Assembly: GCA_964035015.1 (NCBI GenBank) | Contig: CAXIUP010000112.1 | Location: forward strand, 1-64,000 | Length of the DNA stretch: 64,000 bases | DNA from: Corallium rubrum | Taxonomy: Eukaryota > Cnidaria > Anthozoa > Scleralcyonacea > Coralliidae | Reading direction: 5' to 3' | Shown here: positions 1-64,000 of the stretch, one piece after another | Layout: each line of letters begins with the position of its first letter | Numbering within the stretch: position 1 is the stretch's first letter | Notes under the pieces: model-generated | The model's input: only the letters and a program-made list of their open reading frames with translations | The model's database searches: none | Told to the model about the DNA's origin: nothing | Made by a program: the position numbers and the translations under genes

Positions 1-279
1 GTAGTCTAAATCCGCCCCTGGTACGAATGTACGATTCACGGATCGGACATGCAAGGTGTTTTTCTTTCGAAAAATACTACCCAGGCAATATCAGTTTTGA
101 TCAACAGGAATTAAACTACAAAATGTTTTGTCGTGTCATTTGCGACATATATTAAATAAATGCACTTTATATATCAGGTATATGTTTACAGTATAATTAC
201 TATGTTTCTTCGCAGTGTGTCGAAGCTCAAATGCGCAAGCTAGACCATATGAAACAGTTTGCGTAGTATTTGACAAATA
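1..279. other. No gene recognised
   Basis: No coding or RNA feature is visible. The first 25 bases (ending in a CCGCCCCTGG stretch) resemble the end of the G-rich repeat near 19.3 kb, so the window may open inside a dispersed repeat. Confidence 0.4.
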
Positions 280-415
280 TATTTTAAAAACCCAAAGGGC
301 ACTTCTGCCCCCCTTGCCCCTCCTGGCAAAAGGCACTTCTGCCCCCCTTGCCCCTCCTGGCAGAAGGCAGGAGGGGTGACCGCCCCTCCTGCCCCCCCCC
401 AGTTCCGGCGTCCCT
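280..415. repeat. GC-rich short tandem repeat
   Basis: About three imperfect copies of a roughly 32-bp unit built from ACTTCTGCC, CCCTTGCCCC and TCCTGGC blocks, the last copy partly inverted. The reading frames across it are by-products of the repeat and are not called as genes. Confidence 0.7.
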
Positions 416-569
416 GCATATATATCATCTATATATATATAAATTTTCAAGAGGAACTTTATTTAATCTTCAATTACAACGTTTCGGGGCTAGCCCCTTC
501 TTCAGGTCAATTATACAAGATAAGTGAAGCCACTTATATAGAGAAAATAATTATTTACATAAATTAAAA

Positions 570-1660
570 TTAAAAGAAATCGCGTAAATTAAGTCCCATA
601 GGTGTAAAAGTATTAAGTTTGTAAGTCCAGAATCCTTCACGTTCAGTAGGGTTATTAATATCCGTCTTATCAATAATAGTTACACAAACATCAGAAAGTC
701 CCTCGTGGCCAGCACTATAAAAATGGGCGTAAAGATGCTTGCCGGCAATATTACTTTGTCCTTTACCAAATCTAATTAAGCTACTCTTATGGTTATTAAA
801 ACGTTTGCGAAAAGATGTTATAGTGCTGCCCACATATTTCTTATCACATTTTTTACATGATAGCAGATAAATAACACCGGAAGAATCACAGTTAAAATTA
901 TGGTTAATATAATAACTTGACGTGCCAGAAGAATCCACAAAGGTACGCCCCCCTATGACAAATCTACAAATTTGACATCTAGATTTTCCACATGGGAACA
1001 TACCCGTAGACTCCACTGGACAACGTGTACGGGGAAGTTTAGCCCGCACTAAAGAATCTTTAATATTTTGAGGACGTCGAAACGAAACAATAGGTTTATC
1101 TGAAAATATGGCCCTGGTGGCCGAACAATTGGATAAAATAGGCTGGAGTTCCTGAAGAATAGATGAAACCTTTGACAAAGAGGGATGGAAATTCAACACC
1201 AAGGGAATATTACCGGCCCTCTTTCTACCGTTTTGCTTGGGTTTTAAAATATCATCTCGAGATTTTCGTTTAGCACGCTGACGAATCGAGGAATTTCCCT
1301 TCATAACCTCTTTTATAAAACCAAGATTTCATATCTTCAGCTCTCCTATCAAAATCCCTATCATTACTACAAATACGTCTAAGGCGCTTCGCCTGGCTAA
1401 AAGGAATAGCACGTTTGACATGGCGAGGATGACAAGATTTACTATCTAAGTACTGGCGAGTGTCAGTAGGTTTGCAATACAAATCAGTAACAAGTTTACC
1501 ATCCTTAGCACTCACCAGTACATCTAAAAATGATGACTTAGAAGAAATAATATGTGTAAACTTAATAGAAGAATGAAAACTATTAAGTTTACTAAGAAAT
1601 TCATCTGAAAAGAAAGAAGAAGGCGTGCCCAGCCATGAGTCCAGATAGCAAAAGTATCAT
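570..1660 (-). pseudogene. Penelope-like polyprotein, left copy, C-terminal part, frameshifted
   Basis: The frame read from 1515 to 1270 covers the RT-endonuclease linker, and the frame read from 1304 to 570 covers the GIY-YIG endonuclease. They are out of register because five bases present in the right copy near 1838 are missing here near 1279. Another frame change lies near 1625, next to the RT active-site stretch. The endonuclease keeps the Cys-rich core, the VIYLLSC strand, the KKYVGST strand and the downstream Arg and His. In this family the endonuclease nicks target DNA and the RT primes on the nick. This copy cannot make an intact protein. Confidence 0.8.
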
Positions 1661-1678
1661 CTATACTTAGAGAGTAAA

Positions 1679-2551
1679 TCTTGTCATCCTCGCCATGTCA
1701 AACGTGCTATTCCTTTTAGCCAGGCGCTTCGCCTTAGACGTATTTGTAGTAATGATAGGGATTTTGATAGGAGAGCTGAAGATATGAAATCTTGGTTTTA
1801 TAAAAGAGGTTATGAAGGGAAATTCCTCGATTCGCAAATTCAGCGTGCTAAACGAAAATCTCGAGATGATATTTTAAAACCCAAGCAAAACGGTAGAAAG
1901 AGGGCCGGTAATATTCCCTTGGTGTTGAATTTCCATCCCTCTTTGTCAAAGGTTTCATCTATTCTTCAGGAACTCCAGCCTATTTTATCCAATTGTTCGG
2001 CCACCAGGGCCATATTTTCAGATAAACCTATTGTTTCGTTTCGACGTCCTCAAAATATTAAAGATTCTTTAGTGCGGGCTAAACTTCCCCGTACACGTTG
2101 TCCAGTGGAGTCTACGGGTATGTTCCCATGTGGAAAATCTAGATGTCAAATTTGTAGATTTGTCATAGGGGGGCGTACCTTTGTGGATTCTTCTGGCACG
2201 TCAAGTTATTATATTAACCATAATTTTAACTGTGATTCTTCCGGTGTTATTTATCTGCTATCATGTAAAAAATGTGATAAGAAATATGTGGGCAGCACTA
2301 TAACATCTTTTCGCAAACGTTTTAATAACCATAAGAGTAGCTTAATTAGATTTGGTAAAGGACAAAGTAATATTGCCGGCGAGCATCTTTACGCCCATTT
2401 TTATAGTGCTGGCCACGAGGGACTTTCTGATGTTTGTGTAACTATTATTGATAAGACGGATATTAATAACCCTACTGAACGTGAAGGATTCTGGACTTAC
2501 AAACTTAATACTTTTACACCTATGGGACTTAATTTACGCGATTTCTTTTAA
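1679..2551 (+). CDS. Penelope-like polyprotein, right copy, GIY-YIG endonuclease part (5'-truncated)
   Basis: An uninterrupted frame runs from the head-to-head junction to a TAA stop, with the first internal ATG at 1784 (255 residues from there). It holds the basic linker, a Cys cluster (PCGKSRCQIC) and a GIY-YIG endonuclease domain with the paired strands VIYLLSCKKC and KKYVGST, then RKRFNNHKSS and a conserved ERE motif near the end. The reverse transcriptase that should precede it is missing, so the copy is dead as a retroelement although its endonuclease frame is intact. It differs from the left copy by few bases (for example GEHLYAH against GKHLYAH), so the duplication is recent. Confidence 0.8.
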   Translation, partial: SCHPRHVKRAIPFSQALRLRRICSNDRDFDRRAEDMKSWFYKRGYEGKFLDSQIQRAKRKSRDDILKPKQNGRKRAGNIPLVLNFHPSLSKVSSILQELQPILSNCSATRAIFSDKPIVSFRRPQNIKDSLVRAKLPRTRCPVESTGMFPCGKSRCQICRFVIGGRTFVDSSGTSSYYINHNFNCDSSGVIYLLSCKKCDKKYVGSTITSFRKRFNNHKSSLIRFGKGQSNIAGEHLYAHFYSAGHEGLSDVCVTIIDKTDINNPTEREGFWTYKLNTFTPMGLNLRDFF

Positions 2552-2621
2552 TTTTAATTTATGTAAATAATTATTTTCTCTATATAAGTGGCTTCACTTC
2601 TCTTGTATAATTGACCTGAAG

Positions 2622-2650
2622 AAGGGGCTAGCCCCGAAACGTTGTAATTG
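2622..2650 (+). other. Hammerhead-like hairpin in Penelope 3' end
   Basis: CTGAAGA is followed by one extra A, a perfect GGGG/CCCC stem with a CTAG loop, then GAAAC and GTTGTA. This matches the CUGANGA...GAAA layout of hammerhead ribozymes except for the extra A before stem II. The inverted copy lies at 481-511. Hammerheads are known in Penelope-like elements; activity here is not shown. Confidence 0.45.
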
Positions 2651-2724
2651 AAGATTAAATAAAGTTCCTCTTGAAAATTTATATGCTGTATCTGGAACAA
2701 TTTACTGAATGCTGGCTCTTGATA

Positions 2725-3108
<384 letters not shown>

Positions 3109-3111
<3 letters not shown>

Positions 3112-3716
3112 GGCCACAGTAGAGCCAGTTCAAGCACAGTTACAAAATTTGCCTCACTATATATGAAGGGAACAAAACATTGGTAGTCAAATAAAATAAA
3201 TTTCATATCCTATTCTTACCTCCAAATGCGTCCATTTCTTTACCCGTTTTACACCGATCTAGCTCCTATTAGGTGTATATAACCAGCCCCATTTCCGTGC
3301 AAACGAACAGTTTAGTCAGGCATTTTACGACCCGTTTCATTTCTTGTCAAATTTGCCTCACTTCCCTCGTAAACTTCACATTATCAAGTATTCCTTCTGT
3401 TATTTTCGAGGTGATCTGATCCGTTTAATACCGTCCATCTTAGCGAGGAAAGCTGTAGAAATTGACAAGTGAATTATCCACATACGATAATTTTCATGCG
3501 AGCAAAGATGCGATAAACATGCGAAAACAACGTCTATCCTTTTTAAAAAGTCGGCCATATTTGATATCAAAACGAACCTCAGAATCAGGGCTTTCTATTA
3601 GTAATGAGGGTTAGTATGGGTGAACATGCTGGTGCCTCATTTATCCTCTTGTGATGCCGTATACCCTATGCTGTGTTCGCGCCAAACGGCGCCATATTTG
3701 AATATGCAAATTTAAT
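3109..3716. other. Upstream region of gene A; no gene seen
   Basis: It begins with TGAGGGCCACA directly after the AT repeat, the same junction as at 13550, so a retroposon remnant is likely. Nothing else is recognised. The 5' untranslated region of gene A should lie in the last part; no clear TATA box or initiator could be chosen. Confidence 0.4.
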
Positions 3717-6700
3717 ATGTCTGATATTCTGAAAAGACTGCTTGATTTGAATAAGTTTAAGCAAAGCGTTTCTTTGTCTTCTGAACATTGTTTGAGTTAT
3801 GCAAGAAAATACTCCGTTAATAACTGTGATAGTGCTCTGACTATTGGTATTCCACACGAGCATTTTCGAAGTTGGTATAACATGAAGGCGAAGCAAAATG
3901 GCACATTGGCTGAGTATTCGTTTGTGGAAACCCTGAATGCACTCATGTCTAAACATGGAGTAAAGCTTTACGAAAGCGAAAGAATCGACGGTATACTGAG
4001 GAGAAGTTGTGGAGATATAAGCAGTAAATGCCGTAAGCTTAATGGCCGTAGAAGAGAGGAATACCTTGCTAAAATTAAGCAGATTTCAGTTTTCCAACAT
4101 GAGATAGTCAAGGTTGCCGAGGCTCAAAAACAAGTTGAAGCTACAAATGAGAAGGTGGATTTGCTGTCAATAGAAAATGAAGGGCTGAAAGAGAGGTGTG
4201 AAGAGCTGTGGACAGAGATAAGAACATTAACTAATAGCAAGAGAATAACTGATCAAGCATTAGACAATAAAGAGGAAGAATATAGGGAGATTTTGAAGCT
4301 CAATAAAGAACTGAGCGATTACCTCGAAAAGGTTGGAATTCCTGTTCATTTTAGAAATACGGGCAAAGAAGTACATGATGTTGGGAAAAGGCAGCAAGAT
4401 CGGAAACTTAACGAAGTTAAGATAAATGTGGAAAAGAGCCTGTGGTTTGCTGAAACCTTTGGTCTGACCTTGGAATCAGCAACCCTCTCTGATAAATCTG
4501 GGTCAATTCACTCTTTGGCATATAATTCGACATCAACAAGAAAAGGTTTCAAGGATCTGTCAGAAGTGGACAAGGATAAAATTAAACAAATTTTGTTGAT
4601 TGTAGAGCACTTTTGCATTGTCGAGGCTGCCTATCACCAACTTAGCATGATGCCGGCTGGGGAGAAATTACCACGATCCTACCTGATTAAACAATGCAAG
4701 GAATCGTTGAATGCACTTACGCATGTTGAACGGACACCTGGAGACGCAGAAGGCGCACAGCTTAACTTCTACGACACGCTGTGCAGGGAAATCCAAAAAC
4801 ATGTAAGTTTGTTGAAAGAATTTATTTACCTTGTTTCATGTACAAATATGGAAGAATTACTGTTCTGAGGTTGTACTCCATATTGGTATGCCTCATTTGC
4901 TTATTATCTTTTATTTTGATATATTAATATATCTATTATATATATATTTTATAAACATGTGTTAATTTGCTTATTAACACATGTTTATAAAATAAGTTGT
5001 GTGACTGTCTTACGCACGCTGTGATTGGTCAGTTACCGTGTTTATATCAGGCTATGTAACATGGATGGATTGTACGCTATCGTGATACGCCATCCTACGC
5101 CATCAATTACATGTAGCCATCATACGCCATCAATTAGCCATCACACGCCATCAATTAGCCACCATCATACGCCATCAATTAGCCATCACGGCCCATCATA
5201 CGCAGTAAGGAGAATTTACGTGTTGATAAAAAAGATATTTGTACATTTTATTTGCTTTCGACGTGTTATTTTATAAAAGAAATAGAAAACATTTTTATCC
5301 GTGTTCCCATACGTTATATAAACACTCGTGGAAGTTTGGGAGAACTCGAAATCGCGTGGAATGCCACTATGAAAATCCCACTATGATTTCTCGTTCTCCC
5401 AAACTCCCACTTGTGTTTATATAACTGTATGTAAACACGGAAAATGTTTTCTATTTCTTAAAATAATACAATTTTGTACCCAGGCTCTTTGTATAAATTT
5501 TCATGCGAGTAAACCTTAGACTGGTCATTGCTTATTCTGTGGTACCATTATTTTTTTCAGATGAAAAAGTGCATACTGGATGGCCAGGATGTTCCAGCGA
5601 AATACAACATCAAACTGAGTGGTGATGGTGCAAAGATGACCCGGCTCACAGGATTTGTTATAATTTCTTTCTCTATTTTGAATGCTGGTGAAGCTGTATT
5701 AGGTTCCAAAGGTTAATGTTTGTTTTATACTATGATAAACATGTAGTCTCATTGACACTCTGATTGCACTAATTGGAGATCAGTTTTTGAGAAAACCCTA
5801 TCAGTCTTATGCCCCCGAAGGTGGGGAATTTGACATTACCAACCGTCCCGAGGGAGGGGATATTTGATGACCGGGTCTGCATGTTGATTATGGTGGTGCC
5901 TCACCCAGGAGACTTTTTACATTATTACATGGATGTTTGTCCTGTGGGTAAGGAATTTGACATGCAATCATCGAAAAATGTCAAATCCCCTGGGTTTGCC
6001 TGGCCCCCCTCCCCTGGGGCTAAACATTGACAGGTACATTAGGACACCTTGCATGTGGCTGGGATAAATAGTGAAGGGTAGCAAGTACACACTGATGCGA
6101 ATCTAACTCAAGCCAGCGCACCAACCGCACATACAACCACCCATCTTTTCAAAAATTTCCTTCCATAATTAATTTCAATATGATTTTTAATTGAAACTTC
6201 TAGGAAACCAGACAGTTGCTGTGATTAAGGGGAAAGAAACATATGACATCATCCAATCATCTTGTGCAAGGATTTTTAATGATGTGAACAAAATTGTGGA
6301 AAATGGATTCATAACAATAGACGGAAATCGTGTACCGGTGGAGATATTTTTAGGTTCTGACTACAAGGTGCTTTGTATTCATTATATTCATATTGGTTTT
6401 GTTTTTTTTTCTCTTTAGGACCAGTCATTGTTAGTGCCAGTTAGGGTCTGGATGATATATTTTTTAGCATGAAGTCTTTTTAGGACCCCTTATTTTTAGC
6501 AAAATCTCCCTAAGCGTTGTCCCCCTCCCCATATTGTTTCAAGATTTTTCATGACCTCCCGAAAAAATCTAATCAACAACATTAATTGATAAGCTATGTT
6601 CCTTCAATTATCTACAGTTTCTTTTGCTGTTGCTGGGGATGAAAGGTGCAAGTTCAGACTACGCCTGTATCTGGTGCAAGATTCACAAGTTGTTAAGGTA

Positions 6701-8863
6701 CGGTAAATATAAAATGCTAAAGTCAACCTTTATCATGCAAGAGCACACTGCTTGTCATTCTGGCCAACACAAGAGCCAATGCCACATTTTATTTACCATT
6801 TTTTGTAAGCACAGAAGCAAATTTTGGAAGTACTGTACTGCATTTGTTGACAAGAAATTATGAATAGCCCCTTTCGCTCCACTACATCCGGAAACACATT
6901 GAATGATGTTCATTTTATTAAACAGATATGATATGACAAAGCCTGAAGATTTTTATAGAATGGAAAACATCAGAAGAACTTTGGACGACATAAGAAAATG
7001 TTGTCTAAAACAAACGTTTTCCTGCGAACGTCCTCCTCTTCTCAATATTCCTTTGGAAAACATTGTGCTGGACGAGCTTCACTTGATGCTAAGAATTACA
7101 GGTATATAATCATGGTAACAAGCTAGTTATGGTAATAATCTTGGTATAGATGCCAAGGTCATTATCATTCAACAGTCCAATTACCTGACACCGGTGGTAT
7201 TTTAAAACCAAAGGCCTACATGGTTTGCTAGTCCATTGGTGTAAACTTTGGACTACAAATTTTAAATGTTTACCTAATAGTCATACTTCACAAACATATA
7301 TAACAATTTGAATTAGACAGCAATTTTGTTTCATTTATCTTGCCAGATAAGCTTCTTGATAATTTGGTGAAAGAAGCTTTAGATAGAGATGTTGGTGCAA
7401 ATCTAGAAAAAGCTCCATGTGATAGACAATCAATACATCTTCAAAACCTGATCAAAGCTATTCGCGGTTGTGGAGTTTCCTTTTCAGTTTGGGAAAAGCG
7501 GAATGCTGATGGGCAAGCGAGTGGAGTTTATGAATTTACCAGTCTGATGGGGACAGATAGAAAGACTCTGCTGGAAAAGCTACCACCTAAGTTAGATGGT
7601 GTCATCGAGCCTGCAACAAGCACTACAGTAATTAGGATTTGGAAGGTACAATGTACTTTTCATATACATGTACTGTATTTTTTAGCTTAATTTCCTGTTG
7701 TGTATTCAAGTAGTGCTCTACAACCTATTTGCTGGCAGTGCTATCGCTAAACAAGAACTAATTGCACTATTCACTGAGATTTTTGTCGCAGGCCATTAGT
7801 ATATAAGCACACAAGTTGCAGATGCATGAAGGTATAGAGTATACAAATTGTGATCACTGAGAATAATAGACCTCCTCAGCTTTGAGATTGCTAATTATTC
7901 CCTTATTAAAAGAAGAATTTCCTATTATACTTTGACAGGATTTCAACCATATTTATACACAATGCATACAGAAGCAAGCTCCAACAGAAACAGATGTTGA
8001 TATGTATTTGCTAAGGTACAAAGATTCCTAAATGTGCAACTGATGTCATTGCATATTAAACTGAGATGTTAAGACCTATGTGTATCTGCCCTCTTGTTGC
8101 CACAATTTTCATGAAAATCATCTTACTATACATTCTACAGTATATAACACCATATTTTTACCTTCATGACAGGCTACAGCTTGGGTTACACTGTTTGTCT
8201 CACTGGGAGATAAGATTCGGGGTTATGGCATGCAAAATATTACACCATATATCCACGCTATGGTGTACCACGTACCTCACTCAATGAGGATGCACAATGG
8301 TATACGAAACTTTTCTGGGCAATGTAATTGACATATTCCAATCAAAGTATTCCTACTAATTATTGGCAGAGGGCCTTTGCTCAAAACCTCAAATACTTGC
8401 TCTATTTTTATAGGCAACCGAAGTTGGGTTTTTTATGGAAATATTAGTTAGAATGACCTGCTTTACTGCGAAATAAGATATTATCTAATATTTTACAATA
8501 GGTGTTGAAAAACTTAACGACGTTTGCAGGCGGATTCATTTGGAAAAGTCCAACAAGTGGGATGCGACCAAAGATGTTTTGTTGGTTGAAGAAAGGCTGA
8601 AACATTTAAGTGACTTACAGAGGACACCACGACAGTATAAGAAGAAATCAGATGAATACTGGAAATCGAGAATTTGTGAAGATCGGAGCAAGCGCCCTCG
8701 ATTATGTAATCAGGAACAGACTGATGATAATGTGGAGGATATTTCAACTCTTACCCCTGATGTCCTTCGATCACGATTGAAAGATTTTGGAATCAAAACA
8801 AGAGTAAAAAATGTCACTAGACTACGAGATATGTATCGCATATATTTGCAGTCTAAAAAGTAA
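3717..8863 (+). CDS. Gene A: DDE-transposase-like protein with CxxCxxH insert, nine exons
   Basis: Exons by splice signals: 3717-4802, 5561-5711, 6204-6367, 6618-6697, 6926-7101, 7347-7645, 7939-8015, 8173-8323, 8502-8863 (about 850 residues). Exon 1 gives a basic N-terminus and a coiled coil (about residues 110-210). The core shows three acidic positions in RNase H-like order: D384 in LSGDGAKMTR, D465 in GSDYK and E544 in LDELHLML, with CIWCKIH (C484, C487, H490) between the last two. Later exons give ITPYIHAMVYHVPHS and FSGQ. The basic tail ends in a SAP-like helical stretch (LRSRLKDFGI). I recognise the family as a dispersed metazoan one but know no experimental function; transposase origin is inferred. 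All joins keep frame except 8015/8173, where phase 2 meets phase 0. That means a weak alternative donor (for example after GAT near 8000) or a one-base defect. AATAAA follows at 8947. Confidence 0.7.
4949..4992. repeat. Short inverted repeat in gene A intron 1
   Basis: TTATAAACATGTGTTAAT is followed by its near-perfect reverse complement after a few bases. It is small and perhaps a MITE relic. Confidence 0.6.
5085..5205. repeat. About 20-bp tandem repeat, ATACGCCATCAATTAGCC unit
   Basis: Five imperfect copies of CATCATACGCCATCAATTAGC lie in intron 1 of gene A. A short open frame over it (rich in TPSISH) reflects the repeat. Confidence 0.75.
5265..5472. mobile_element. Foldback/MITE in gene A intron 1
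   Basis: Two arms of about 80 bp form an imperfect hairpin: AAGAAATAGAAAACATTTT on the left is mirrored on the right, and GTTTATATAA and AAGTTTGGGAGAAC blocks pair closer to the loop. No coding capacity. Target duplication not resolved. Confidence 0.65.
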
Positions 8864-8946
8864 CCAGGGGCGGTTAGCATTTTTGTAAATATGTCATAAT
8901 TATAACTACAGAGCAACGAGTACAGTATAACAATATATTTAACATT

Positions 8947-8952
8947 AATAAA
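8947..8952 (+). other. Polyadenylation signal AATAAA of gene A
   Basis: Canonical hexamer 84 bases after the TAA stop of gene A and about 20 bases before the TTAA-flanked MITE. Confidence 0.5.
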
Positions 8953-8974
8953 AGCATATTGCATATAATATTAA

Positions 8975-9326
8975 AGGGGGGTACAGTCCGGTCTGCACAT
9001 GTGCAAAGGTTGTTTACATTTTGACGGTAGTACATTTAGGTTACACGAAGTAGGCAGTCTTTGTTCTGTTCCGATTTATAATTCAGTCACTGTGATTTAC
9101 TCAAGCTTACTAAAATAACAAATATATGGATAATAGATAACAAATATACGAATATGGATGAAAGTTTTAATTCTTTGGATGATATTGAAGCCGCTCAAGT
9201 ACTGCTTTCCTCCATTGTCAAACAACACAAACGCGTGTTGTATTGCTCTGAGGGGCATGGGGCTTTGTTTACAATTTGCAGTTGGGGACTCCAATCTGAA
9301 CATGCGCAGTCCGGACTGTACCCCCT
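8975..9326. mobile_element. 352-bp MITE with TTAA target duplication
   Basis: The left end AGGGGGGTACAGTCCGG is mirrored at the right end, giving terminal inverted repeats of about 27 bp with few mismatches. TTAA flanks both sides (8971-8974 and 9327-9330). TTAA duplications are typical of the piggyBac and Kolobok superfamilies; the G-rich end favours Kolobok, weakly. Confidence 0.75.
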
Positions 9327-9417
9327 TTAATGTACATATCTGAGACTGAACTTTAACATCCTATTACCCTGCATATACTGTAGGCACCCTCAGATGTAGG
9401 CATATGCACTTATATCA

Positions 9418-9593
9418 GAATATATAGCAAAGTGAAAAGGTGGTAAACTGCCAAGAATTTAGTGACGAGATACTGACGTTTCGAGCAGAGCCCTTCATCT
9501 CGTCTTACTCTGATGAAGGGCTCCGCTCGAAACATCAGTATCTCGTCACTGAATTCTTGGCAGTTTACCACCTTTTCACTTTGCTATATATTC
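9418..9593. mobile_element. Near-perfect foldback carrying hammerhead-like motif in both arms
   Basis: Arms of about 80 bp pair around a loop of about 15 bases. Each arm carries a GATGAAGGGCT...CTCGAAAC hairpin; the right arm at 9508-9530 has the full CTGATGA...GAAAC. A 14-bp stretch (TATATCAGAATATA) recurs at 9411 and 9633 and could be a target duplication. Confidence 0.7.
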
Positions 9594-9599
9594 AAAACA

Positions 9600-10063
9600 C
9601 TGTCTACGCAGCACTCTTCCTTTTCACATATATCAGAATATAGGTGCATAGACCTACAAGTGATCAAAATTTGAATTAGGCAAATATTATATTGAAATGT
9701 TTGCATGTACTTATACCTGGATCACTGATTAAAATTTGAATTAGGCAAAATATTGTATAGAGAAGTTTCAGGTATACAAACTTAGTATGGTAAAGAACAG
9801 AAAATTGCCTGTCAATATATAAATGTTAATGTATAAGTAGACGCATCTACAAACAACAACTTTACTACCAAACACTTTGAAAAATTGTGAATATCCGCTT
9901 ATAGGTGCAAGCACTTATAGAATTGTATTGTCTTTAAACTATTTCGATGCAGGTTTATTAGCATAGCATGACCAGTTGCCATGGCTAGCTTCGCCACTAT
10001 ATGAGGGGTAATAGGGTTAGTGCGTTTGATTTATGTTCACTTTATAAATATTACACTTTCAAC
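9600..10063. other. No gene recognised
   Basis: AT-rich sequence with a local direct repeat (a GATCA...AAAATTTGAATTAGGCAAA block occurs near 9662 and 9720). No coding or RNA feature seen. Confidence 0.4.
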
Positions 10064-10971
10064 CTATACATTATCAATATTACAAGCTCTTTTTACAAAT
10101 AAAATGGAAATTTTTTCAAGTGGCATTTTTGGTGCCACTTCCAATTTTCTGTTTTTCGACAAATATTTTGAGGAACTCCATGAAACAATAGGCTTTGCCT
10201 TGATGGGAAATTTCACTGAAATGCCTTCACCAAGTTGATTCAGGGTATAAAACCAATTATCTGGCAGTTCATCAAAACGACAAAAGTCCCCTTTTTCAAA
10301 CATTGTGTGACCCTTGTGCTCGGCTGGCAAAATTTCCCAAATGTGACGTACCGCCACACATCTAAGTCTATGTTAGCATAAACTGACCCATTGGACTTAG
10401 ACTTTAGGCTTGACTGGATTGCATGCACAAAATCTCGACATGCGCTTTCCAATCTGGGCCCATCAGGTCTTTCTGGCTTGCCTAACTCCTATAGGAATAA
10501 AATAGGTACAATTTAATGTTGCATTAAATAATATCTTTAGTTTACTAACAGTTTACAATATTATAAATACTAACCTTAAAAGAGCCTGGTTTAAATGGTC
10601 TGATGGCTCCCATGAGCAACTGTGAAATGGCCAGCCTTTCCACTTGATGAGGTATTCATAGCCCTAAAAACAATACAGTGGCTACATGTAAGTCATTATC
10701 CTTTCAAATAGCGAAATAACACAACAAGATGTTAAAAATATGATCGTTTCTCTAACAATCTACTTTCAAAAGACATTCACGGTTTCACACAACACATTTT
10801 ACTTTTAGGTTTACTTACATGCGGTCGTTTTCTTCGCTCGACGATCCGTTCAACAGAAAAGAATTTTGAATTACTCCTCTTTGGTGTTGTGTTGTACAAC
10901 ACGACAGAGGAAAACGAGTTTAGCTGCTTGTAATCAACAAGGTTTCTCCTTCTCCTTATGCTGGCGGCCAT
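10064..10971 (-). pseudogene. Chromodomain-containing gene, decayed
   Basis: Likely exon 1 (10971-10819; ATG in a good context, MAASIRRRRN) ends in FFSVERIVERRKRPH at a GTAAGT donor. Exon 2 (10663-10575) continues in frame as GYEYLIKWKGWPFHSCSWEP, together a textbook chromodomain with its aromatic positions. Exon 3 starts near 10488 with LGKPERPDGP and an acidic/aliphatic tail. The exon 2-3 join is out of phase, and within exon 3 the frame changes near 10355 (before VRHIWEILPAEHKG) to a second frame open to 10064. Chromodomains read methylated histone tails and are common in transposon-derived proteins; the origin of this one is not settled. Confidence 0.65.
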
Positions 10972-11117
10972 TTCGTCTCCTTCACTATGAAGTACGAGGT
11001 AATCAAACGCTATTACCCGCTGCGAAAATGGCAGGCGCATGCAATTTTCACATGGAAAACCGCTGTCAAGCGACAGGCGCATGTCTTGAATTTCTGGCCA
11101 TGATATATATATATATA

Positions 11118-13525
11118 TATTTTATAAGATATGGTGGGTAGTGAGACCTTCACTGGCGTTGAGTGAGGACCAATTTGGAGCATAATACTTTGTGTTGTAC
11201 CACGGCGGCGACAACGCACTGTTATTTGTGGTATGTTACATAAATTTGCCAGTTCATTTCGCTCATTTTTAAGCCTAATACTTTACGTTTGACCACAGCA
11301 GTTGAGTTTCACGTGAAGTGTCTAGTCTCAGTCAATAGGTTGTAAAATATGCCTGCGGTTTGATGTATGTTTTGGGAGAAGAATGAAGCGTAGAAGGATT
11401 AATGTAGGTCTGTGCTTTGGATAACCCTCGACGCGTTTCGACCTTCCAGTCTTCTTCAGGAGGGATTTTGAGTCGATGTTGAAATCAGTGATGTTAAGAC
11501 GAAATTACAGATATTAGCATTAGAATTACAGCAATACTGAAGTATAATAATAGACAAGTTAAAAATAAAATAAAAATCAAGTCTTACTGAATGTCCTTGT
11601 AGTTTTGGTGTAGTCCGTAATGTACTGGCATCCGTGGTCGACTTTATAAATGGGTGAATTTCCCGCTCCTCTGTCCCGTGTCGATAGTTGGCGTAAACAG
11701 GTTTAGTTATCGCGTGGTTTGTGGTTTTAGTTATGTCGCTGTTACGTCAGAAGTAAAAGGATTATTGTGTAATCTGTCTAGTGGTGAGTGAGATGGTACA
11801 GCTACATGTCGGTTAGTGTTCGTTCCAGTTGTAGTTTAATTAAAAGTCAGTTTACAATTGACAATTGTAAATAAAATGTCGTAGATGTCAGTACTCGCAT
11901 CAGTTGGTTGGAATCATGCAGTTAACAACTATAAGTAAACCGTCGTACGTCAGTAGGTGTAGGTATATATAGTTATGATTGTGAGTAAAACGTCTATAGA
12001 TGTAAGTGAAACGTCGTAGATGTCAGTTCAGTTAACCATTGTAACTGGTTAAACGTCGTAGACGTCGTAGACGTCGGTTAGCATTGTAATAGTAAGTTTA
12101 GGTCAAATACAACAGTCGTTGTGAAGGGAGACTTGATTTAGCTCCAATGTTTTCCCATAAGTGAGTGAGACCTTCACTGGCGTTGTGTGAGGACTAATTT
12201 GGAGCATTTGTGTTCTACCACGGTGGCGACAACGCACTGTAATTAGTGGTATATGTGCCTTAAAATTTGCCAGTTGTTTCCGCTCATTTTTAGGCCTAAT
12301 AGTTTACGTTTCACCACAGCAGTTAATTTTCACGTGAAGTGTCTAGTTTCATTCAAAGTCTTACAGAATATCTCTGTAGTAACGTACTGGCATCCGTGGT
12401 CGACTTCAGAAATTGGTAAATTCACCGCTCCTCTGTCCCGTGACGATAGTTGGCGTAAATTCGCATCAGTTGGTTTAAGTCCGTTAAAACTATAAGTAAA
12501 ACGTCGTAGGTCAGTAGGTGTCAGATATATAGATTTATATAATAAGGTAGGTAGTGGGACCTCCACCGGCGTTAATTTGTGGATAACACTAACCGACATG
12601 TAGCCGTACCATCTCACTCACCACTAGACAGATTACACAATAACCCTTTTACTTCTGACGTAACAGCGACATAACTAAAACCACAGAATAAAGACTATAC
12701 AGAAGGGCCACTCGGGTCGGAACCTTTGAAGTTTTTGTCTTCGCGCATGTCGCATTACGCATGTTGCTCAGCCAGTAAACTGCATGTTCTGGCCAATAAG
12801 CACGCTGAACTGGCTGTCCTAGCCAGTAAACTGCATATTTTTGCATAAAAATACGAGGACACGTTGTACCACTAAGTGGCCCTTCTGTATAGTCTTTATT
12901 CTGTGACTAAAACCACAAACCACGCGATAACTAAACCTGTTTACGCCAACCATCGACACGGGACAGAGGAGCGGGAAATTCACCCATTTATAAAGTCGAC
13001 CACGGATGCCAGTACGTTACGGACTACACCAAAACTACAAAGACATTCGGTAAGACTTGATTTTTATTTTATTTTTAACTTGTCTATTATTATACTTCAG
13101 TATTGCACGCGCATTCTAATATCTGTAATTTCGTCTTAACATTACTGATTTCGACATCGACTCAAAATCCCTCCTGAAGAAGACTGGAAGGTCGAAACGC
13201 GTCGAGGGTTATCCAAAGCACAGACCTACATTAATCCTTCTACGCTTCATTCTTCTCTCAAAACATACTTCAAACCGCAGGCATATTTTACAACCTATTG
13301 ACTGAAACTAGACACTTCACGTGAAACTCAACTGCTGTGGTCAAACGTAAAGTATTAGGCTTAAAAATGAGCGAAATGAACTGGCAAATTTATGTAACAT
13401 ACCACATACCACAAATAACAGTGCGTTGTCACCGCCGTGGTAGAACACAAAGTATTATGCTCCAAATTAGTCCTCACTCAACGCCAGTGAAGGTCTCACT
13501 ACCCACCATATCTTATAAAATTATA
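11118..13525. mobile_element. Multi-level palindromic element with hammerhead-like ends
   Basis: The outer arm 11118 to about 11815 is the reverse complement of about 12585-13525 once the 12682-12905 insertion is removed. A further copy of the arm start lies at 12161-12310, and a damaged, inverted copy of the terminal block lies near 12545. Both outer ends abut AT microsatellites. The arms hold a CTGAAGA...GGTCGAAACGCG hairpin (minus at 11436-11462, plus at 13174-13201). The middle carries about six imperfect copies of GTAAAACGTCGTAGATGTC (11870-12085). No coding capacity was found. The structure looks like inverted dimers of a non-autonomous retroelement end. Confidence 0.75.
12682..12905. 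mobile_element. 224-bp hAT-like MITE, 8-bp target duplication
   Basis: Perfect 30-bp terminal inverted repeats begin with CACAGAATAAAG. The 8-bp duplication ACTAAAAC flanks the element at 12674-12681 and 12906-12913. The opposite arm of the host palindrome (about 11715-11740) carries the uninterrupted site with one copy of ACTAAAAC, which confirms the boundaries. An 8-bp duplication and a short CA-starting end fit hAT. Confidence 0.9.
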
Positions 13526-13551
13526 ATATATATATATATATATATATATGA

Positions 13552-13685
13552 GGGCCACAAGTTTATCAGCCAATCGCTGTCATGTGTCACCCTCGTGAAA
13601 TAAAGTTGTTCATTCATTCATTCATTCATTCATTCATTCATTCATTCATTCATTCATTCATTCATTCATTCATTCATTCATTCAA
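13552..13685 (+). repeat. Retroposon 3' tail with (ATTC)n
   Basis: GAGGGCCACA...CATGTGTCACCCTCGTGAAATAAAGTTG is followed directly by about 18 copies of TTCA. The same tail type, with a different microsatellite, occurs inverted at 34801-34850. Looks like a LINE/SINE 3' end. Confidence 0.65.
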
Positions 13686-13973
13686 AAACTATAAAAGTGG
13701 GTTCTTCTATGTGAAAAAAACCATGACAAAACTCCAGGCCAATTAACGAAACATTATTAATTTAAAATTTTTACAGTAACTGCATTCTCATACAACAAAT
13801 GCACTGCAATCAGTCAAATGTTCAACTATAATTTTGCCATCATGATAGGCAAATCACAAATGCGCTTTTAATAATATATGCAACATAACAACTATAACAT
13901 TCCTTTTTATATAAAGTATTTCATTTTAATTTAACTGATCTGTAAAAACTAACAAAAAACAAACACCAAGTTA
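13686..13973. other. No gene recognised
   Basis: AT-rich sequence between the ATTC repeat and the Myb/SANT-like gene, probably containing the latter's 3' untranslated region. Confidence 0.4.
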
Positions 13974-14639
13974 CTAGGAACAACTCATGTGGTTAATTAT
14001 GTTTTGCAAGTGCAAGTAGCGTTTGAACATGTCTTGAGTTTGTGCTTTTTGGGCTTCAAACTCCTTGCTCCTTAATTCTAACTCCTGCTTTCGTACTTCC
14101 AGTTCTTTGGTTTTATATTCTAGTTCCATCTTCTTGTACTGTATCTCTTTATCCGCCTTTTCTCTCAGATAATCCATTGTTGTTGCTTTCTTTGCCCTGC
14201 AGCTATCCAAGCCTAGATCTGCTTTTCTTTTTGCTGTCTCACGAGCGGTTTCCAGTGCAACGAGTCCAACGTCCACTGCTTTATTTCTGTCGTCTTGTTT
14301 TACACTCTTTTCTTTCTCTCTTTTGTCTTCTTGACTTTCAAAAAGGGCAACGGCTTCTTCCATTGCACTATCAAATTCACTGGGCTCATCGGTGTTAATA
14401 CCTGTAGCGTTGATTTCCTCTCTTTCTCTTTTTTTAAATTTCTTTTCCAACAATGTAAAGCGGTCTCGCACAGCTCTTATATCCTTCAAGTTGAACACCA
14501 CATCTGCCCTTGAATTAAGATTATCAGCAATCTTTTGCCATGCGAGTCCTATTTGCCTTGTCCCTTTGGCATGATTGAAAGGACGTTCAGTAAGAATCTC
14601 TTTTACCATTTCCAGATCATGTACTTCTGTCCATCTCAT
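13974..14639 (-). CDS. Myb/SANT-like DNA-binding protein with long coiled coil
   Basis: The 221-residue frame starts RWTEVHDLEMVKEILTE, a Myb/SANT-like helix with the usual Trp, and continues GLAWQKIADNL, the second helix. The C-terminal half (about residues 95-205) is a charged coiled coil rich in Lys, Glu and Gln, as in the DNA-binding partners of transposons or host proteins derived from them. A splice acceptor-like TCTGCAG stands two bases before the ATG, so an upstream exon is possible. AAACTATAGTTT arrays start about 150 bp upstream; a functional link is only a guess. No neighbouring nuclease gene is visible. Confidence 0.6.
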   Translation of the reverse strand: MRWTEVHDLEMVKEILTERPFNHAKGTRQIGLAWQKIADNLNSRADVVFNLKDIRAVRDRFTLLEKKFKKREREEINATGINTDEPSEFDSAMEEAVALFESQEDKREKEKSVKQDDRNKAVDVGLVALETARETAKRKADLGLDSCRAKKATTMDYLREKADKEIQYKKMELEYKTKELEVRKQELELRSKEFEAQKAQTQDMFKRYLHLQNIINHMSCS

Positions 14640-14788
14640 CGCTGCAGATTTACTGTCAAACGTAAAGTAAATAAAATAAGTAATTTGGTTGCCACATACA
14701 GAAAATAATTACATAGTTTTATTTAAAATCACGTTAAAGTTAAATCACTTACCCGACTGTATTTAAATCTGCCATCCCTTACAAAAAT

Positions 14789-15127
14789 AAACTATAGTTT
14801 TCCATCCAAAACTATAGTTTTCAATAAAAAACTAAAGTTTTTCAGCGAAATACTATAGTTTTCGTTCAAACTATAGTTCTGGAAATTAAACTATAGTTGT
14901 AACTAAAGTTTACTTGGGCAATGAACTATAGTTTCCCTTCCAGAAACTTTAGTTATTACCTGATTACTATAGTTTTCATAAAAACTATAGTTTTTAAGAT
15001 CAAATTATAGTTACTATGCAATAACTATAGTTGTTTACAGCTGAACTATAGTTTTCCAACTGGAAAATATTAAACAAACTTTAGTTTGTTTTGACAACTG
15101 TAGTTTCTAAAGAAACTATAGTTTTTA
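14789..15127. repeat. Cluster of the palindromic word AAACTATAGTTT (left)
   Basis: More than a dozen copies or one-base variants of AAACTATAGTTT at irregular spacing. The word is its own reverse complement. A matching cluster lies at 19862-20096. It is not a regular tandem repeat, because the sequence between words is unrelated. Confidence 0.8.
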
Positions 15128-15427
15128 CAATTCAAATAGTATGTATCTGTGAATTATGGCGAAACTATGAAAAGTATAACAGTAAGGTATCAATTGGTAT
15201 AAACTCACAAATCTATTCATTTTATACCTGCTGGTTAGGCAATTGTTAATTGAACTATGGTGACTTCTATCAACTAAGACAGAAACTGAAAAGTGTAAAA
15301 AACGTTTTTATTATAATATACATAATTACAGTTATTAGAATAACAAACGAACAAAAAGTTCCTTTTAATTAATACTATTTAGATATAGGGTATTTCATTT
15401 ACGTATTAGTATTACATATTAAACTCA

Positions 15428-17067
15428 TACACTGTAAAAACTGACTGATTAAAGTAACCTTTTTTTTTGGTTGCGACCAATATGGAATGGTCTTATAAAA
15501 AAACAAAGCTTTCAAAAAACACGCCGTTCACAATAACACACGGACTTTCTTAAGAATAACACACCATTTGACTGACACATCTTATAAAAAACACACCTTT
15601 CAAAAAACACACCTTTCATAATAACACATTTTGAGTTACACATCTTTATGAGGAATACAACTTTCGAAAAACATAGCACATCGTTTGAAATAATACACTG
15701 TTCAAATAGAGTACTTTCGGTAGTAATAACAAACGCTTTGGTAGTAATAATAAAACACATCTTTTAAATATAATACAACATTACAACATTTGTTTAGCCT
15801 AAATATCCCTACGTTTAAAACTTTATATCTATACCTAAATGTGCATGAAGTAATTCCGAATCAATGCGTGTGTAATTTCGAAACAGAATAGCATATCAGA
15901 ATTCAGAAAGAAAGGCTACAGGTAATAAAAATTTTTGCTAAATAGCGCCGTCACCAGTGCAGAGGCCCCCTCTAGCCAGTGTCGTACCCAGCCCCCAGGC
16001 GCATGTAGCCACGATACCGCGCATGCTCCGCGCAGCGAGCGCGCATTGATACTTGGGATAGCGTCATCCCATCTCAGTGCGCCACGTTTGAAATTCACTT
16101 GTGATGGACTGATGGTGTTTTGAGATTCAAGCTACATAAACCCTTGGAAATAAGACTTTTTGTTTGCGAAGAGATCAGGAAGACAGTCTTCACCGAAATA
16201 ACATGTTCTTCTACGGAAAGATTTAACTAAAAGCCATGGAAATCGAGTTGAACCAACAAAGTCCTAGAAGCTTCGCTCGCACGAGGCTACCAGCAAGGTA
16301 AAGAGATTCAGTAATCGTTTGTTTTATATTGTCCTACTTATTGTAATGTGAAATTTTCTCTGGCTCTCGTTGTCAATTTCCTGTTTGATTGTCCATTACA
16401 AACCATTTTATACTGATCGAAGTTAGTGTAGTTGAAGTCAATGTTTATTATTAAAGTCATCATCTTTTGTCGTCAACAATGTTGGCTTAATCTCTTCTTG
16501 TCTTCACAATTTTACAGTAATAGTCAATTGTGGTTCCTAACAAACTCTCAAATCATTCTAAGGATTATCTTATGTAAAACTAAAGCATTCAGATTTTGAG
16601 GTAAAAGTTATTTGTGATTATATGAAATATTAAATTGTTGGTATTAAACAGACTAACAGTAAAGTATGTTTTGTGTGCGTTTGTTTGTCTGCTTATTCAT
16701 TCATATATTATTTTCTCTTGTTTTCTAGTCCATAGGGTAGAGTTACCATGTTCAGTTGTGTTCAACCATTCAACTTGCTGTCTATATTGGTAAGTAAAAT
16801 CCTTAAATAATACTGGTAGTTTATTTATTGATCAATGACATAATGATTTATTCCAATAGGCATGTTTATATTTCAAAATACTATTAGCAGATTATATATT
16901 GGTCTAACTGTATGTCTTTTTTAAAGTGACACTGATGCTGTATACTGAGATTTTTAATACACACACACACATATATATATATATACACACAGACGGACGG
17001 ATGGATGGACGGATGGATGGACGGACGGACGGACAGATGGATGGATGGATGGATGGATGGACGGATG

Positions 17068-17105
<38 letters not shown>

Positions 17106-17124
17106 GATATATACTATATTTATA

Positions 17125-17165
<41 letters not shown>

Positions 17166-17186
17166 GTATATATTTATGTATATATT

Positions 17187-17229
<43 letters not shown>

Positions 17230-17266
17230 ATATGTATATATTTATGTATATATTTATGTATATATT

Positions 17267-17323
<57 letters not shown>

Positions 17324-19033
17324 GTAAAGAACACATATCACACATCTGGATATTTAATATTTTAGAAAGTTGACCGGTTTGATAAAATATAAGTCTCAAA
17401 CTGGTATAATGTCATACTAATAATATTGGTATAATTTTAGTGACATACAGATACTGTATATTCCTTATACATTACTGAACATCCCTATATTCTAATTGTG
17501 TTCAAAAATACAAGAATTCTGCTAGGAAAGTAGAATTTTCTGTCCAAATTGTTTGTTCGGTAACTGCAATCTTGTAGTTAGGAGGAATGTATGAGCATGT
17601 GACCTTTGGAGGGAATCTTACTCTTGATCCTGGGAAGCTAGTCAGCTAGTAGGTCATTATCACATCTGAGAGCCCATCTGTGATACAATGTATGATGGAA
17701 GATAGTCCCTAAATTATACTTCGTAATTATAAAGTTTAATATTGACATTAATTCACACTCCAGCAGATGATTTTACTCTCTAAGGGGTGGTAACAATGGT
17801 ATTGGGTCAAGTGATTATTACTTATTCCTGCCTGAACCAGCCAAAAATGTCTCTTTTATTGTGTTACTAAGTTTATCAGCAGCTGATGATTCCTATTGTA
17901 GGCATCAATGGGTTAAATGGAGTGAATATTTAAACAAACAAAAATTACAACTGAACAAAATCAAAATTTTAGCTTATAAATTGAAATTTTGAGTTTAAAT
18001 ATTTGAGTTAATTAAATATTATTTAACAAATTCTTGAACTAATTTAAATTCTCATTTTACAGGACCAGACCAGTACACATTGAGTGATGCAAAAGCCAAC
18101 TTCTCAACGAAAGAAAAGGGTAGTTGATCTTCAAGATGATTCAGCTGATGTTCCCTTGTCATTGTGTCATTGCTGATTGGATTGTTGTTAAGTACACTTT
18201 GAAAATAACCAACATTCTATAAAATATCTCATGTAGTATCCTAAATGCTGAATGACGTATTTCGGATATAGATGCAGAACCACATACATGTAACATTGTG
18301 GTTAGTCTAGGATTTTTAGCTATCAGTTAATATTTGGGAATTTGAACTGCCAAAAATGGTTTGCATATGACCATTTTCCTGTATACCATGTATATAATTA
18401 GTAGTTATTATTATAGTACGTGACTGTATACATATACTTTAATGTCATCCTGATGTAAACACTCACAGTTCATGTGTTAAAGTATATTAATTATGTTGAC
18501 AATGTTAAACAGGGCATGTTGCATAGCACGCCTTTGTATTAACACACCTACAGTATACAGTAACACATCTTAACATGTGTTAATATAACATACCAAGGTG
18601 TGTTAAATAACCAACTCTTAAGGTGTGTTAGAAAACCTAACTTAAGGTGTGTTAAAATTTGGACAAAAAAGGTGTGTTAATTATTTAACACACCTTTTCT
18701 TAGAGTGAGTTATTCTAATTTATGGGTCCAACAAGATGGTGCGATCTCTGAGTTAGCATTTTTTTGGATAAAAGAAAGTTTCACTTGTACCAATTAGCTT
18801 TGACTTCTGTCACAACCTTAATTAATTAATTATTTATTTAAATGTATGTGAATTGTAGGCAACATTTCTTGCAAGTAAGCAGTGAGTAAAACATGCAAAA
18901 CTGATACTTTTTCATGTTGCTGGTATTTGTTATAGTTACTATTTCAACCAATTAAAAGTTGGTTGAATCTACCATTTGAATTTCTCTTGACCAATGCATT
19001 TGGTTGTTTCAACCAGTCAGTTTTTACAGTGTA
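15428..19033. mobile_element. 3.6 kb TIR element with AACACACC-word clusters
   Basis: TACACTGTAAAAACTGACT at 15428 is exactly mirrored at 19015-19033, and TA lies at both outer edges. Just inside each end is a cluster of AACACACCTT / AAGGTGTGTT words (15513-15760 and 18470-18716). The interior has a GC-rich stretch (15945-16090), a GGAC/GGAT plus AT/TTTATG microsatellite (16960-17330), and no gene that I can support. A possible last exon-like stretch is the 18060-18140 region after a TTTACAG. Confidence 0.6.
16960..17330. repeat. Compound microsatellite (CA)n(GGAC/GGAT)n(AT)n(TTTATG)n
   Basis: Successive blocks of ACAC, GGATGGAC and long AT with TTTATGTATATA variants. Open frames here are artefacts. 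Confidence 0.9.
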
Positions 19034-19119
19034 TACCTCTCACCAACGCAAACATGCATATATCGATATATCGATGATGTTTCGAAAATGTTTAACTTTT
19101 TTTTAACGTTTTAATTAGG

Positions 19120-19405
19120 GAGCGGCGCGAAAAATAACAATAGGGTGCCTGCAGCCGCTCCCTTCCCCAATCACGCAGGCTATCAGATCGCAGGAAATGC
19201 CATTTTAGAAACCCCAATTTCAAAAATTTTCAGGGGGGCATGCCCCCACACCCCCTAGATCTGTGGACCATAACTTTGACTGACATTTTCAAAATCCTAA
19301 ATCCACCCCTGCGTGAATGTTAAAAGACCTGTGATAGAAGAAGATGTTATAAAAGCTATTAAATTTAAGCTAAACAACGAAGAAGGCGCATGGAAGAAAT
19401 AAAAC
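19120..19405 (+). repeat. Repeat fragment with G-rich tail and short coding remnant
   Basis: A GGGGGGCATGCCCCC hairpin and CCACCCCTG are typical of a dispersed repeat end. From about 19318 a short stretch reads VKRPVIEEDVIKAIKFKLNN and on to a stop, which looks like a piece of a transposon-encoded protein. Too short to assign. Confidence 0.35.
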
Positions 19406-19861
19406 AACTTAGTTGAAGGTGTGGCATCAAAAGAGAACATTTCCCCTCAAAATGAAAACATTCAACTTGATTTAAAATTAGTTTATATTTATTATTATTT
19501 CCATTAAAAAATGTTGCATGTTAACTTCGTACTTAATAGTTTAACTTTATTGCATGTTTTTATCAAGTTAATAAACCTTTAAATATATGAAATGAAAATG
19601 CTGTTATTTATTACTTTGAATCCAACTTGCAAAATAGGTGTTTCCCTGTTTGATTACACAATTGGCAAAGCATCTTAGCCAATTATGTGATCAACCAGGG
19701 AAAGACTATGTGCTTGTGTAAACCAATTATTATGGTGCCTGAAAATGTCAAAGGTGAAACCTACAGGCTTGTTTATTCCCCACAAAAATATTTCATTCTC
19801 GCAAAAAATATTGGTTGGAAAATAATAAACGTAACGAAAACTATGATTCTGGCATTCTGCA
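19406..19861. other. No gene recognised
   Basis: AT-rich. One 17-bp inverted repeat near 19640-19700 (TTTCCCTGTTTGATTACA / GATCAACCAGGGAAA, with AATTGGC in between) suggests a small MITE. Confidence 0.4.
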
Positions 19862-20096
19862 AACTATAATTTTCTTAAGTATAGTTTTCTTTAAAACTAT
19901 AGTTTGTTAAACGAAAGTTTGTTTTGAAAACTATAGTTTTGTTCCAAAATACTTTCATGGTTTTAAAACTATAGTTAAAAAAAACTATAGTTTAAAGCAT
20001 TAACTATAGTTTATGAAACTATAGTTTTGGTTTAAAAACTATAGTTTATGAAACTATAGTTTTGGTTTAAAAACTATAGTTTTTACAACTATACAC
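19862..20096. repeat. Cluster of the palindromic word AAACTATAGTTT (right)
   Basis: About ten copies of AAACTATAGTTT or close variants, matching the left cluster at 14789-15127. The next element begins at its right edge with TACACTGTAAATC. Confidence 0.8.
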
Positions 20097-20995
20097 TGTA
20101 AATCTGGGAGTGTTGCCACAACACCAAAATCGGTGTAAATTCTTGCAGCTGTGGGGACACCAAAAAGGTGTAAACTAACACCAAAACTGGTGTAAGGTTA
20201 CACTGCCGAAAGAGTAAATTGACTGTAAGTTGGTGTAAAACTACACCAAAAACTGGTGTAATCTAACCTTTCAACCGTGTAAAATTACACTGGAAGTGTG
20301 TCTTTACACTGTATTGGGGTAAAATAGCTTGCAGCTGTGTGGACACCATCTTGGTGTAAATTTACACTTGGAGAGTAATCTTACACCAAAACATGTTCTT
20401 TTACACCAATACAGTGTAAATTAGCTTGCAGCTATGTGGACACCATCTTGGTGTAAATTTACACTTGGAGAGTAAACTTGCACCAAAACATGTTGTTTTA
20501 CACCAATACAGTGTAAATTAGCTTGCAGCCGTGTGGACACCATCTTGGTGTAAATTTACACTTTGAGAGTAAACTTACACCAAAACATGTTCTTTTACAC
20601 CAATACAGTGTAAATTAGCTTGCAGCTGTGTGGACACCATCTTGGTGTAAATTTACACTTGGAGAGTAAACTTACACCAAAACATGTTCTTTTACACCAA
20701 TACAGTGTAAATTAGCTTGCAGCTGTGTGGACACCACCTTGGTGTAAATTTATACTTGGAGAGTAAACTTACACCAAAACATGTTCTTTTACACCAATAC
20801 AGTGTAAATTAGCTTGTAGCTGTGTGGACACCATCTTGGTGTAAATTTACACTTGGGGAGTAAACTTGCACCAAAACATGTTCTTTTACACTGATACAGT
20901 GTGAATTAGCTTGCAGCTCTGTGGACACCATCTTGGTGTAAATTTACACTTCGAGAGTAAACTTACACCAAAACCACTTCTTGTTGAACTGACAG
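20097..20995. repeat. 97-bp tandem repeat rich in TTACACC/GGTGTAA words
   Basis: The anchor TAGCTTGCAGCTGTG recurs at 20331, 20428, 20525, 20622, 20719, 20816 and 20913, exactly 97 bp apart each time. The first 190 bases are non-tandem but contain the same TTACACC and GGTGTAA words. It ends about 70 bases before the polyadenylation signal of the SAM-domain gene. Confidence 0.9.
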
Positions 20996-21086
20996 GAGTA
21001 AAAAGTATAGTACCTACAATGGAGAATAAACATTAAAAAGTATAGTAGAATAAACATTAAAAAGTATAGTAGTATAAAAAACTGGT

Positions 21087-21092
21087 TTTATT
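21087..21092 (-). other. Polyadenylation signal of the SAM-domain gene
   Basis: AATAAA on the minus strand, 38 bases after the stop codon. Confidence 0.5.
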
Positions 21093-21129
21093 ACTAGTTG
21101 AAAATTAACAATATATTACAATAAAAAAC

Positions 21130-23464
21130 TCATTGAAAAAGTTCATTCATAAAAATTAAAACCTTAGTGGGGACTTTCAAACGATCAAACACTTTTAAAA
21201 CACAACGTTGTAAAAAGAAAAAGGTATTAAAACATTCTTTGGGATATTCTAAATTGCAAACATAGTACAAAAACATTAATGATGATACGGCTGATATAAT
21301 AGTATCAGCTTCTAACAGAACTTCCTTCTCTCCCGCAATATAAACTGTTTTGACAGGGCCAGCAGTTTCTTCACTCAGAATAAGGAAAGGTGAAATGGGA
21401 CAACTGTCTTCATTTACAATATCTTGAGGATTTTCTGCAACCTTTAAAAAAGGAAAATGAAATAAATATTGATTTAACATTTGAAAGCAGTTTTACTTTT
21501 GTAAAATGTCATTTATAGAATAGCATACAATAATGAATAATTTACCTTGTAAAAATAGTCCTCTGGATGAGGGTTCTTCTTGGTTACTTTTTCCAAAAGG
21601 AATGGTAAAAGCGATAATGCGACGATAACTTTCTCCTCTATATTAAAAAGAAATAAAACATATCTGTGTAAGTACAAGTGAAGAATAGGCGGGTTTCAGG
21701 GTGTTGCGCGCGCATCATTTTTCAAAAAACTGGCAAGCTCCACTCAAAGTAAACATACTGTTTAAAATAAACAAAGTGTAGATACAGTTTCTGGATATAA
21801 AACATTGTTATTCTGCTGTTGTTGGCTCGCTAGCAAGTCTGTTTGCCATTCCTTACTTTGTGGGGAGCCCACCAATTTCTTTCCAAAACGATGCGCACGC
21901 AACACCCTGAAACTCGTCTATTCTTAGTTGGCCAACCCATTACTCAGGCTGAATACAATCATCTGGCAATATTAAATGTATTATGAAGTGAACTCTTACC
22001 ATCAGTCAATTTATTTTCTCCATCCTCATCACATTCTTTGCATTCGGCCACAAGCCTTTCCTGTTCAGGTGGCAATTTCTTTGACTCTGCAACCTTTATT
22101 ATCCGCGGTGCCAAATTAAGCAAATTAGCTTTTATCAACTCAGCCACACTTTCATCTGACAATAGCCGCACATACTCTGCTTCTAACTAAAAGTATGACA
22201 AAACAGTTAAAGATCAGATTACATGTATGTCCATCACTTTCCAAACAGTGGTTTAGTTTATTCATTATCTGAACACTTCAGGTTTCTGTAGCAAGTATTC
22301 CCTGATAGCAGAGTCTTTATAAAACGAGTCTCTGCCCTGATATGTACATCCTGGTTACTGGCCTCATATGAACATGCCCTCAATTATTTAACCCTTTATG
22401 ACCCAGGTCTCCAATTGACAAATAAAATCATCTAGCGTTAGCCAGAGTAAAATACTAAAGGCACTCTTGGGCATTAAAGGGTTAATCAAGATAGTTTCTT
22501 AACCCTTTATTACCCAGGAGGGTTAAACTTCTCTAAAATTTGAAAGATGACTTGCACACAATTATAATAAACAACTTGCCTGTCCTTCCTCAAATAGAAA
22601 AGGGTATTTGCCATTGATTTCTTTCAAAGTGTGCTTGCCACTGTTCACCATTTTACGTCGGAAGGAAAATGTGAGCTGCATTTTCTTATTGACAAGTGAC
22701 ATATTCGGCTGTTTTTTCTTTATTTCTCTTTGCATCCAAGAAATGTGGGCTATACACGATTGGTCGTCTTCTCCATCAATGGCTGGTGGCTCCCAATTTA
22801 TTACTCCTCTTTGATTTGAAAATGGAATCTTAGCAGGCTGCCCAGATTCACCAAGATGTTTTCTTTTCCTTGCCACCACAACAGGATCTCTTGTTTCATT
22901 CCGCAGTTCATTTTTAACCTTATCACCAATCTGGCGATACCAAGTTTCCTAGGAAAAGAAATGCCGAGTATTAGAAATAGTTGTTGGTAAAGGTTATGTA
23001 CAGGTCAGTATAGGTCTAGTTACTGTATGTACTGTATAGGTCAGTGGTTCAAACACCATATTCAAAACTACGCATATGATTGGCTATTGAAATAGCCAAT
23101 CATAGCAAATCAAATACTTAATTCACAAAACCATTTGTGAACTTCTGCAAGCAACATGAGAATGTTGCAACATACTGATATATACAGTATATATATATAT
23201 ACAGTATATATATATATATAGTATAGTATATATATATATATATATACAGTATATATATATATATACAGTATATATATATATATACAGTATATATATATAT
23301 ATATACAGTATATATATATATATATACAGTATATATATATATACAGTATATATATATATACAGTATATATATATATACAGTATATATATATATACAGTAT
23401 ATATATATATATATACAGTATATATATATATACAGTATATATATATACAGTATATATATATATA

Positions 23465-23496
<32 letters not shown>

Positions 23497-26400
23497 TTCC
23501 CCAATATTCAAACATATTTTCAAATCCGAAATTCCAAAGCAAGCTGGAACCGAGTGTAAATGCACAACAAAGGATCAGATAGAACTTACATAACCTCCTC
23601 CAACATCTGCCAAGAAAGGGAATTTTGTAATGATTGCTCTACAAACGTCACGGCGTTGATCTGGAGTAGGGGAACTGAAAATAAATAATATTAGCAACAA
23701 TGAGACTTTACAATTTGACATTAATTTCTCTAAACATAACTAATGTCCACAATTTGCATTCGTCAAGCTCAAGTACACAGAAGATGTTTCTGAATCCCAT
23801 ACTGGGAATGAACATGCAACCTGCTAGTTACTGGTTAGGCTTGGCTGCTCTGCCAATAATGAGCCACTGAGGCTCATAGCTAAGGTTTCAAATTCATATT
23901 GTATTGCATTACCTAAGTGGAGATGCTAGTCACTTCATATTATCATGATAGTGTACAAATGAGCATTCTTTAAATCTACTTTATTACAAATTGTGCTAGT
24001 GACAGTGTAACAAACATTTAAAAATACATACATAGTGAACAGACAGATTCTGTCATAAATAGTCTGTGTAAACTTGACTCGGGCAGGTTTAGGTAGGAAT
24101 GATTTCTTCACTAATGCTTCTTGTACCAATGGTGGGAACCGTTCCGGAAGAGTGAATGGAGTTAACCAAGTTTTTCTTGAAGAGCTTGTGCCTCCAGTGC
24201 TATTTCCATAACAAAAATTAAATTGTTTGACAAGTTAATGTTATATGATCAATACAAGCAATAGACCTATTTTAAAATGGCCACCATTTAATTATTCTTT
24301 TATATGCATTTAATTTAGGCTTACTAGCCTCATTTATGCATCTGCAATTCAAAATAATTCTTGCTTCTTAATGAGGCTAGTAAGGCTGTAATTTAGATGA
24401 ATATAAAAAATAATTAAATGGCTACCATTTTTAGAATAGGTCTATGGCCAATGGTAATTCAAAAGTAATTGTCCAATCAGAAATGTCAAGGATTTAGGAT
24501 TCCGGTTGTTTTAAAGAATCCCTGGTGTTTTAAAGGCATCACTGAGCTCCATATGCTACAAAATCTTAAGTGGACACCTATGAAAGGTCCTTAAGCGGAC
24601 ACCCCTATTAAGCGGACACTCCTATTAAGTGGAAGCAGACACCTGTCTTGGGTCCCAATGAACAGAATAACCTCTATTAAGTGGACACACGGAGTTCAAG
24701 GTTAATGTTTTCCTTTGACAGCAACAAATGTTCAACACTTAGTGTTGTATTAATTGTTTTACAGTAAGACCAAATGAAGTCTATAATAAAACCTGGTAAC
24801 CCCATGTGCACCCCCTACTGTGCCAACCCCTATTAAGCGGACACCCCTATTAAGTGGACACCTGACGAGGTCCCAAAGGTGTCCGCTTAATAGGGTTTGA
24901 CTGTAACATGAATGGCAATGATCATGTTGGAAACAGAGCATCTTAAGACCAATGAGCTCTCTCTCCCTCCCTCCCTCCCTCCCTCTCTCCCTCTCTCTCT
25001 CTCTCTCATTAAAGTTCAAAGACTCAACAGGTTTGATTAGACATTTTTATTACTATTTAGTTTCGTGCCACACGTATTGTGTGGTACTCTTCGGATAAAA
25101 TGGTCTACTGGTCATTAGACCATTTTATCTGAAGACTACCACACAATACGTGTGGCACGAAACTAAATAGTAATAAAAATGTCTAATCAAACCTGTTGAG
25201 TCTTTGAACTTTAACTATAATATGCTCTGGATTCCCATCGAGCACTCTGCCAAAGGTTTTTACAACATCTTCTACAGTATATATATATATATATACATAC
25301 ATGTATATATATATATATATATAGTTCAATCTACGGACACGTGTTTCACTGTACTACACTCATCAGTGTAGCTTGGAACAATCTAGATGTGTTTCACCAA
25401 TATATATATATATATATATATCTGGAGTGATATCTGCTGGTCATTCACTGGGCAAAGATTGAAGCCAAACATGGTAGCCATGTAGACCTAAAGTACGTAT
25501 ACAGTAGTTCCAGTCTCATATGCGGTCTTTTGACTGGATCAGACTTGACCAGACCACTTAGCGGACTGGAACTATATGTACTTCAGGCCCAAAAGGATCG
25601 CGGGCTCTGGGAACAAGATTGCCACAAAGATATCACTCCATGCAGTTATATATAGAGCTCACTGGTTAAGAGTTGCATACTGCCATCTTGGACTCTACAA
25701 GCATGGCAGCATGCCACTTTTTGGGCTGGCTGAAAATATGCTTTAGTATAAAACTGTTAAAAATTATTCTAAAAATGTTATCACAAGTTTTACAAAGCAA
25801 GTTTGCTCTGTAGATGAAGTTAATAAAAGCTTCTCGCTTCTCAGCGCAAATTAGGCGCTGCTAGACCTTCGCCTAAAATGCTAGTAGAAAACGTATATTT
25901 ACGGCTGCCAGTTCTCAAAATGCTTTTTGTCTTCTTCGAACTTTTGTTGCAATGTAGCTCACAAAATAAAGGTTTTAACTTATGAAGCTCAACAAATCGT
26001 AATAAAGGCTAAAGTTAATGAGAAATTTTTCAGTTGTTCATACCTTGAAGCCGGCGAAGAGCGAGGTGACTCGTTATTCATCGTGGGGTCTGACAACTCA
26101 ACATCCGAAGACAAATGAGACATGCTGCTAGACATTTGGCTTCCATTATCGGATTCTGTTTCGACGCAGTTATATTTCATTAATTTTATTATTCGAAGGA
26201 ATTTCATCCTTGGACCAACTTTGTCCACCAGAGATTCCAGCGCTCTTTCTGTCAAGAAGGCTAGTGCTTCTCCATCTATACCTTGATCTAACATAAAGAA
26301 AAACAAAACTGAAGATAAATATCGAGATACTACACTCGTAAAAAGGTTAATAACACTATTTATTTCACGTTAACATCGAAAATAAAGCATGGGACAATTC

Positions 26401-26575
26401 CCTTGAACGATTAAAGAAACACATTCTCGACAAAGAATCGAGAAAAATATATCACTTCAGACTCAGTTTAGCAATACGTACCATGAAATGTTTCACAGAA
26501 ATCTTCAAAGCCATTGGATTTCAGCCACTGGGAAACTTCATCAGCTGTAAACTGAGTGTAAGGAACACTTTCCAT
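21130..26575 (-). CDS. SAM-domain protein (SAMD3-like family), complete, eight exons
   Basis: Exons on the minus strand: 26575-26482, 26287-26044, 24199-24032, 23674-23590, 22948-22580, 22186-22000, 21637-21546, 21441-21130. All phases agree and give 516 residues. Residues about 8-70 form a SAM domain (FTADEVSQWLKSNGFEDFCE, then GIDGEALAFLTERALESLVD and VGPRMKFLRIIKLMK); SAM domains mediate protein-protein or RNA contacts. A Ser-rich acidic linker follows. Then come RFPPLVQEALVKKSFLPKPA, a conserved ITKFPFLAD block, and a basic segment with INWEPP and HISWMQREIKKK. Intron 5 has a GC donor (CAG|GCAAGT). The resemblance is to the many SAMD3-like genes of fish and cnidarians, whose function I do not know. 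Gene B starts 248 bp away in the opposite direction. AATAAA on the minus strand at 21092-21087. Confidence 0.8.
22388..22485. mobile_element. MITE of the CTTTAGTATTTTACTCTGGC family
   Basis: TTAACCCTTTATGACCCA is mirrored by TTGGGCATTAAAGGGTTAA. The core on the minus strand reads CTTTAGTATTTTACTCTGGC then TAACGCTAGATGATTTTA. Lies in intron 5 of the SAM-domain gene. Confidence 0.7.
23170..23496. repeat. (TATACAG)(TA)n microsatellite
   Basis: TATATATATACAG units repeated about 17 times in intron 4 of the SAM-domain gene. Ile/Tyr open frames are artefacts. Confidence 0.9.
23755..23885 (-). mobile_element. tRNA-derived SINE
   Basis: Read on the minus strand it has a box A-like TGGCAGAGCAGCC, a box B-like GGTTGCATGTTCATTCCC and a 3' tail TTGAGCTTGACGAATGC. 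The same tail occurs at 46628 and 46748, so the two loci share a SINE family. Confidence 0.55.
24762..24903. mobile_element. pogo/Tigger-like MITE with TA duplication
   Basis: The right end GGTGTCCGCTTAATAGGG then TTTGACTG has the known pogo-type end when reversed (CAGTCAAACC). The left end begins CAGTAAGACC. TA flanks at 24760-24761 and 24904-24905. Related TTAAGCGGACACC segments run from about 24560 upstream. Confidence 0.6.
25012..25213. mobile_element. Foldback with hammerhead-like motif in both arms
   Basis: Arms of about 90 bp pair almost perfectly. The right arm carries CTGAAGACTACCACAC, a five-base loop, GTGTGGCACGAAAC; the left arm carries the mirrored version with one core change. 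It lies in intron 2 of the SAM-domain gene. Confidence 0.7.
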
Positions 26576-26822
26576 AGTAAAAGAAGAGTTGAAAGACTTT
26601 CAAAATAGAGCTAAACAGGCTAAAACAGCGTCTAAATTTTGAACTCCCGCGTGTGTTGTTAATAACAATTTAACAAATGAAGGGAGTCCAGGGAGTCTCG
26701 CATGGAGTCTCGTCTATTGCCACGTGACCATGAGCCCGCGGTAAATCTGAATATTACTCCCACTTCATCATAATAGATCCCCTCCGACCCCTCATTGCCC
26801 ACATTTCCCCTGAACTGCTGGC
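26576..26822. promoter_or_regulatory. Shared promoter region of the divergent SAM / gene B pair
   Basis: 247 bp separate the two opposed start codons. It holds a CACGTG E-box (26721-26726), GGGAGTC repeats and CpG-containing stretches (CCCGCGTG, GCCCGCGG). No TATA box. Bidirectional use is inferred from the spacing. Confidence 0.55.
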
Positions 26823-29800
26823 ATGGCAGGGGTGCTGGAAGAACGTAGGGCATATTTTATCTGCGAAAAACCTGAATGTTTCCATCTTTCCTTTGGAACA
26901 TTTCAACGTTATTTGAACCACTTGCGACATAACCATAGTCATGAGCCCAACTTTAAAGTCAGGTGCCCAGTGGAATCATGTTTCCGCTCATATTCGGTGA
27001 TTTCATCTTTAACGTCACATATCGCTCGTAAACACCGAAATTTGAATCAATTGAACTTCGGCGTTGCCGTCGACGATCTTCTACCTGTAAATGACGACCA
27101 GCCGCCCAATGAAACTGATGCTGAACCACAAGGTGTATTTTCTCCGAGATATTTGGCTTTGTTTGCCTTGAAGACACAGGAACTGAATAAACTTACTGAC
27201 AGTGCAACAAACAAGGTAATCGAGAATACATCTGAGCTACTCGAGCAACATGAAGTGCATGTGAAAGAAAAATTTAAGCAGTGCCTAGAAAAAGCTGGGA
27301 TTAATGTAAAAAACATTGAGGGATTGGAGGACTTGATAAAGATGCCACAAACTCCCAGCATGAACCATATAAAAACAGCTAAAGAAAGAAACCAATACCT
27401 TTCACAAGAATTCAAAATTGTGGTAAGTAGTGCAGTATTTTTACTTGATTATTAACTTTATTAATGTATGATTCAATTCCATCTATTATCATGCCCCTAG
27501 GCATTTGACTTTTCCAACATTATTCTTTATTTCATCCATATCAAAAGACGATGCGGAAAACACAATGCAGATCGCAGATGCTCCAGCTGTGTCAAATGCC
27601 TGGGGGTTGCCCAGAAGGAATGATTGCACTTAGTGGGGGTGCACCAGATTATCTGGTATCCGGCCAGATAACAAAAACCACTATCCGATGCATCCCTACA
27701 AAATGCTGTTTTGTTGTTGAAAACCACAAGTTTATTTATCAAATAAATCCCTTGAAAGAACAAAGAATTAAGGAAGGTTTTTGTCAGTTTCAGTTAGTGA
27801 ACCAGTCTTCAAAATAAATTAATTTGACAAACCATAACTGAAAATAACATACTGGAGTCTGTAGGGTAAAGTAATGTAAAAAAGGCTCTACAACATATTT
27901 TAATATTGATAAAGTAAAACTTGAAGATTTTATTGCTCGTTTTGGCGGTTTCATGTTGGTCATTTCAATTGTTTCGGGTTGTTCTGGCAGTTTCATTTCT
28001 GGTTTAAGTACATGCCAAAGATATGTTGTATACTGCATTACATGTAACACTTTCAAAATTTATTTCCTTGTACAGGAGCCAGTTGAAATAGTCCTTGGAG
28101 AAGAAATAATAAATACTGAAAGTGGAATAAATGGCACCATCAAAGTGAAAAAACACTCATTCCAATATGTTTCTCTCATAAAAGTTTTGGAGCGACTGTT
28201 GAATCAAGTTGATATATTTTCTCAGGAAATGCAGTTTACTGTCCCTGTCATCTGAGGAACTGCACATTGGAGACAAAACATAAATTATGTTTATACACAA
28301 TTGCAATGTTTTTGTAATGTCTTTTAGAGGGGTTAGGTGAACAGAATATGTGTCTAATCTTAGTTCTTTTACTATCTTAGGTTGAGAATACCCACATAAG
28401 TAAAGATGGAAAAATGAGAGACTTCTGTGATGGTGAACAATTCAGTGATGGGCAACATCCACTCTTTTCAGTTTGTACAAAAGCAATACAAATCATTTTG
28501 TACTACGATGATTTTGAAGTTGCAAACCCACTAGGAGCAAAAGCTGTAGTACATAAAGTTGGTTAGTATTTGCAAATGCAATTATTAAATATATATGGCA
28601 TTTTGAGATCATGTTCATGATTTGTTGACCGATGGTGCCCTTGTTGGTTCCACAACTCTCACAAACCTTGTATTAGGGCTAATGTCAGGCCATTTTATTT
28701 TTGTTAATGCCACGCCATTTTATTCTTTCTAATACTAGAAGTGTAGTCTTAACCGAATTTTGTTCAGACAAGGTGTTGATTGGCATGTTATTCTGGCTAA
28801 CAACAGACAATATTTTGCTTTATTTGTTCTAGGTGCTTTTTATTGGATGTTGGCAAATCTCCATCCAAAATTCCGGTCTTCACTGAAAAGTTTAAACCTT
28901 GTTATACTGTGTCCAGTCAAGTGGATAAAGATGAATGGTATGGATAAAATTCTCAGACCACTTATGGCTGATGTTGCTTTGCTTGAATCGGTGAGTGATG
29001 TATATGTACACTACTATTTAAATGTCTTAGGCACCTCTGGAATTTTCAAATGAATAAGCAGCAAATTAAAAAATGCCATTTGAGACTAGAAGAAACGTGA
29101 AACAGTTAGCATATTATATATGTAGTTCTTATGGAATTTTTTTAGGATTTATGTTGTTCATATTATTATACAGTGTAAGAGCATCAGTGAAATGTTAACT
29201 AAAGTGCTAGAATACATGTCTATTGGTGTCTTAATCTAGGAACGTGGTGTACAACTTCACATAGCCAACCAAACCATGTCTTTTCAAGGCAGCTTGGGTG
29301 CTGTTTTAGCAGATAACCTTGGCAGCAATGCCATTGGGGGTTTCATGGAAAGCTTCTCTGCAAATCGACCATGCAGATTTTGCATGGGAACATGTTTGGA
29401 ATTCCAGGAAAAGGTAATATCTCTTTCAAAATATCATTGTCCATTGCCTTGTTGTTTGAACATTAACCCTTTCACTCCCAAATCTGGAATTTTCCAAACT
29501 TTAGTATTTTACTCTGTCTAATGCCAGACGATTTTACTCATCAATGAGAGAGCTCCCAGAAAGTTGGGAGTGAAAGGGTTAATAGGCCGGTGAAAAAAGC
29601 ATATTGATGGAGTGGGTAATATGCTTTATCACAGACTGCTCAGCAGCCAATCAGCGTGCACCATAGTGATTAGCCATGTAACAATACTGCATAATATAAT
29701 TATTTTAAATCTAGTTTGTTGAGGAAGACTTCAGAATGCGTTCACGAGATATGTACAACAGACATGCAGAATTTGTTGCCACTGATCCAGGATCAGCCTC

Positions 29801-30078
29801 AGTGTATGGTGTCAAGAAGCAGTCTGCCTTAAATTCCTCAAAATATTTTCATGTTGTGGATGGGCTTCCTTCAGATATCATGCATGATATGTTGGAAGGA
29901 GTCCTTCCTCTTCATGTCAAAGTCATGTTGAGAAAATTTATTATGGAGGACAAGTATTTTACTCTAAATGAGTTTAACAAGCAGCTGACAAGCTTTCCAT
30001 TTGGTATGTGTGATTCGCGAAACAGGCCAAGCTTGATTAAGCATGTTAATCAGGGTGATCACCACATGCGTCAATCAG
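26823..30078 (+). CDS. Gene B: C2H2 zinc-finger plus DDE-transposase-like protein, 3' end missing
   Basis: Exons: 26823-27422, 28076-28240, 28381-28561, 28833-28990, 29240-29413, 29715-30078, all in phase (about 547 residues). Two C2H2 fingers open the protein (C14, C19, H33, H38; C48, C53, H66, H71), then a helical linker. The core has D298 in YYDDFE, D393 in LADNLGSN and E487 in HDMLEGV, with CRFCMGTC (C413, C416) between the last two. This is the acidic order and Cys-rich insert of several cut-and-paste transposases, so a DDE nuclease or a domesticated relative is likely. The family is familiar from fish and cnidarian genomes but I know no biochemical data. The last exon ends at a good donor (CAG|GTAATG), yet no further exon is seen; microsatellite and satellite sequence begins at once, so the C-terminus has been lost or lies far away. 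Exon 2's donor (ACT|GTCCCT) is weak. Confidence 0.7.
29463..29582. mobile_element. 120-bp MITE of the CTTTAGTATTTTACTCTG family
   Basis: TTAACCCTTTCACTCCCAA is mirrored by TTGGGAGTGAAAGGGTTAA. The core CTTTAGTATTTTACTCTG then TCTAATGCCAGACGATTT matches the copies at 22388 and 40.3-40.6 kb. Lies in intron 5 of gene B. Confidence 0.75.
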
Positions 30079-30097
30079 GTAATGTATATTTTTATGT

Positions 30098-30101
30098 ACT
30101 G

Positions 30102-30133
<32 letters not shown>

Positions 30134-31250
30134 TTCACGAGCCGCACATTGTGGGGACCTCGGCGAGTTACATACCTACACTGTGGGGACTCGTAACATT
30201 GTGGGGACCTGACTCAAGTCCCCACAATGTTTTCATCTATTTTCGGTTAGCAAATACAGTTTCTACGCTCAAATGAACTTTATTTCATTGAAATAACGTT
30301 ACCACAACGTTTCATTTCATTGATTGTTAAAAAACTAAAGCTACTTAGCTAAAATATCCTGTAGTATGAAGTCCCCACAATTACGGTTTATGAGTTGCGT
30401 GTGTAAATTGTGTAAAAAATGTAGCACGCTTTGTGGGGACCTGTACAAGAACTTTTTCATTGTGGGGACTTCACTTATCCTCTTCTTCTAACTCGGGTTT
30501 TCTATTCTTGTACAGAGTTTACTAAAGCAAAACAAAAGAAAACGCAACAAAATTAGTCTTAAAAATAATTTCGAAATAGCTTTTGTAAAGGACTTCACAG
30601 GTTCTTTATGGAAAGGTTGTGTTCGAAATGTTTAGTTATAAATAAAAAATAATTTTCATCAGACTGACTGACCAATTGACTGACGCGCAACCCACCGACT
30701 AATGGTTGACTGATGACCAGCCAATCGAGTAATGGATCAACCAACTAAGCAATAGAAGCATTAGACTGACTGACCATCTTTTTTATTTTGAAACTATGAA
30801 CATGCTAAATAAAGCTGACTTTAAAGCACACATTCTAAAATAGTGGGACTGGTGTCCCAAAAATATTTACAAAGAAAGATAACTTTACAGAATATATCAG
30901 TACATAGCGCATTATGGGGACCCCAATGAGTTACCCACCAACACTGTGGGGACTTGAGTCCCCACAACTACGATATATGAGTCGAGTGTATGAAATGCAA
31001 CTTTATCTCTTGGCAACTTGTGTAACAAAAGGGAAACGGCAGCCGTGTAGCCGGGTAGCCAGGCAAATGGCAGTCATACATTGTACTGTGGCAGTCGGCC
31101 AGGCGGTCATTCAGTCATCAAGAGAACCAGTGTATTTGTTATACCCAGGGTGGAATAGTACTCATAAAATTTAAATGTGCACTTCATGTGACATGTACAT
31201 TGTTTTAGCAAGATAGATTTCAGTCAGTCAGTCTGCACGTCACGCTTTCA
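30098..31250. repeat. (GTAT)n followed by scattered GTGGGGAC words; no gene
   Basis: A short (GTAT)n is followed by CATTGTGGGGACC / GTCCCCACAATG words at about 30150-30230, 30370-30475 and 30915-30970. The stretch 30660-30790 has degenerate ACTGACTGACC repeats. No exon of gene B or other gene is visible. Confidence 0.6.
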
Positions 31251-31607
31251 GTCAGTCCGTCTGGGAGCCAGGCAAGCAGTTGGGCACACGCGGGTCGGCT
31301 GTTATAAGCAGTTGGGCAACGGGGCAAATTCGCAGACGAGTAGCTAGGCAAGCTGCTGTATGGGCAGCCAAATATTTGGGCAGCCTAGCAGTTTTTCTCT
31401 TTAGGATATCGATTGAAGCTGCGTACAGGCAGGCAGGTGTGCGAGCAGGCACGTCTTTTGGTAATTTTTTGACCAGATGATTCAGATCTTCAACTGAGAG
31501 CTGTAGCAATTCCTTATCGTTTACGTAGCCGAAATCCGTGCCTTCCCCGCTCAAGCCTGGAGACGGTACGGCGGAGGACGGTATGGCGGAGGACGGTACG
31601 GCGGAGT

Positions 31608-31803
31608 CAGTCCGTCCGTCCGTCCGTCCGTCCGTCCGTCCGTCCGTCCGTCCGTCCGTCCGTCCGTCCGTCCGTCAGTCCGTCAGTCAGTCAGTCAGTC
31701 AGTCAGTCAGTCAGTCAGTCAGTCAGTCAGTCAGTCAGTCAGTCAGTCAGTCAGTCAGTCAGTCAGTCAGTCAGTCAGTCAGTCAGTCAGTCAGTCAGTC
31801 AAT
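31608..31803. repeat. (TCCG)n to (GTCA)n tetranucleotide arrays
   Basis: About 15 TCCG units pass abruptly into about 30 GTCA units. The two units are close in sequence (GTCC to GTCA), so one probably arose from the other. The flanks 31200-31250 and 31860-31910 hold further degenerate copies. Confidence 0.95.
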
Positions 31804-32282
31804 TTGTGCTTCTTGTGGCATGTAAATTGTCTCAAAATAAAAAGTTGACTTGTACGTCACCCTTTCAGTCAGTCATTCAGTCTGTACGTCACGCTTTGAG
31901 TCAGCCAATCTGCAGCCTAGCTATCTGGTAGTATAGCAAGCTGCCTGCAGACAGCTGCGCAAGCGGCCAGACAGGTGGAAAAACAGGCAGGCAGCCTAGC
32001 ATTTTGGTTGCCTGGCGGGTCGACACGTTGCGCTATCCCCACTTGCTCAACAGGTCTTGAGTACATATTGGATACTTTTCTCTGCTGGAACGCAAATTTT
32101 CTATAGATATTTGAATAAATCCTAAAACTCCCGCCAACGTAAACCAGTTATTCATTGAACTTGTTGGATTTAGGAGTTTTGCGAGTTCTTCGAGGCTGGC
32201 TTTATAGCAACCTGGGGGTGTGGCAAGCTGCGAGACTGCCAGACAAACCACCGGCCTGCTACAGAGCAGTAAAGTAGGCAGT

Positions 32283-32395
32283 CAGACAGTAGAGTTCGGT
32301 TCCCTCTTTGAGAATGTATTTTCAAATGTGAGTGCTTTTTATCCGTCCTGTAACCGCTGGTTCGCCAGACTCTGTCGTCTCTGAATGAAGAATGG
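32283..32395. repeat. Dispersed direct repeat TTTGAGAATGTATTTT, copy 1
   Basis: This copy shares about 100 bases (TGAGAATGTATTTT to TCTGTCGTCTC) with 33240-33335. Shorter versions occur at 37010, 38700 and 41535 inside the large satellite. Confidence 0.8.
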
Positions 32396-32999
32396 ACCGT
32401 GGAAGTTACAAGTCATTGAGTTTATACATCAGTTTTCTTCTCACATATTGAGTCGTAGATATACTGGGCGACGTGTTGACGTCCAATAGATAACAACGCA
32501 TCATACAGTAGGTCGACAGTGGATATATTCGCCGTCTTCCTGTAGTCCAACATATTTTCTGCCGATTTATCACGATCGCCCTTATAATTAACAATTTGGG
32601 AAGTTGTAAAATCAAGTACCACTGCCTGATTGCTTTCCAATTCCGTAGACCATTTGGGTTTAAGTATTCGTGTAGCTTAAATTGAAATGAAGTAGACTGG
32701 TCTCTGAGTAGTAGTCCTGTCCAGATACAAACAGAATGAATTAACCAACAAATAATGAAATATGAAAACTTTTCAGATACCTCTCCTGAATATGGAGAGG
32801 TATCGCCTCTTGTAACTCTAATCCACGATTTATCTTGCGTAGGTAGTCGTGGATCCACCTAGTTCTTGTCTTTATTTCAAAAACACGTGTGTCTTCCGAT
32901 CCTACATGGACTTCTCGTTTTCTTTTCTTCGAGACATTGCCACTTTCATGATTGTAACGACGTTTTATCATTTACATGACTCCATTTTTCCTGGTACAC

Positions 33000-33335
33000 A
33001 AATAATTTAAATGGGACGATAGTTCTCTCTCTGCTTCATCATCATCCTTATATATTGCTGAAACATGAGCGTTTTTCCATTTGTTTGGGCGCTAATTTGA
33101 AATATGGGTGTAATCGATGGCACAATTGATCGACGCTTTAATTTGTGAATTAACATATGTGCTGTGTTCAAATATTCCGTAAAGTTATCTTACTACAAAG
33201 ACAGCAATTCAATTAACCACTTACTTTTGGGATACCACCTTCCCTATTTGAGAATGTATTTTTAAATGTGAGTGCTTGTTATCCATCCCGTAACCGCTGC
33301 TTCGCCAGGCTCTGTCGTCTCCTTGTCGGATGAGT
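33000..33335. other. Upstream of the death-domain fragment; repeat copy 2
   Basis: Nothing coding is seen. 33225-33335 is the second copy of the TTTGAGAATGTATTTT repeat and runs into the Ty3-type fragment. Confidence 0.5.
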
Positions 33336-33342
33336 TTGTTAA

Positions 33343-34640
33343 TCACCAGCACACTCTGGCCAGTACTGGATCTCTTCTTGTTTTTGCCTTGATTTTGCCT
33401 GCGTCCACTGGAGTGGATTCCAAGACTTCCATCACAAACACATTTTCGCCAGGTTCTGGAGTGCTGCTTGGTGTATCAGGAAGTGGTAGACGACTTAGAG
33501 CATCTGCATTTGCGCGTGCCTTTCCTTCTTTGTGCCCAATTGAATATTCATAAGCAGCTAGAATCAAAGCCCATCGCAGTACTTTTCCAGATGCCATCTG
33601 TGGTGTCGGCATGTGCTCGTTGAATAAGCCAATTAGTGGTTTGTGATCAGCGTTTGTGGTGAAGTGCCCCCATATACATACTGATGAAACTTCTTCACTC
33701 CAATCTAGTTGGGCATAGTTTCTTTCTGGAGCTGTTAGTGTGCGTGATGTATATGCTATTGGTCGCTCGCTTCCATCTTCCAATTTATGAGGCAACACTG
33801 CTCCCACTCCATAAGGTGATGCATCACAAGCCAAAATTAATTCTTTCTTGCTATCATAGTGTACTAGTAACTCTGCTGATTTCAAAAGTTCTTTTGATTT
33901 TCGAAATGCTTCTTGCTGTTTGCTTCCCCATTTCCAATGTGCTCCCTTCCCGCAGCAACTCGTGTAAAGGTGCTACGATAGTTGCCAAGTTAGGTAAGTA
34001 ATTTTAGTAATAGTTTATCACACCTAAAAATGACTTTAATTCTGTTGCATTTCTTGGACTTGGAGCGTCTGTAATAGCTCGAACTTCCACTGGTTGAATT
34101 CCGTGGCTGTCGACTCGTTGTCCCAGATAAATGACATCTGAAGGCATGAACACACATTTCTTCTTGTTCAGCCTCGCTCCTGCACTTGACATCCGCTTCA
34201 ACACTTCTTCAAGGTTGGTAATATGCTCTTCATGATTTGCATTTACCTCAGTCTTCCCAGGCTGAACCACGAATCCATACTAGCCAGTATAGTGACCCCA
34301 CTGGCTGGTACTAGCTCGACTTGTAATACTTGTACTTTCACAACTTGGACCTGACATTTTCAGGATTGATTGAAAACCACGTGCAAGAAGAGAACATCGA
34401 TGCGTGGACGTCCACTCGAACAATGACATATGGGATCCCTTGTAGGAGGTTTCCCATTGTTCTTTGGAAAATACCTGGAGTGGACGATATTCCATAGAGT
34501 CGGTTATATTGAAACAGACCTCGGTGGGTGTTGATCGTCGTATATTTCTTCGAGTCATCATCCCCAATTTGGTGAACTTTTCTCCTCATAATGTTGTAAA
34601 CAAATCTTCTGCCTCTGTGTTCTCCACATTCATTGCGGCG
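33343..34640 (-). pseudogene. Ty3/gypsy-type RT and RNase H remnant
   Basis: On the minus strand the order is RT fingers/palm (HRGLFQYNRLYGISSTPGIF at about 34535-34475), an unrelated stretch replacing the catalytic YxDD region (about 34270-34420), the RT thumb (LKRMSSAGARLNKKKC to TELKSFLGVINYY), and the RNase H domain (ACDASPYGVGAVLPHKL, then PIAYTSRTL and NADHKPL). Several frame changes break it. No gag, protease, integrase or long terminal repeats are visible, so only about 1.3 kb of the pol gene survives. Confidence 0.85.
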
Positions 34641-34650
34641 TTGTAATTCA

Positions 34651-34855
34651 TGGTGTTTGATATGATATGATATGATATGATATGATATGATATGATATGA
34701 TATGATATGATATATGATATGATATGATATGATATGATATGATATGATATGATATGATATGATATGATATGATATGATATGATATGATATGATATGATAT
34801 GCGTGATAAGACTTTATTTAATGAGGGTAACATGAAACAGTTACAAAACTGTAAA
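34651..34855 (-). repeat. (ATATC)n with retroposon 3' tail
   Basis: About 30 pentanucleotides (34655-34802) follow, on the minus strand, a 3' tail TTACCCTCATTAAATAAAGTC like that at 13585. Same kind of retroposon end, different microsatellite. Confidence 0.8.
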
Positions 34856-34919
34856 AAAGTTATTAATTACAAAAAAGTACGTAAAAAGTTAATATTACAT
34901 TAAATATGTATATTAGAAA

Positions 34920-35110
34920 TATATTTTATCTTCAGATCCTTGCATTTCGCGTTTCCTTTTGCTTGAGACAATTCCGCTCTCGTGATTGTACTGGTGTCTC
35001 CTAGGTATTCGTGAAGCTTAAATTGGAATGAATCCGCCTCTTAGTAGTAGTCCTGGGTAAACACAAACAGAATTAATTAACCAACAAAATACAAGAAAGT
35101 GACTAAAGTT
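34920..35110 (-). pseudogene. Rearranged duplicate of death-domain gene exons 1-2
   Basis: On the minus strand TTTCAATTTAAGCTTCACGA matches exon 2 of the 32.7 kb fragment, and the ATCACGAGAGCGGAATTGTC block matches its exon 1. The two are fused without the intron and in inverted order relative to the parent, as expected from a tandem junction or rearrangement. Confidence 0.5.
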
Positions 35111-35395
35111 AATTATCAGTAGTCGAACATGGATCATCTGTGCATTCACAGGTGTAAAAGTCGAGATTGGATGGACCACAGCTAATCAAGTACCGGTCTC
35201 CGAGTTCTTTCTCTTGACATGAACGATCTTTGACAAAGTAAAATTCTAAAAATTATATGCGCATGAAGAGGCGCGCAAAATAGCTGTGCAAGGGTACGTT
35301 TCATATACGGCTGAATTCGACCATAGGGCCATATTATGAATTGTATGAATAAACACCGCAAGTATGTTCAATGCTCACTGCTCCCGCCAACATCT
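35111..35395. other. No gene recognised
   Basis: Unique-looking sequence before the satellite begins; no supported feature. Confidence 0.35.
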
Positions 35396-38300
35396 TAAAA
35401 TGAAGTCCTTTTGTTTGATGAGGCACGTAGGCATTCCTGTGCAAGCTGGTTTACAGGAAGGAAGCCAGACAAGCAGGCGGACAGACAAGCAGGTGGGCAG
35501 TCTAGCAATTTGTTTGTTAAGGGTACCAAGCTGCTTGCAGATGGGCGCCTGCAGGCTTGCGTGACGCGGGCAGGTGAGCTGACTGGCAGGTGTGTAGGAA
35601 GACAACCGGGCAAGAAAGCAGATGGGCAGACAAGCTGGCGGGCATGGCCTAGCAATTATTTTGTTTGGAATGGCAAGCTGCCTTGAGGTGGGCAGGCAGA
35701 TGGTAAGCTGGCAGGTAGGCAGGCAGGCATGCAGGTGGGTAGGTCAGCAGATGGGTACGCAGGAAAGGGCAAGTGTGCAGATGGGCAGGTTTGTAGGCAG
35801 GCAACAGGGGAAGCGATCAGGCGTACAGAAAAGCAGACAGGCAGCCTAGCAACGTGTTTGTTTAAGGTAGCACGCTGCCTGGAGACAGGTGCCTGCAAGC
35901 AGGAGAGCAGGTGCGCAGGCAGGCAGAAGGGCACACAGGAAAGAGCAAGTGTGCAGACGGGCAGGTTTGTAGGCAGGCAACAGGGGAAGCGATCAGGTGT
36001 ACAGGCAGGCAGCCTAGCAATTTGTTTGCTTAGACAGGTGCCCACAGGCACTCGCGATGCAGGCAAATGGGATGATGGGCGAGCAAGCAGGTGGACAGAC
36101 AAGATGGCTGGCATTCCATAACAGTTTGTTTGTTTAGGACAGCAAGCTGCCTGCAGGTGGTCAAACGGGCAGGCATAAGGGCATAAGGGCACGCTGGGAT
36201 GGGCAAGTGTGCAGATGGGCATGTGTGCAAACGGGCAGGTTTGTAGGCAGGCCGCAGGGCAAGTGGACAGGTGGGTAACCTAGCAATTTGTCTGTTTAGT
36301 GTCGCAAGCGCACATATGGGCAGATGGGCAGGTTTGTAGGCAGGCAGCTGAGCAAGCAAGCAAGCAGATGGACATAGCCTGGCAATATATTAGCCTGCTA
36401 TTTGCAGGTGAACAGGCAGTTGGGCACGCGAGTGCACGACCATGTGGAAATTTCGGTAAGTAGGCAGGTAGACAGGCAGGCAGTTAAGCACTTGGACAAC
36501 AAGGCAGATTTAGAGACCAGTAGCTCTGCAGGCTGGCCGTTGCGCAGCCAAACATTTCGGAACGCTGGCGGGCATGCAGCTGACGACTGTCAGTTTGACA
36601 AACCAAAAGACTAGTATTAAACAACCTGGGGGTGTGGCAGGACAGTGGATTGACTGGCTCTGCCACAGGGCAGTTGGGTAACTAGGCTTCCAAGTAGTCT
36701 GGTAGTCAGACACTGTAGTTTACGTACTGGTAGTCAGCTTGTCACTCAGTTGGTCAGCTGTCAGTCATGAAAGCACGGAAAACAAGTGTAGTTATCGCAT
36801 ACATGTCTCCACCAGAGAAAGTCTCATTTATCACACTTTTCATACACAAAACGCATACATCGTAGTTGTGGGGACTTAGAAGTCCTCACAATGTCGGTGT
36901 GTAACCCGTGCAGGTCCCCATAATGTACTGTGTAAAAATATTGTGTAAAGAAATCTTACTACCAAGACAACAAATAATCTAATTATTTTTGGGATACCAC
37001 CTTCTCTATTTGAGAATGTATTTTTAAAAGCGATCTTTCTGTGGCATGTAAATTGTTTGAAAATACAAAGTTGATTTTTAGTCTATCTGACAGTTGCGCA
37101 GCTTTCTGGGCAGGATCGCAGGCAGGCACACGGGCACACAGGCATGCGAGTGCAGGTGAGAAGGTTTGCAGGAAGGAAGCCAGGCAAGCAAGCAAGCAAG
37201 CGGACAGAGAAGCAGGCGGACAGCCTAGGAATTTGTTTGTTTAGGGTAAGAAGCTGCCTGGAGACAGGTGCCAGCAAGTAGCTGAGCTGGCATGCAGGCA
37301 GGTAGATGGGCGCGCAGGGACAGGCAAGTGCCAATGGGCAGGTTTGTGAGCAGGCAGCACGGCAATCGAGCAGGCGTGTAGACAAGCAGGCAAGCAGCCT
37401 AGCAATTTGTTTGTTTACAATAGCAAGCTGCCTGCACATGGGCGCCCGCAGGCACTTGCAATGTGGGCAAACGGCTGATGCCATCTTGTCGGCCCACAGG
37501 CTTGCTGCCCTGCCTTACGCTGCAGGTGGTCATGCATAAGATAGGCACGCAGGAAAGGGCAAGTGTGCAGATAGGCAGGTTTGTAGGCAGGCAACAGGGG
37601 AAGCGATGAGGTGTACAGACAAGCAGGCTGGCAGCCTAGCAATTTGTTTGTTTAAGGTAGCACGTTGCCTGGAGACAGGTGCCTGCAAGCAGGTGAGCAG
37701 GCGTGCAGACAGGCAGATGGGCACACAGGAAAGAGCAAGTGTGCAGACAGGCAGGTTTGTAGGCAGGCAACAGGGGAAGCGATCAGGTGTACAGGCAGGC
37801 AGCCTAGCAATTTGTTTGTTTAGGGTAGCAAGCTGCCTGGAGATGGGCGCCCACAGGTACTCGCGATGCGGGCAAATGGGATGATGGGCCAGCAAGCGGG
37901 CGGGCAGACATGATGGCTGGCATACCCTAACAGTTTGTTTGTTTAGGACAGCAAGCTGCCTGCAGGTGGTCAAACAGGTAAACAGACACACGGGCAAGTA
38001 CATTAGTGGGCAGGCATAAGTGCATGCCGGGATGGGCAAGTGTGCAGATTGGCATGTGTGTAAATGGGCAGGTTTGTAGGCAGGCAGCAGGGCAAGTGGA
38101 CAGGTGGGTAACCTAGCAATTTGTCTGTTTAGGGTCGCAAGCGGACATGTGGGCAGACGGGCAGGTTTGTAGGCAGGCAGCTGAGCAAGCAAGCAGATTT
38201 GCAGACCAGTAGCTGTGCAGGCTGGCCGTTGGACAGCCAAACATTTCGGAACGCTGGTGGACATGCAGCTGACGACTGTCAGTTTGACAAACCAAAAGAC

Positions 38301-39268
38301 TAGTATTAAAGCAACTTGGGGGTGTGGCAGGCCAGTGATTTCACTGGCTCTGCCACAGGGCAGTTGGGTAACCAGGCAACCAAGTAGTCTGGTAGTCAGA
38401 CAGTGTAGTGTACGTACTGGTAGTCAGCTTGTCAGTCGGTTGGTCAGCCGTCAGTCATGAAAGCACGGAAAACAAGTGTACTGTAGTTATTGCATACATG
38501 CCCCCACCTGAGAAAGGCACATTTATCACACTTTTCATACACAAAACGCATACATCGTAGTTGTGGGGACTTAGAAGTCCTCACAATGTCGGCGTGTAAC
38601 CCGTGCAGGTCCCCACAATGTGCTGTGTAAACATGTTGTGTAAAGATATCTTACTACCAAGACAACAAATATCTAATTATTTTTGGGATACCACTTTCTC
38701 TATTTGAGAATGTATTTTTAAATGCGACCTTTCTATGGCATGTAAATTGTTTCAAAATACAAAGTTGAATTTTAGTCTGTCAGTCAGTTGGGCAGCCTTC
38801 TGGGCAGGCAGATGGGCACACAGGCATGCGAGTGCAGATGAGAAGGTTTGCAGGAATGAAGCCAGGCAAGCAAGCGCAAAGAGAAGCAGGTGGACAGCCT
38901 AGGAATTTGTCTGTTCAGGGTAGGAAGCTGCCTGGAGACAGGTGCCCGCAAGCAGCTGAGCTGGCGTGCAGGCAGGTAGATGGGCACGCAAGGACAGGCA
39001 AGTGCAGATGGACAGGTTTGTGAGCAGGCAGCACGGCAATCGAGCAGGCGGGTAGACAAGCAGGCAGCCTAGCAATTTGTTCATTTACAGTAGCAAGCTG
39101 CCTGGAGATGGGTGCCCGCAGGTACTTGCAATGTGGGAAAACAGCAGATGCCATCTTGTCTGCCCACAGGCTTGCCGGCCCTGCCATAGCCTTCAGGTGG
39201 TCAGTCAGGCCAACAGGCATGCAGGCAACTGCATAATTGGGCAGGCAGGCAGGCAGACGGGCATGCAG
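35396..39268. repeat. gcaggcag satellite with higher-order units (left block)
   Basis: Short GCAGGCAG-type steps and a roughly 90-110-bp module (CCTAGCAATTTGTTTGTTTA, GCAAGCTGCCTG) are assembled into larger units. One marker, CAGCCAAACATTTCGGAACG, recurs at 36545 and 38234 and again at about 41087. Each unit also carries GGGGGTGTGGCAGG, a TTTGTGTATGAAAAGTG block, GTGGGGACTTAGAAGTCC and TTTGAGAATGTATTTTTAAA in the same order, so the unit is about 1.7 kb. Many open frames here (Cys/Pro/Leu/Ala-rich on minus, Gly/Arg/Gln-rich on plus) follow the repeat and are not called. Confidence 0.85.
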
Positions 39269-40765
39269 CACTGACCTATATATATAACTGGACTGCGTGC
39301 TCCTATTACCTTTGAGTTAGGAAAAGTGTCCCCATTTTCACTTTCAAAATGGCGGCATTTATGGGTCCTTTTGCTAATAGTGAAGGTCGCTGACCGATAC
39401 CTAAGAAGAAGCATCTCTAGTTCGTGTTGGACATGTTCGGTATTTAAAAAAATTAAGCTGTTTGGTTGGATAAACTGTACGTATGTTGTAGCCAGATGAA
39501 TTATCTTTCTTCCAGTATATTTGATAGCTGCTACAGCGGTTTATTTCTCGAGAGAACATTCGGAGAAGATATAATACATACGGAAAAAAATTTCAAAATA
39601 GCGGCCGTTATTATGATTTGGACATGTTCGGTATTTCGCTTTTTTTAGGGAAACTAAGCTATTTGGTCGGATAAACTGTACGTATGTTGTAGCAAGGTGA
39701 ATTCTCTTTCTGCCCATATATTTTATAACTTCCACAGTGGATTATTTCTTGAGAAAACGTTCGGAGTAGGCGGACTAGGCAAACTTTGTCGAATTTTCTG
39801 TCAGAATTTTTGCCAAGTCAGCATAATATCGTCCTGGTCTCGAGTTTATGTAAACAAAATATTTGCTGAGCGACCCGGGATGTTTTCATGATAAGAGTCT
39901 TATTGTAGTTCTGAACTGCAATAATAATAATCCTAGACAATTACTGTTGTAGCTTTCTAGCAGTCTGAATTAAAGACGTGCCGGCCGGCGGTACCGCACG
40001 AACACTTGGCAAAAAATAAACAAGACTGTCAATACACATGGTCATGGAAATCTAGAAACATTTCGTTTTATGAAGTCGCCAGCTCTATAAACAACCGCTG
40101 AAGATCACGAGAAAATCGTAAAGAAGCGAGGCGTACCGAGTTCTTCTTAGGGGCTGTTTACATGGGAGGCGATATTCCTATTTGGTCAGACAAATAATCT
40201 AGCAGGCCTCTTGAGTCGTTCCACAAGAAATTAACAATGACCAACCTGCATGCATTAACTCTTTCCTGTCCGAATTTATTGCTCTTTACTCTTTAGTATT
40301 TTGTTCTGGCTAACGCCAGCCGATTTTATTCACCTCTTGGGGAAGCCTTCACAGGAACACTTTTTAACTATGTCTCTAACTCTTTCCTGTCCGAATTGGT
40401 GTTTAGTATTTTATTCTGGCTAACACCAGACGATTTTATTCACCTCTGGGGAAGCCCTCGGACAGGAACGCTTTAATAAACGAGCTCTCTAACTCTTGCC
40501 TGTCCGAATTGGTCTTTAGTATTTCATTCTGGCTAACGCCAGACGATTTTATTCACCTCTGGGGAAGCCCTCGTATAGGAACGATTTATTAATAAAGTAA
40601 GAAAATAACTTTGTGTTTACAAAAATATTTTTTTGCCTATGATAAGTACATGACAGTGGTCGCTACCATTAGCAGAAGGACCCATAAATGCCGCCATTTT
40701 GAAAGTGAAAATGGGGACACATTTTTGGCCAGCACCCGCAGTGCAGTTATATATATACGTCAGTG
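39269..40765. mobile_element. 1.5 kb non-autonomous TIR transposon inserted in the satellite
   Basis: Long imperfect terminal inverted repeats (about 130 bp) start CACTGACSTATATATATAAC and include TTTCAAAATGGCGGCATTTA on both sides. The flanks GCATGCAG (39261-39268) and GCACGCAG (40766-40773) are an 8-bp duplication with one mismatch, though the satellite context makes chance similarity possible. Inside are a 140-bp direct duplication (39428-39565 and 39620-39768) and three MITE copies (40.26-40.58 kb). No transposase. Confidence 0.8.
40255..40592. repeat. Three tandem copies of the CTTTAGTATTTTACTCTGGC family
   Basis: Three copies of about 115 bp, each AACTCTTTCCTGTCCGAATT, CTTTAGTATT, CTGGCTAACGCCAGACGATT, CACCTCTGGGGAAGCC. 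They share the core with the single MITEs at 22388 and 29463. Confidence 0.8.
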
Positions 40766-42080
40766 GCACGCAGGGATGGGCAAGTGTGCAAACGGGCAGG
40801 TTTGTAGGCAGGCAACAGGGCAAGCGGACAGGTAGGTAACCTAGCAATTTGTCTGTTTATGGTAGCATGTGGGCAGACGGGCAGGTTTGTAGGCAGGCAG
40901 CTGAGTAAGCAAGCAGATGGGCATAACCTTTGTTAGCCAGCTATTTGCAGGTGAACACGCAGGTGGGCATGCAGGCACACCAGCATGCGGGAATTTCGGT
41001 AACTAGGCAGGTAGCCAGGCAGCCAGTTAAGCACTTGGGCAACAAGGCAGATTTGCAGACCAGTAGCTCTGCAGGCTGGCTGTTGGGCAGCCAAACATTT
41101 CGGAACGCTGGGGGCATGCAGCTGACGACTGTCACGTTGGCAAACCAAAAGACTACTATTAAAGCAACTTGGGGGTGTGGCAGGCCAGTGGTTCGACTGG
41201 CAGTCTCACAGCCTGCCACAGGACAGTCGGGTAACCAGGCAACCAAGTAGTCTGGTAGTCAGACAGTGCAGTGTACGTACTGGTTGTCAGTCAGTTGGTC
41301 AGCCAACACTCTTGAAAACATAGAAAACAAGTATAGTTATCGCATACATGTCCCCACCAGAGAAAGTCACATTTATCACACTTTTCATACACAGAACGCA
41401 TACATCGTAGTTGTGGCGACTTTCAAGTCCTCACAATGTCGGTGTGTAACCCGTGCAGGTCCCCATAATGTGCTGTGTAAAATATCTTATTACCAAGACA
41501 ACAAATATCTAATTATTTTTGGGATACCACCTTCTCTATATGAGAATGTATTTTTAAATGTGACCTTTCTGTGGCATGTAAATTGTTTCAAAATACAAAG
41601 TTGATGTTTAGTTTGTCAGTCAGATGGCCGGCCTTCTGGGCAGCAGGCAGGTGAGCCGGTTTGCAGGTAGGAAGCCAGGCAAGAAAGTGGACAGAGAACC
41701 TGGCGGACAGCCTAGGAATTTGTTTGTTTAGGGTTGGAAGCTGCGTGGAGACAGGTGCGCACAAGCAGCTGAGCAGGCGTGCAGTTAGGTAGATGGGTGC
41801 GCAGGGACAGGCAAGTGCAGATGGGCAGGTTTGTGAGCAGGCAGCACGGCAATCGAGCAGGCGGGTAGACAGGCAGGCAGCCTAGCAATTTGTTTGTTTG
41901 TAGTAGCAAGCTGCCTGGAGACGGGCGCCCACAGGCACTCGCAATGCGGGCAAACGGCAGATGGGTCAGCAAGCAGGTGGGCAGACAAGATAGCTGCCAT
42001 GGCCTGCATATGGGCACGCAGGCCAATGGGCACGCAGGCAAGTGCATAAGTGGGCAGGCATGCAGGCAGACCTGCATGCA
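40766..42080. repeat. gcaggcag satellite (right block)
   Basis: Continuation of the satellite after the 1.5 kb insertion: the marker modules return in the same order, ending near 42080 in a 60-bp hairpin (42085-42150, CCCAGAGGCCAC / GTGACCTCTGGG). Confidence 0.85.
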
Positions 42081-42364
42081 CAACATTCTCTTTCCCAGAG
42101 GCCACAATCCTTTTGGCAGTCAAAACGATCGTGACCTCTGGGAACAAGAATGAATCTATAGACTATAGAGTTTGCTGGAATGAATTGTACAATCGGTTTC
42201 GTCACTCGATTAAGCTCGGGATCGAACTCAATTAAGTGATTTTACGAGTTGCTATTGGCGAGTATTCATAAGACTCTGCTGGCAAGGTGGTTATTTTGCA
42301 AAACGCAAACTCCCAACGTAGTGGGGGGCAATCCGCTGGAAGATCGGTGGAAATGGGTTGTTCC

Positions 42365-42367
<3 letters not shown>

Positions 42368-42422
<55 letters not shown>
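42368..42422. repeat. (AT)n microsatellite
   Basis: Pure AT run of about 55 bases. Confidence 0.95.
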
Positions 42423-42424
<2 letters not shown>

Positions 42425-42667
42425 GCGGCTTTTTCCAAAACCCGCCAAAGTACTAGTGGAGAATTTCAAATCTGTTACGTTTATTAATAAACTAGAAATA
42501 TGTTAACACAACAACCCTTAAACACTCGCACCCTTTTTTTTTGGGAGCCTGTCGGAACAGTTAAAAATATAGTTTTAAACTTTTAATTCAAGTATAATAT
42601 TTGAAATAAAAATAATTTTTTAGCATAAATTTTTAAAGAAAAAGGTAATAAGTAGCCTATGTGTAGA

Positions 42668-42990
42668 GGGTCTACCAACTTCTGTCGGAAGCTTGCCACG
42701 TATACGTCACATCCGATTCCAGTTTTTGGGTAAATTAACGTAAATTAATGAAAGAATTGTCTCAGCGCTTTCTCTTGATGCTCGTAAAAGCTTTCCACTT
42801 GCAAGCGATTGCAAGCCGTAGTAAGTGCTTCTTGAAATTTGCCCAAATCGTACGCCACTCTTCCAAATTAACTTCGAATCCGCCATCTTGAAGCAAAAGG
42901 CAACATGCATAAATTTACGTTAATTTACCCAAAACTGGAATGGGACGTATGAGGGGGCAAGCTTTTGATCGAAGTTGCGTAGACCCTCAC
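42668..42990. mobile_element. Foldback/MITE, arms about 90 bp
   Basis: AGGGTCTAC...AAGCTTGCC...CCAGTTTTTGGGTAAATTA on the left is mirrored on the right. Interior contains AATCCGCCATCTTGAAGC. Another GGGTCTAC copy follows at 43008. Confidence 0.7.
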
Positions 42991-43099
42991 GAGAAACGAG
43001 TGCTGAGGGTCTACACGCAGGCTAGGTAATAACTAACAAAGAAGAATTTTAAGACAAAAATAATAATAGCATAAATGGGATCTCGCCTCCATATAAACA

Positions 43100-43435
43100 C
43101 CATGTATTGTATTGTATTGTATTGTATTGTATTGTATTATTGTATTGTATTGTATTGTATTGTACTCTACTGCACTTCACTGCGCTTTATTGCACTGCAC
43201 TTCACTACACTGTATTTGTACTGTACTGTACTGTACTGTACTGTACTGTACTGTACTGTACTGCATTGCTTGGTATTGCATTGTATTGGAGTTTTGTAAA
43301 GTTTTGTATTGTATAGTTTTGTAGTGTATTAACATTTAGTGCATTGTAAGGATGACTGTGTCACATTGTATTGTATTGCATTACATTGTTTTGCATTGCA
43401 TTGCATTGTATTACATGCATGTATTGGAGTCCATT
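43100..43435. repeat. Pentanucleotide runs (TATTG)n and (TACTG)n
   Basis: Blocks of GTATT, then CTGTA, with degenerate CTTCACTGCACT between. Cys/Ile/Val/Leu open frames are artefacts. Confidence 0.9.
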
Positions 43436-43439
43436 GCAT

Positions 43440-45150
43440 TGAAATACATTATTTTGAAAATATTACTGTAACTTTGCAAGTCTCTCTATTTCAATACCTT
43501 AAATTTTCATGTATCTTTTTAGGCTAGAGTACAATGTAGAAAACCAAACAAAAAGAAAGAAGGAAAGATATAATTTTATTCTACTAACTATTTAACAAGT
43601 AAGTAGAAAAATGTTTATTTTTAATGCGGCTTATTTATAAATTATTAAAGATCATTTTTAGTGCAAAGTTTCGCAGAAACTTTGCAGTATTGTGATGGTG
43701 GCGAAAATTCACACGATAGATAGTGTAAACTTTTCCGGGGGTGTGCCAAGTTTACCGACATATAAGTTGTCGTGCTTGGATGAATAATATCGTTGTCAAT
43801 AGGTACTTTAAAGAGTTTCACTGATAACTAAGACAATTTAGTAAAGTATCTGTGGATATCTCTTGAAAGACTTAAATCAAAAATTACATTTTAATCTTGA
43901 AGTATGTCGAGTCTAAAATCAGAATATAATGTTTTCCTCTGGGTGTTTCCCCCCCGGTTTATGTAGAAATCTTACTGCGCACGCGCGAAACTAAATTTTA
44001 CAGCAAAAGTGAATACCATATAATGACGGAGACACAAGAAGGCATGACCAACAAGCGATTAATAGAGAGGAGGCGATGAATTTTCTTGTCAAAATAAGGA
44101 CTATGTGGTCTAATTAAATATGGTCTGAGCGAAAGGATTATATTGTCACATGTGTTTCGAGGTAAGCGTATGTTCAGTAGTTTTTATTAGTTTATATTTC
44201 ACTGTTGATGAATCGCACCCAGCCGCCCAACTGCTAATTTTGAAATTTATAGAGTCAAACTAGAGATTTTCTTAAGAGTGGTATGATATTAGCCGCTCAG
44301 GTATGATGAACGAAGGGCGCTGAGTGCATAAACTTTCTTAGACGATAAACTCAGTACAATCATCGTCTTTTGTTTTGGTCGTTTGTGCTGCCGTGTTTAA
44401 CATAATTCATCTTTTTTTCGCCTCTTCACGGTTTGGTGATTTCCAAATACTTTATATACACAACTATATTTTCATACTATTAAGGCCTACGACAATTGCC
44501 TCAGACAAAATTACAAGTCACAAACGACGTGTTTCCCATAACGCAGATACGCTGTATCATAGATTCATAGTCCAGTTTATTTTGTGTCGATTCTCAAGGC
44601 TGCCGTAGTTAGTTTTTCTTTGCCGACATATAAAAGTAATGTGTATTAAATCAGCGCTTGAGAAGTCGGCTGTTTGCATAATTGCATCATCGCTGTACTT
44701 TTATAGTATAAATATCATACGACATTTAACGGCTGGTTCCAGACGGCGTATTTTATGAAATTTCAATTCACAGTCGAGTTTAACATATAGCCGACTCGCC
44801 TTCTTTTGTTTTTATGTCAAGATACCTCGGGCTCAGTGAAAGTCAGCTCTAGTAAAGCAGCCGCCAGCCGAGTACCAGACTTTGAATCCTTTATCAATTC
44901 GCGTGATAGATTTAAACAAAAACAGATATTTTATAATAACAGAATAGTCGAAGGTAAAATGAGTTGTTTACGTGTCATTGATACGACCGGATATGAGAGA
45001 TGAAATCATGTGAGGCATATGACGCCTAGCAACGGGAACGTCCTTTGATGTGATTGGTGTCTAAATACGGAAATGAGTTTTTTGGTCACATGATATGCTG
45101 TTGTTTTGCACGTTTTCTTTCTTTTCGACGAGGTATTCGAGAAGTGAAGT
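43440..45150. other. No supported gene
   Basis: 43454-43620 and 45775-45930 are diverged copies of one segment (GTAACTTTGCAAGT, TAAATTTTCATGT, GAAAGATAT, AACAAGTAAGTAG). A 65-residue frame at 44806-45003 contains PDFESFINSRDRFKQKQIFY, which resembles the start of recombinase-like proteins in cnidarians, but there is no further support. Confidence 0.4.
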
Positions 45151-45345
45151 TATGTCTGTGTTCTATGCGACTTTTTACAATCCTGCGACTCGCCAGGAAG
45201 CTTCAGTTGGTAGCGAAATGCGAGTAGATGGCCAATGTGTCATCGACACAACGTTCAGTTGCCACGTTAGCACTTCAGGTGCAAAAGGTGACGAGGTGTC
45301 AACGTGCACCGACACAGACCCAAAAGTTCACGGGTCTATCACAAC
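45151..45345 (+). CDS. Possible first exon of an unidentified gene
   Basis: ATG TCT GTG opens 65 codons with coding-like composition (MSVFYATFYNPATRQEASVG ... TDTDPKVHGSITT) ending at a strong donor, ACG|GTGAGC. I do not recognise the protein; it has scattered Cys and acidic residues. The next exon could lie beyond the microsatellites, for example at 48209, but nothing proves the link. Confidence 0.3.
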
Positions 45346-45689
45346 GGTGAGCAATTGTGAACTCTATCAAAATCTATCAAATACTTATGAACATGTATCG
45401 TCAAATTTAAAGCAAAATAAATCATTTGAAATGTAAAAAGCTCAAGTGTTTTTTACTTTTTTTATGTTGAAATACAGTACTGTTAATTGCTCTACGAAAC
45501 TTTGCACTATCCTTGGATTCTAGTTATATGTTGTTCTGTATAAGTATTGTAAAGTTTTTAGAGATGTGCCAGATCTGGGTATTGGTGCCCAGTGGGTAGT
45601 ATCCAATAAAATTCTGCTATCTATCAGTGTCTGGTATTTTGTTAAACTGTTTACAGTTTTAAAGGACTGGCTTCCCTTCCCTTGTCTTA

Positions 45690-45735
45690 ATTGTTTTGTT
45701 TTGTTTTGTTTTGTTTTGTTTTGTTTTGTCTTGCC
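45690..45735. repeat. (TTTTG)n short array
   Basis: Nine TTTTG units, the same unit that opens the large ladder at 46010. Confidence 0.9.
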
Positions 45736-45984
45736 TCACTTTGTCTTGGCACTTGCCTTGCATGATTTGGATTGATTCGAATTACAGCATTGTAACTTTG
45801 CAAGTATATTTATTGTATATCATAAATTTTCATGTCTTATTTCTATGTCAGAGTTTAACTATAGACCATCAAACATGGAGACAGAAAGATATTTACAAGT
45901 ATAGACAAGTAAGTTAGAAAAGAACAATTTATATCTATTTTATGCACTGCTATGTCCTATACCTATTTATAAATAAATGATATC

Positions 45985-46336
45985 TATATATTGTCTTGTC
46001 TTGCATCTTGTTTTGTTTTGTTTTGTTTTGTTTTGTTTTGTTTTGTTTTGTTTTGTTTTGTTTTGTTTTGTTTTGTTTTGTTTTGTTTTGTTTTGTTTTG
46101 TTTTGTTTTGTTTTGTTTTGTTTTGTTCTGTTTTTTGTTTTGTTTTGTTTTGTTTTGTTTTGTCTTGTCTTGTCTTGTCTTGTCTTGTCTTGTCTTGTCT
46201 TGTCTTGTCTTGTCTTGTCTTGTCTTGTCTTGTCTTGTCTTGTCTTGTCTTGTCTTGTCTTGTCTTGTCTTGTCTTGTCTTGTCTTGTCTTGTCTTGTCT
46301 TGTCTTGTCTTGTCTTGTCTTGTCTTGTCTTGTCTT

Positions 46337-46374
<38 letters not shown>

Positions 46375-46540
46375 CCTGGTGCCTGGTGCCTGGTGCCTTG
46401 TGTCTGGTGCCTTGTGTCTGGTGCCTTGCCTTGCATTGCATTGCATTGCATCGCATCTTGTCTTGCATCTTGTCTTGCATCGCATCTTGTCTTGCATTGC
46501 CTCTTGCCTTGCGTCTTGTCTTGCGTCTTGTCTATGATAA
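45985..46540. repeat. Ladder of related short repeats: TTTTG, TCTTG, TGTCTGG, TGCCTGG, TTGCA
   Basis: About 27 TTTTG units change to about 35 TCTTG units, then to about five GGTGTCT and four GGTGCCT units and finally GCCTTGCATTGCATC variants. Each block differs from its neighbour by a small change. Six open frames cover it on both strands; all are artefacts. Confidence 0.95.
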
Positions 46541-46617
46541 AAAAAATAAAGTGACATGGTAAGTTGTACATATACATGTAGTGCATCTGGTACGTTTGCG
46601 AGCTTGGTGTAATGTAA

Positions 46618-46768
46618 CAGAAGTTCGGTAGACGTTCGTCAAGCTCAAATAGTCAGAAAAATTTCTGAGACCCCAGATGGGGTTCGAACCTACAACCTTC
46701 CAATGATCGGTTGGACGCGTCTCAGAAATTTTTCTGAGTAATTGAGCTTGACGAACGTCTACCGAACG
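46618..46768 (-). mobile_element. SINE fragment with inverted tail
   Basis: On the minus strand GGTTGTAGGTTCGAACCCC gives a perfect tRNA box B; TTGAGCTTGACGAACG follows. The sequence CAGAAAAATTTCTGAG plus the tail is repeated in inverse on the other side, making a hairpin. No cloverleaf can be folded, so it is not a tRNA gene. Confidence 0.6.
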
Positions 46769-46833
46769 TTTGTTACAAAAAAACAAATATGTTATTTACC
46801 GGTTTTGGTTGGTCCGTACTGGGAAATATTTGC

Positions 46834-46837
<4 letters not shown>

Positions 46838-46883
<46 letters not shown>

Positions 46884-46940
46884 TAGGTAGGTAGCTAGCT
46901 AGCTAGCTAGCCAGGTAGGTAGGTAGGTAGGTATGTAGGT
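46838..46940. repeat. (AT)n(GGTA)n(GCTA)n microsatellite
   Basis: AT run followed by GGTAGGTA, CTAGCTAG and again GGTAGGTA. Confidence 0.9.
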
Positions 46941-46959
46941 AGATATACTTAATATTAAG

Positions 46960-47105
46960 GACTTATTAACCGAGTGCGAGGTCTGTACGGGAAAGTATTT
47001 GCCTGAGGTTTTCGTACAGAGCGAGCGACGAAGGAGCGAGGTTTGTGCGATAAAACCGAGGGCAAATACTTTCCCATACAGACCGAACAAACGAGGTTAA
47101 TAAGG
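46960..47105. mobile_element. Foldback of about 145 bp
   Basis: CTTATTAACC...GAGGTCTGTACGGGAAAGTA is mirrored by TACTTTCCCATACAGACC...GAGGTTAATAAG. Confidence 0.7.
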
Positions 47106-48208
47106 AATTTATTATATTGCTATTGGTTCACTTTATTTCAGCGTACTGACCTCCGGTCAGTATCGTAAAATCCCGACCTCTCAGGAACCAATCACCGTGC
47201 GTCGTTTTGCGCACGGACCGGAAATCAAACAAAGCCATATAATAATATATTACCAATATCTATACCAAATCTATAACGTACATGCATATATTAAATGTAA
47301 TTTCTGTTACTCGGAGTTTCACGTCCACTGGGCGTACACTAATTCGAGTCACTTCCTTACTCCTTAGGTCAAGCTCCATCTTTTCCACCTAGAAAGAACT
47401 CCATTCACACGTCAAGTAAGTATAATAGTTTATAGAGTAAAGAACCATTAAACTGACACGAAAGAAACTTATGTTCAAGACAAATTAACACCTTCGTTCA
47501 CCATACTTACCGAGGGGGCCTTGGAGCCAGTATAGTGATACTTGGATTCAGGTTAAGATCCATCCAGGTGGTATCTTGAGCTGACCACCCCTCTCGGGAT
47601 GGCTTGCACCAATCACACCAATTTGGAATTGGTGGAAGAATGAATAAACTTACCTTTGTATCTTGAATTATGGGTGGGATGGTGCGTCGTAATCTTTTGT
47701 ACAAGCCCAACGTTGCGTCTGACTTGAACGAGAGCTACCCATCTCTTTGTCTGTCCTCGGCCACTAATCCTGCACCAATTAGCAACCATACCTTGTTACC
47801 TAGTTGTTAACCTTGGTTATTGCATAACCTTATTAAAACCTTTTCCGTCTTCTAAGAAGTGCTACACTTTCAGTTAAAACCTATAGTTGTCTTTCTTTTT
47901 TACTTTTACCGAATGATCTCGCAAAATGACTATGGCTTTACCAACACTGGTGCCACTACTTGTGAATTTAATAAGTAATACCGCTCAGTGTTCGACAGTA
48001 TAAAGCCGGAAGGTAGAGAAAAATATCCTACATCTAACGAAAACCTATAAGAGTGCTTGGCTTGATATAGAACTTGTTTTGTAAATTCTTCACAATTTTA
48101 TTGCAAGACTATGTAGTCACATTGTAGAGATAAGTTAAAAACATGATCGAAATCCGTGCCGTTTCGAGGCTAATTGCATTGTTGACAACGCCTTTTTTCT
48201 ACTTTGCA
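47106..48208. other. No firmly supported gene
   Basis: On the minus strand 47655-47517 reads NWCDWCKPSREGWSAQDTTW to a good donor (CTCG|GTAAGT), and an earlier block ends AAG|GTAAGT near 47656. This could be part of an exon, but no acceptor or partner exon is clear and the protein is not recognised. Confidence 0.3.
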
Positions 48209-48209
48209 G

Positions 48210-48443
48210 ATGCAAAGAAAAAACGAAACTCCTAAATGTTGGACAACAATTGAAAAAACAGCTGTTTTTACAGTATTTGGGGGAAATATTTCAAGTGGAG
48301 AACTTCCAGGTAAAGAAGAATGTTTGCAGTTTTTGGAAGAAAACAAAAACATTATGAAAAACCGTTCCTTGAGTAACGTAAAAGATTACATAAGAAATAT
48401 TCATGTCAAGTCGGCCAAAAAGATGAAACTACGACCTCGCTGA
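48210..48443 (+). CDS. Terminal exon of an unidentified cnidarian-type gene
   Basis: After a polypyrimidine acceptor (CTACTTTGCAG) the frame reads to a stop with CWTTIEKTAVFTVFGGN, PGKEECLQFLEENKNI and LSNVKDYIRN. This 77-residue pattern (Trp-Thr-x2-Glu-Lys start, PGKxEC, NVKDYIRN) is the usual last exon of a multi-copy cnidarian protein family with a Myb-like helical fold, often following a long recombinase-like or zinc-finger exon. The upstream exons are not seen here. Confidence 0.5.
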   Translation: MQRKNETPKCWTTIEKTAVFTVFGGNISSGELPGKEECLQFLEENKNIMKNRSLSNVKDYIRNIHVKSAKKMKLRPR

Positions 48444-48535
48444 GGAAGCCCAGGTGTTGTAATAGTTTCAGCGTTGACAAGCGGAATGAAAAATCACGCT
48501 GCTCGCACGTCGTCGCTATATTGATTGCTATATAT

Positions 48536-48645
48536 GTAAGGGTTATTGAACCGACCGAGGTAAATTAGTTGTGTATAAACCTTGGGCTACGCCCTCGGTT
48601 TATAAACAACTAATTGACTAAGTTCGGTTCAATAACTTTCTTATT
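48536..48645. mobile_element. Foldback of about 105 bp
   Basis: GTTATTGAACCGAC...TAGTTGTGTATAAACC is mirrored by GGTTTATAAACAACTAATTG...GTTCGGTTCAATAAC. Confidence 0.7.
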
Positions 48646-49104
48646 CGACAACAAAGGATGTTTTGTATTGCCGATTGGGATATTAAGTTGACGTAAATAA
48701 TTGGCATCAGTGCTGTATATAGAATCATAACACTTTGAACAATGATAATTTTATACCAAATTACCACGAATAGTCCCTTCCTAAGAGTGAAAACAAACAA
48801 GAAACGAGCACTGAGGGTTGCAGGCTTTTGGTCGATATTTTCTCTGTACATAAAGGAATTCACGTACATCCCCCAAAATCCCGTAAAACAATTTCAATAT
48901 TGGTCACGTGAATAAACAAACGAGAGATTGACCGAATGAGATCGTTGTTTTTTGGCGAGTTTTCATTCCGCTCGTCTGCTTGTCGCTGAAACTATTATAA
49001 TATTATAATATTTAGTTGCCTATGTGGTACACTTATCGTTCATGTAAATATAGTTTTCATATCTAAATTAGCCACTTCGGAAACTGCAGGGACTGGGGAC
49101 GAAT

Positions 49105-49622
49105 TAGCAGCTCACGTGGAATTATGGGATTGTTTTGGTGGACGCTTTATATTGAACTCGCTACCGATTTTGCCATTTGGCCCTGTTTAAATTTGTAATA
49201 TTTTCAAAATTTAAGCACAAGTCCACATGGCAAACCGAGGAATGATATAGTGAGTTGAAAAGATGACTAGTACAAACGGCGAAATTTGTAGCGAGTCAAA
49301 ATAGTAAAATATAACTACAGTACCTAGCGAATTTCGTTTAGTCACTCGACAGGACATACGGACGGAGAAACATGTAGCGAGTTATATATACCAAAGATAA
49401 ACGAACTAAACGAGAAAATTCGTATAGCAATTAAAACAATGAGGTTAAAATACTACGAATGCAGAACGGCAAATTCATATTGGACTTTAACTATTACGAA
49501 TACAAATTAAATCCGCGAGCCAATTGAAAATATAACAAACTTCACGAGGCCACATGGCAAAATAAGAAGAGTTGAAAACAAAGCGCCCCCCAAAACAGTC
49601 CCACAATTCCGCGGGAGATGCT
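49105..49622. mobile_element. MITE of about 515 bp
   Basis: TTAGCAGCTCACGTGGAATT and GGGATTGTTTTGG on the left are mirrored on the right (CCAAAACAGTCCC, AATTCCGCGGGAGATGCTAA), arms about 45 bp. Interior includes a second inverted pair around AGCGAGTT. Target duplication unclear. Confidence 0.6.
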
Positions 49623-50574
49623 AATAGTTTGCAAGTTTTTTTGTACACAGACTTCTATGCAAGTTTCTCGTTTCCTTCACTTCTTTGTTCAAGCAAAGCT
49701 CTCCTGCGTATATTATAGGTTCAGTAGTCTAATAATTTATAAGGATAACCTAACTGCTAAATGCTCTAACTGTAATTATAAACCGAAGAATTTTTGCCAC
49801 TGTGTTTCTTTAGCAATTACACTTCGACTTCTACGTATGTACCCTACCGGCAGAGAAACACTTCATATATTACAAATTATTACAGGCTTTAACCTTCTTT
49901 GGAAGCTCGGGAAAACGGCAGAGTTGTTTTTGTTACTATAGGGGCACTGCCACTTGTCATTTTGCCTTTTTATGCCTGTCGCGTGAGGGTTATTTTACGT
50001 TTTAGAAGACTCGTTTCTTACAGTGTTTTAAACAAAAATTCCGCCGTTACCCACCGTTTGGCGTACCAACGTATAGAGCTTATATATACTCTATAACTTA
50101 GCTAGACTTAGATCAAGTCCGTCTCTGTAGGAGGTTGGAGGGAAAGGAGAATCCAGCCGAAAATCGAGTGAATAATCAGCCGGTCGAAGCGGCGCGCGTA
50201 GCTAACGGCGTTTATTGACTATATCTAGCAGACTTTCACTTAATCCTTTCTAAAAAATTTTTTCGGTAAAAAGCAAACGAATGCAATTGCCTTTTGATTT
50301 TTTTATCCAGTGAGTCCGATAACAAATAACTGAAGCCAACTTAGATTGAATTAAAAAAATTAACGCCAAAAGTGTGTTATTAATCGACATTTGACTAAAA
50401 TGCACGTCCAAGTAACTTACGAATATTACGCTATTTTGGTTCTGTGTAAGTACAAAGTCCCCACAATGTTTACATTGTTTAGGTCCCCATAACTCGCATG
50501 CAGCTTTTTTTGTACACAGGTCCCCATAAGGTAGTGTAAAATTCAGGTCCCCACAAGGATTTCCCCGTACGTAT
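49623..50574. other. No gene recognised; GTCCCCACAATG words at the end
   Basis: A 107-residue open frame (49618-49941) has no recognisable motif. 50450-50570 holds four GTCCCCACAA / GTCCCCATAA words like those at 30.2 and 36.9 kb. Confidence 0.4.
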
Positions 50575-51380
50575 GTATGTGTATAGCTGTGTATAGCTAG
50601 GTATAGCTGTATATAGCTGTGTATAGCTACGTATAGCTGTGTATAGCTGTGTATAGCTGTGTATAGCTACGCATAGCTACGTATAGCTGTGTATAGCTGT
50701 GTATAGCTGTGTATAGCTGTGTATAGCTGTGTATAGCTGTGTATAGCTGTGTATAGCTGTGTATAGCTACGTCTAGCTGTGTAGAGCTACGTATAGCTGT
50801 GTATACCTACGTATAGCTACGTATAGCTGTGTATAGCTACGTATAGCTGTGTATACCTACGTATAGCTGTGTATACCTACGTATAGCTACGTATAGCTGT
50901 GTATAGCTGTGTAAAGCTACGTATAGCTGTGTATAGCTGTGTATAGCTGTGTATAGCTAGGTATAGCTGTATATAGCTGTGTATAGCTACGTATAGCTGT
51001 GTATAGCTGTGTAAAGCTACGTATAGCTGTGTATAGCTGTGTATAGCTACGTATAGCTGTGTATAGCTGTGTATAGCTGTGTATAGCTACGTATAGCTGT
51101 GTAGAGCTACGTATAGCTGTGTATAGCTACGTATAGCTGTGTATAGCTGTGTATACCTACGTATAGCTGTGTATAGCTGTGTATAGCTGTGTATAGCTTT
51201 GTATAGCTATGTATAGCTGTGTATAGCTACGTATAGCTGTGTATAGCTACGTATAGTTGTGTATAGCTACGTATAGCTACGTATAGCTGTGTATAGCTGT
51301 GTATAGCTGTGTATAGCTACGTATAGCTGTGTATACCTACGTATAGCTACGTATAGGCGTGTATAGCTGTGTAAAGCGGT
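50575..51380. repeat. 10-bp minisatellite GTATAGCTGT / GTATAGCTAC, forward array
   Basis: About 80 units of 10 bp with few changes of length; the last three bases alternate mainly between TGT and TAC. No spacer structure. Confidence 0.95.
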
Positions 51381-51494
51381 TATTTCTTTGTGTTTCGCGC
51401 ACCAATATGAAAAACGTCATGTAATCATAATATATATTATAATAATAATATATATTATAATAATAATAATAATAATATATATATATATATATAT
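51381..51494. repeat. Junction with (ATA)n between inverted arrays
   Basis: Short unique sequence, then AATAATATAT repeats separating the forward and inverted minisatellite arrays. Confidence 0.8.
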
Positions 51495-53402
51495 ATACAG
51501 CTATACACAGCTACACGTAGCTATACACAGCTATACGTAGCTACACAGCTATATACAGCTATACCTAGCTATACACAGCTATACGTAGCTATACACAGCT
51601 ATATACAGCTATACCTAGCTATACACAGCTATATCTAGCTATACACAGCTATACATAGCTATACACAGCTATATACAGCTATACCTAGCTATACACAGCT
51701 ATACACAGCTACACGTAGCTATACGCAGCTATACGTAGCTACACACAGCTATACACAGCTATATACAGCTATACCTTGCTATACACAGCTATACGTAGCT
51801 ATACACAGCTATACACAGCTATATACAGCTATACCTGGCTATACACAGCTATATCTAGCTATACACAGCTATACATAGCTATACACAGCTATATACAGCT
51901 ATACGTAGCTAACACAGCTATACATAGCTATACACAGCTATACGTAGCTATACACAGCTATACGTAGCTACACACAGCTATACGTAGCTATACACAGTTA
52001 TGCACAGCTATACACAGCTATACGTAGCTATACGTAGGTATACAAAGCTATACGTACAATCATTGACAAAATTGTTGTAACAAAAGCAACATTAACATGT
52101 TTTGCATCACTCCGCCTACATTCCTCGACCCCCCCTCCCCCCTCCCCCCTAAACAATGTTGTATCACCACAAAACATTCGTGATTTGTTCTCTATAGGTT
52201 CTCATCACATTTCCGTTGATAGGAAGCCAACATTGAATAGGGGGGATGGGGGGATATAAAAACATTGTGAAATGTCTTACTTTGGTGCACATGTTCCAAC
52301 TCATTTTGTCAATGATTGTAGCTATACACAGCTATACGTAGCTATACACGGCTATACGTAGCTATACACAGCTATACACAGCTATACACAGCTATACGTA
52401 GGTATACGTAGCTATACATAGCTATACACAGCTATACGTAGCTATACACAGCTATATACCTAGCTATGCACAGCTATACACAGCTATACACAGCTACACG
52501 TAGCTTTACACAGCTATACACAGCTATACGTAGCTTTACACAGCTATACACAGCTATACACAGCTATACGTAGCTTTACACAGCTATACACAGCTATACA
52601 CAGCTATACGTGGCTATACGTAGGTATACACAGCTATACGTAGCTATACACAGCTATACACAGCTATACACAGCTATACGTAGCTATACACAGCTATACA
52701 CAGCTATACGTAGCTATACACAGCTATACACAGCTATACGTAGCTATACACAGCTATACACAGCTATACACAGCTATACGTAGCTATACACAGCTATACA
52801 CAGCTATACACAGCTATACGTAGCTATACGTAGGTATACACAGCTATACACAGCTATACACAGCAAAACGTAGCTATACGTAGCTATACACAGCTATACA
52901 CAGCTATACGTAGTTATACACAGCTATATACAGCTATACCTAGCTATACACAGCTATACACAGCTATACACAGCTATACACAGCTATACACAGCTATACG
53001 TAGCTTTACACAGCTATACACAGCTATACACAGCTACACGTAGCTATACACAGCTATACGTAGCTATACACAGATATACACAGCTATACACAGCTATACG
53101 TAGCTATACACAGCAATACACAGCTATATACAGCTATACCTAGCTATACACAGCTATACACAGCTATACGTAGCTATACGTAGGTATGCACAGCTAAACG
53201 TAGCTATACACAGCTATACACAGTTATACACAGCTATACGTAGCTATACACAGCTATACACAGCTATACGTAGCTATACACAGCTATACACAGCTATACA
53301 CAGCAATACACATCTATGCACAGATATACACAGCTATACACATCTATGCACAGCTATACACAGCTATACACAGCTATACACAGCTATACACAGCTATAGC
53401 TA
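51495..53402. repeat. 10-bp minisatellite ACAGCTATAC, inverted array
   Basis: About 165 units of the reverse complement of the forward array, interrupted at 52057-52318 by a MITE. Confidence 0.95.
52057..52318. mobile_element. 262-bp mariner-like MITE, TA duplication
   Basis: CAATCATTGACAAAAT is exactly mirrored at the right end. TA flanks both sides (52055-52056, 52319-52320). The uniform minisatellite around it makes the borders unambiguous. Confidence 0.85.
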
Positions 53403-53479
53403 TAGGCTTCTTGGACACCGTCGGCCACGGTTGAAATCCAAATATTACCAGGGTTAAGTCACGTTGGCCTGAAAAACAG

Positions 53480-55325
53480 AGAAAAATCTTCTCGACGTTT
53501 CGAGCGAAGGCCCTTCGTCAGGAGAAATTAGTAAACAACTCACATGTGGTCACGCGTATTTATAGCAGAGCTACAATGGGAATCACGTGAACACATGTAA
53601 GCCAATAAAAACAAAGTAAACATATAAATTTGTATGTAATTTTAGCCTGTGTGCAGGTGCTGACCCAATTTGTGGGTCAGCTACCTGCAAATAGGCAAAG
53701 AAACTGGTTATAAATTACTATTTAAATCATCAGAAAAAGGTTAAGGAAAAGGTGTGGAATATGGTGGTGGAGCGAGCTAAATGAAAGAGAATCGCTCATT
53801 GAGGCCGTGAGGGTGAATGGTACCAAGTTTGTAAATGAGACGCATTTCTTGTTTACGACGAGTATCGTTACAACCTGTAATGGGCTGAATGGCGCAGATT
53901 TTCATGTTAGAAAAGGAGTGGTTGACACTGTTGAAGTGCCTGGCAACAGGTTTGTTTTGCACATTGTTTTTGACATCACGAAGGTGTTCAACAAACCTGT
54001 CACCTAAACGTCTTCCAGTTTCTCCGATGTAAAGCATGGGACATTTACTGCAAGAGATACAGTAAATGAGGTTGGAGGAAGTGCAAGTGAAACTATGAGT
54101 TATGTTGAATCTACATTTTGGAGCCGAAATTGAAATTGAGGAGTCTAAATATTTACAGGTGTTGCACCTACCACGACAGCAAGAGCTGGTGCCAACATGT
54201 GATACCAAGGCTTGCTGCAGTGAGCTGTGAACAACGTTTTCCCGGATGTTTTTGCTATGCCGAAAAGATACTAGGGGTTTCTCAGAGAAAATGGAAGATG
54301 TTTCTGGGTCATTTTTAATGAGGTCGAAATTGCGGCTAATGATGTCCCTTACTTTGAAATTGAAGGGATGAAAAGTGAGAACTAGAGGTACTTTTTCATT
54401 AGAAATGGTAGCCAAAGGTTCGCTTAAGGTGTCTGAACGGGAAATGTTGGAGACCTTGTGTAAGGCAGTGTCTAAGAGGTGGGAAGGATAACCGCGATTA
54501 ACAAAAAAGTTTCTCATTTCCAAACATTTGGCATTGAAATCGTCGTCTTCACTGCAGAGGCGGCGAAGACGAAGAAATTGAGAGAAAGGAATGGAAATTT
54601 TGGTGTGTTTAGGATGATGAGAGGAGAAGAGGAGGTAGCTATGAGAGTCAGTGGTCTTGTAAAAGACAGAAGTGCTCAGCTTATTACCATTAATGGAGAC
54701 GAGAATATCTAAGAACGACAAAGTAGTCTCACTGATCTCCCATGTGAACTGGAGTGCTGGGTGGAAGTAATTAACATAGTTAATGAAGCAAACAGGTCAG
54801 CGCGCGAACATGATGCAGTGCCTAAGCAATCATCAATGAACCGACCGTAGTAGTCAGGTAGGAGACCAGTGTATTGTTCAAAGATTTGTTTTTCCACATA
54901 ACCAACAAATAAGTTGGCATAGTTAGGGCCCATTTTGGTACCCATGGCTACACCACTAACTTGTTGGTAATGCTCACCATCAAACGAAAAATTGTTGAGG
55001 GTGAGTGAGCACTAACTCGGCCAGGCGTGACAAAGTAGTGGTCGATGGCTCCCGAGTTGTGCGTTGATCAAAGAAATATTTAAGTGCTTGAAGACCATCG
55101 TGATGCGGGATGACAGTGTAGAGTGATTTGACATCCATGGTGAAGATGAAATGATGTGAACCCTGAAAACTAATGCGGTCACAAATTTTCAGAGCATGTT
55201 TGGTGTCGTCCTTGATGTAAGAAGGTAAATTCTTAACCAAGGGCGCCATGATGTGGTCAAGGTAGGATGAAATGGCGTGGGTAGGGCAACCACAAGCAGA
55301 CACTATAGGTCTGCCTGGGTTGTTG
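53480..55325 (-). pseudogene. Second Penelope-like element, 5'-truncated and frameshifted
   Basis: Read on the minus strand: 55303-54980 gives RT motif A (FTMDVKSLYTVIPHHDG), 54945-54709 gives MGTKMGPNYANLFVGYVEKQ and the active-site RFIDDC, and 54721-53777 gives the linker and GIY-YIG endonuclease (LIYCISCSKC, MLYIGETGRRLGDRFVEHLR). At least two frame changes separate these parts. The 5' end stops at a hexanucleotide array. The 3' tail carries CTGACGA...CTCGAAACGTC at 53491-53520. Different lineage from the 0.4-2.7 kb pair, judged by protein sequence. Confidence 0.85.
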
Positions 55326-55730
55326 GGTTTGTTTGTGTTTGTGTTTGTGTTTGTGTTTGTGTTTGTGTTTGTGTTTGTGTTTGTGTTTGTGTTTGTGTTT
55401 GTGTTTGTGTTTGTGTTTGTGTTTGTGTTTGTGTTTGTGTTTGTGTTTGTGTTTGTGTTTGTGTTTGTGTTTGTGTTTGTGTTTGTGTTTGTGTTTGTGT
55501 TTGTGTTTGTGTTTGTGTTTGTGTTTGTGTTTGTGTTTGTGTTTGTGTTTGTGTTTGTGTTTGTGTTTGTGTTTGTGTTTGTGTTTGTGTTTGTGTTTGT
55601 GTTTGTGTTTGTGTTTGTGTTTGTGTTTGTGTTTGTGTTTGTGTTTGTGTTTGTGTTTGTGTTTGTGTTTGTGTTTGTGTTTGTGTTTGTGTTTGTGTTT
55701 GTGTTTGTGTTTGTGTTTGTGTTTGTGTTT
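55326..55730. repeat. (GTGTTT)n hexanucleotide array
   Basis: About 66 uninterrupted GTGTTT units start exactly where the Penelope-like coding region ends. Val/Phe and Cys/Val open frames are artefacts. Confidence 0.95.
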
Positions 55731-55739
55731 ATGATAATG

Positions 55740-56078
55740 CTTATTTCACAAGTGTGAATCAGGCTGTAGTATTAACTTCTCTCTGACGAAGGGCCTTCGC
55801 ACGAAACGTTAGCCTCCTACGTTCTCTGTTTCGGCAGTACATCTAACCTTACTATATTTCGATTGTACTATTTATCCAATTTTTGTCCGAAACTCTCACG
55901 CTGTACATTTACGTTTAGTCAGGAGACAGCATTTCAGCGATTCTTTATAAAAAGCTAGAAGGATCAGCTGTTTGTCTTTTGGACTCTGTTTTTTGGGAAC
56001 GGTCACACTTCGCAACTGTGATATTGACAACATTTGGCGTTTACTGCTTTGAGGACTTGACTGTGTTCTAAGCATTCT
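55740..56078 (+). repeat. Penelope-like terminal fragment, then no gene
   Basis: 55782-55812 has CTGACGA...GCACGAAACG in plus orientation, facing away from the minus copy at 53491. The remaining sequence up to the Harbinger end shows nothing. Confidence 0.5.
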
Positions 56079-56089
56079 GGGGCCGGTTG

Positions 56090-56268
56090 TTCAAAAGCCG
56101 ATTAGCGTTAATCCAGGATTAAAAATCCCTAACCCAGGGTTAAATTTTAAACCTGGGTTAATTTGCGTTGCACAAAGCTCGATTAGTCTTAACCCAGGGT
56201 TAAAATTGATGAAAATTTTAACCCACCTAGCTAGGTGGGTTAACTTTTTAATCCTGGGTTAAGTACAA
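56090..56268. promoter_or_regulatory. Subterminal TTAACCCAGGGTTAA words
   Basis: At least six copies of the palindromic-type word TAACCCAGGGTTA or half-sites, some pairing as CCACCTAGCTAGGTGG. They lie between the Harbinger left end and the nuclease start codon and may be binding sites for the Myb-like partner. Confidence 0.45.
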
Positions 56269-56274
56269 AATATC

Positions 56275-57384
56275 ATGGCGGATGTTTTACAGTTTGTTGT
56301 ACCAATACGGAATTTTCCGCGCAGAGAACGGCGATATCGTCACAATAACTTGAACATTCAATGTTTAACTGATGCAGAATTGCGAATTCGGTACAGATTT
56401 GGTAGCCAAGCAATAAATTATATAACAAATTTACTATACGATGACCTTGTTCGCGATACTGACCGAAATTTTGCATTAATTCCCGAGGTCCAAGTCCTCA
56501 TCGCGCTACGGTTTCTTGCGAGCGGTAGCTTCCTACAGGTTATCGGAGACACATTTGGTGTTGACAAGTCCACCGTATCGCGAGTAGTACGAGATGTATG
56601 TGCGGCTCTTTCAAACAAACGAGAGCAGTTTATCAGTTGGCCCTCAAATCAAGAGAAAGAGGCAATGAAGAATGGGTTTTACGAGATGGCCCGTTTCCCC
56701 GGTGTTATTGGTTGTATCGATGGCACGCATATTCGAATCCAGGCACCACATCTAGACGAGAATTTCTATGTGAATAGGAAACGCTACCATTCCATTAATG
56801 TTCAAGCAATTTGCGATGACCGAGGTAAATTATTATATATGTACTGTGTCAATTATAGTTATATTTGCTATAGATTTAAAATACATCTCATTTCTTAATA
56901 AAACTAGGAAAGTTCATAAATGTAGTTGCGCGATGGCCAGGAAGTGTCCATGACAGTCACATATTCCGAACATCCCAGATACAAGAGTATTTAGAGCAGC
57001 ACCATACATCACTGGAAGATGGAATCTTATTGGGAGATAGTGGTTACGCCTTAAAACCCTACCTTATGACACCCTACTCAGATCCCACCACAGCAAAAGA
57101 AAGGGCATTTAATCGGTCATTAAGGAAAACGCGCGGTGCTGATCGAGCAAGTATTTGGGCGATGGAAGAGAAGGTTCCACCTACTACACTCGGAGATTAG
57201 GATGAAACCAGAGAAAGTCTGTTTGTTGATTGGTGCTTGTGCGATCCTGCAGAATATTGCAATCATGTTTAATGAGCCGGAGGAAGATGAGGATATTGAT
57301 CTGGAGGAGCCAGAGGTTGAAGCACATGTTGGTCATGACACAGGAAGACAAATCAGGGCACATATCACAAACAACTTTTTCTAA
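56275..57384 (+). pseudogene. Harbinger nuclease (HARBI1-type), one-base frameshift
   Basis: Exon 1 56275-56824, intron 56825-56907 (GTAAAT...CTAG), exon 2 56908-57384, joined in phase. An HTH lies at residues 87-109 (FLQVIGDTFGVDKSTVSRVV). The catalytic acids are D149 (GCIDGTHIRI), D227 (LGDSGYALKPY) and the Glu in VLIEQVFGRWK. One extra G at 57135-57136 puts the last part, from VLIEQVFGRWKRR to the stop at 57384, in another frame, so the Glu is lost from the encoded protein. The enzyme cuts and joins transposon ends and normally needs the Myb-like partner for nuclear import and DNA binding. Confidence 0.85.
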
Positions 57385-58176
57385 TTGAAATAGCATATAC
57401 ACCACACAACAATTTATGCAGTAGTTTACTAAACAGTATGTCAATGACTATGTATGTAAAATAATTAGTACATTACAACAGAGCGGGTAGAATTGGGAAA
57501 CATGGGGAAAATTGTCCTAATTCACCACATTCTATAGTAATTTACCATATAACATTGGGGCCCCCAAAACAAGGGGTTGATCTAAAAGGTCTTGCTATAT
57601 TTTATACATGTTTGATTTATTATGCGACTAACCTTTCAAAATTGAATGATAGAAGTCTACCCAGAAACCTCTAATAAAATTTTTTGTGGCCCCATTCAAA
57701 CAAGAATGTTGTAATATATTGAAATACAAATACATGTAATGTTCTTAATTAGGAAAACATTCCTGTAATGGTGCATCAATTCTTCATATCATGCGTAATT
57801 TAATAATTTTTAAATATTACAGCCTGAAAGGGCTATTTCTTAATTATGTTGGACCAATCACATACGGTTCTTCATTCGACACTCACAGTTTATTGGTCCA
57901 ACATAATTGAGAAGTATGCAAAATTCTATTAAAGGGGCATCAGATCCCATTCAGGCTGTAAATGCTCAACAAGATTATAATATATTAAATCAGGGACGGC
58001 ATGGCTCTCTGAAAGGGCACCAGGAAAATAAGACTGAAGGGTCCACTTTCAAAGATTGCAAGGGCTTCTTAGGGCCCGTTTCTCATCCAAATACTGGGAG
58101 CACACTGGAAAAGCTCCAACTATGCAGGTGGGCCATGCCGCCCTGTTATAAATAATGTAAATTTGTCATTTAAAAA
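57385..58176. other. Between the converging Harbinger genes; holds a MITE-like hairpin
   Basis: 57829-57960 is a hairpin: TACAGCCTGA is mirrored by TCAGGCTGTA, with an inner pair TTAATTATGTTGGACCAAT / ATTGGTCCAACATAATT. The rest shows nothing coding. Confidence 0.55.
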
Positions 58177-58257
58177 TTATAAATTTTCTATTGAAGACAT
58201 TAAAGTACAGCTGTTTGCTTGTTCTTTTAATTGTGCTACCTGAAGCCTTCCCAGGTG

Positions 58258-58773
58258 ACAATCTTGTCAAGATCTTGCAAGATCTTGTAAGATCTTATGA
58301 AAGGATCTTATAAGATAAATCTTGCCAAGATCTTACAAGATCTTGTAAAACCTTGCAAGATCTTATGATAAAATCTTATAAGAAAAATCTTGTAAGATCT
58401 TATAAGAGTTTACAAGTTTATGTAATTTGAGTAAAATAAATCTTATATCAGATCTTGTAAGATCTTATAAGATGTTTTTAAAGAAGTTTAGAACAACTGT
58501 TTTTGAAATTTAAGATTTCAAACTGGTCACCGTATGTAGGTTTATATCTTAATTTTTTGATACACAAAGTATAATATGATATACTGTATACACCATGGCA
58601 ATAAAATGCAATTTAATTGTACAAATTCTTTGAGATACAATAAACATGTTGGTAAAAAGATCCTGTTATATATTATCAACTGTTACTGATATCACAGCTA
58701 GTATAACATATATGCACAGGCTCATTGCATGTGTATATCTGATATTGTGAAATCACATACAATATTTATCTGC

Positions 58774-58810
<37 letters not shown>

Positions 58811-59080
58811 AAATATTGTGTATGACCATCTTGTAAGATCTGATTGTGTAGTCCTTGATACAGATTATATAGAAAAAAAACTTTGACGAGATATTAAAAA
58901 AATCTTACAAGATCTTATAAGAGCCTACAAGATCTTACAAGATTTTGTGTTCAATCTTGTAAGAGCTTATAAGACCTTGTGTAGTTGTGTAAGATCTTGT
59001 AAGATCTTATAAGATCTTCTGTTCACTCTTGTAATATCTTGTAAAATCTTGTGAAATCTTGCAAATTCTTATAAGATACG
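58258..59080. repeat. AAGATCTTGTAAGATCTT word cluster (left)
   Basis: Dozens of AAGATCTT / TCTTGTAAGA / TCTTATAAGA half-words at short irregular spacing, densest at 58258-58470 and 58825-59075, with an (AT)n run at 58780. Confidence 0.85.
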
Positions 59081-59127
59081 GTATATCTGGGTTTTTTAAT
59101 ACATCATTGTAAAATTCATTTGATATA

Positions 59128-59691
59128 CTAGCTGTACTGCAGTAATGACATCGAATGCTTCAAGAACTGAACATACTGACTATTTATAAGGAATAAAAGA
59201 ATCGATTGGGTTACAACGTCTCTATCATTGACGTTGGCTTCATTTTGAATGTGACTAGAAACATTGTCAATGCGTAACTCTTCGTCATCTGAGGACGGAG
59301 ATGGTGAATAATTTTGAGTCAACACTCTTCGACAATATTGTCGCGAAGAATTTAATGTACGTACAACCGAGAACGTCGCAAGCAAGCACATACTTGCTAC
59401 TGGCACAGGTGACCTTCAACGACGATATTCTGATCGGCTGTAGCATTGAACTGGAGAATTGCCCTCGACTGGCGCAGATGACCTCCTCACATATTTATTA
59501 GGTGTTTGTGGTGTATCTGTTAAGCTGTTTTCCGAATCTGATCCTTCACATCGTAACAAGTGCGCCATACCTGGCCCTTTTACTAATTTGGGTAGATTGC
59601 AGCACTCAACATACACTTTCTTTTGGCTTGCACCGGCCTCCACCGGTTTTAAAAAGGGACGGAAAGGTGTGGAGGAAAATATGTCAAACAC
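59128..59691 (-). CDS. Possible two-exon minus-strand gene inside the 4.66 kb element
   Basis: 59691-59416 reads MFDIFSSTPFRPFLKPVEAG, KKVYVECCNLPKLVKGP, then a Ser/Thr-rich region. A second frame (59406-59128) follows with SPSPSSDDEELRID. The join is not clear. No domain recognised. It would diverge from the BEN-like gene across about 510 bp. Confidence 0.3.
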
Positions 59692-60914
59692 TAACGGATA
59701 TCGGAAGTTTGCGCGATGAGATCCCTGGAGGCTGAGGACTGTGACAAAAAATGTCCTCGCACAAACTGGATATTATTTTATTCAGTATTATTTGTCTGCT
59801 GATATTTCAATTCGATTGATATAAAACGTTTCAATTTCAAACAAATTTGACATGATTGATATCGCAAACCTTTTTCGGTGCTATGCGTGTGCCCATATAC
59901 CACGTGTCGGCGGTTGTGAATCACGTGAGCGCATACGTCATCGTTCACACATTCTTCTATTGATGTGGTCATATGCTCTATCAGCTGGCAATCGTTATCG
60001 ACGCACTTCGAAGTGTTCAGTGTTCTTTCTTTAAATTTTGAAACATGTTTCCAAGACAACTTCAAAACAAGACGCGTGTAGATAAGTTAAGTATTATTCG
60101 TTACAGTATTTCATATTTTATGGCAATTACTATTTAGAACAGGCTGCTAAGAACATCGTCATAACTCGCTGTTATAGATTTTGCGATGATTGGAAGCTGA
60201 AAATATGAAAGAGTGGTATTTTGTATTCTTTGAGAACGAGGGAACTTATAGCATCACATGTGAGGATTTCATCAAGGGAGACCCCAAGAATTTGGTCATA
60301 GGTGGACGTGTAGATGTTCGACATGGGGAAAGAATATTCACTGAGAAACTCATAAGTCAAGGTAGGGAACTAAATTTAAGATTTACTGCTTTGTATTCGA
60401 TAGTACACATATGCATGACCCTACAGGGTAATATATGTGTCAGACTTGCACGAAAAAATAAATTAAGGCAGGATCAATTTTGTTTAATTTTATAAGCACA
60501 AGTATTTCTTAGATCAAGCTTGTTATGTTTCCTTTTTTCTGTCTCAAACGGCAGACTTTGTCTTGAAATATCGGTAATTTATAGTACCATGCGTTAGGCG
60601 ACGTTTAAAATCACCGCGCTGTCACGGTGCTCGTTTATGATTTGCTGATAAATGTTGAAAGCGTCATGTTATTTCATATATAGGTCCTTTACATTGTAAG
60701 TGAATTGTATCGTTGAAGTACCAATATTAAAAAGTTAAAACGAGTAGACATGTTTTAAAAGCATGGCAACTTGAGATTCACAGATTGCCATGTAAATTAG
60801 TATGTGAATATTTTGCCAATATCTACATTTTTTCAACAGTGTTTTTGTTTCCAATATCTACAGTTTTTATAGAAAAGATATAAGAACCGCGATCAGATTT
60901 AAACATACATAAGT

Positions 60915-61216
60915 AATACTAGACAAGACGTTCTCTGATCAAAAATTTTTATTGTAACGAGCTTTTGGCTGTCAGTCTACAGCCTTCGACGTTTATTCTG
61001 ACATTTTTAAATCTATTTATAATTGGCTTTAGTCACTTTTATTAGTCACTTTAAATCAGTGTTCCGCTTCTTTGTTTTTGACTGCTTTTAGTTTTCCGCT
61101 TGTATAATAGAGAGATTTAATTTCCTTTTTTCTTTAACCCATCGAGGGCTGTAGACTGACAGCCGAAAGCTCGTTACAATAAAAATTTTTGATCAGAGAA
61201 CGTCTTGTCTAGTATT
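60915..61216. mobile_element. Foldback with GAAAGC hairpin in both arms
   Basis: Arms of about 85 bp (AATACTAGACAAGACGTTCT to GCTGTCAGTCTACAGCC) pair almost fully. Each arm carries GGCTGTAGACTGACAGCC followed by AAAAGC (left) or GAAAGC (right). Lies in the large intron of the BEN-like gene. Confidence 0.7.
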
Positions 61217-61826
61217 GTTTAAGTATAGTTTTTATGTCGCGTGGGAGAGGAATTGCGCCGTGGCGCCCCGCACAAATTAACATGACTTAACTGAGGATAA
61301 TTTATCGCTTAGAACACAAAGAACGCTAGACGTCAGCGTTTTTTCGTTTTATAAGCAAATAAATTGTTTCTTAAACGTGGATATTTTGGACGTCGTTTGG
61401 CTAAACCATGACATGTGCTTTCGCTGTTGAGATCAGTTTATTAACAGTTGATGACAGAGTGGGAAATTTAATCTCATTGCTAACTATTGCGTCTTGTTTG
61501 CCGCGTAATTCAAAGTGTCCGGCCCTTTAGGTCATAGGACTGAAAGGTGGCAATATGTTGCAATGAAAAAAGCGGAGTATACGTTTACGTTTTTCTAGAG
61601 TGAACCATAAGGTGATGTGGCGACGCAAATGTATAGACAGCTGGGTATAATAAAAACTTTACACAGTTTCTGTAGCTTCAATTAAACATGTTTCCAAAAA
61701 GAATCGATATAAAAGGTTTAAACTAGAATCTTCCGATGAAGAATCAGACGGCAATGAATCTAATGACAATGATCAAGTCCGAGTAGATCAGAAAAAAGGC
61801 TAGAAAAAGTGCTGAAAAATCTTGAC

Positions 61827-61997
<171 letters not shown>

Positions 61998-62300
61998 AAG
62001 TAAACCTTTCTTAATTTATTTATCTAATAGATTGTTCTTTCTGCTTTCATTTGGTAGATGTTCTTCGTATCAAGTATGGCGACAAACTCAACAAGTCTCA
62101 CCAGCAAATCATTGATGCATGCAACCAAAAGTGCCGAGATGCCAAGCGGTGAATGGATGCAAAACCAAAAACCAATGAAGAAAATAAGGAAAATGAAAAT
62201 TAATACATTGAACAAAACAAAACTTATTATTAATTAAAACTGAAAATTGTAGAAAATTCTTTATTAAACAACTTTGCACTAATGTTATGTTCTTGTTTGC

Positions 62301-62372
62301 TTAATTTAATTTAATTTAATTTAATTTAATTTAATTTAATTTAATTTAATTTAATTTAATTTAATTTAAATT
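62301..62372. repeat. (AATTT)n microsatellite
   Basis: About 14 AATTT pentamers just inside the right word cluster. Confidence 0.95.
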
Positions 62373-62399
62373 ACAAATATTATATAGTTACATGTATAT

Positions 62400-62905
62400 T
62401 GGAAAGCAAGACTTGCAAAATCTTGTCAGATCTTGTAAGATTATGTAAGATCTTGTGATATCTTACAAGATCTTATAAGATTATGCAAGATCTTGTAATA
62501 TTATGTAAGATCTTGTAAGATCTTTCAAGATCTTATAAGATCATGCAAGATCTTGTAAGATTGTGCAAGATCTTGTAAGATCTTACAAAATCTTATAAGA
62601 TTATGCAAGATCTTGTAAGATCTTGTAATAAGATATTGAAAGGTATGACAGCTGATCTTGTTAGTTTTGTGTACTTTTTAACTTGCAAGGGCTTATAACA
62701 CGTGTAAGAACTTACACGATTTTGTATGATTTTGGAAGTTCTTGATCAGATCTTGACAAGATCTTGATAAGATCTTGATAAGATCTTGCAAGATCTTGCA
62801 TGATCTTGCAATTTCTTGCAAAGATCTTGCAAGATCTTACCAAAGATCTTACAAGATCTTATCAAGATCTTATTAAGATCTTGTAAGATCTTAGGTAAGA
62901 TTGTC
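62400..62905. repeat. AAGATCTTGTAAGATCTT word cluster (right)
   Basis: Dense cluster matching the left one, ending at the CCCAGGTGACAATCTT terminus. An open frame of the Myb-like gene runs into it by chance. Confidence 0.85.
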
Positions 62906-64000
62906 ACCTGGGTTAGTTTCTCATTCTTGAGTAGCATCATTTCTTTTTGCAATTTGAGGACTTCCAGCTGCATTTCCAGCACAACTTGCTGGGTAACCTT
63001 CTTCTTTTTCGGTTCGGGTTTGGTCAGGGTGCCTGCAGGTAGGGGTGTAGGTGAAGGTCTAGTATTCTGCTCCACATTAATAGGGGTAACTGGTGTATAG
63101 GAAGGTGGTGGGGTCATATTTAGGTCGTCATCGCTGTCAAGTGCAAAGCTTTGAGCTTTCTCTGGCACTGGTTGAAAACTGCTCTGTTCTTCCAACGTCA
63201 CTGATTCCCCTACGCAAAAAACAAAACAATGACCATATTAAAATTGACTTCACTGTGCATGAAATTACGAGACTATTAAACAGATAGTTATCGCTAAATA
63301 AAAATATTAAAACTTGACAGAATGCACAATCGACTTTTCAGTATTCGGACTGTTTCGCCTTATATTTCGTCTAAATACATCATGCAAAAGAAACCGCGAG
63401 CTTTCGATTTCCTTTATCAAAGTATAAAACAAAAATACTTATCTTTCTCTGCTATAAACCGCCGTAAATATGTCTTTCCGTAAATTATGAAGTCAGCCAT
63501 ATTGTTATGAAATGATTTCTTGTTGTCATGCGCATCAATTTACCGTAAAATCGGGAGACTGGTTAAGGTAACAAACCTGCCTAAACTCGCCCAAAAATTG
63601 TATTTTAACTTACCGCTTGTTTCAAAACCATGTAGTCCGGTGAAAGACGGAGCGTTTTCGAAGAGTCGCATTATCTTCTCCGTGGCTTCTTTTGGTTTTT
63701 TACACGGTGGACCACCCCCTGTCAGTCCAAAGCTTCCTCTTTGCCGCGCAAACTCCTTCTTTGCCGTGGTCTGTAAATTTTTCCATTTGTCTTTTATGTC
63801 CTGCACGGAGCGGTGAGCAACCCCGATTGCGTTAACTTGCCTGGCAATTTTCGCCCATGTTTCTTGCTTCGTTTTGTTTGTTATTGAATTTGTCAACTTT
63901 GACTGAATTACTTGAAGGTTTTCTTCCACTAGTTCAGTTATTTTATTGATTTCTGACGTAGAAAAATTCAATTTTCGCTTTCTTTCGTTTTTGTCTAAAT

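Follow-up and report, generated by a model that had tools for sequence, protein, structure and literature searches.

We have discovered what is probably (at a probability of about 0.78) a truncated remnant of a cut-and-paste DNA transposon with two genes in Corallium rubrum. Its sequence features suggest a CACTA/EnSpm-like element of the CMCT clade, in which a SAM-domain gene (gene A, minus strand) would act as the helper of a transposase gene (gene B, plus strand). The two genes diverge on contig CAXIUP010000112.1 with start codons 247 bp apart, within a 64-kb stretch of DNA that was analysed as a whole and is called the window here. An initial annotation had read the pair as a two-gene DNA transposon, and this reading is now supported by linkage of the two genes, shared ends, target duplications, sub-threshold matches to CACTA and Plavaka profiles and the motifs of the clade.

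Structure of the element

The features of the element in the window are as follows.

20092..20093, no strand: TA adjoining the left terminus, presumed half of the target site (homology to the C235 copy begins at 20092; TA flanks occur in 11/13 end pairs)
20094..20117, plus: left terminal inverted repeat, CACTGTAAATCTGGGAGTGTTGCC (genome matches of its first 21 bases)
20094..21130, no strand: subterminal region with GGTGTAAA/TTTACACC motifs, including a 97-bp tandem array at 20319-20974 (motif count, repeat array)
21130..26575, minus: gene A, SAM-domain second gene (8 exons, 516-aa open frame)
26575-26482, 26287-26044, 24199-24032, 23674-23590, 22948-22580, 22186-22000, 21637-21546 and 21441-21130, minus: exons of gene A (splice solution)
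25009..25214, no strand: palindromic repeat inside the second intron of gene A, foreign to the element (repeat analysis)
26576..26822, no strand: 247-bp spacer between both start codons, presumed shared promoter region (promoter role inferred)
26823..30078, plus: gene B, zinc fingers and CACTA-like transposase (6 exons left; 3' exons with H(3)H and E missing)
26823-27422, 28076-28240, 28381-28561, 28833-28990, 29240-29413 and 29715-30078, plus: exons of gene B (splice solution)
30097..30104, no strand: break point of gene B (homology to the C237 copy ends at 30097; a (TATG)n tract begins at 30104)

The complete, intact eight-exon SAM gene of the initial annotation was recovered: the top scorer among 88 splice solutions (runner-up, 523 aa) gives gene A a single open frame of 516 aa from ATG to stop, with a GC donor at exon 22948-22580. 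The product matches Pfam SAM_1 with E = 6e-10 and 39.8 bits, above the curated cut-off of 23. The best-scoring model of gene B, selected from 128 splice solutions, leaves 547 aa open and ends without a stop codon. Both models agree with the divergent layout and the spacing of the starts that had been described. Gene B was likewise found to have the six exons ascribed to it, while its two C2H2 fingers give weak Pfam matches.

The proposed loss of the 3' end of gene B also stands. In addition to the missing stop codon, the closest gene B copy found, C237, loses its homology to the window at 30097, beside the (TATG)n tract. A catalytic E within the window was rejected, since translated searches of the 64 kb with two relatives as queries did not recover the block that holds H(3)H and the E; the C237 copy has no H/E block either, up to its right end. 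A D-D-E core had been placed at residues 255-547, where both catalytic D residues and C(2)C are indeed present but the E is not; in long open relatives H(3)H and the E are located further on. The window core is thus reduced to D-D because the copy breaks off near 30097, without H(3)H and the last E. With the right end and the final portion of gene B lost, the window copy would be unable to move by itself, though gene A is still open.

Termini and target duplications

The left end of the element lies at 20094 and starts with CACTG, and the feature extends left of the gene pair to that position. Homology to the C235 copy begins exactly at TA|CACTG (20092), and the left end is 96-98% identical to that copy overall. 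The first 21 bases of the terminus have 74 genome matches with three mismatches or fewer, compared to 1 for the reversed control. The motifs GGTGTAAA/TTTACACC occur 15 times in the 1037 bp at the left end versus 5 times in the remaining 62963 bp of the window.

As anticipated for such an element, terminal repeats and target duplications shared beyond the pair were found. Inverted pairs of left-end-type termini recur in the genome, with 14 pairs lying within 60 kb, of which 13 were read (the omitted pair is 50 kb apart on C1). These read CACTG..CAGTG, apart from one right end, CAGTT, and show target duplications of 2 bp in 12/13 pairs and of 3 bp in 0/13, with TA on both sides in 11/13. The 13 pairs belong to the same family as the window copy; among the matches listed, not one to A or B falls between their ends, and no complete copy of this family with both genes was seen in the genome. 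A right end farther along the same contig was rejected, there being no second end on it within 3 mismatches. A CACTG pair of similar appearance at 15430-19031 has another terminal sequence and a position outside the genes, and for these reasons it was rejected as the pair of ends belonging to the element.

Linkage of the two genes and complete relatives

The linkage count took in every listed match, 77 for A, including weak ones that cover the C-terminal part only, and 144 for B (83 of 218 candidates scored in the A search and 134 of 314 in the B search). Among these matches, a B cluster lies no more than 20 kb from 19 of the 46 A clusters, compared to about 0.4 expected in the 474 Mb genome. 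The initial annotation had predicted recurring divergent linkage, and this was observed within this one genome: 13 of the linked clusters are divergent, 6 are on the same strand and none is convergent. The window accounts for one of the 19, and the clusters at C1:76.6 Mb and of C284 are close copies. As a control, 1/66 SAM_1 matches lies within 20 kb of any of the 101 B clusters. Again among the matches listed, no B was detected up to 20 kb from the remaining 27/46 A clusters, and an A was detected within that distance for 20/101 B clusters and not for the other 81. A divergent B stands beside A in three of the first four loci fetched, two of these three being close copies. No B was seen in the 8.5 kb retrieved for a multi-copy A family at C1:11.6 Mb, nor in the 7 kb read at C1:55.3 Mb.

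Both genes lie between both ends in two relatives. The relative at C1:76.6 Mb has divergent genes, CACTCTTAATTTCTGG ends and CA/CA flanks, with 7 subterminal motifs by each end, none in between and a single one outside; its right end is common to the C284 copy, whose flank differs. The relative at C1:16.1 Mb has tandem genes, CACTGTTAAAAA ends and TA/TA flanks, and its A frame gives no SAM match. Homologues of A are present alongside B in two types that have diverged deeply and differ in layout.

Assignment of gene B and divergence of gene A

The CMCT clade (CACTA/EnSpm-Mirage-Chapaev-Transib) is defined in part by C(2)C and H(3-4)H between the second D and the E (PMC12730594). The catalytic D, D and E are found in 7/7 aligned B relatives, which were picked for long open frames, and so are both motifs, in the forms CRxC and HxxxH; the window copy keeps two D and C(2)C only. 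The termini 5'-CA..TG-3' and duplications of 2 to 5 bp that mark the clade are seen in the end pairs, the window's own right end being lost. At E <= 0.1, Transposase_21, Plavaka and DUF4218 each match 3/8 members of the B family. Wherever scores are shown, B falls short of the curated Pfam cut-offs; for Transposase_21 (cut-off 28.6) the scores are 16.8 bits for the window copy, 11.5 for the tandem type and 26.7 for L079. A profile of B had 0 matches among solved structures.

Between families, gene A shows pS of 0.67-0.93 versus pN of 0.22-0.31 in 6/6 comparisons. The first exon of gene B is poorly conserved relative to the C1:76.6 Mb copy (pN 0.59). The stop-bearing copies L013 and L022 were excluded from the alignments; the range of L011, which has a stop inside, was shortened and L025 excluded there.

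Proposed mechanism and alternative explanations

The zinc fingers and DDE core of gene B would bind and cut the CACTG ends. As an adaptor whose SAM domain could self-associate, gene A may help to bring the numerous subterminal GGTGTAAA repeats together in a single complex, or it may relieve silencing, in the way of TnpA for Spm in plants. In the divergent layout, one 247-bp region would drive both genes.

Gene A could also be a captured host gene that travels as a passenger, with movement depending on gene B and the ends only. Fungal DNA transposons do capture extra genes, such as TET/JBP (PMC12730594), and the 81/101 B clusters without a detected A, among the matches listed, point the same way. 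We consider this unlikely, however, given that A homologues go with B in both deeply diverged types and that amino-acid change in A has been kept well under silent change between families. On the latter ground, our judgement from the sequences favours a helper over a passenger. It is less probable still that the host has co-opted gene A of the window and keeps its frame open for a role of its own. The frame is open over 8 exons in a broken element, and over its first 79 codons the last exon does not differ from that of the C235 copy, against 96-98% identity for the left end overall. However, the nearest copies differ by a few percent only, such that an open frame may simply reflect youth, and the C235 copy has stop codons after the identical stretch. 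Animal genomes often contain host genes in divergent pairs, but a head-to-head placement of two unrelated host genes by chance is contradicted by the repeated linkage, the termini with their target duplications and the left-end homology, and was rejected as extremely improbable.

Possible relation to SAMD3

Vertebrate SAMD3 is a protein of about 520 residues with a SAM domain near its N-terminus, and the product of gene A resembles it in both respects. We tentatively raise the possibility, which we hold to be doubtful at present, of an animal CACTA-like lineage with a SAM protein as its required second protein, a counterpart of plant TnpA; vertebrate SAMD3 and the numerous SAMD3-like genes of other animals would descend from, or be, such helpers. 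In the literature on SAMD3 or SAM together with DNA transposons, six of the papers listed mention SAMD3 and transposon once each; others among those listed do not mention SAMD3, and a description in Repbase only is possible. If true, the many-copied SAMD3-like genes of some animals would be transposon genes rather than an expanded host family, and counts of this gene family in animal genomes may partly count mobile DNA. Animal CACTA elements would gain a layout of two genes in which the partner has a recognisable domain, and the need of such transposons for a helper would therefore be testable with defined parts.

Comparison with known systems

The plant CACTA elements Spm/En and Tgmt* combine a tnp2 (Transposase_21) transposase with CACTA-type termini and arrays of subterminal repeats, and they encode a second protein, TnpA, that is required for movement, according to the parts of the source used here (PMC2613891). 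The coral elements share a putative Transposase_21-type part, CACTA-type termini, subterminal repeats by both ends (in the C1:76.6 Mb relative) and a second protein gene. Target duplications are of 3 bp in Tgmt* (PMC2613891), a length that also marks Spm/En, in contrast to 2 bp here. In the plant elements both functions come from one transcription unit, and the same portions of text do not mention a SAM domain for Spm/En or Tgmt* (PMC2613891).

The animal TRC group, with SmTRC1, has in common with the coral elements a Transposase_21 match, an animal host and 2-bp target duplications (in 7/14 copies there; PMC1636069). However, the two TRC termini quoted in that source start with CCC, and the extra proteins of SmTRC1 are splice products, with no mention of an opposite-strand SAM gene in the excerpts consulted (PMC1636069).

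Fungal Plavaka and ESTA elements, also of the CMCT clade, share C(2)C and H(3-4)H with the coral elements, a likeness by motifs, and also short target duplications, of 2 or 3 bp in Plavaka and of TA in ESTA, as given in the relevant extracts (PMC12730594). The termini of Plavaka are TGT..ACA or CATCA..TGATG, whereas those of the coral elements are CACTG..CAGTG, and the extra gene is TET/JBP in the fungal elements (PMC12730594) and a SAM gene here.

Organization of the gene pair

The initial annotation described an eight-exon SAM-domain gene (gene A) and a six-exon gene (gene B) whose starts are 247 bp apart, and the same exon counts and the same distance between start codons were recovered:

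26575 to 21130, minus strand: gene A, 8 exons, complete 516-aa frame, one GC-AG intron
26823 to 30078, plus strand: gene B, 6 exons, 547 aa open

In Pfam, SAM_1 matches the N-terminus of gene A (39.8 bits), which by name we take to be SAMD3-like. The N-terminal exon of gene B encodes two C2H2-like fingers that are weak in Pfam (zf-C2H2_aberr, 2e-4, under its cut-off), and its later exons hold a weak Transposase_21 match (E = 0.004). The second intron of gene A contains a near-perfect palindrome (25009-25214; 102-nt arms, 97%); a query with 24900-25500 returned 254 genome matches, and the palindrome is therefore a common small repeat.

Linkage of the two genes across the genome

The genome from which the window comes (474 Mb, 312 contigs) was searched with both proteins. 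Match counts are lower bounds because only part of the candidates was scored: at least 77 matches in 46 clusters for A (83 of 218 candidates scored) and at least 144 in 101 clusters for B (134 of 314). Among the matches listed, a B cluster lies within 20 kb of 19 of the 46 A clusters, with ~0.4 expected under uniform placement, and A lies within 20 kb of 20 of the 101 B clusters. The linked A clusters are mostly divergent from B (13 divergent, 6 same strand, 0 convergent), so that the recurring linkage proposed for a two-gene transposon is borne out in this genome. As a control, B clusters were sought around 66 SAM_1 matches; one of these matches (C1:94687386) has a B cluster within 20 kb and may itself be a further A gene. 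It is a partial match (C1:94687386-94691476) with a same-strand B frame 2.4 kb away, perhaps another A-B pair that the A query did not catch.

A divergent B was present at three of four A loci read on the side expected for B, two of the three being close copies. In a deeply diverged tandem type, B adjoins A on the same strand at 6 of 7 loci with tandem-type A (C1:16.1 Mb, C1:0.6 Mb, C20, C295, C13 and C40); no tandem-type B is among the matches listed beside the tandem-type A of C81. The locus at C1:11.6 Mb (L086, 1962-6676) belongs to a multi-copy A family, with eight more places of equal A-search score; its SAM exon and C-terminal exon are present, and no B lies beside it within the 8.5 kb fetched.

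Element ends and target duplications

Two tandem-type copies have ~9.8 kb in common at 97-99% identity; one has inverted ends CACTGTTAAAAA with TA on both flanks, and the other a match to the right end only. In the divergent copy at C1:76.6 Mb, the inverted ends read CACTCTTAATTTCTGG, with CA on both flanks, and the C284 copy, 97% identical to it, has the same right end and a different flank. For the window family, DNA homology with the C235 copy begins exactly at TA|CACTG, at 20092. The first 21 bases of this left end occur 74 times in the genome within 3 mismatches, against once for a reversed control, and form 14 inverted pairs within 60 kb. Flanks were read at both sides for 13 of these pairs, 3.9 to 21 kb apart. 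A 2-bp duplication was present in 12 (11 TA, 1 TG), the remaining pair being TA/AA, and a 3-bp duplication in none; the shared terminal repeats and target duplications suggested earlier as a check thus recur. No A or B match among those listed lies inside any of these 13, which therefore appear to be non-autonomous derivatives. The genome search gave no complete two-gene copy of the window's own family.

Motifs GGTGTAAA/TTTACACC are concentrated subterminally: the left end has 15 in 1037 bp, and the remaining 62963 bp of the window have 5. The relative at C1:76.6 Mb has 7 at each end, 1 beyond the ends and 0 in the 13 kb that they enclose.

Two neighbouring features were observed. A second CACTG-type inverted end pair in the window (15430-19031; CACTGTAAAAACTGACTG, TA on both flanks) lies ~1 kb to the left of the element and appears to be a short non-autonomous relative. 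Beside a tandem-type element (L044, 6379-7209), an open frame carries a nucleotide-binding motif, GGTKTGKTT, and resembles, by eye, the packaging ATPase of a virus-like element.

Transposase motifs and damage to the window copy

A further six B loci were selected for their long open frames, and each of the stretches fetched contains one single open reading frame, 645 to 836 aa long. These were aligned with the window gene B and with the B of the tandem type. Five features are common to all seven relatives: a D within LYxD, a D within GD(N/T), C(2)C, H(3)H and an E that lies in an FExxHxxFK block. Of the D-D-E core ascribed to gene B, both D (and C(2)C) are kept in the window copy, but the E is absent, as is H(3)H. 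At E up to 0.1, Transposase_21, Plavaka and DUF4218 each match 3 of the 8 members (best 3e-6, 1e-5 and 9e-5, respectively).

Gene B had been noted to lack its 3' end, in agreement with the missing H(3)H and E and with the nearest B copy found (C237), whose 95.5% homology to the window stops at 30097, directly before a (TATG)n tract from 30104. Across 30104-31000, (TATG)n and recurring GTGGGGAC stretches stand where the end of gene B is lost. The C237 copy has one further exon and, ~4.7 kb further on, a near match to the right end (3 mismatches); the H/E block was not found there either, and the nearest copy is thus damaged too. A working transposase of the window family was not seen in the genome searched. 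Since B is broken off near 30097 and no second end within 3 mismatches occurs on the window's contig, the window copy is, as judged from its sequence, unable to move as a unit and its gene B an incomplete enzyme.

Selection on gene A and a possible helper role

Between families, the nonsynonymous proportion for A is 0.22-0.31 in all six comparisons of distant copies, with synonymous differences near or beyond saturation (pS 0.67-0.93); a seventh comparison, with the close C235 copy, gave 0 differences in 79 codons. For B, exon 6 gives a proportion of 0.12 and exon 1 one of 0.59. The A frame is open in all four young tandem-type copies; silent differences separate five of the six pairs that they form (dN/dS 0.41-0.73), and in the sixth pair all 3 differences are nonsynonymous. 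Tandem-type A frames are split in copies on C13, C81 and C40. Nonsynonymous change held below silent change, together with open young frames, points, short of proof, to selection on A while the elements live, as expected of a helper.

Four loci (the window, C1:76.6 Mb, C284 and C1:11.6 Mb) show the SAM part. The tandem-type A frame gave no SAM match, so the domain may not be universal in A. Among the solved structures that match the SAM domain best in sequence are SARM1, Polyhomeotic, Sfmbt, L3MBTL3 and SHANK2, several of which self-associate. By analogy with TnpA of Spm, for which binding to subterminal repeats is described (PMC2613891), A would act as a helper at the subterminal repeats.

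Comparison with known elements

Two-protein CACTA elements are already known in plants. The literature surveyed at listing level, with Repbase outside the search, gave no case of a second gene that encodes a SAM domain and mostly diverges from the transposase gene; on the sequence of this one genome, such a gene would be a new feature of an otherwise known type of element. The marks described for the CMCT clade (D, D, C(2)C, H(3)H and E motifs, CA..TG termini and 2- to 5-bp duplications; PMC12730594) are paralleled here by the same motifs in the B relatives, CA..TG termini and 2-bp duplications. Duplications of 2 bp are also described for animal CACTA elements (PMC1636069), likewise as in the window family.
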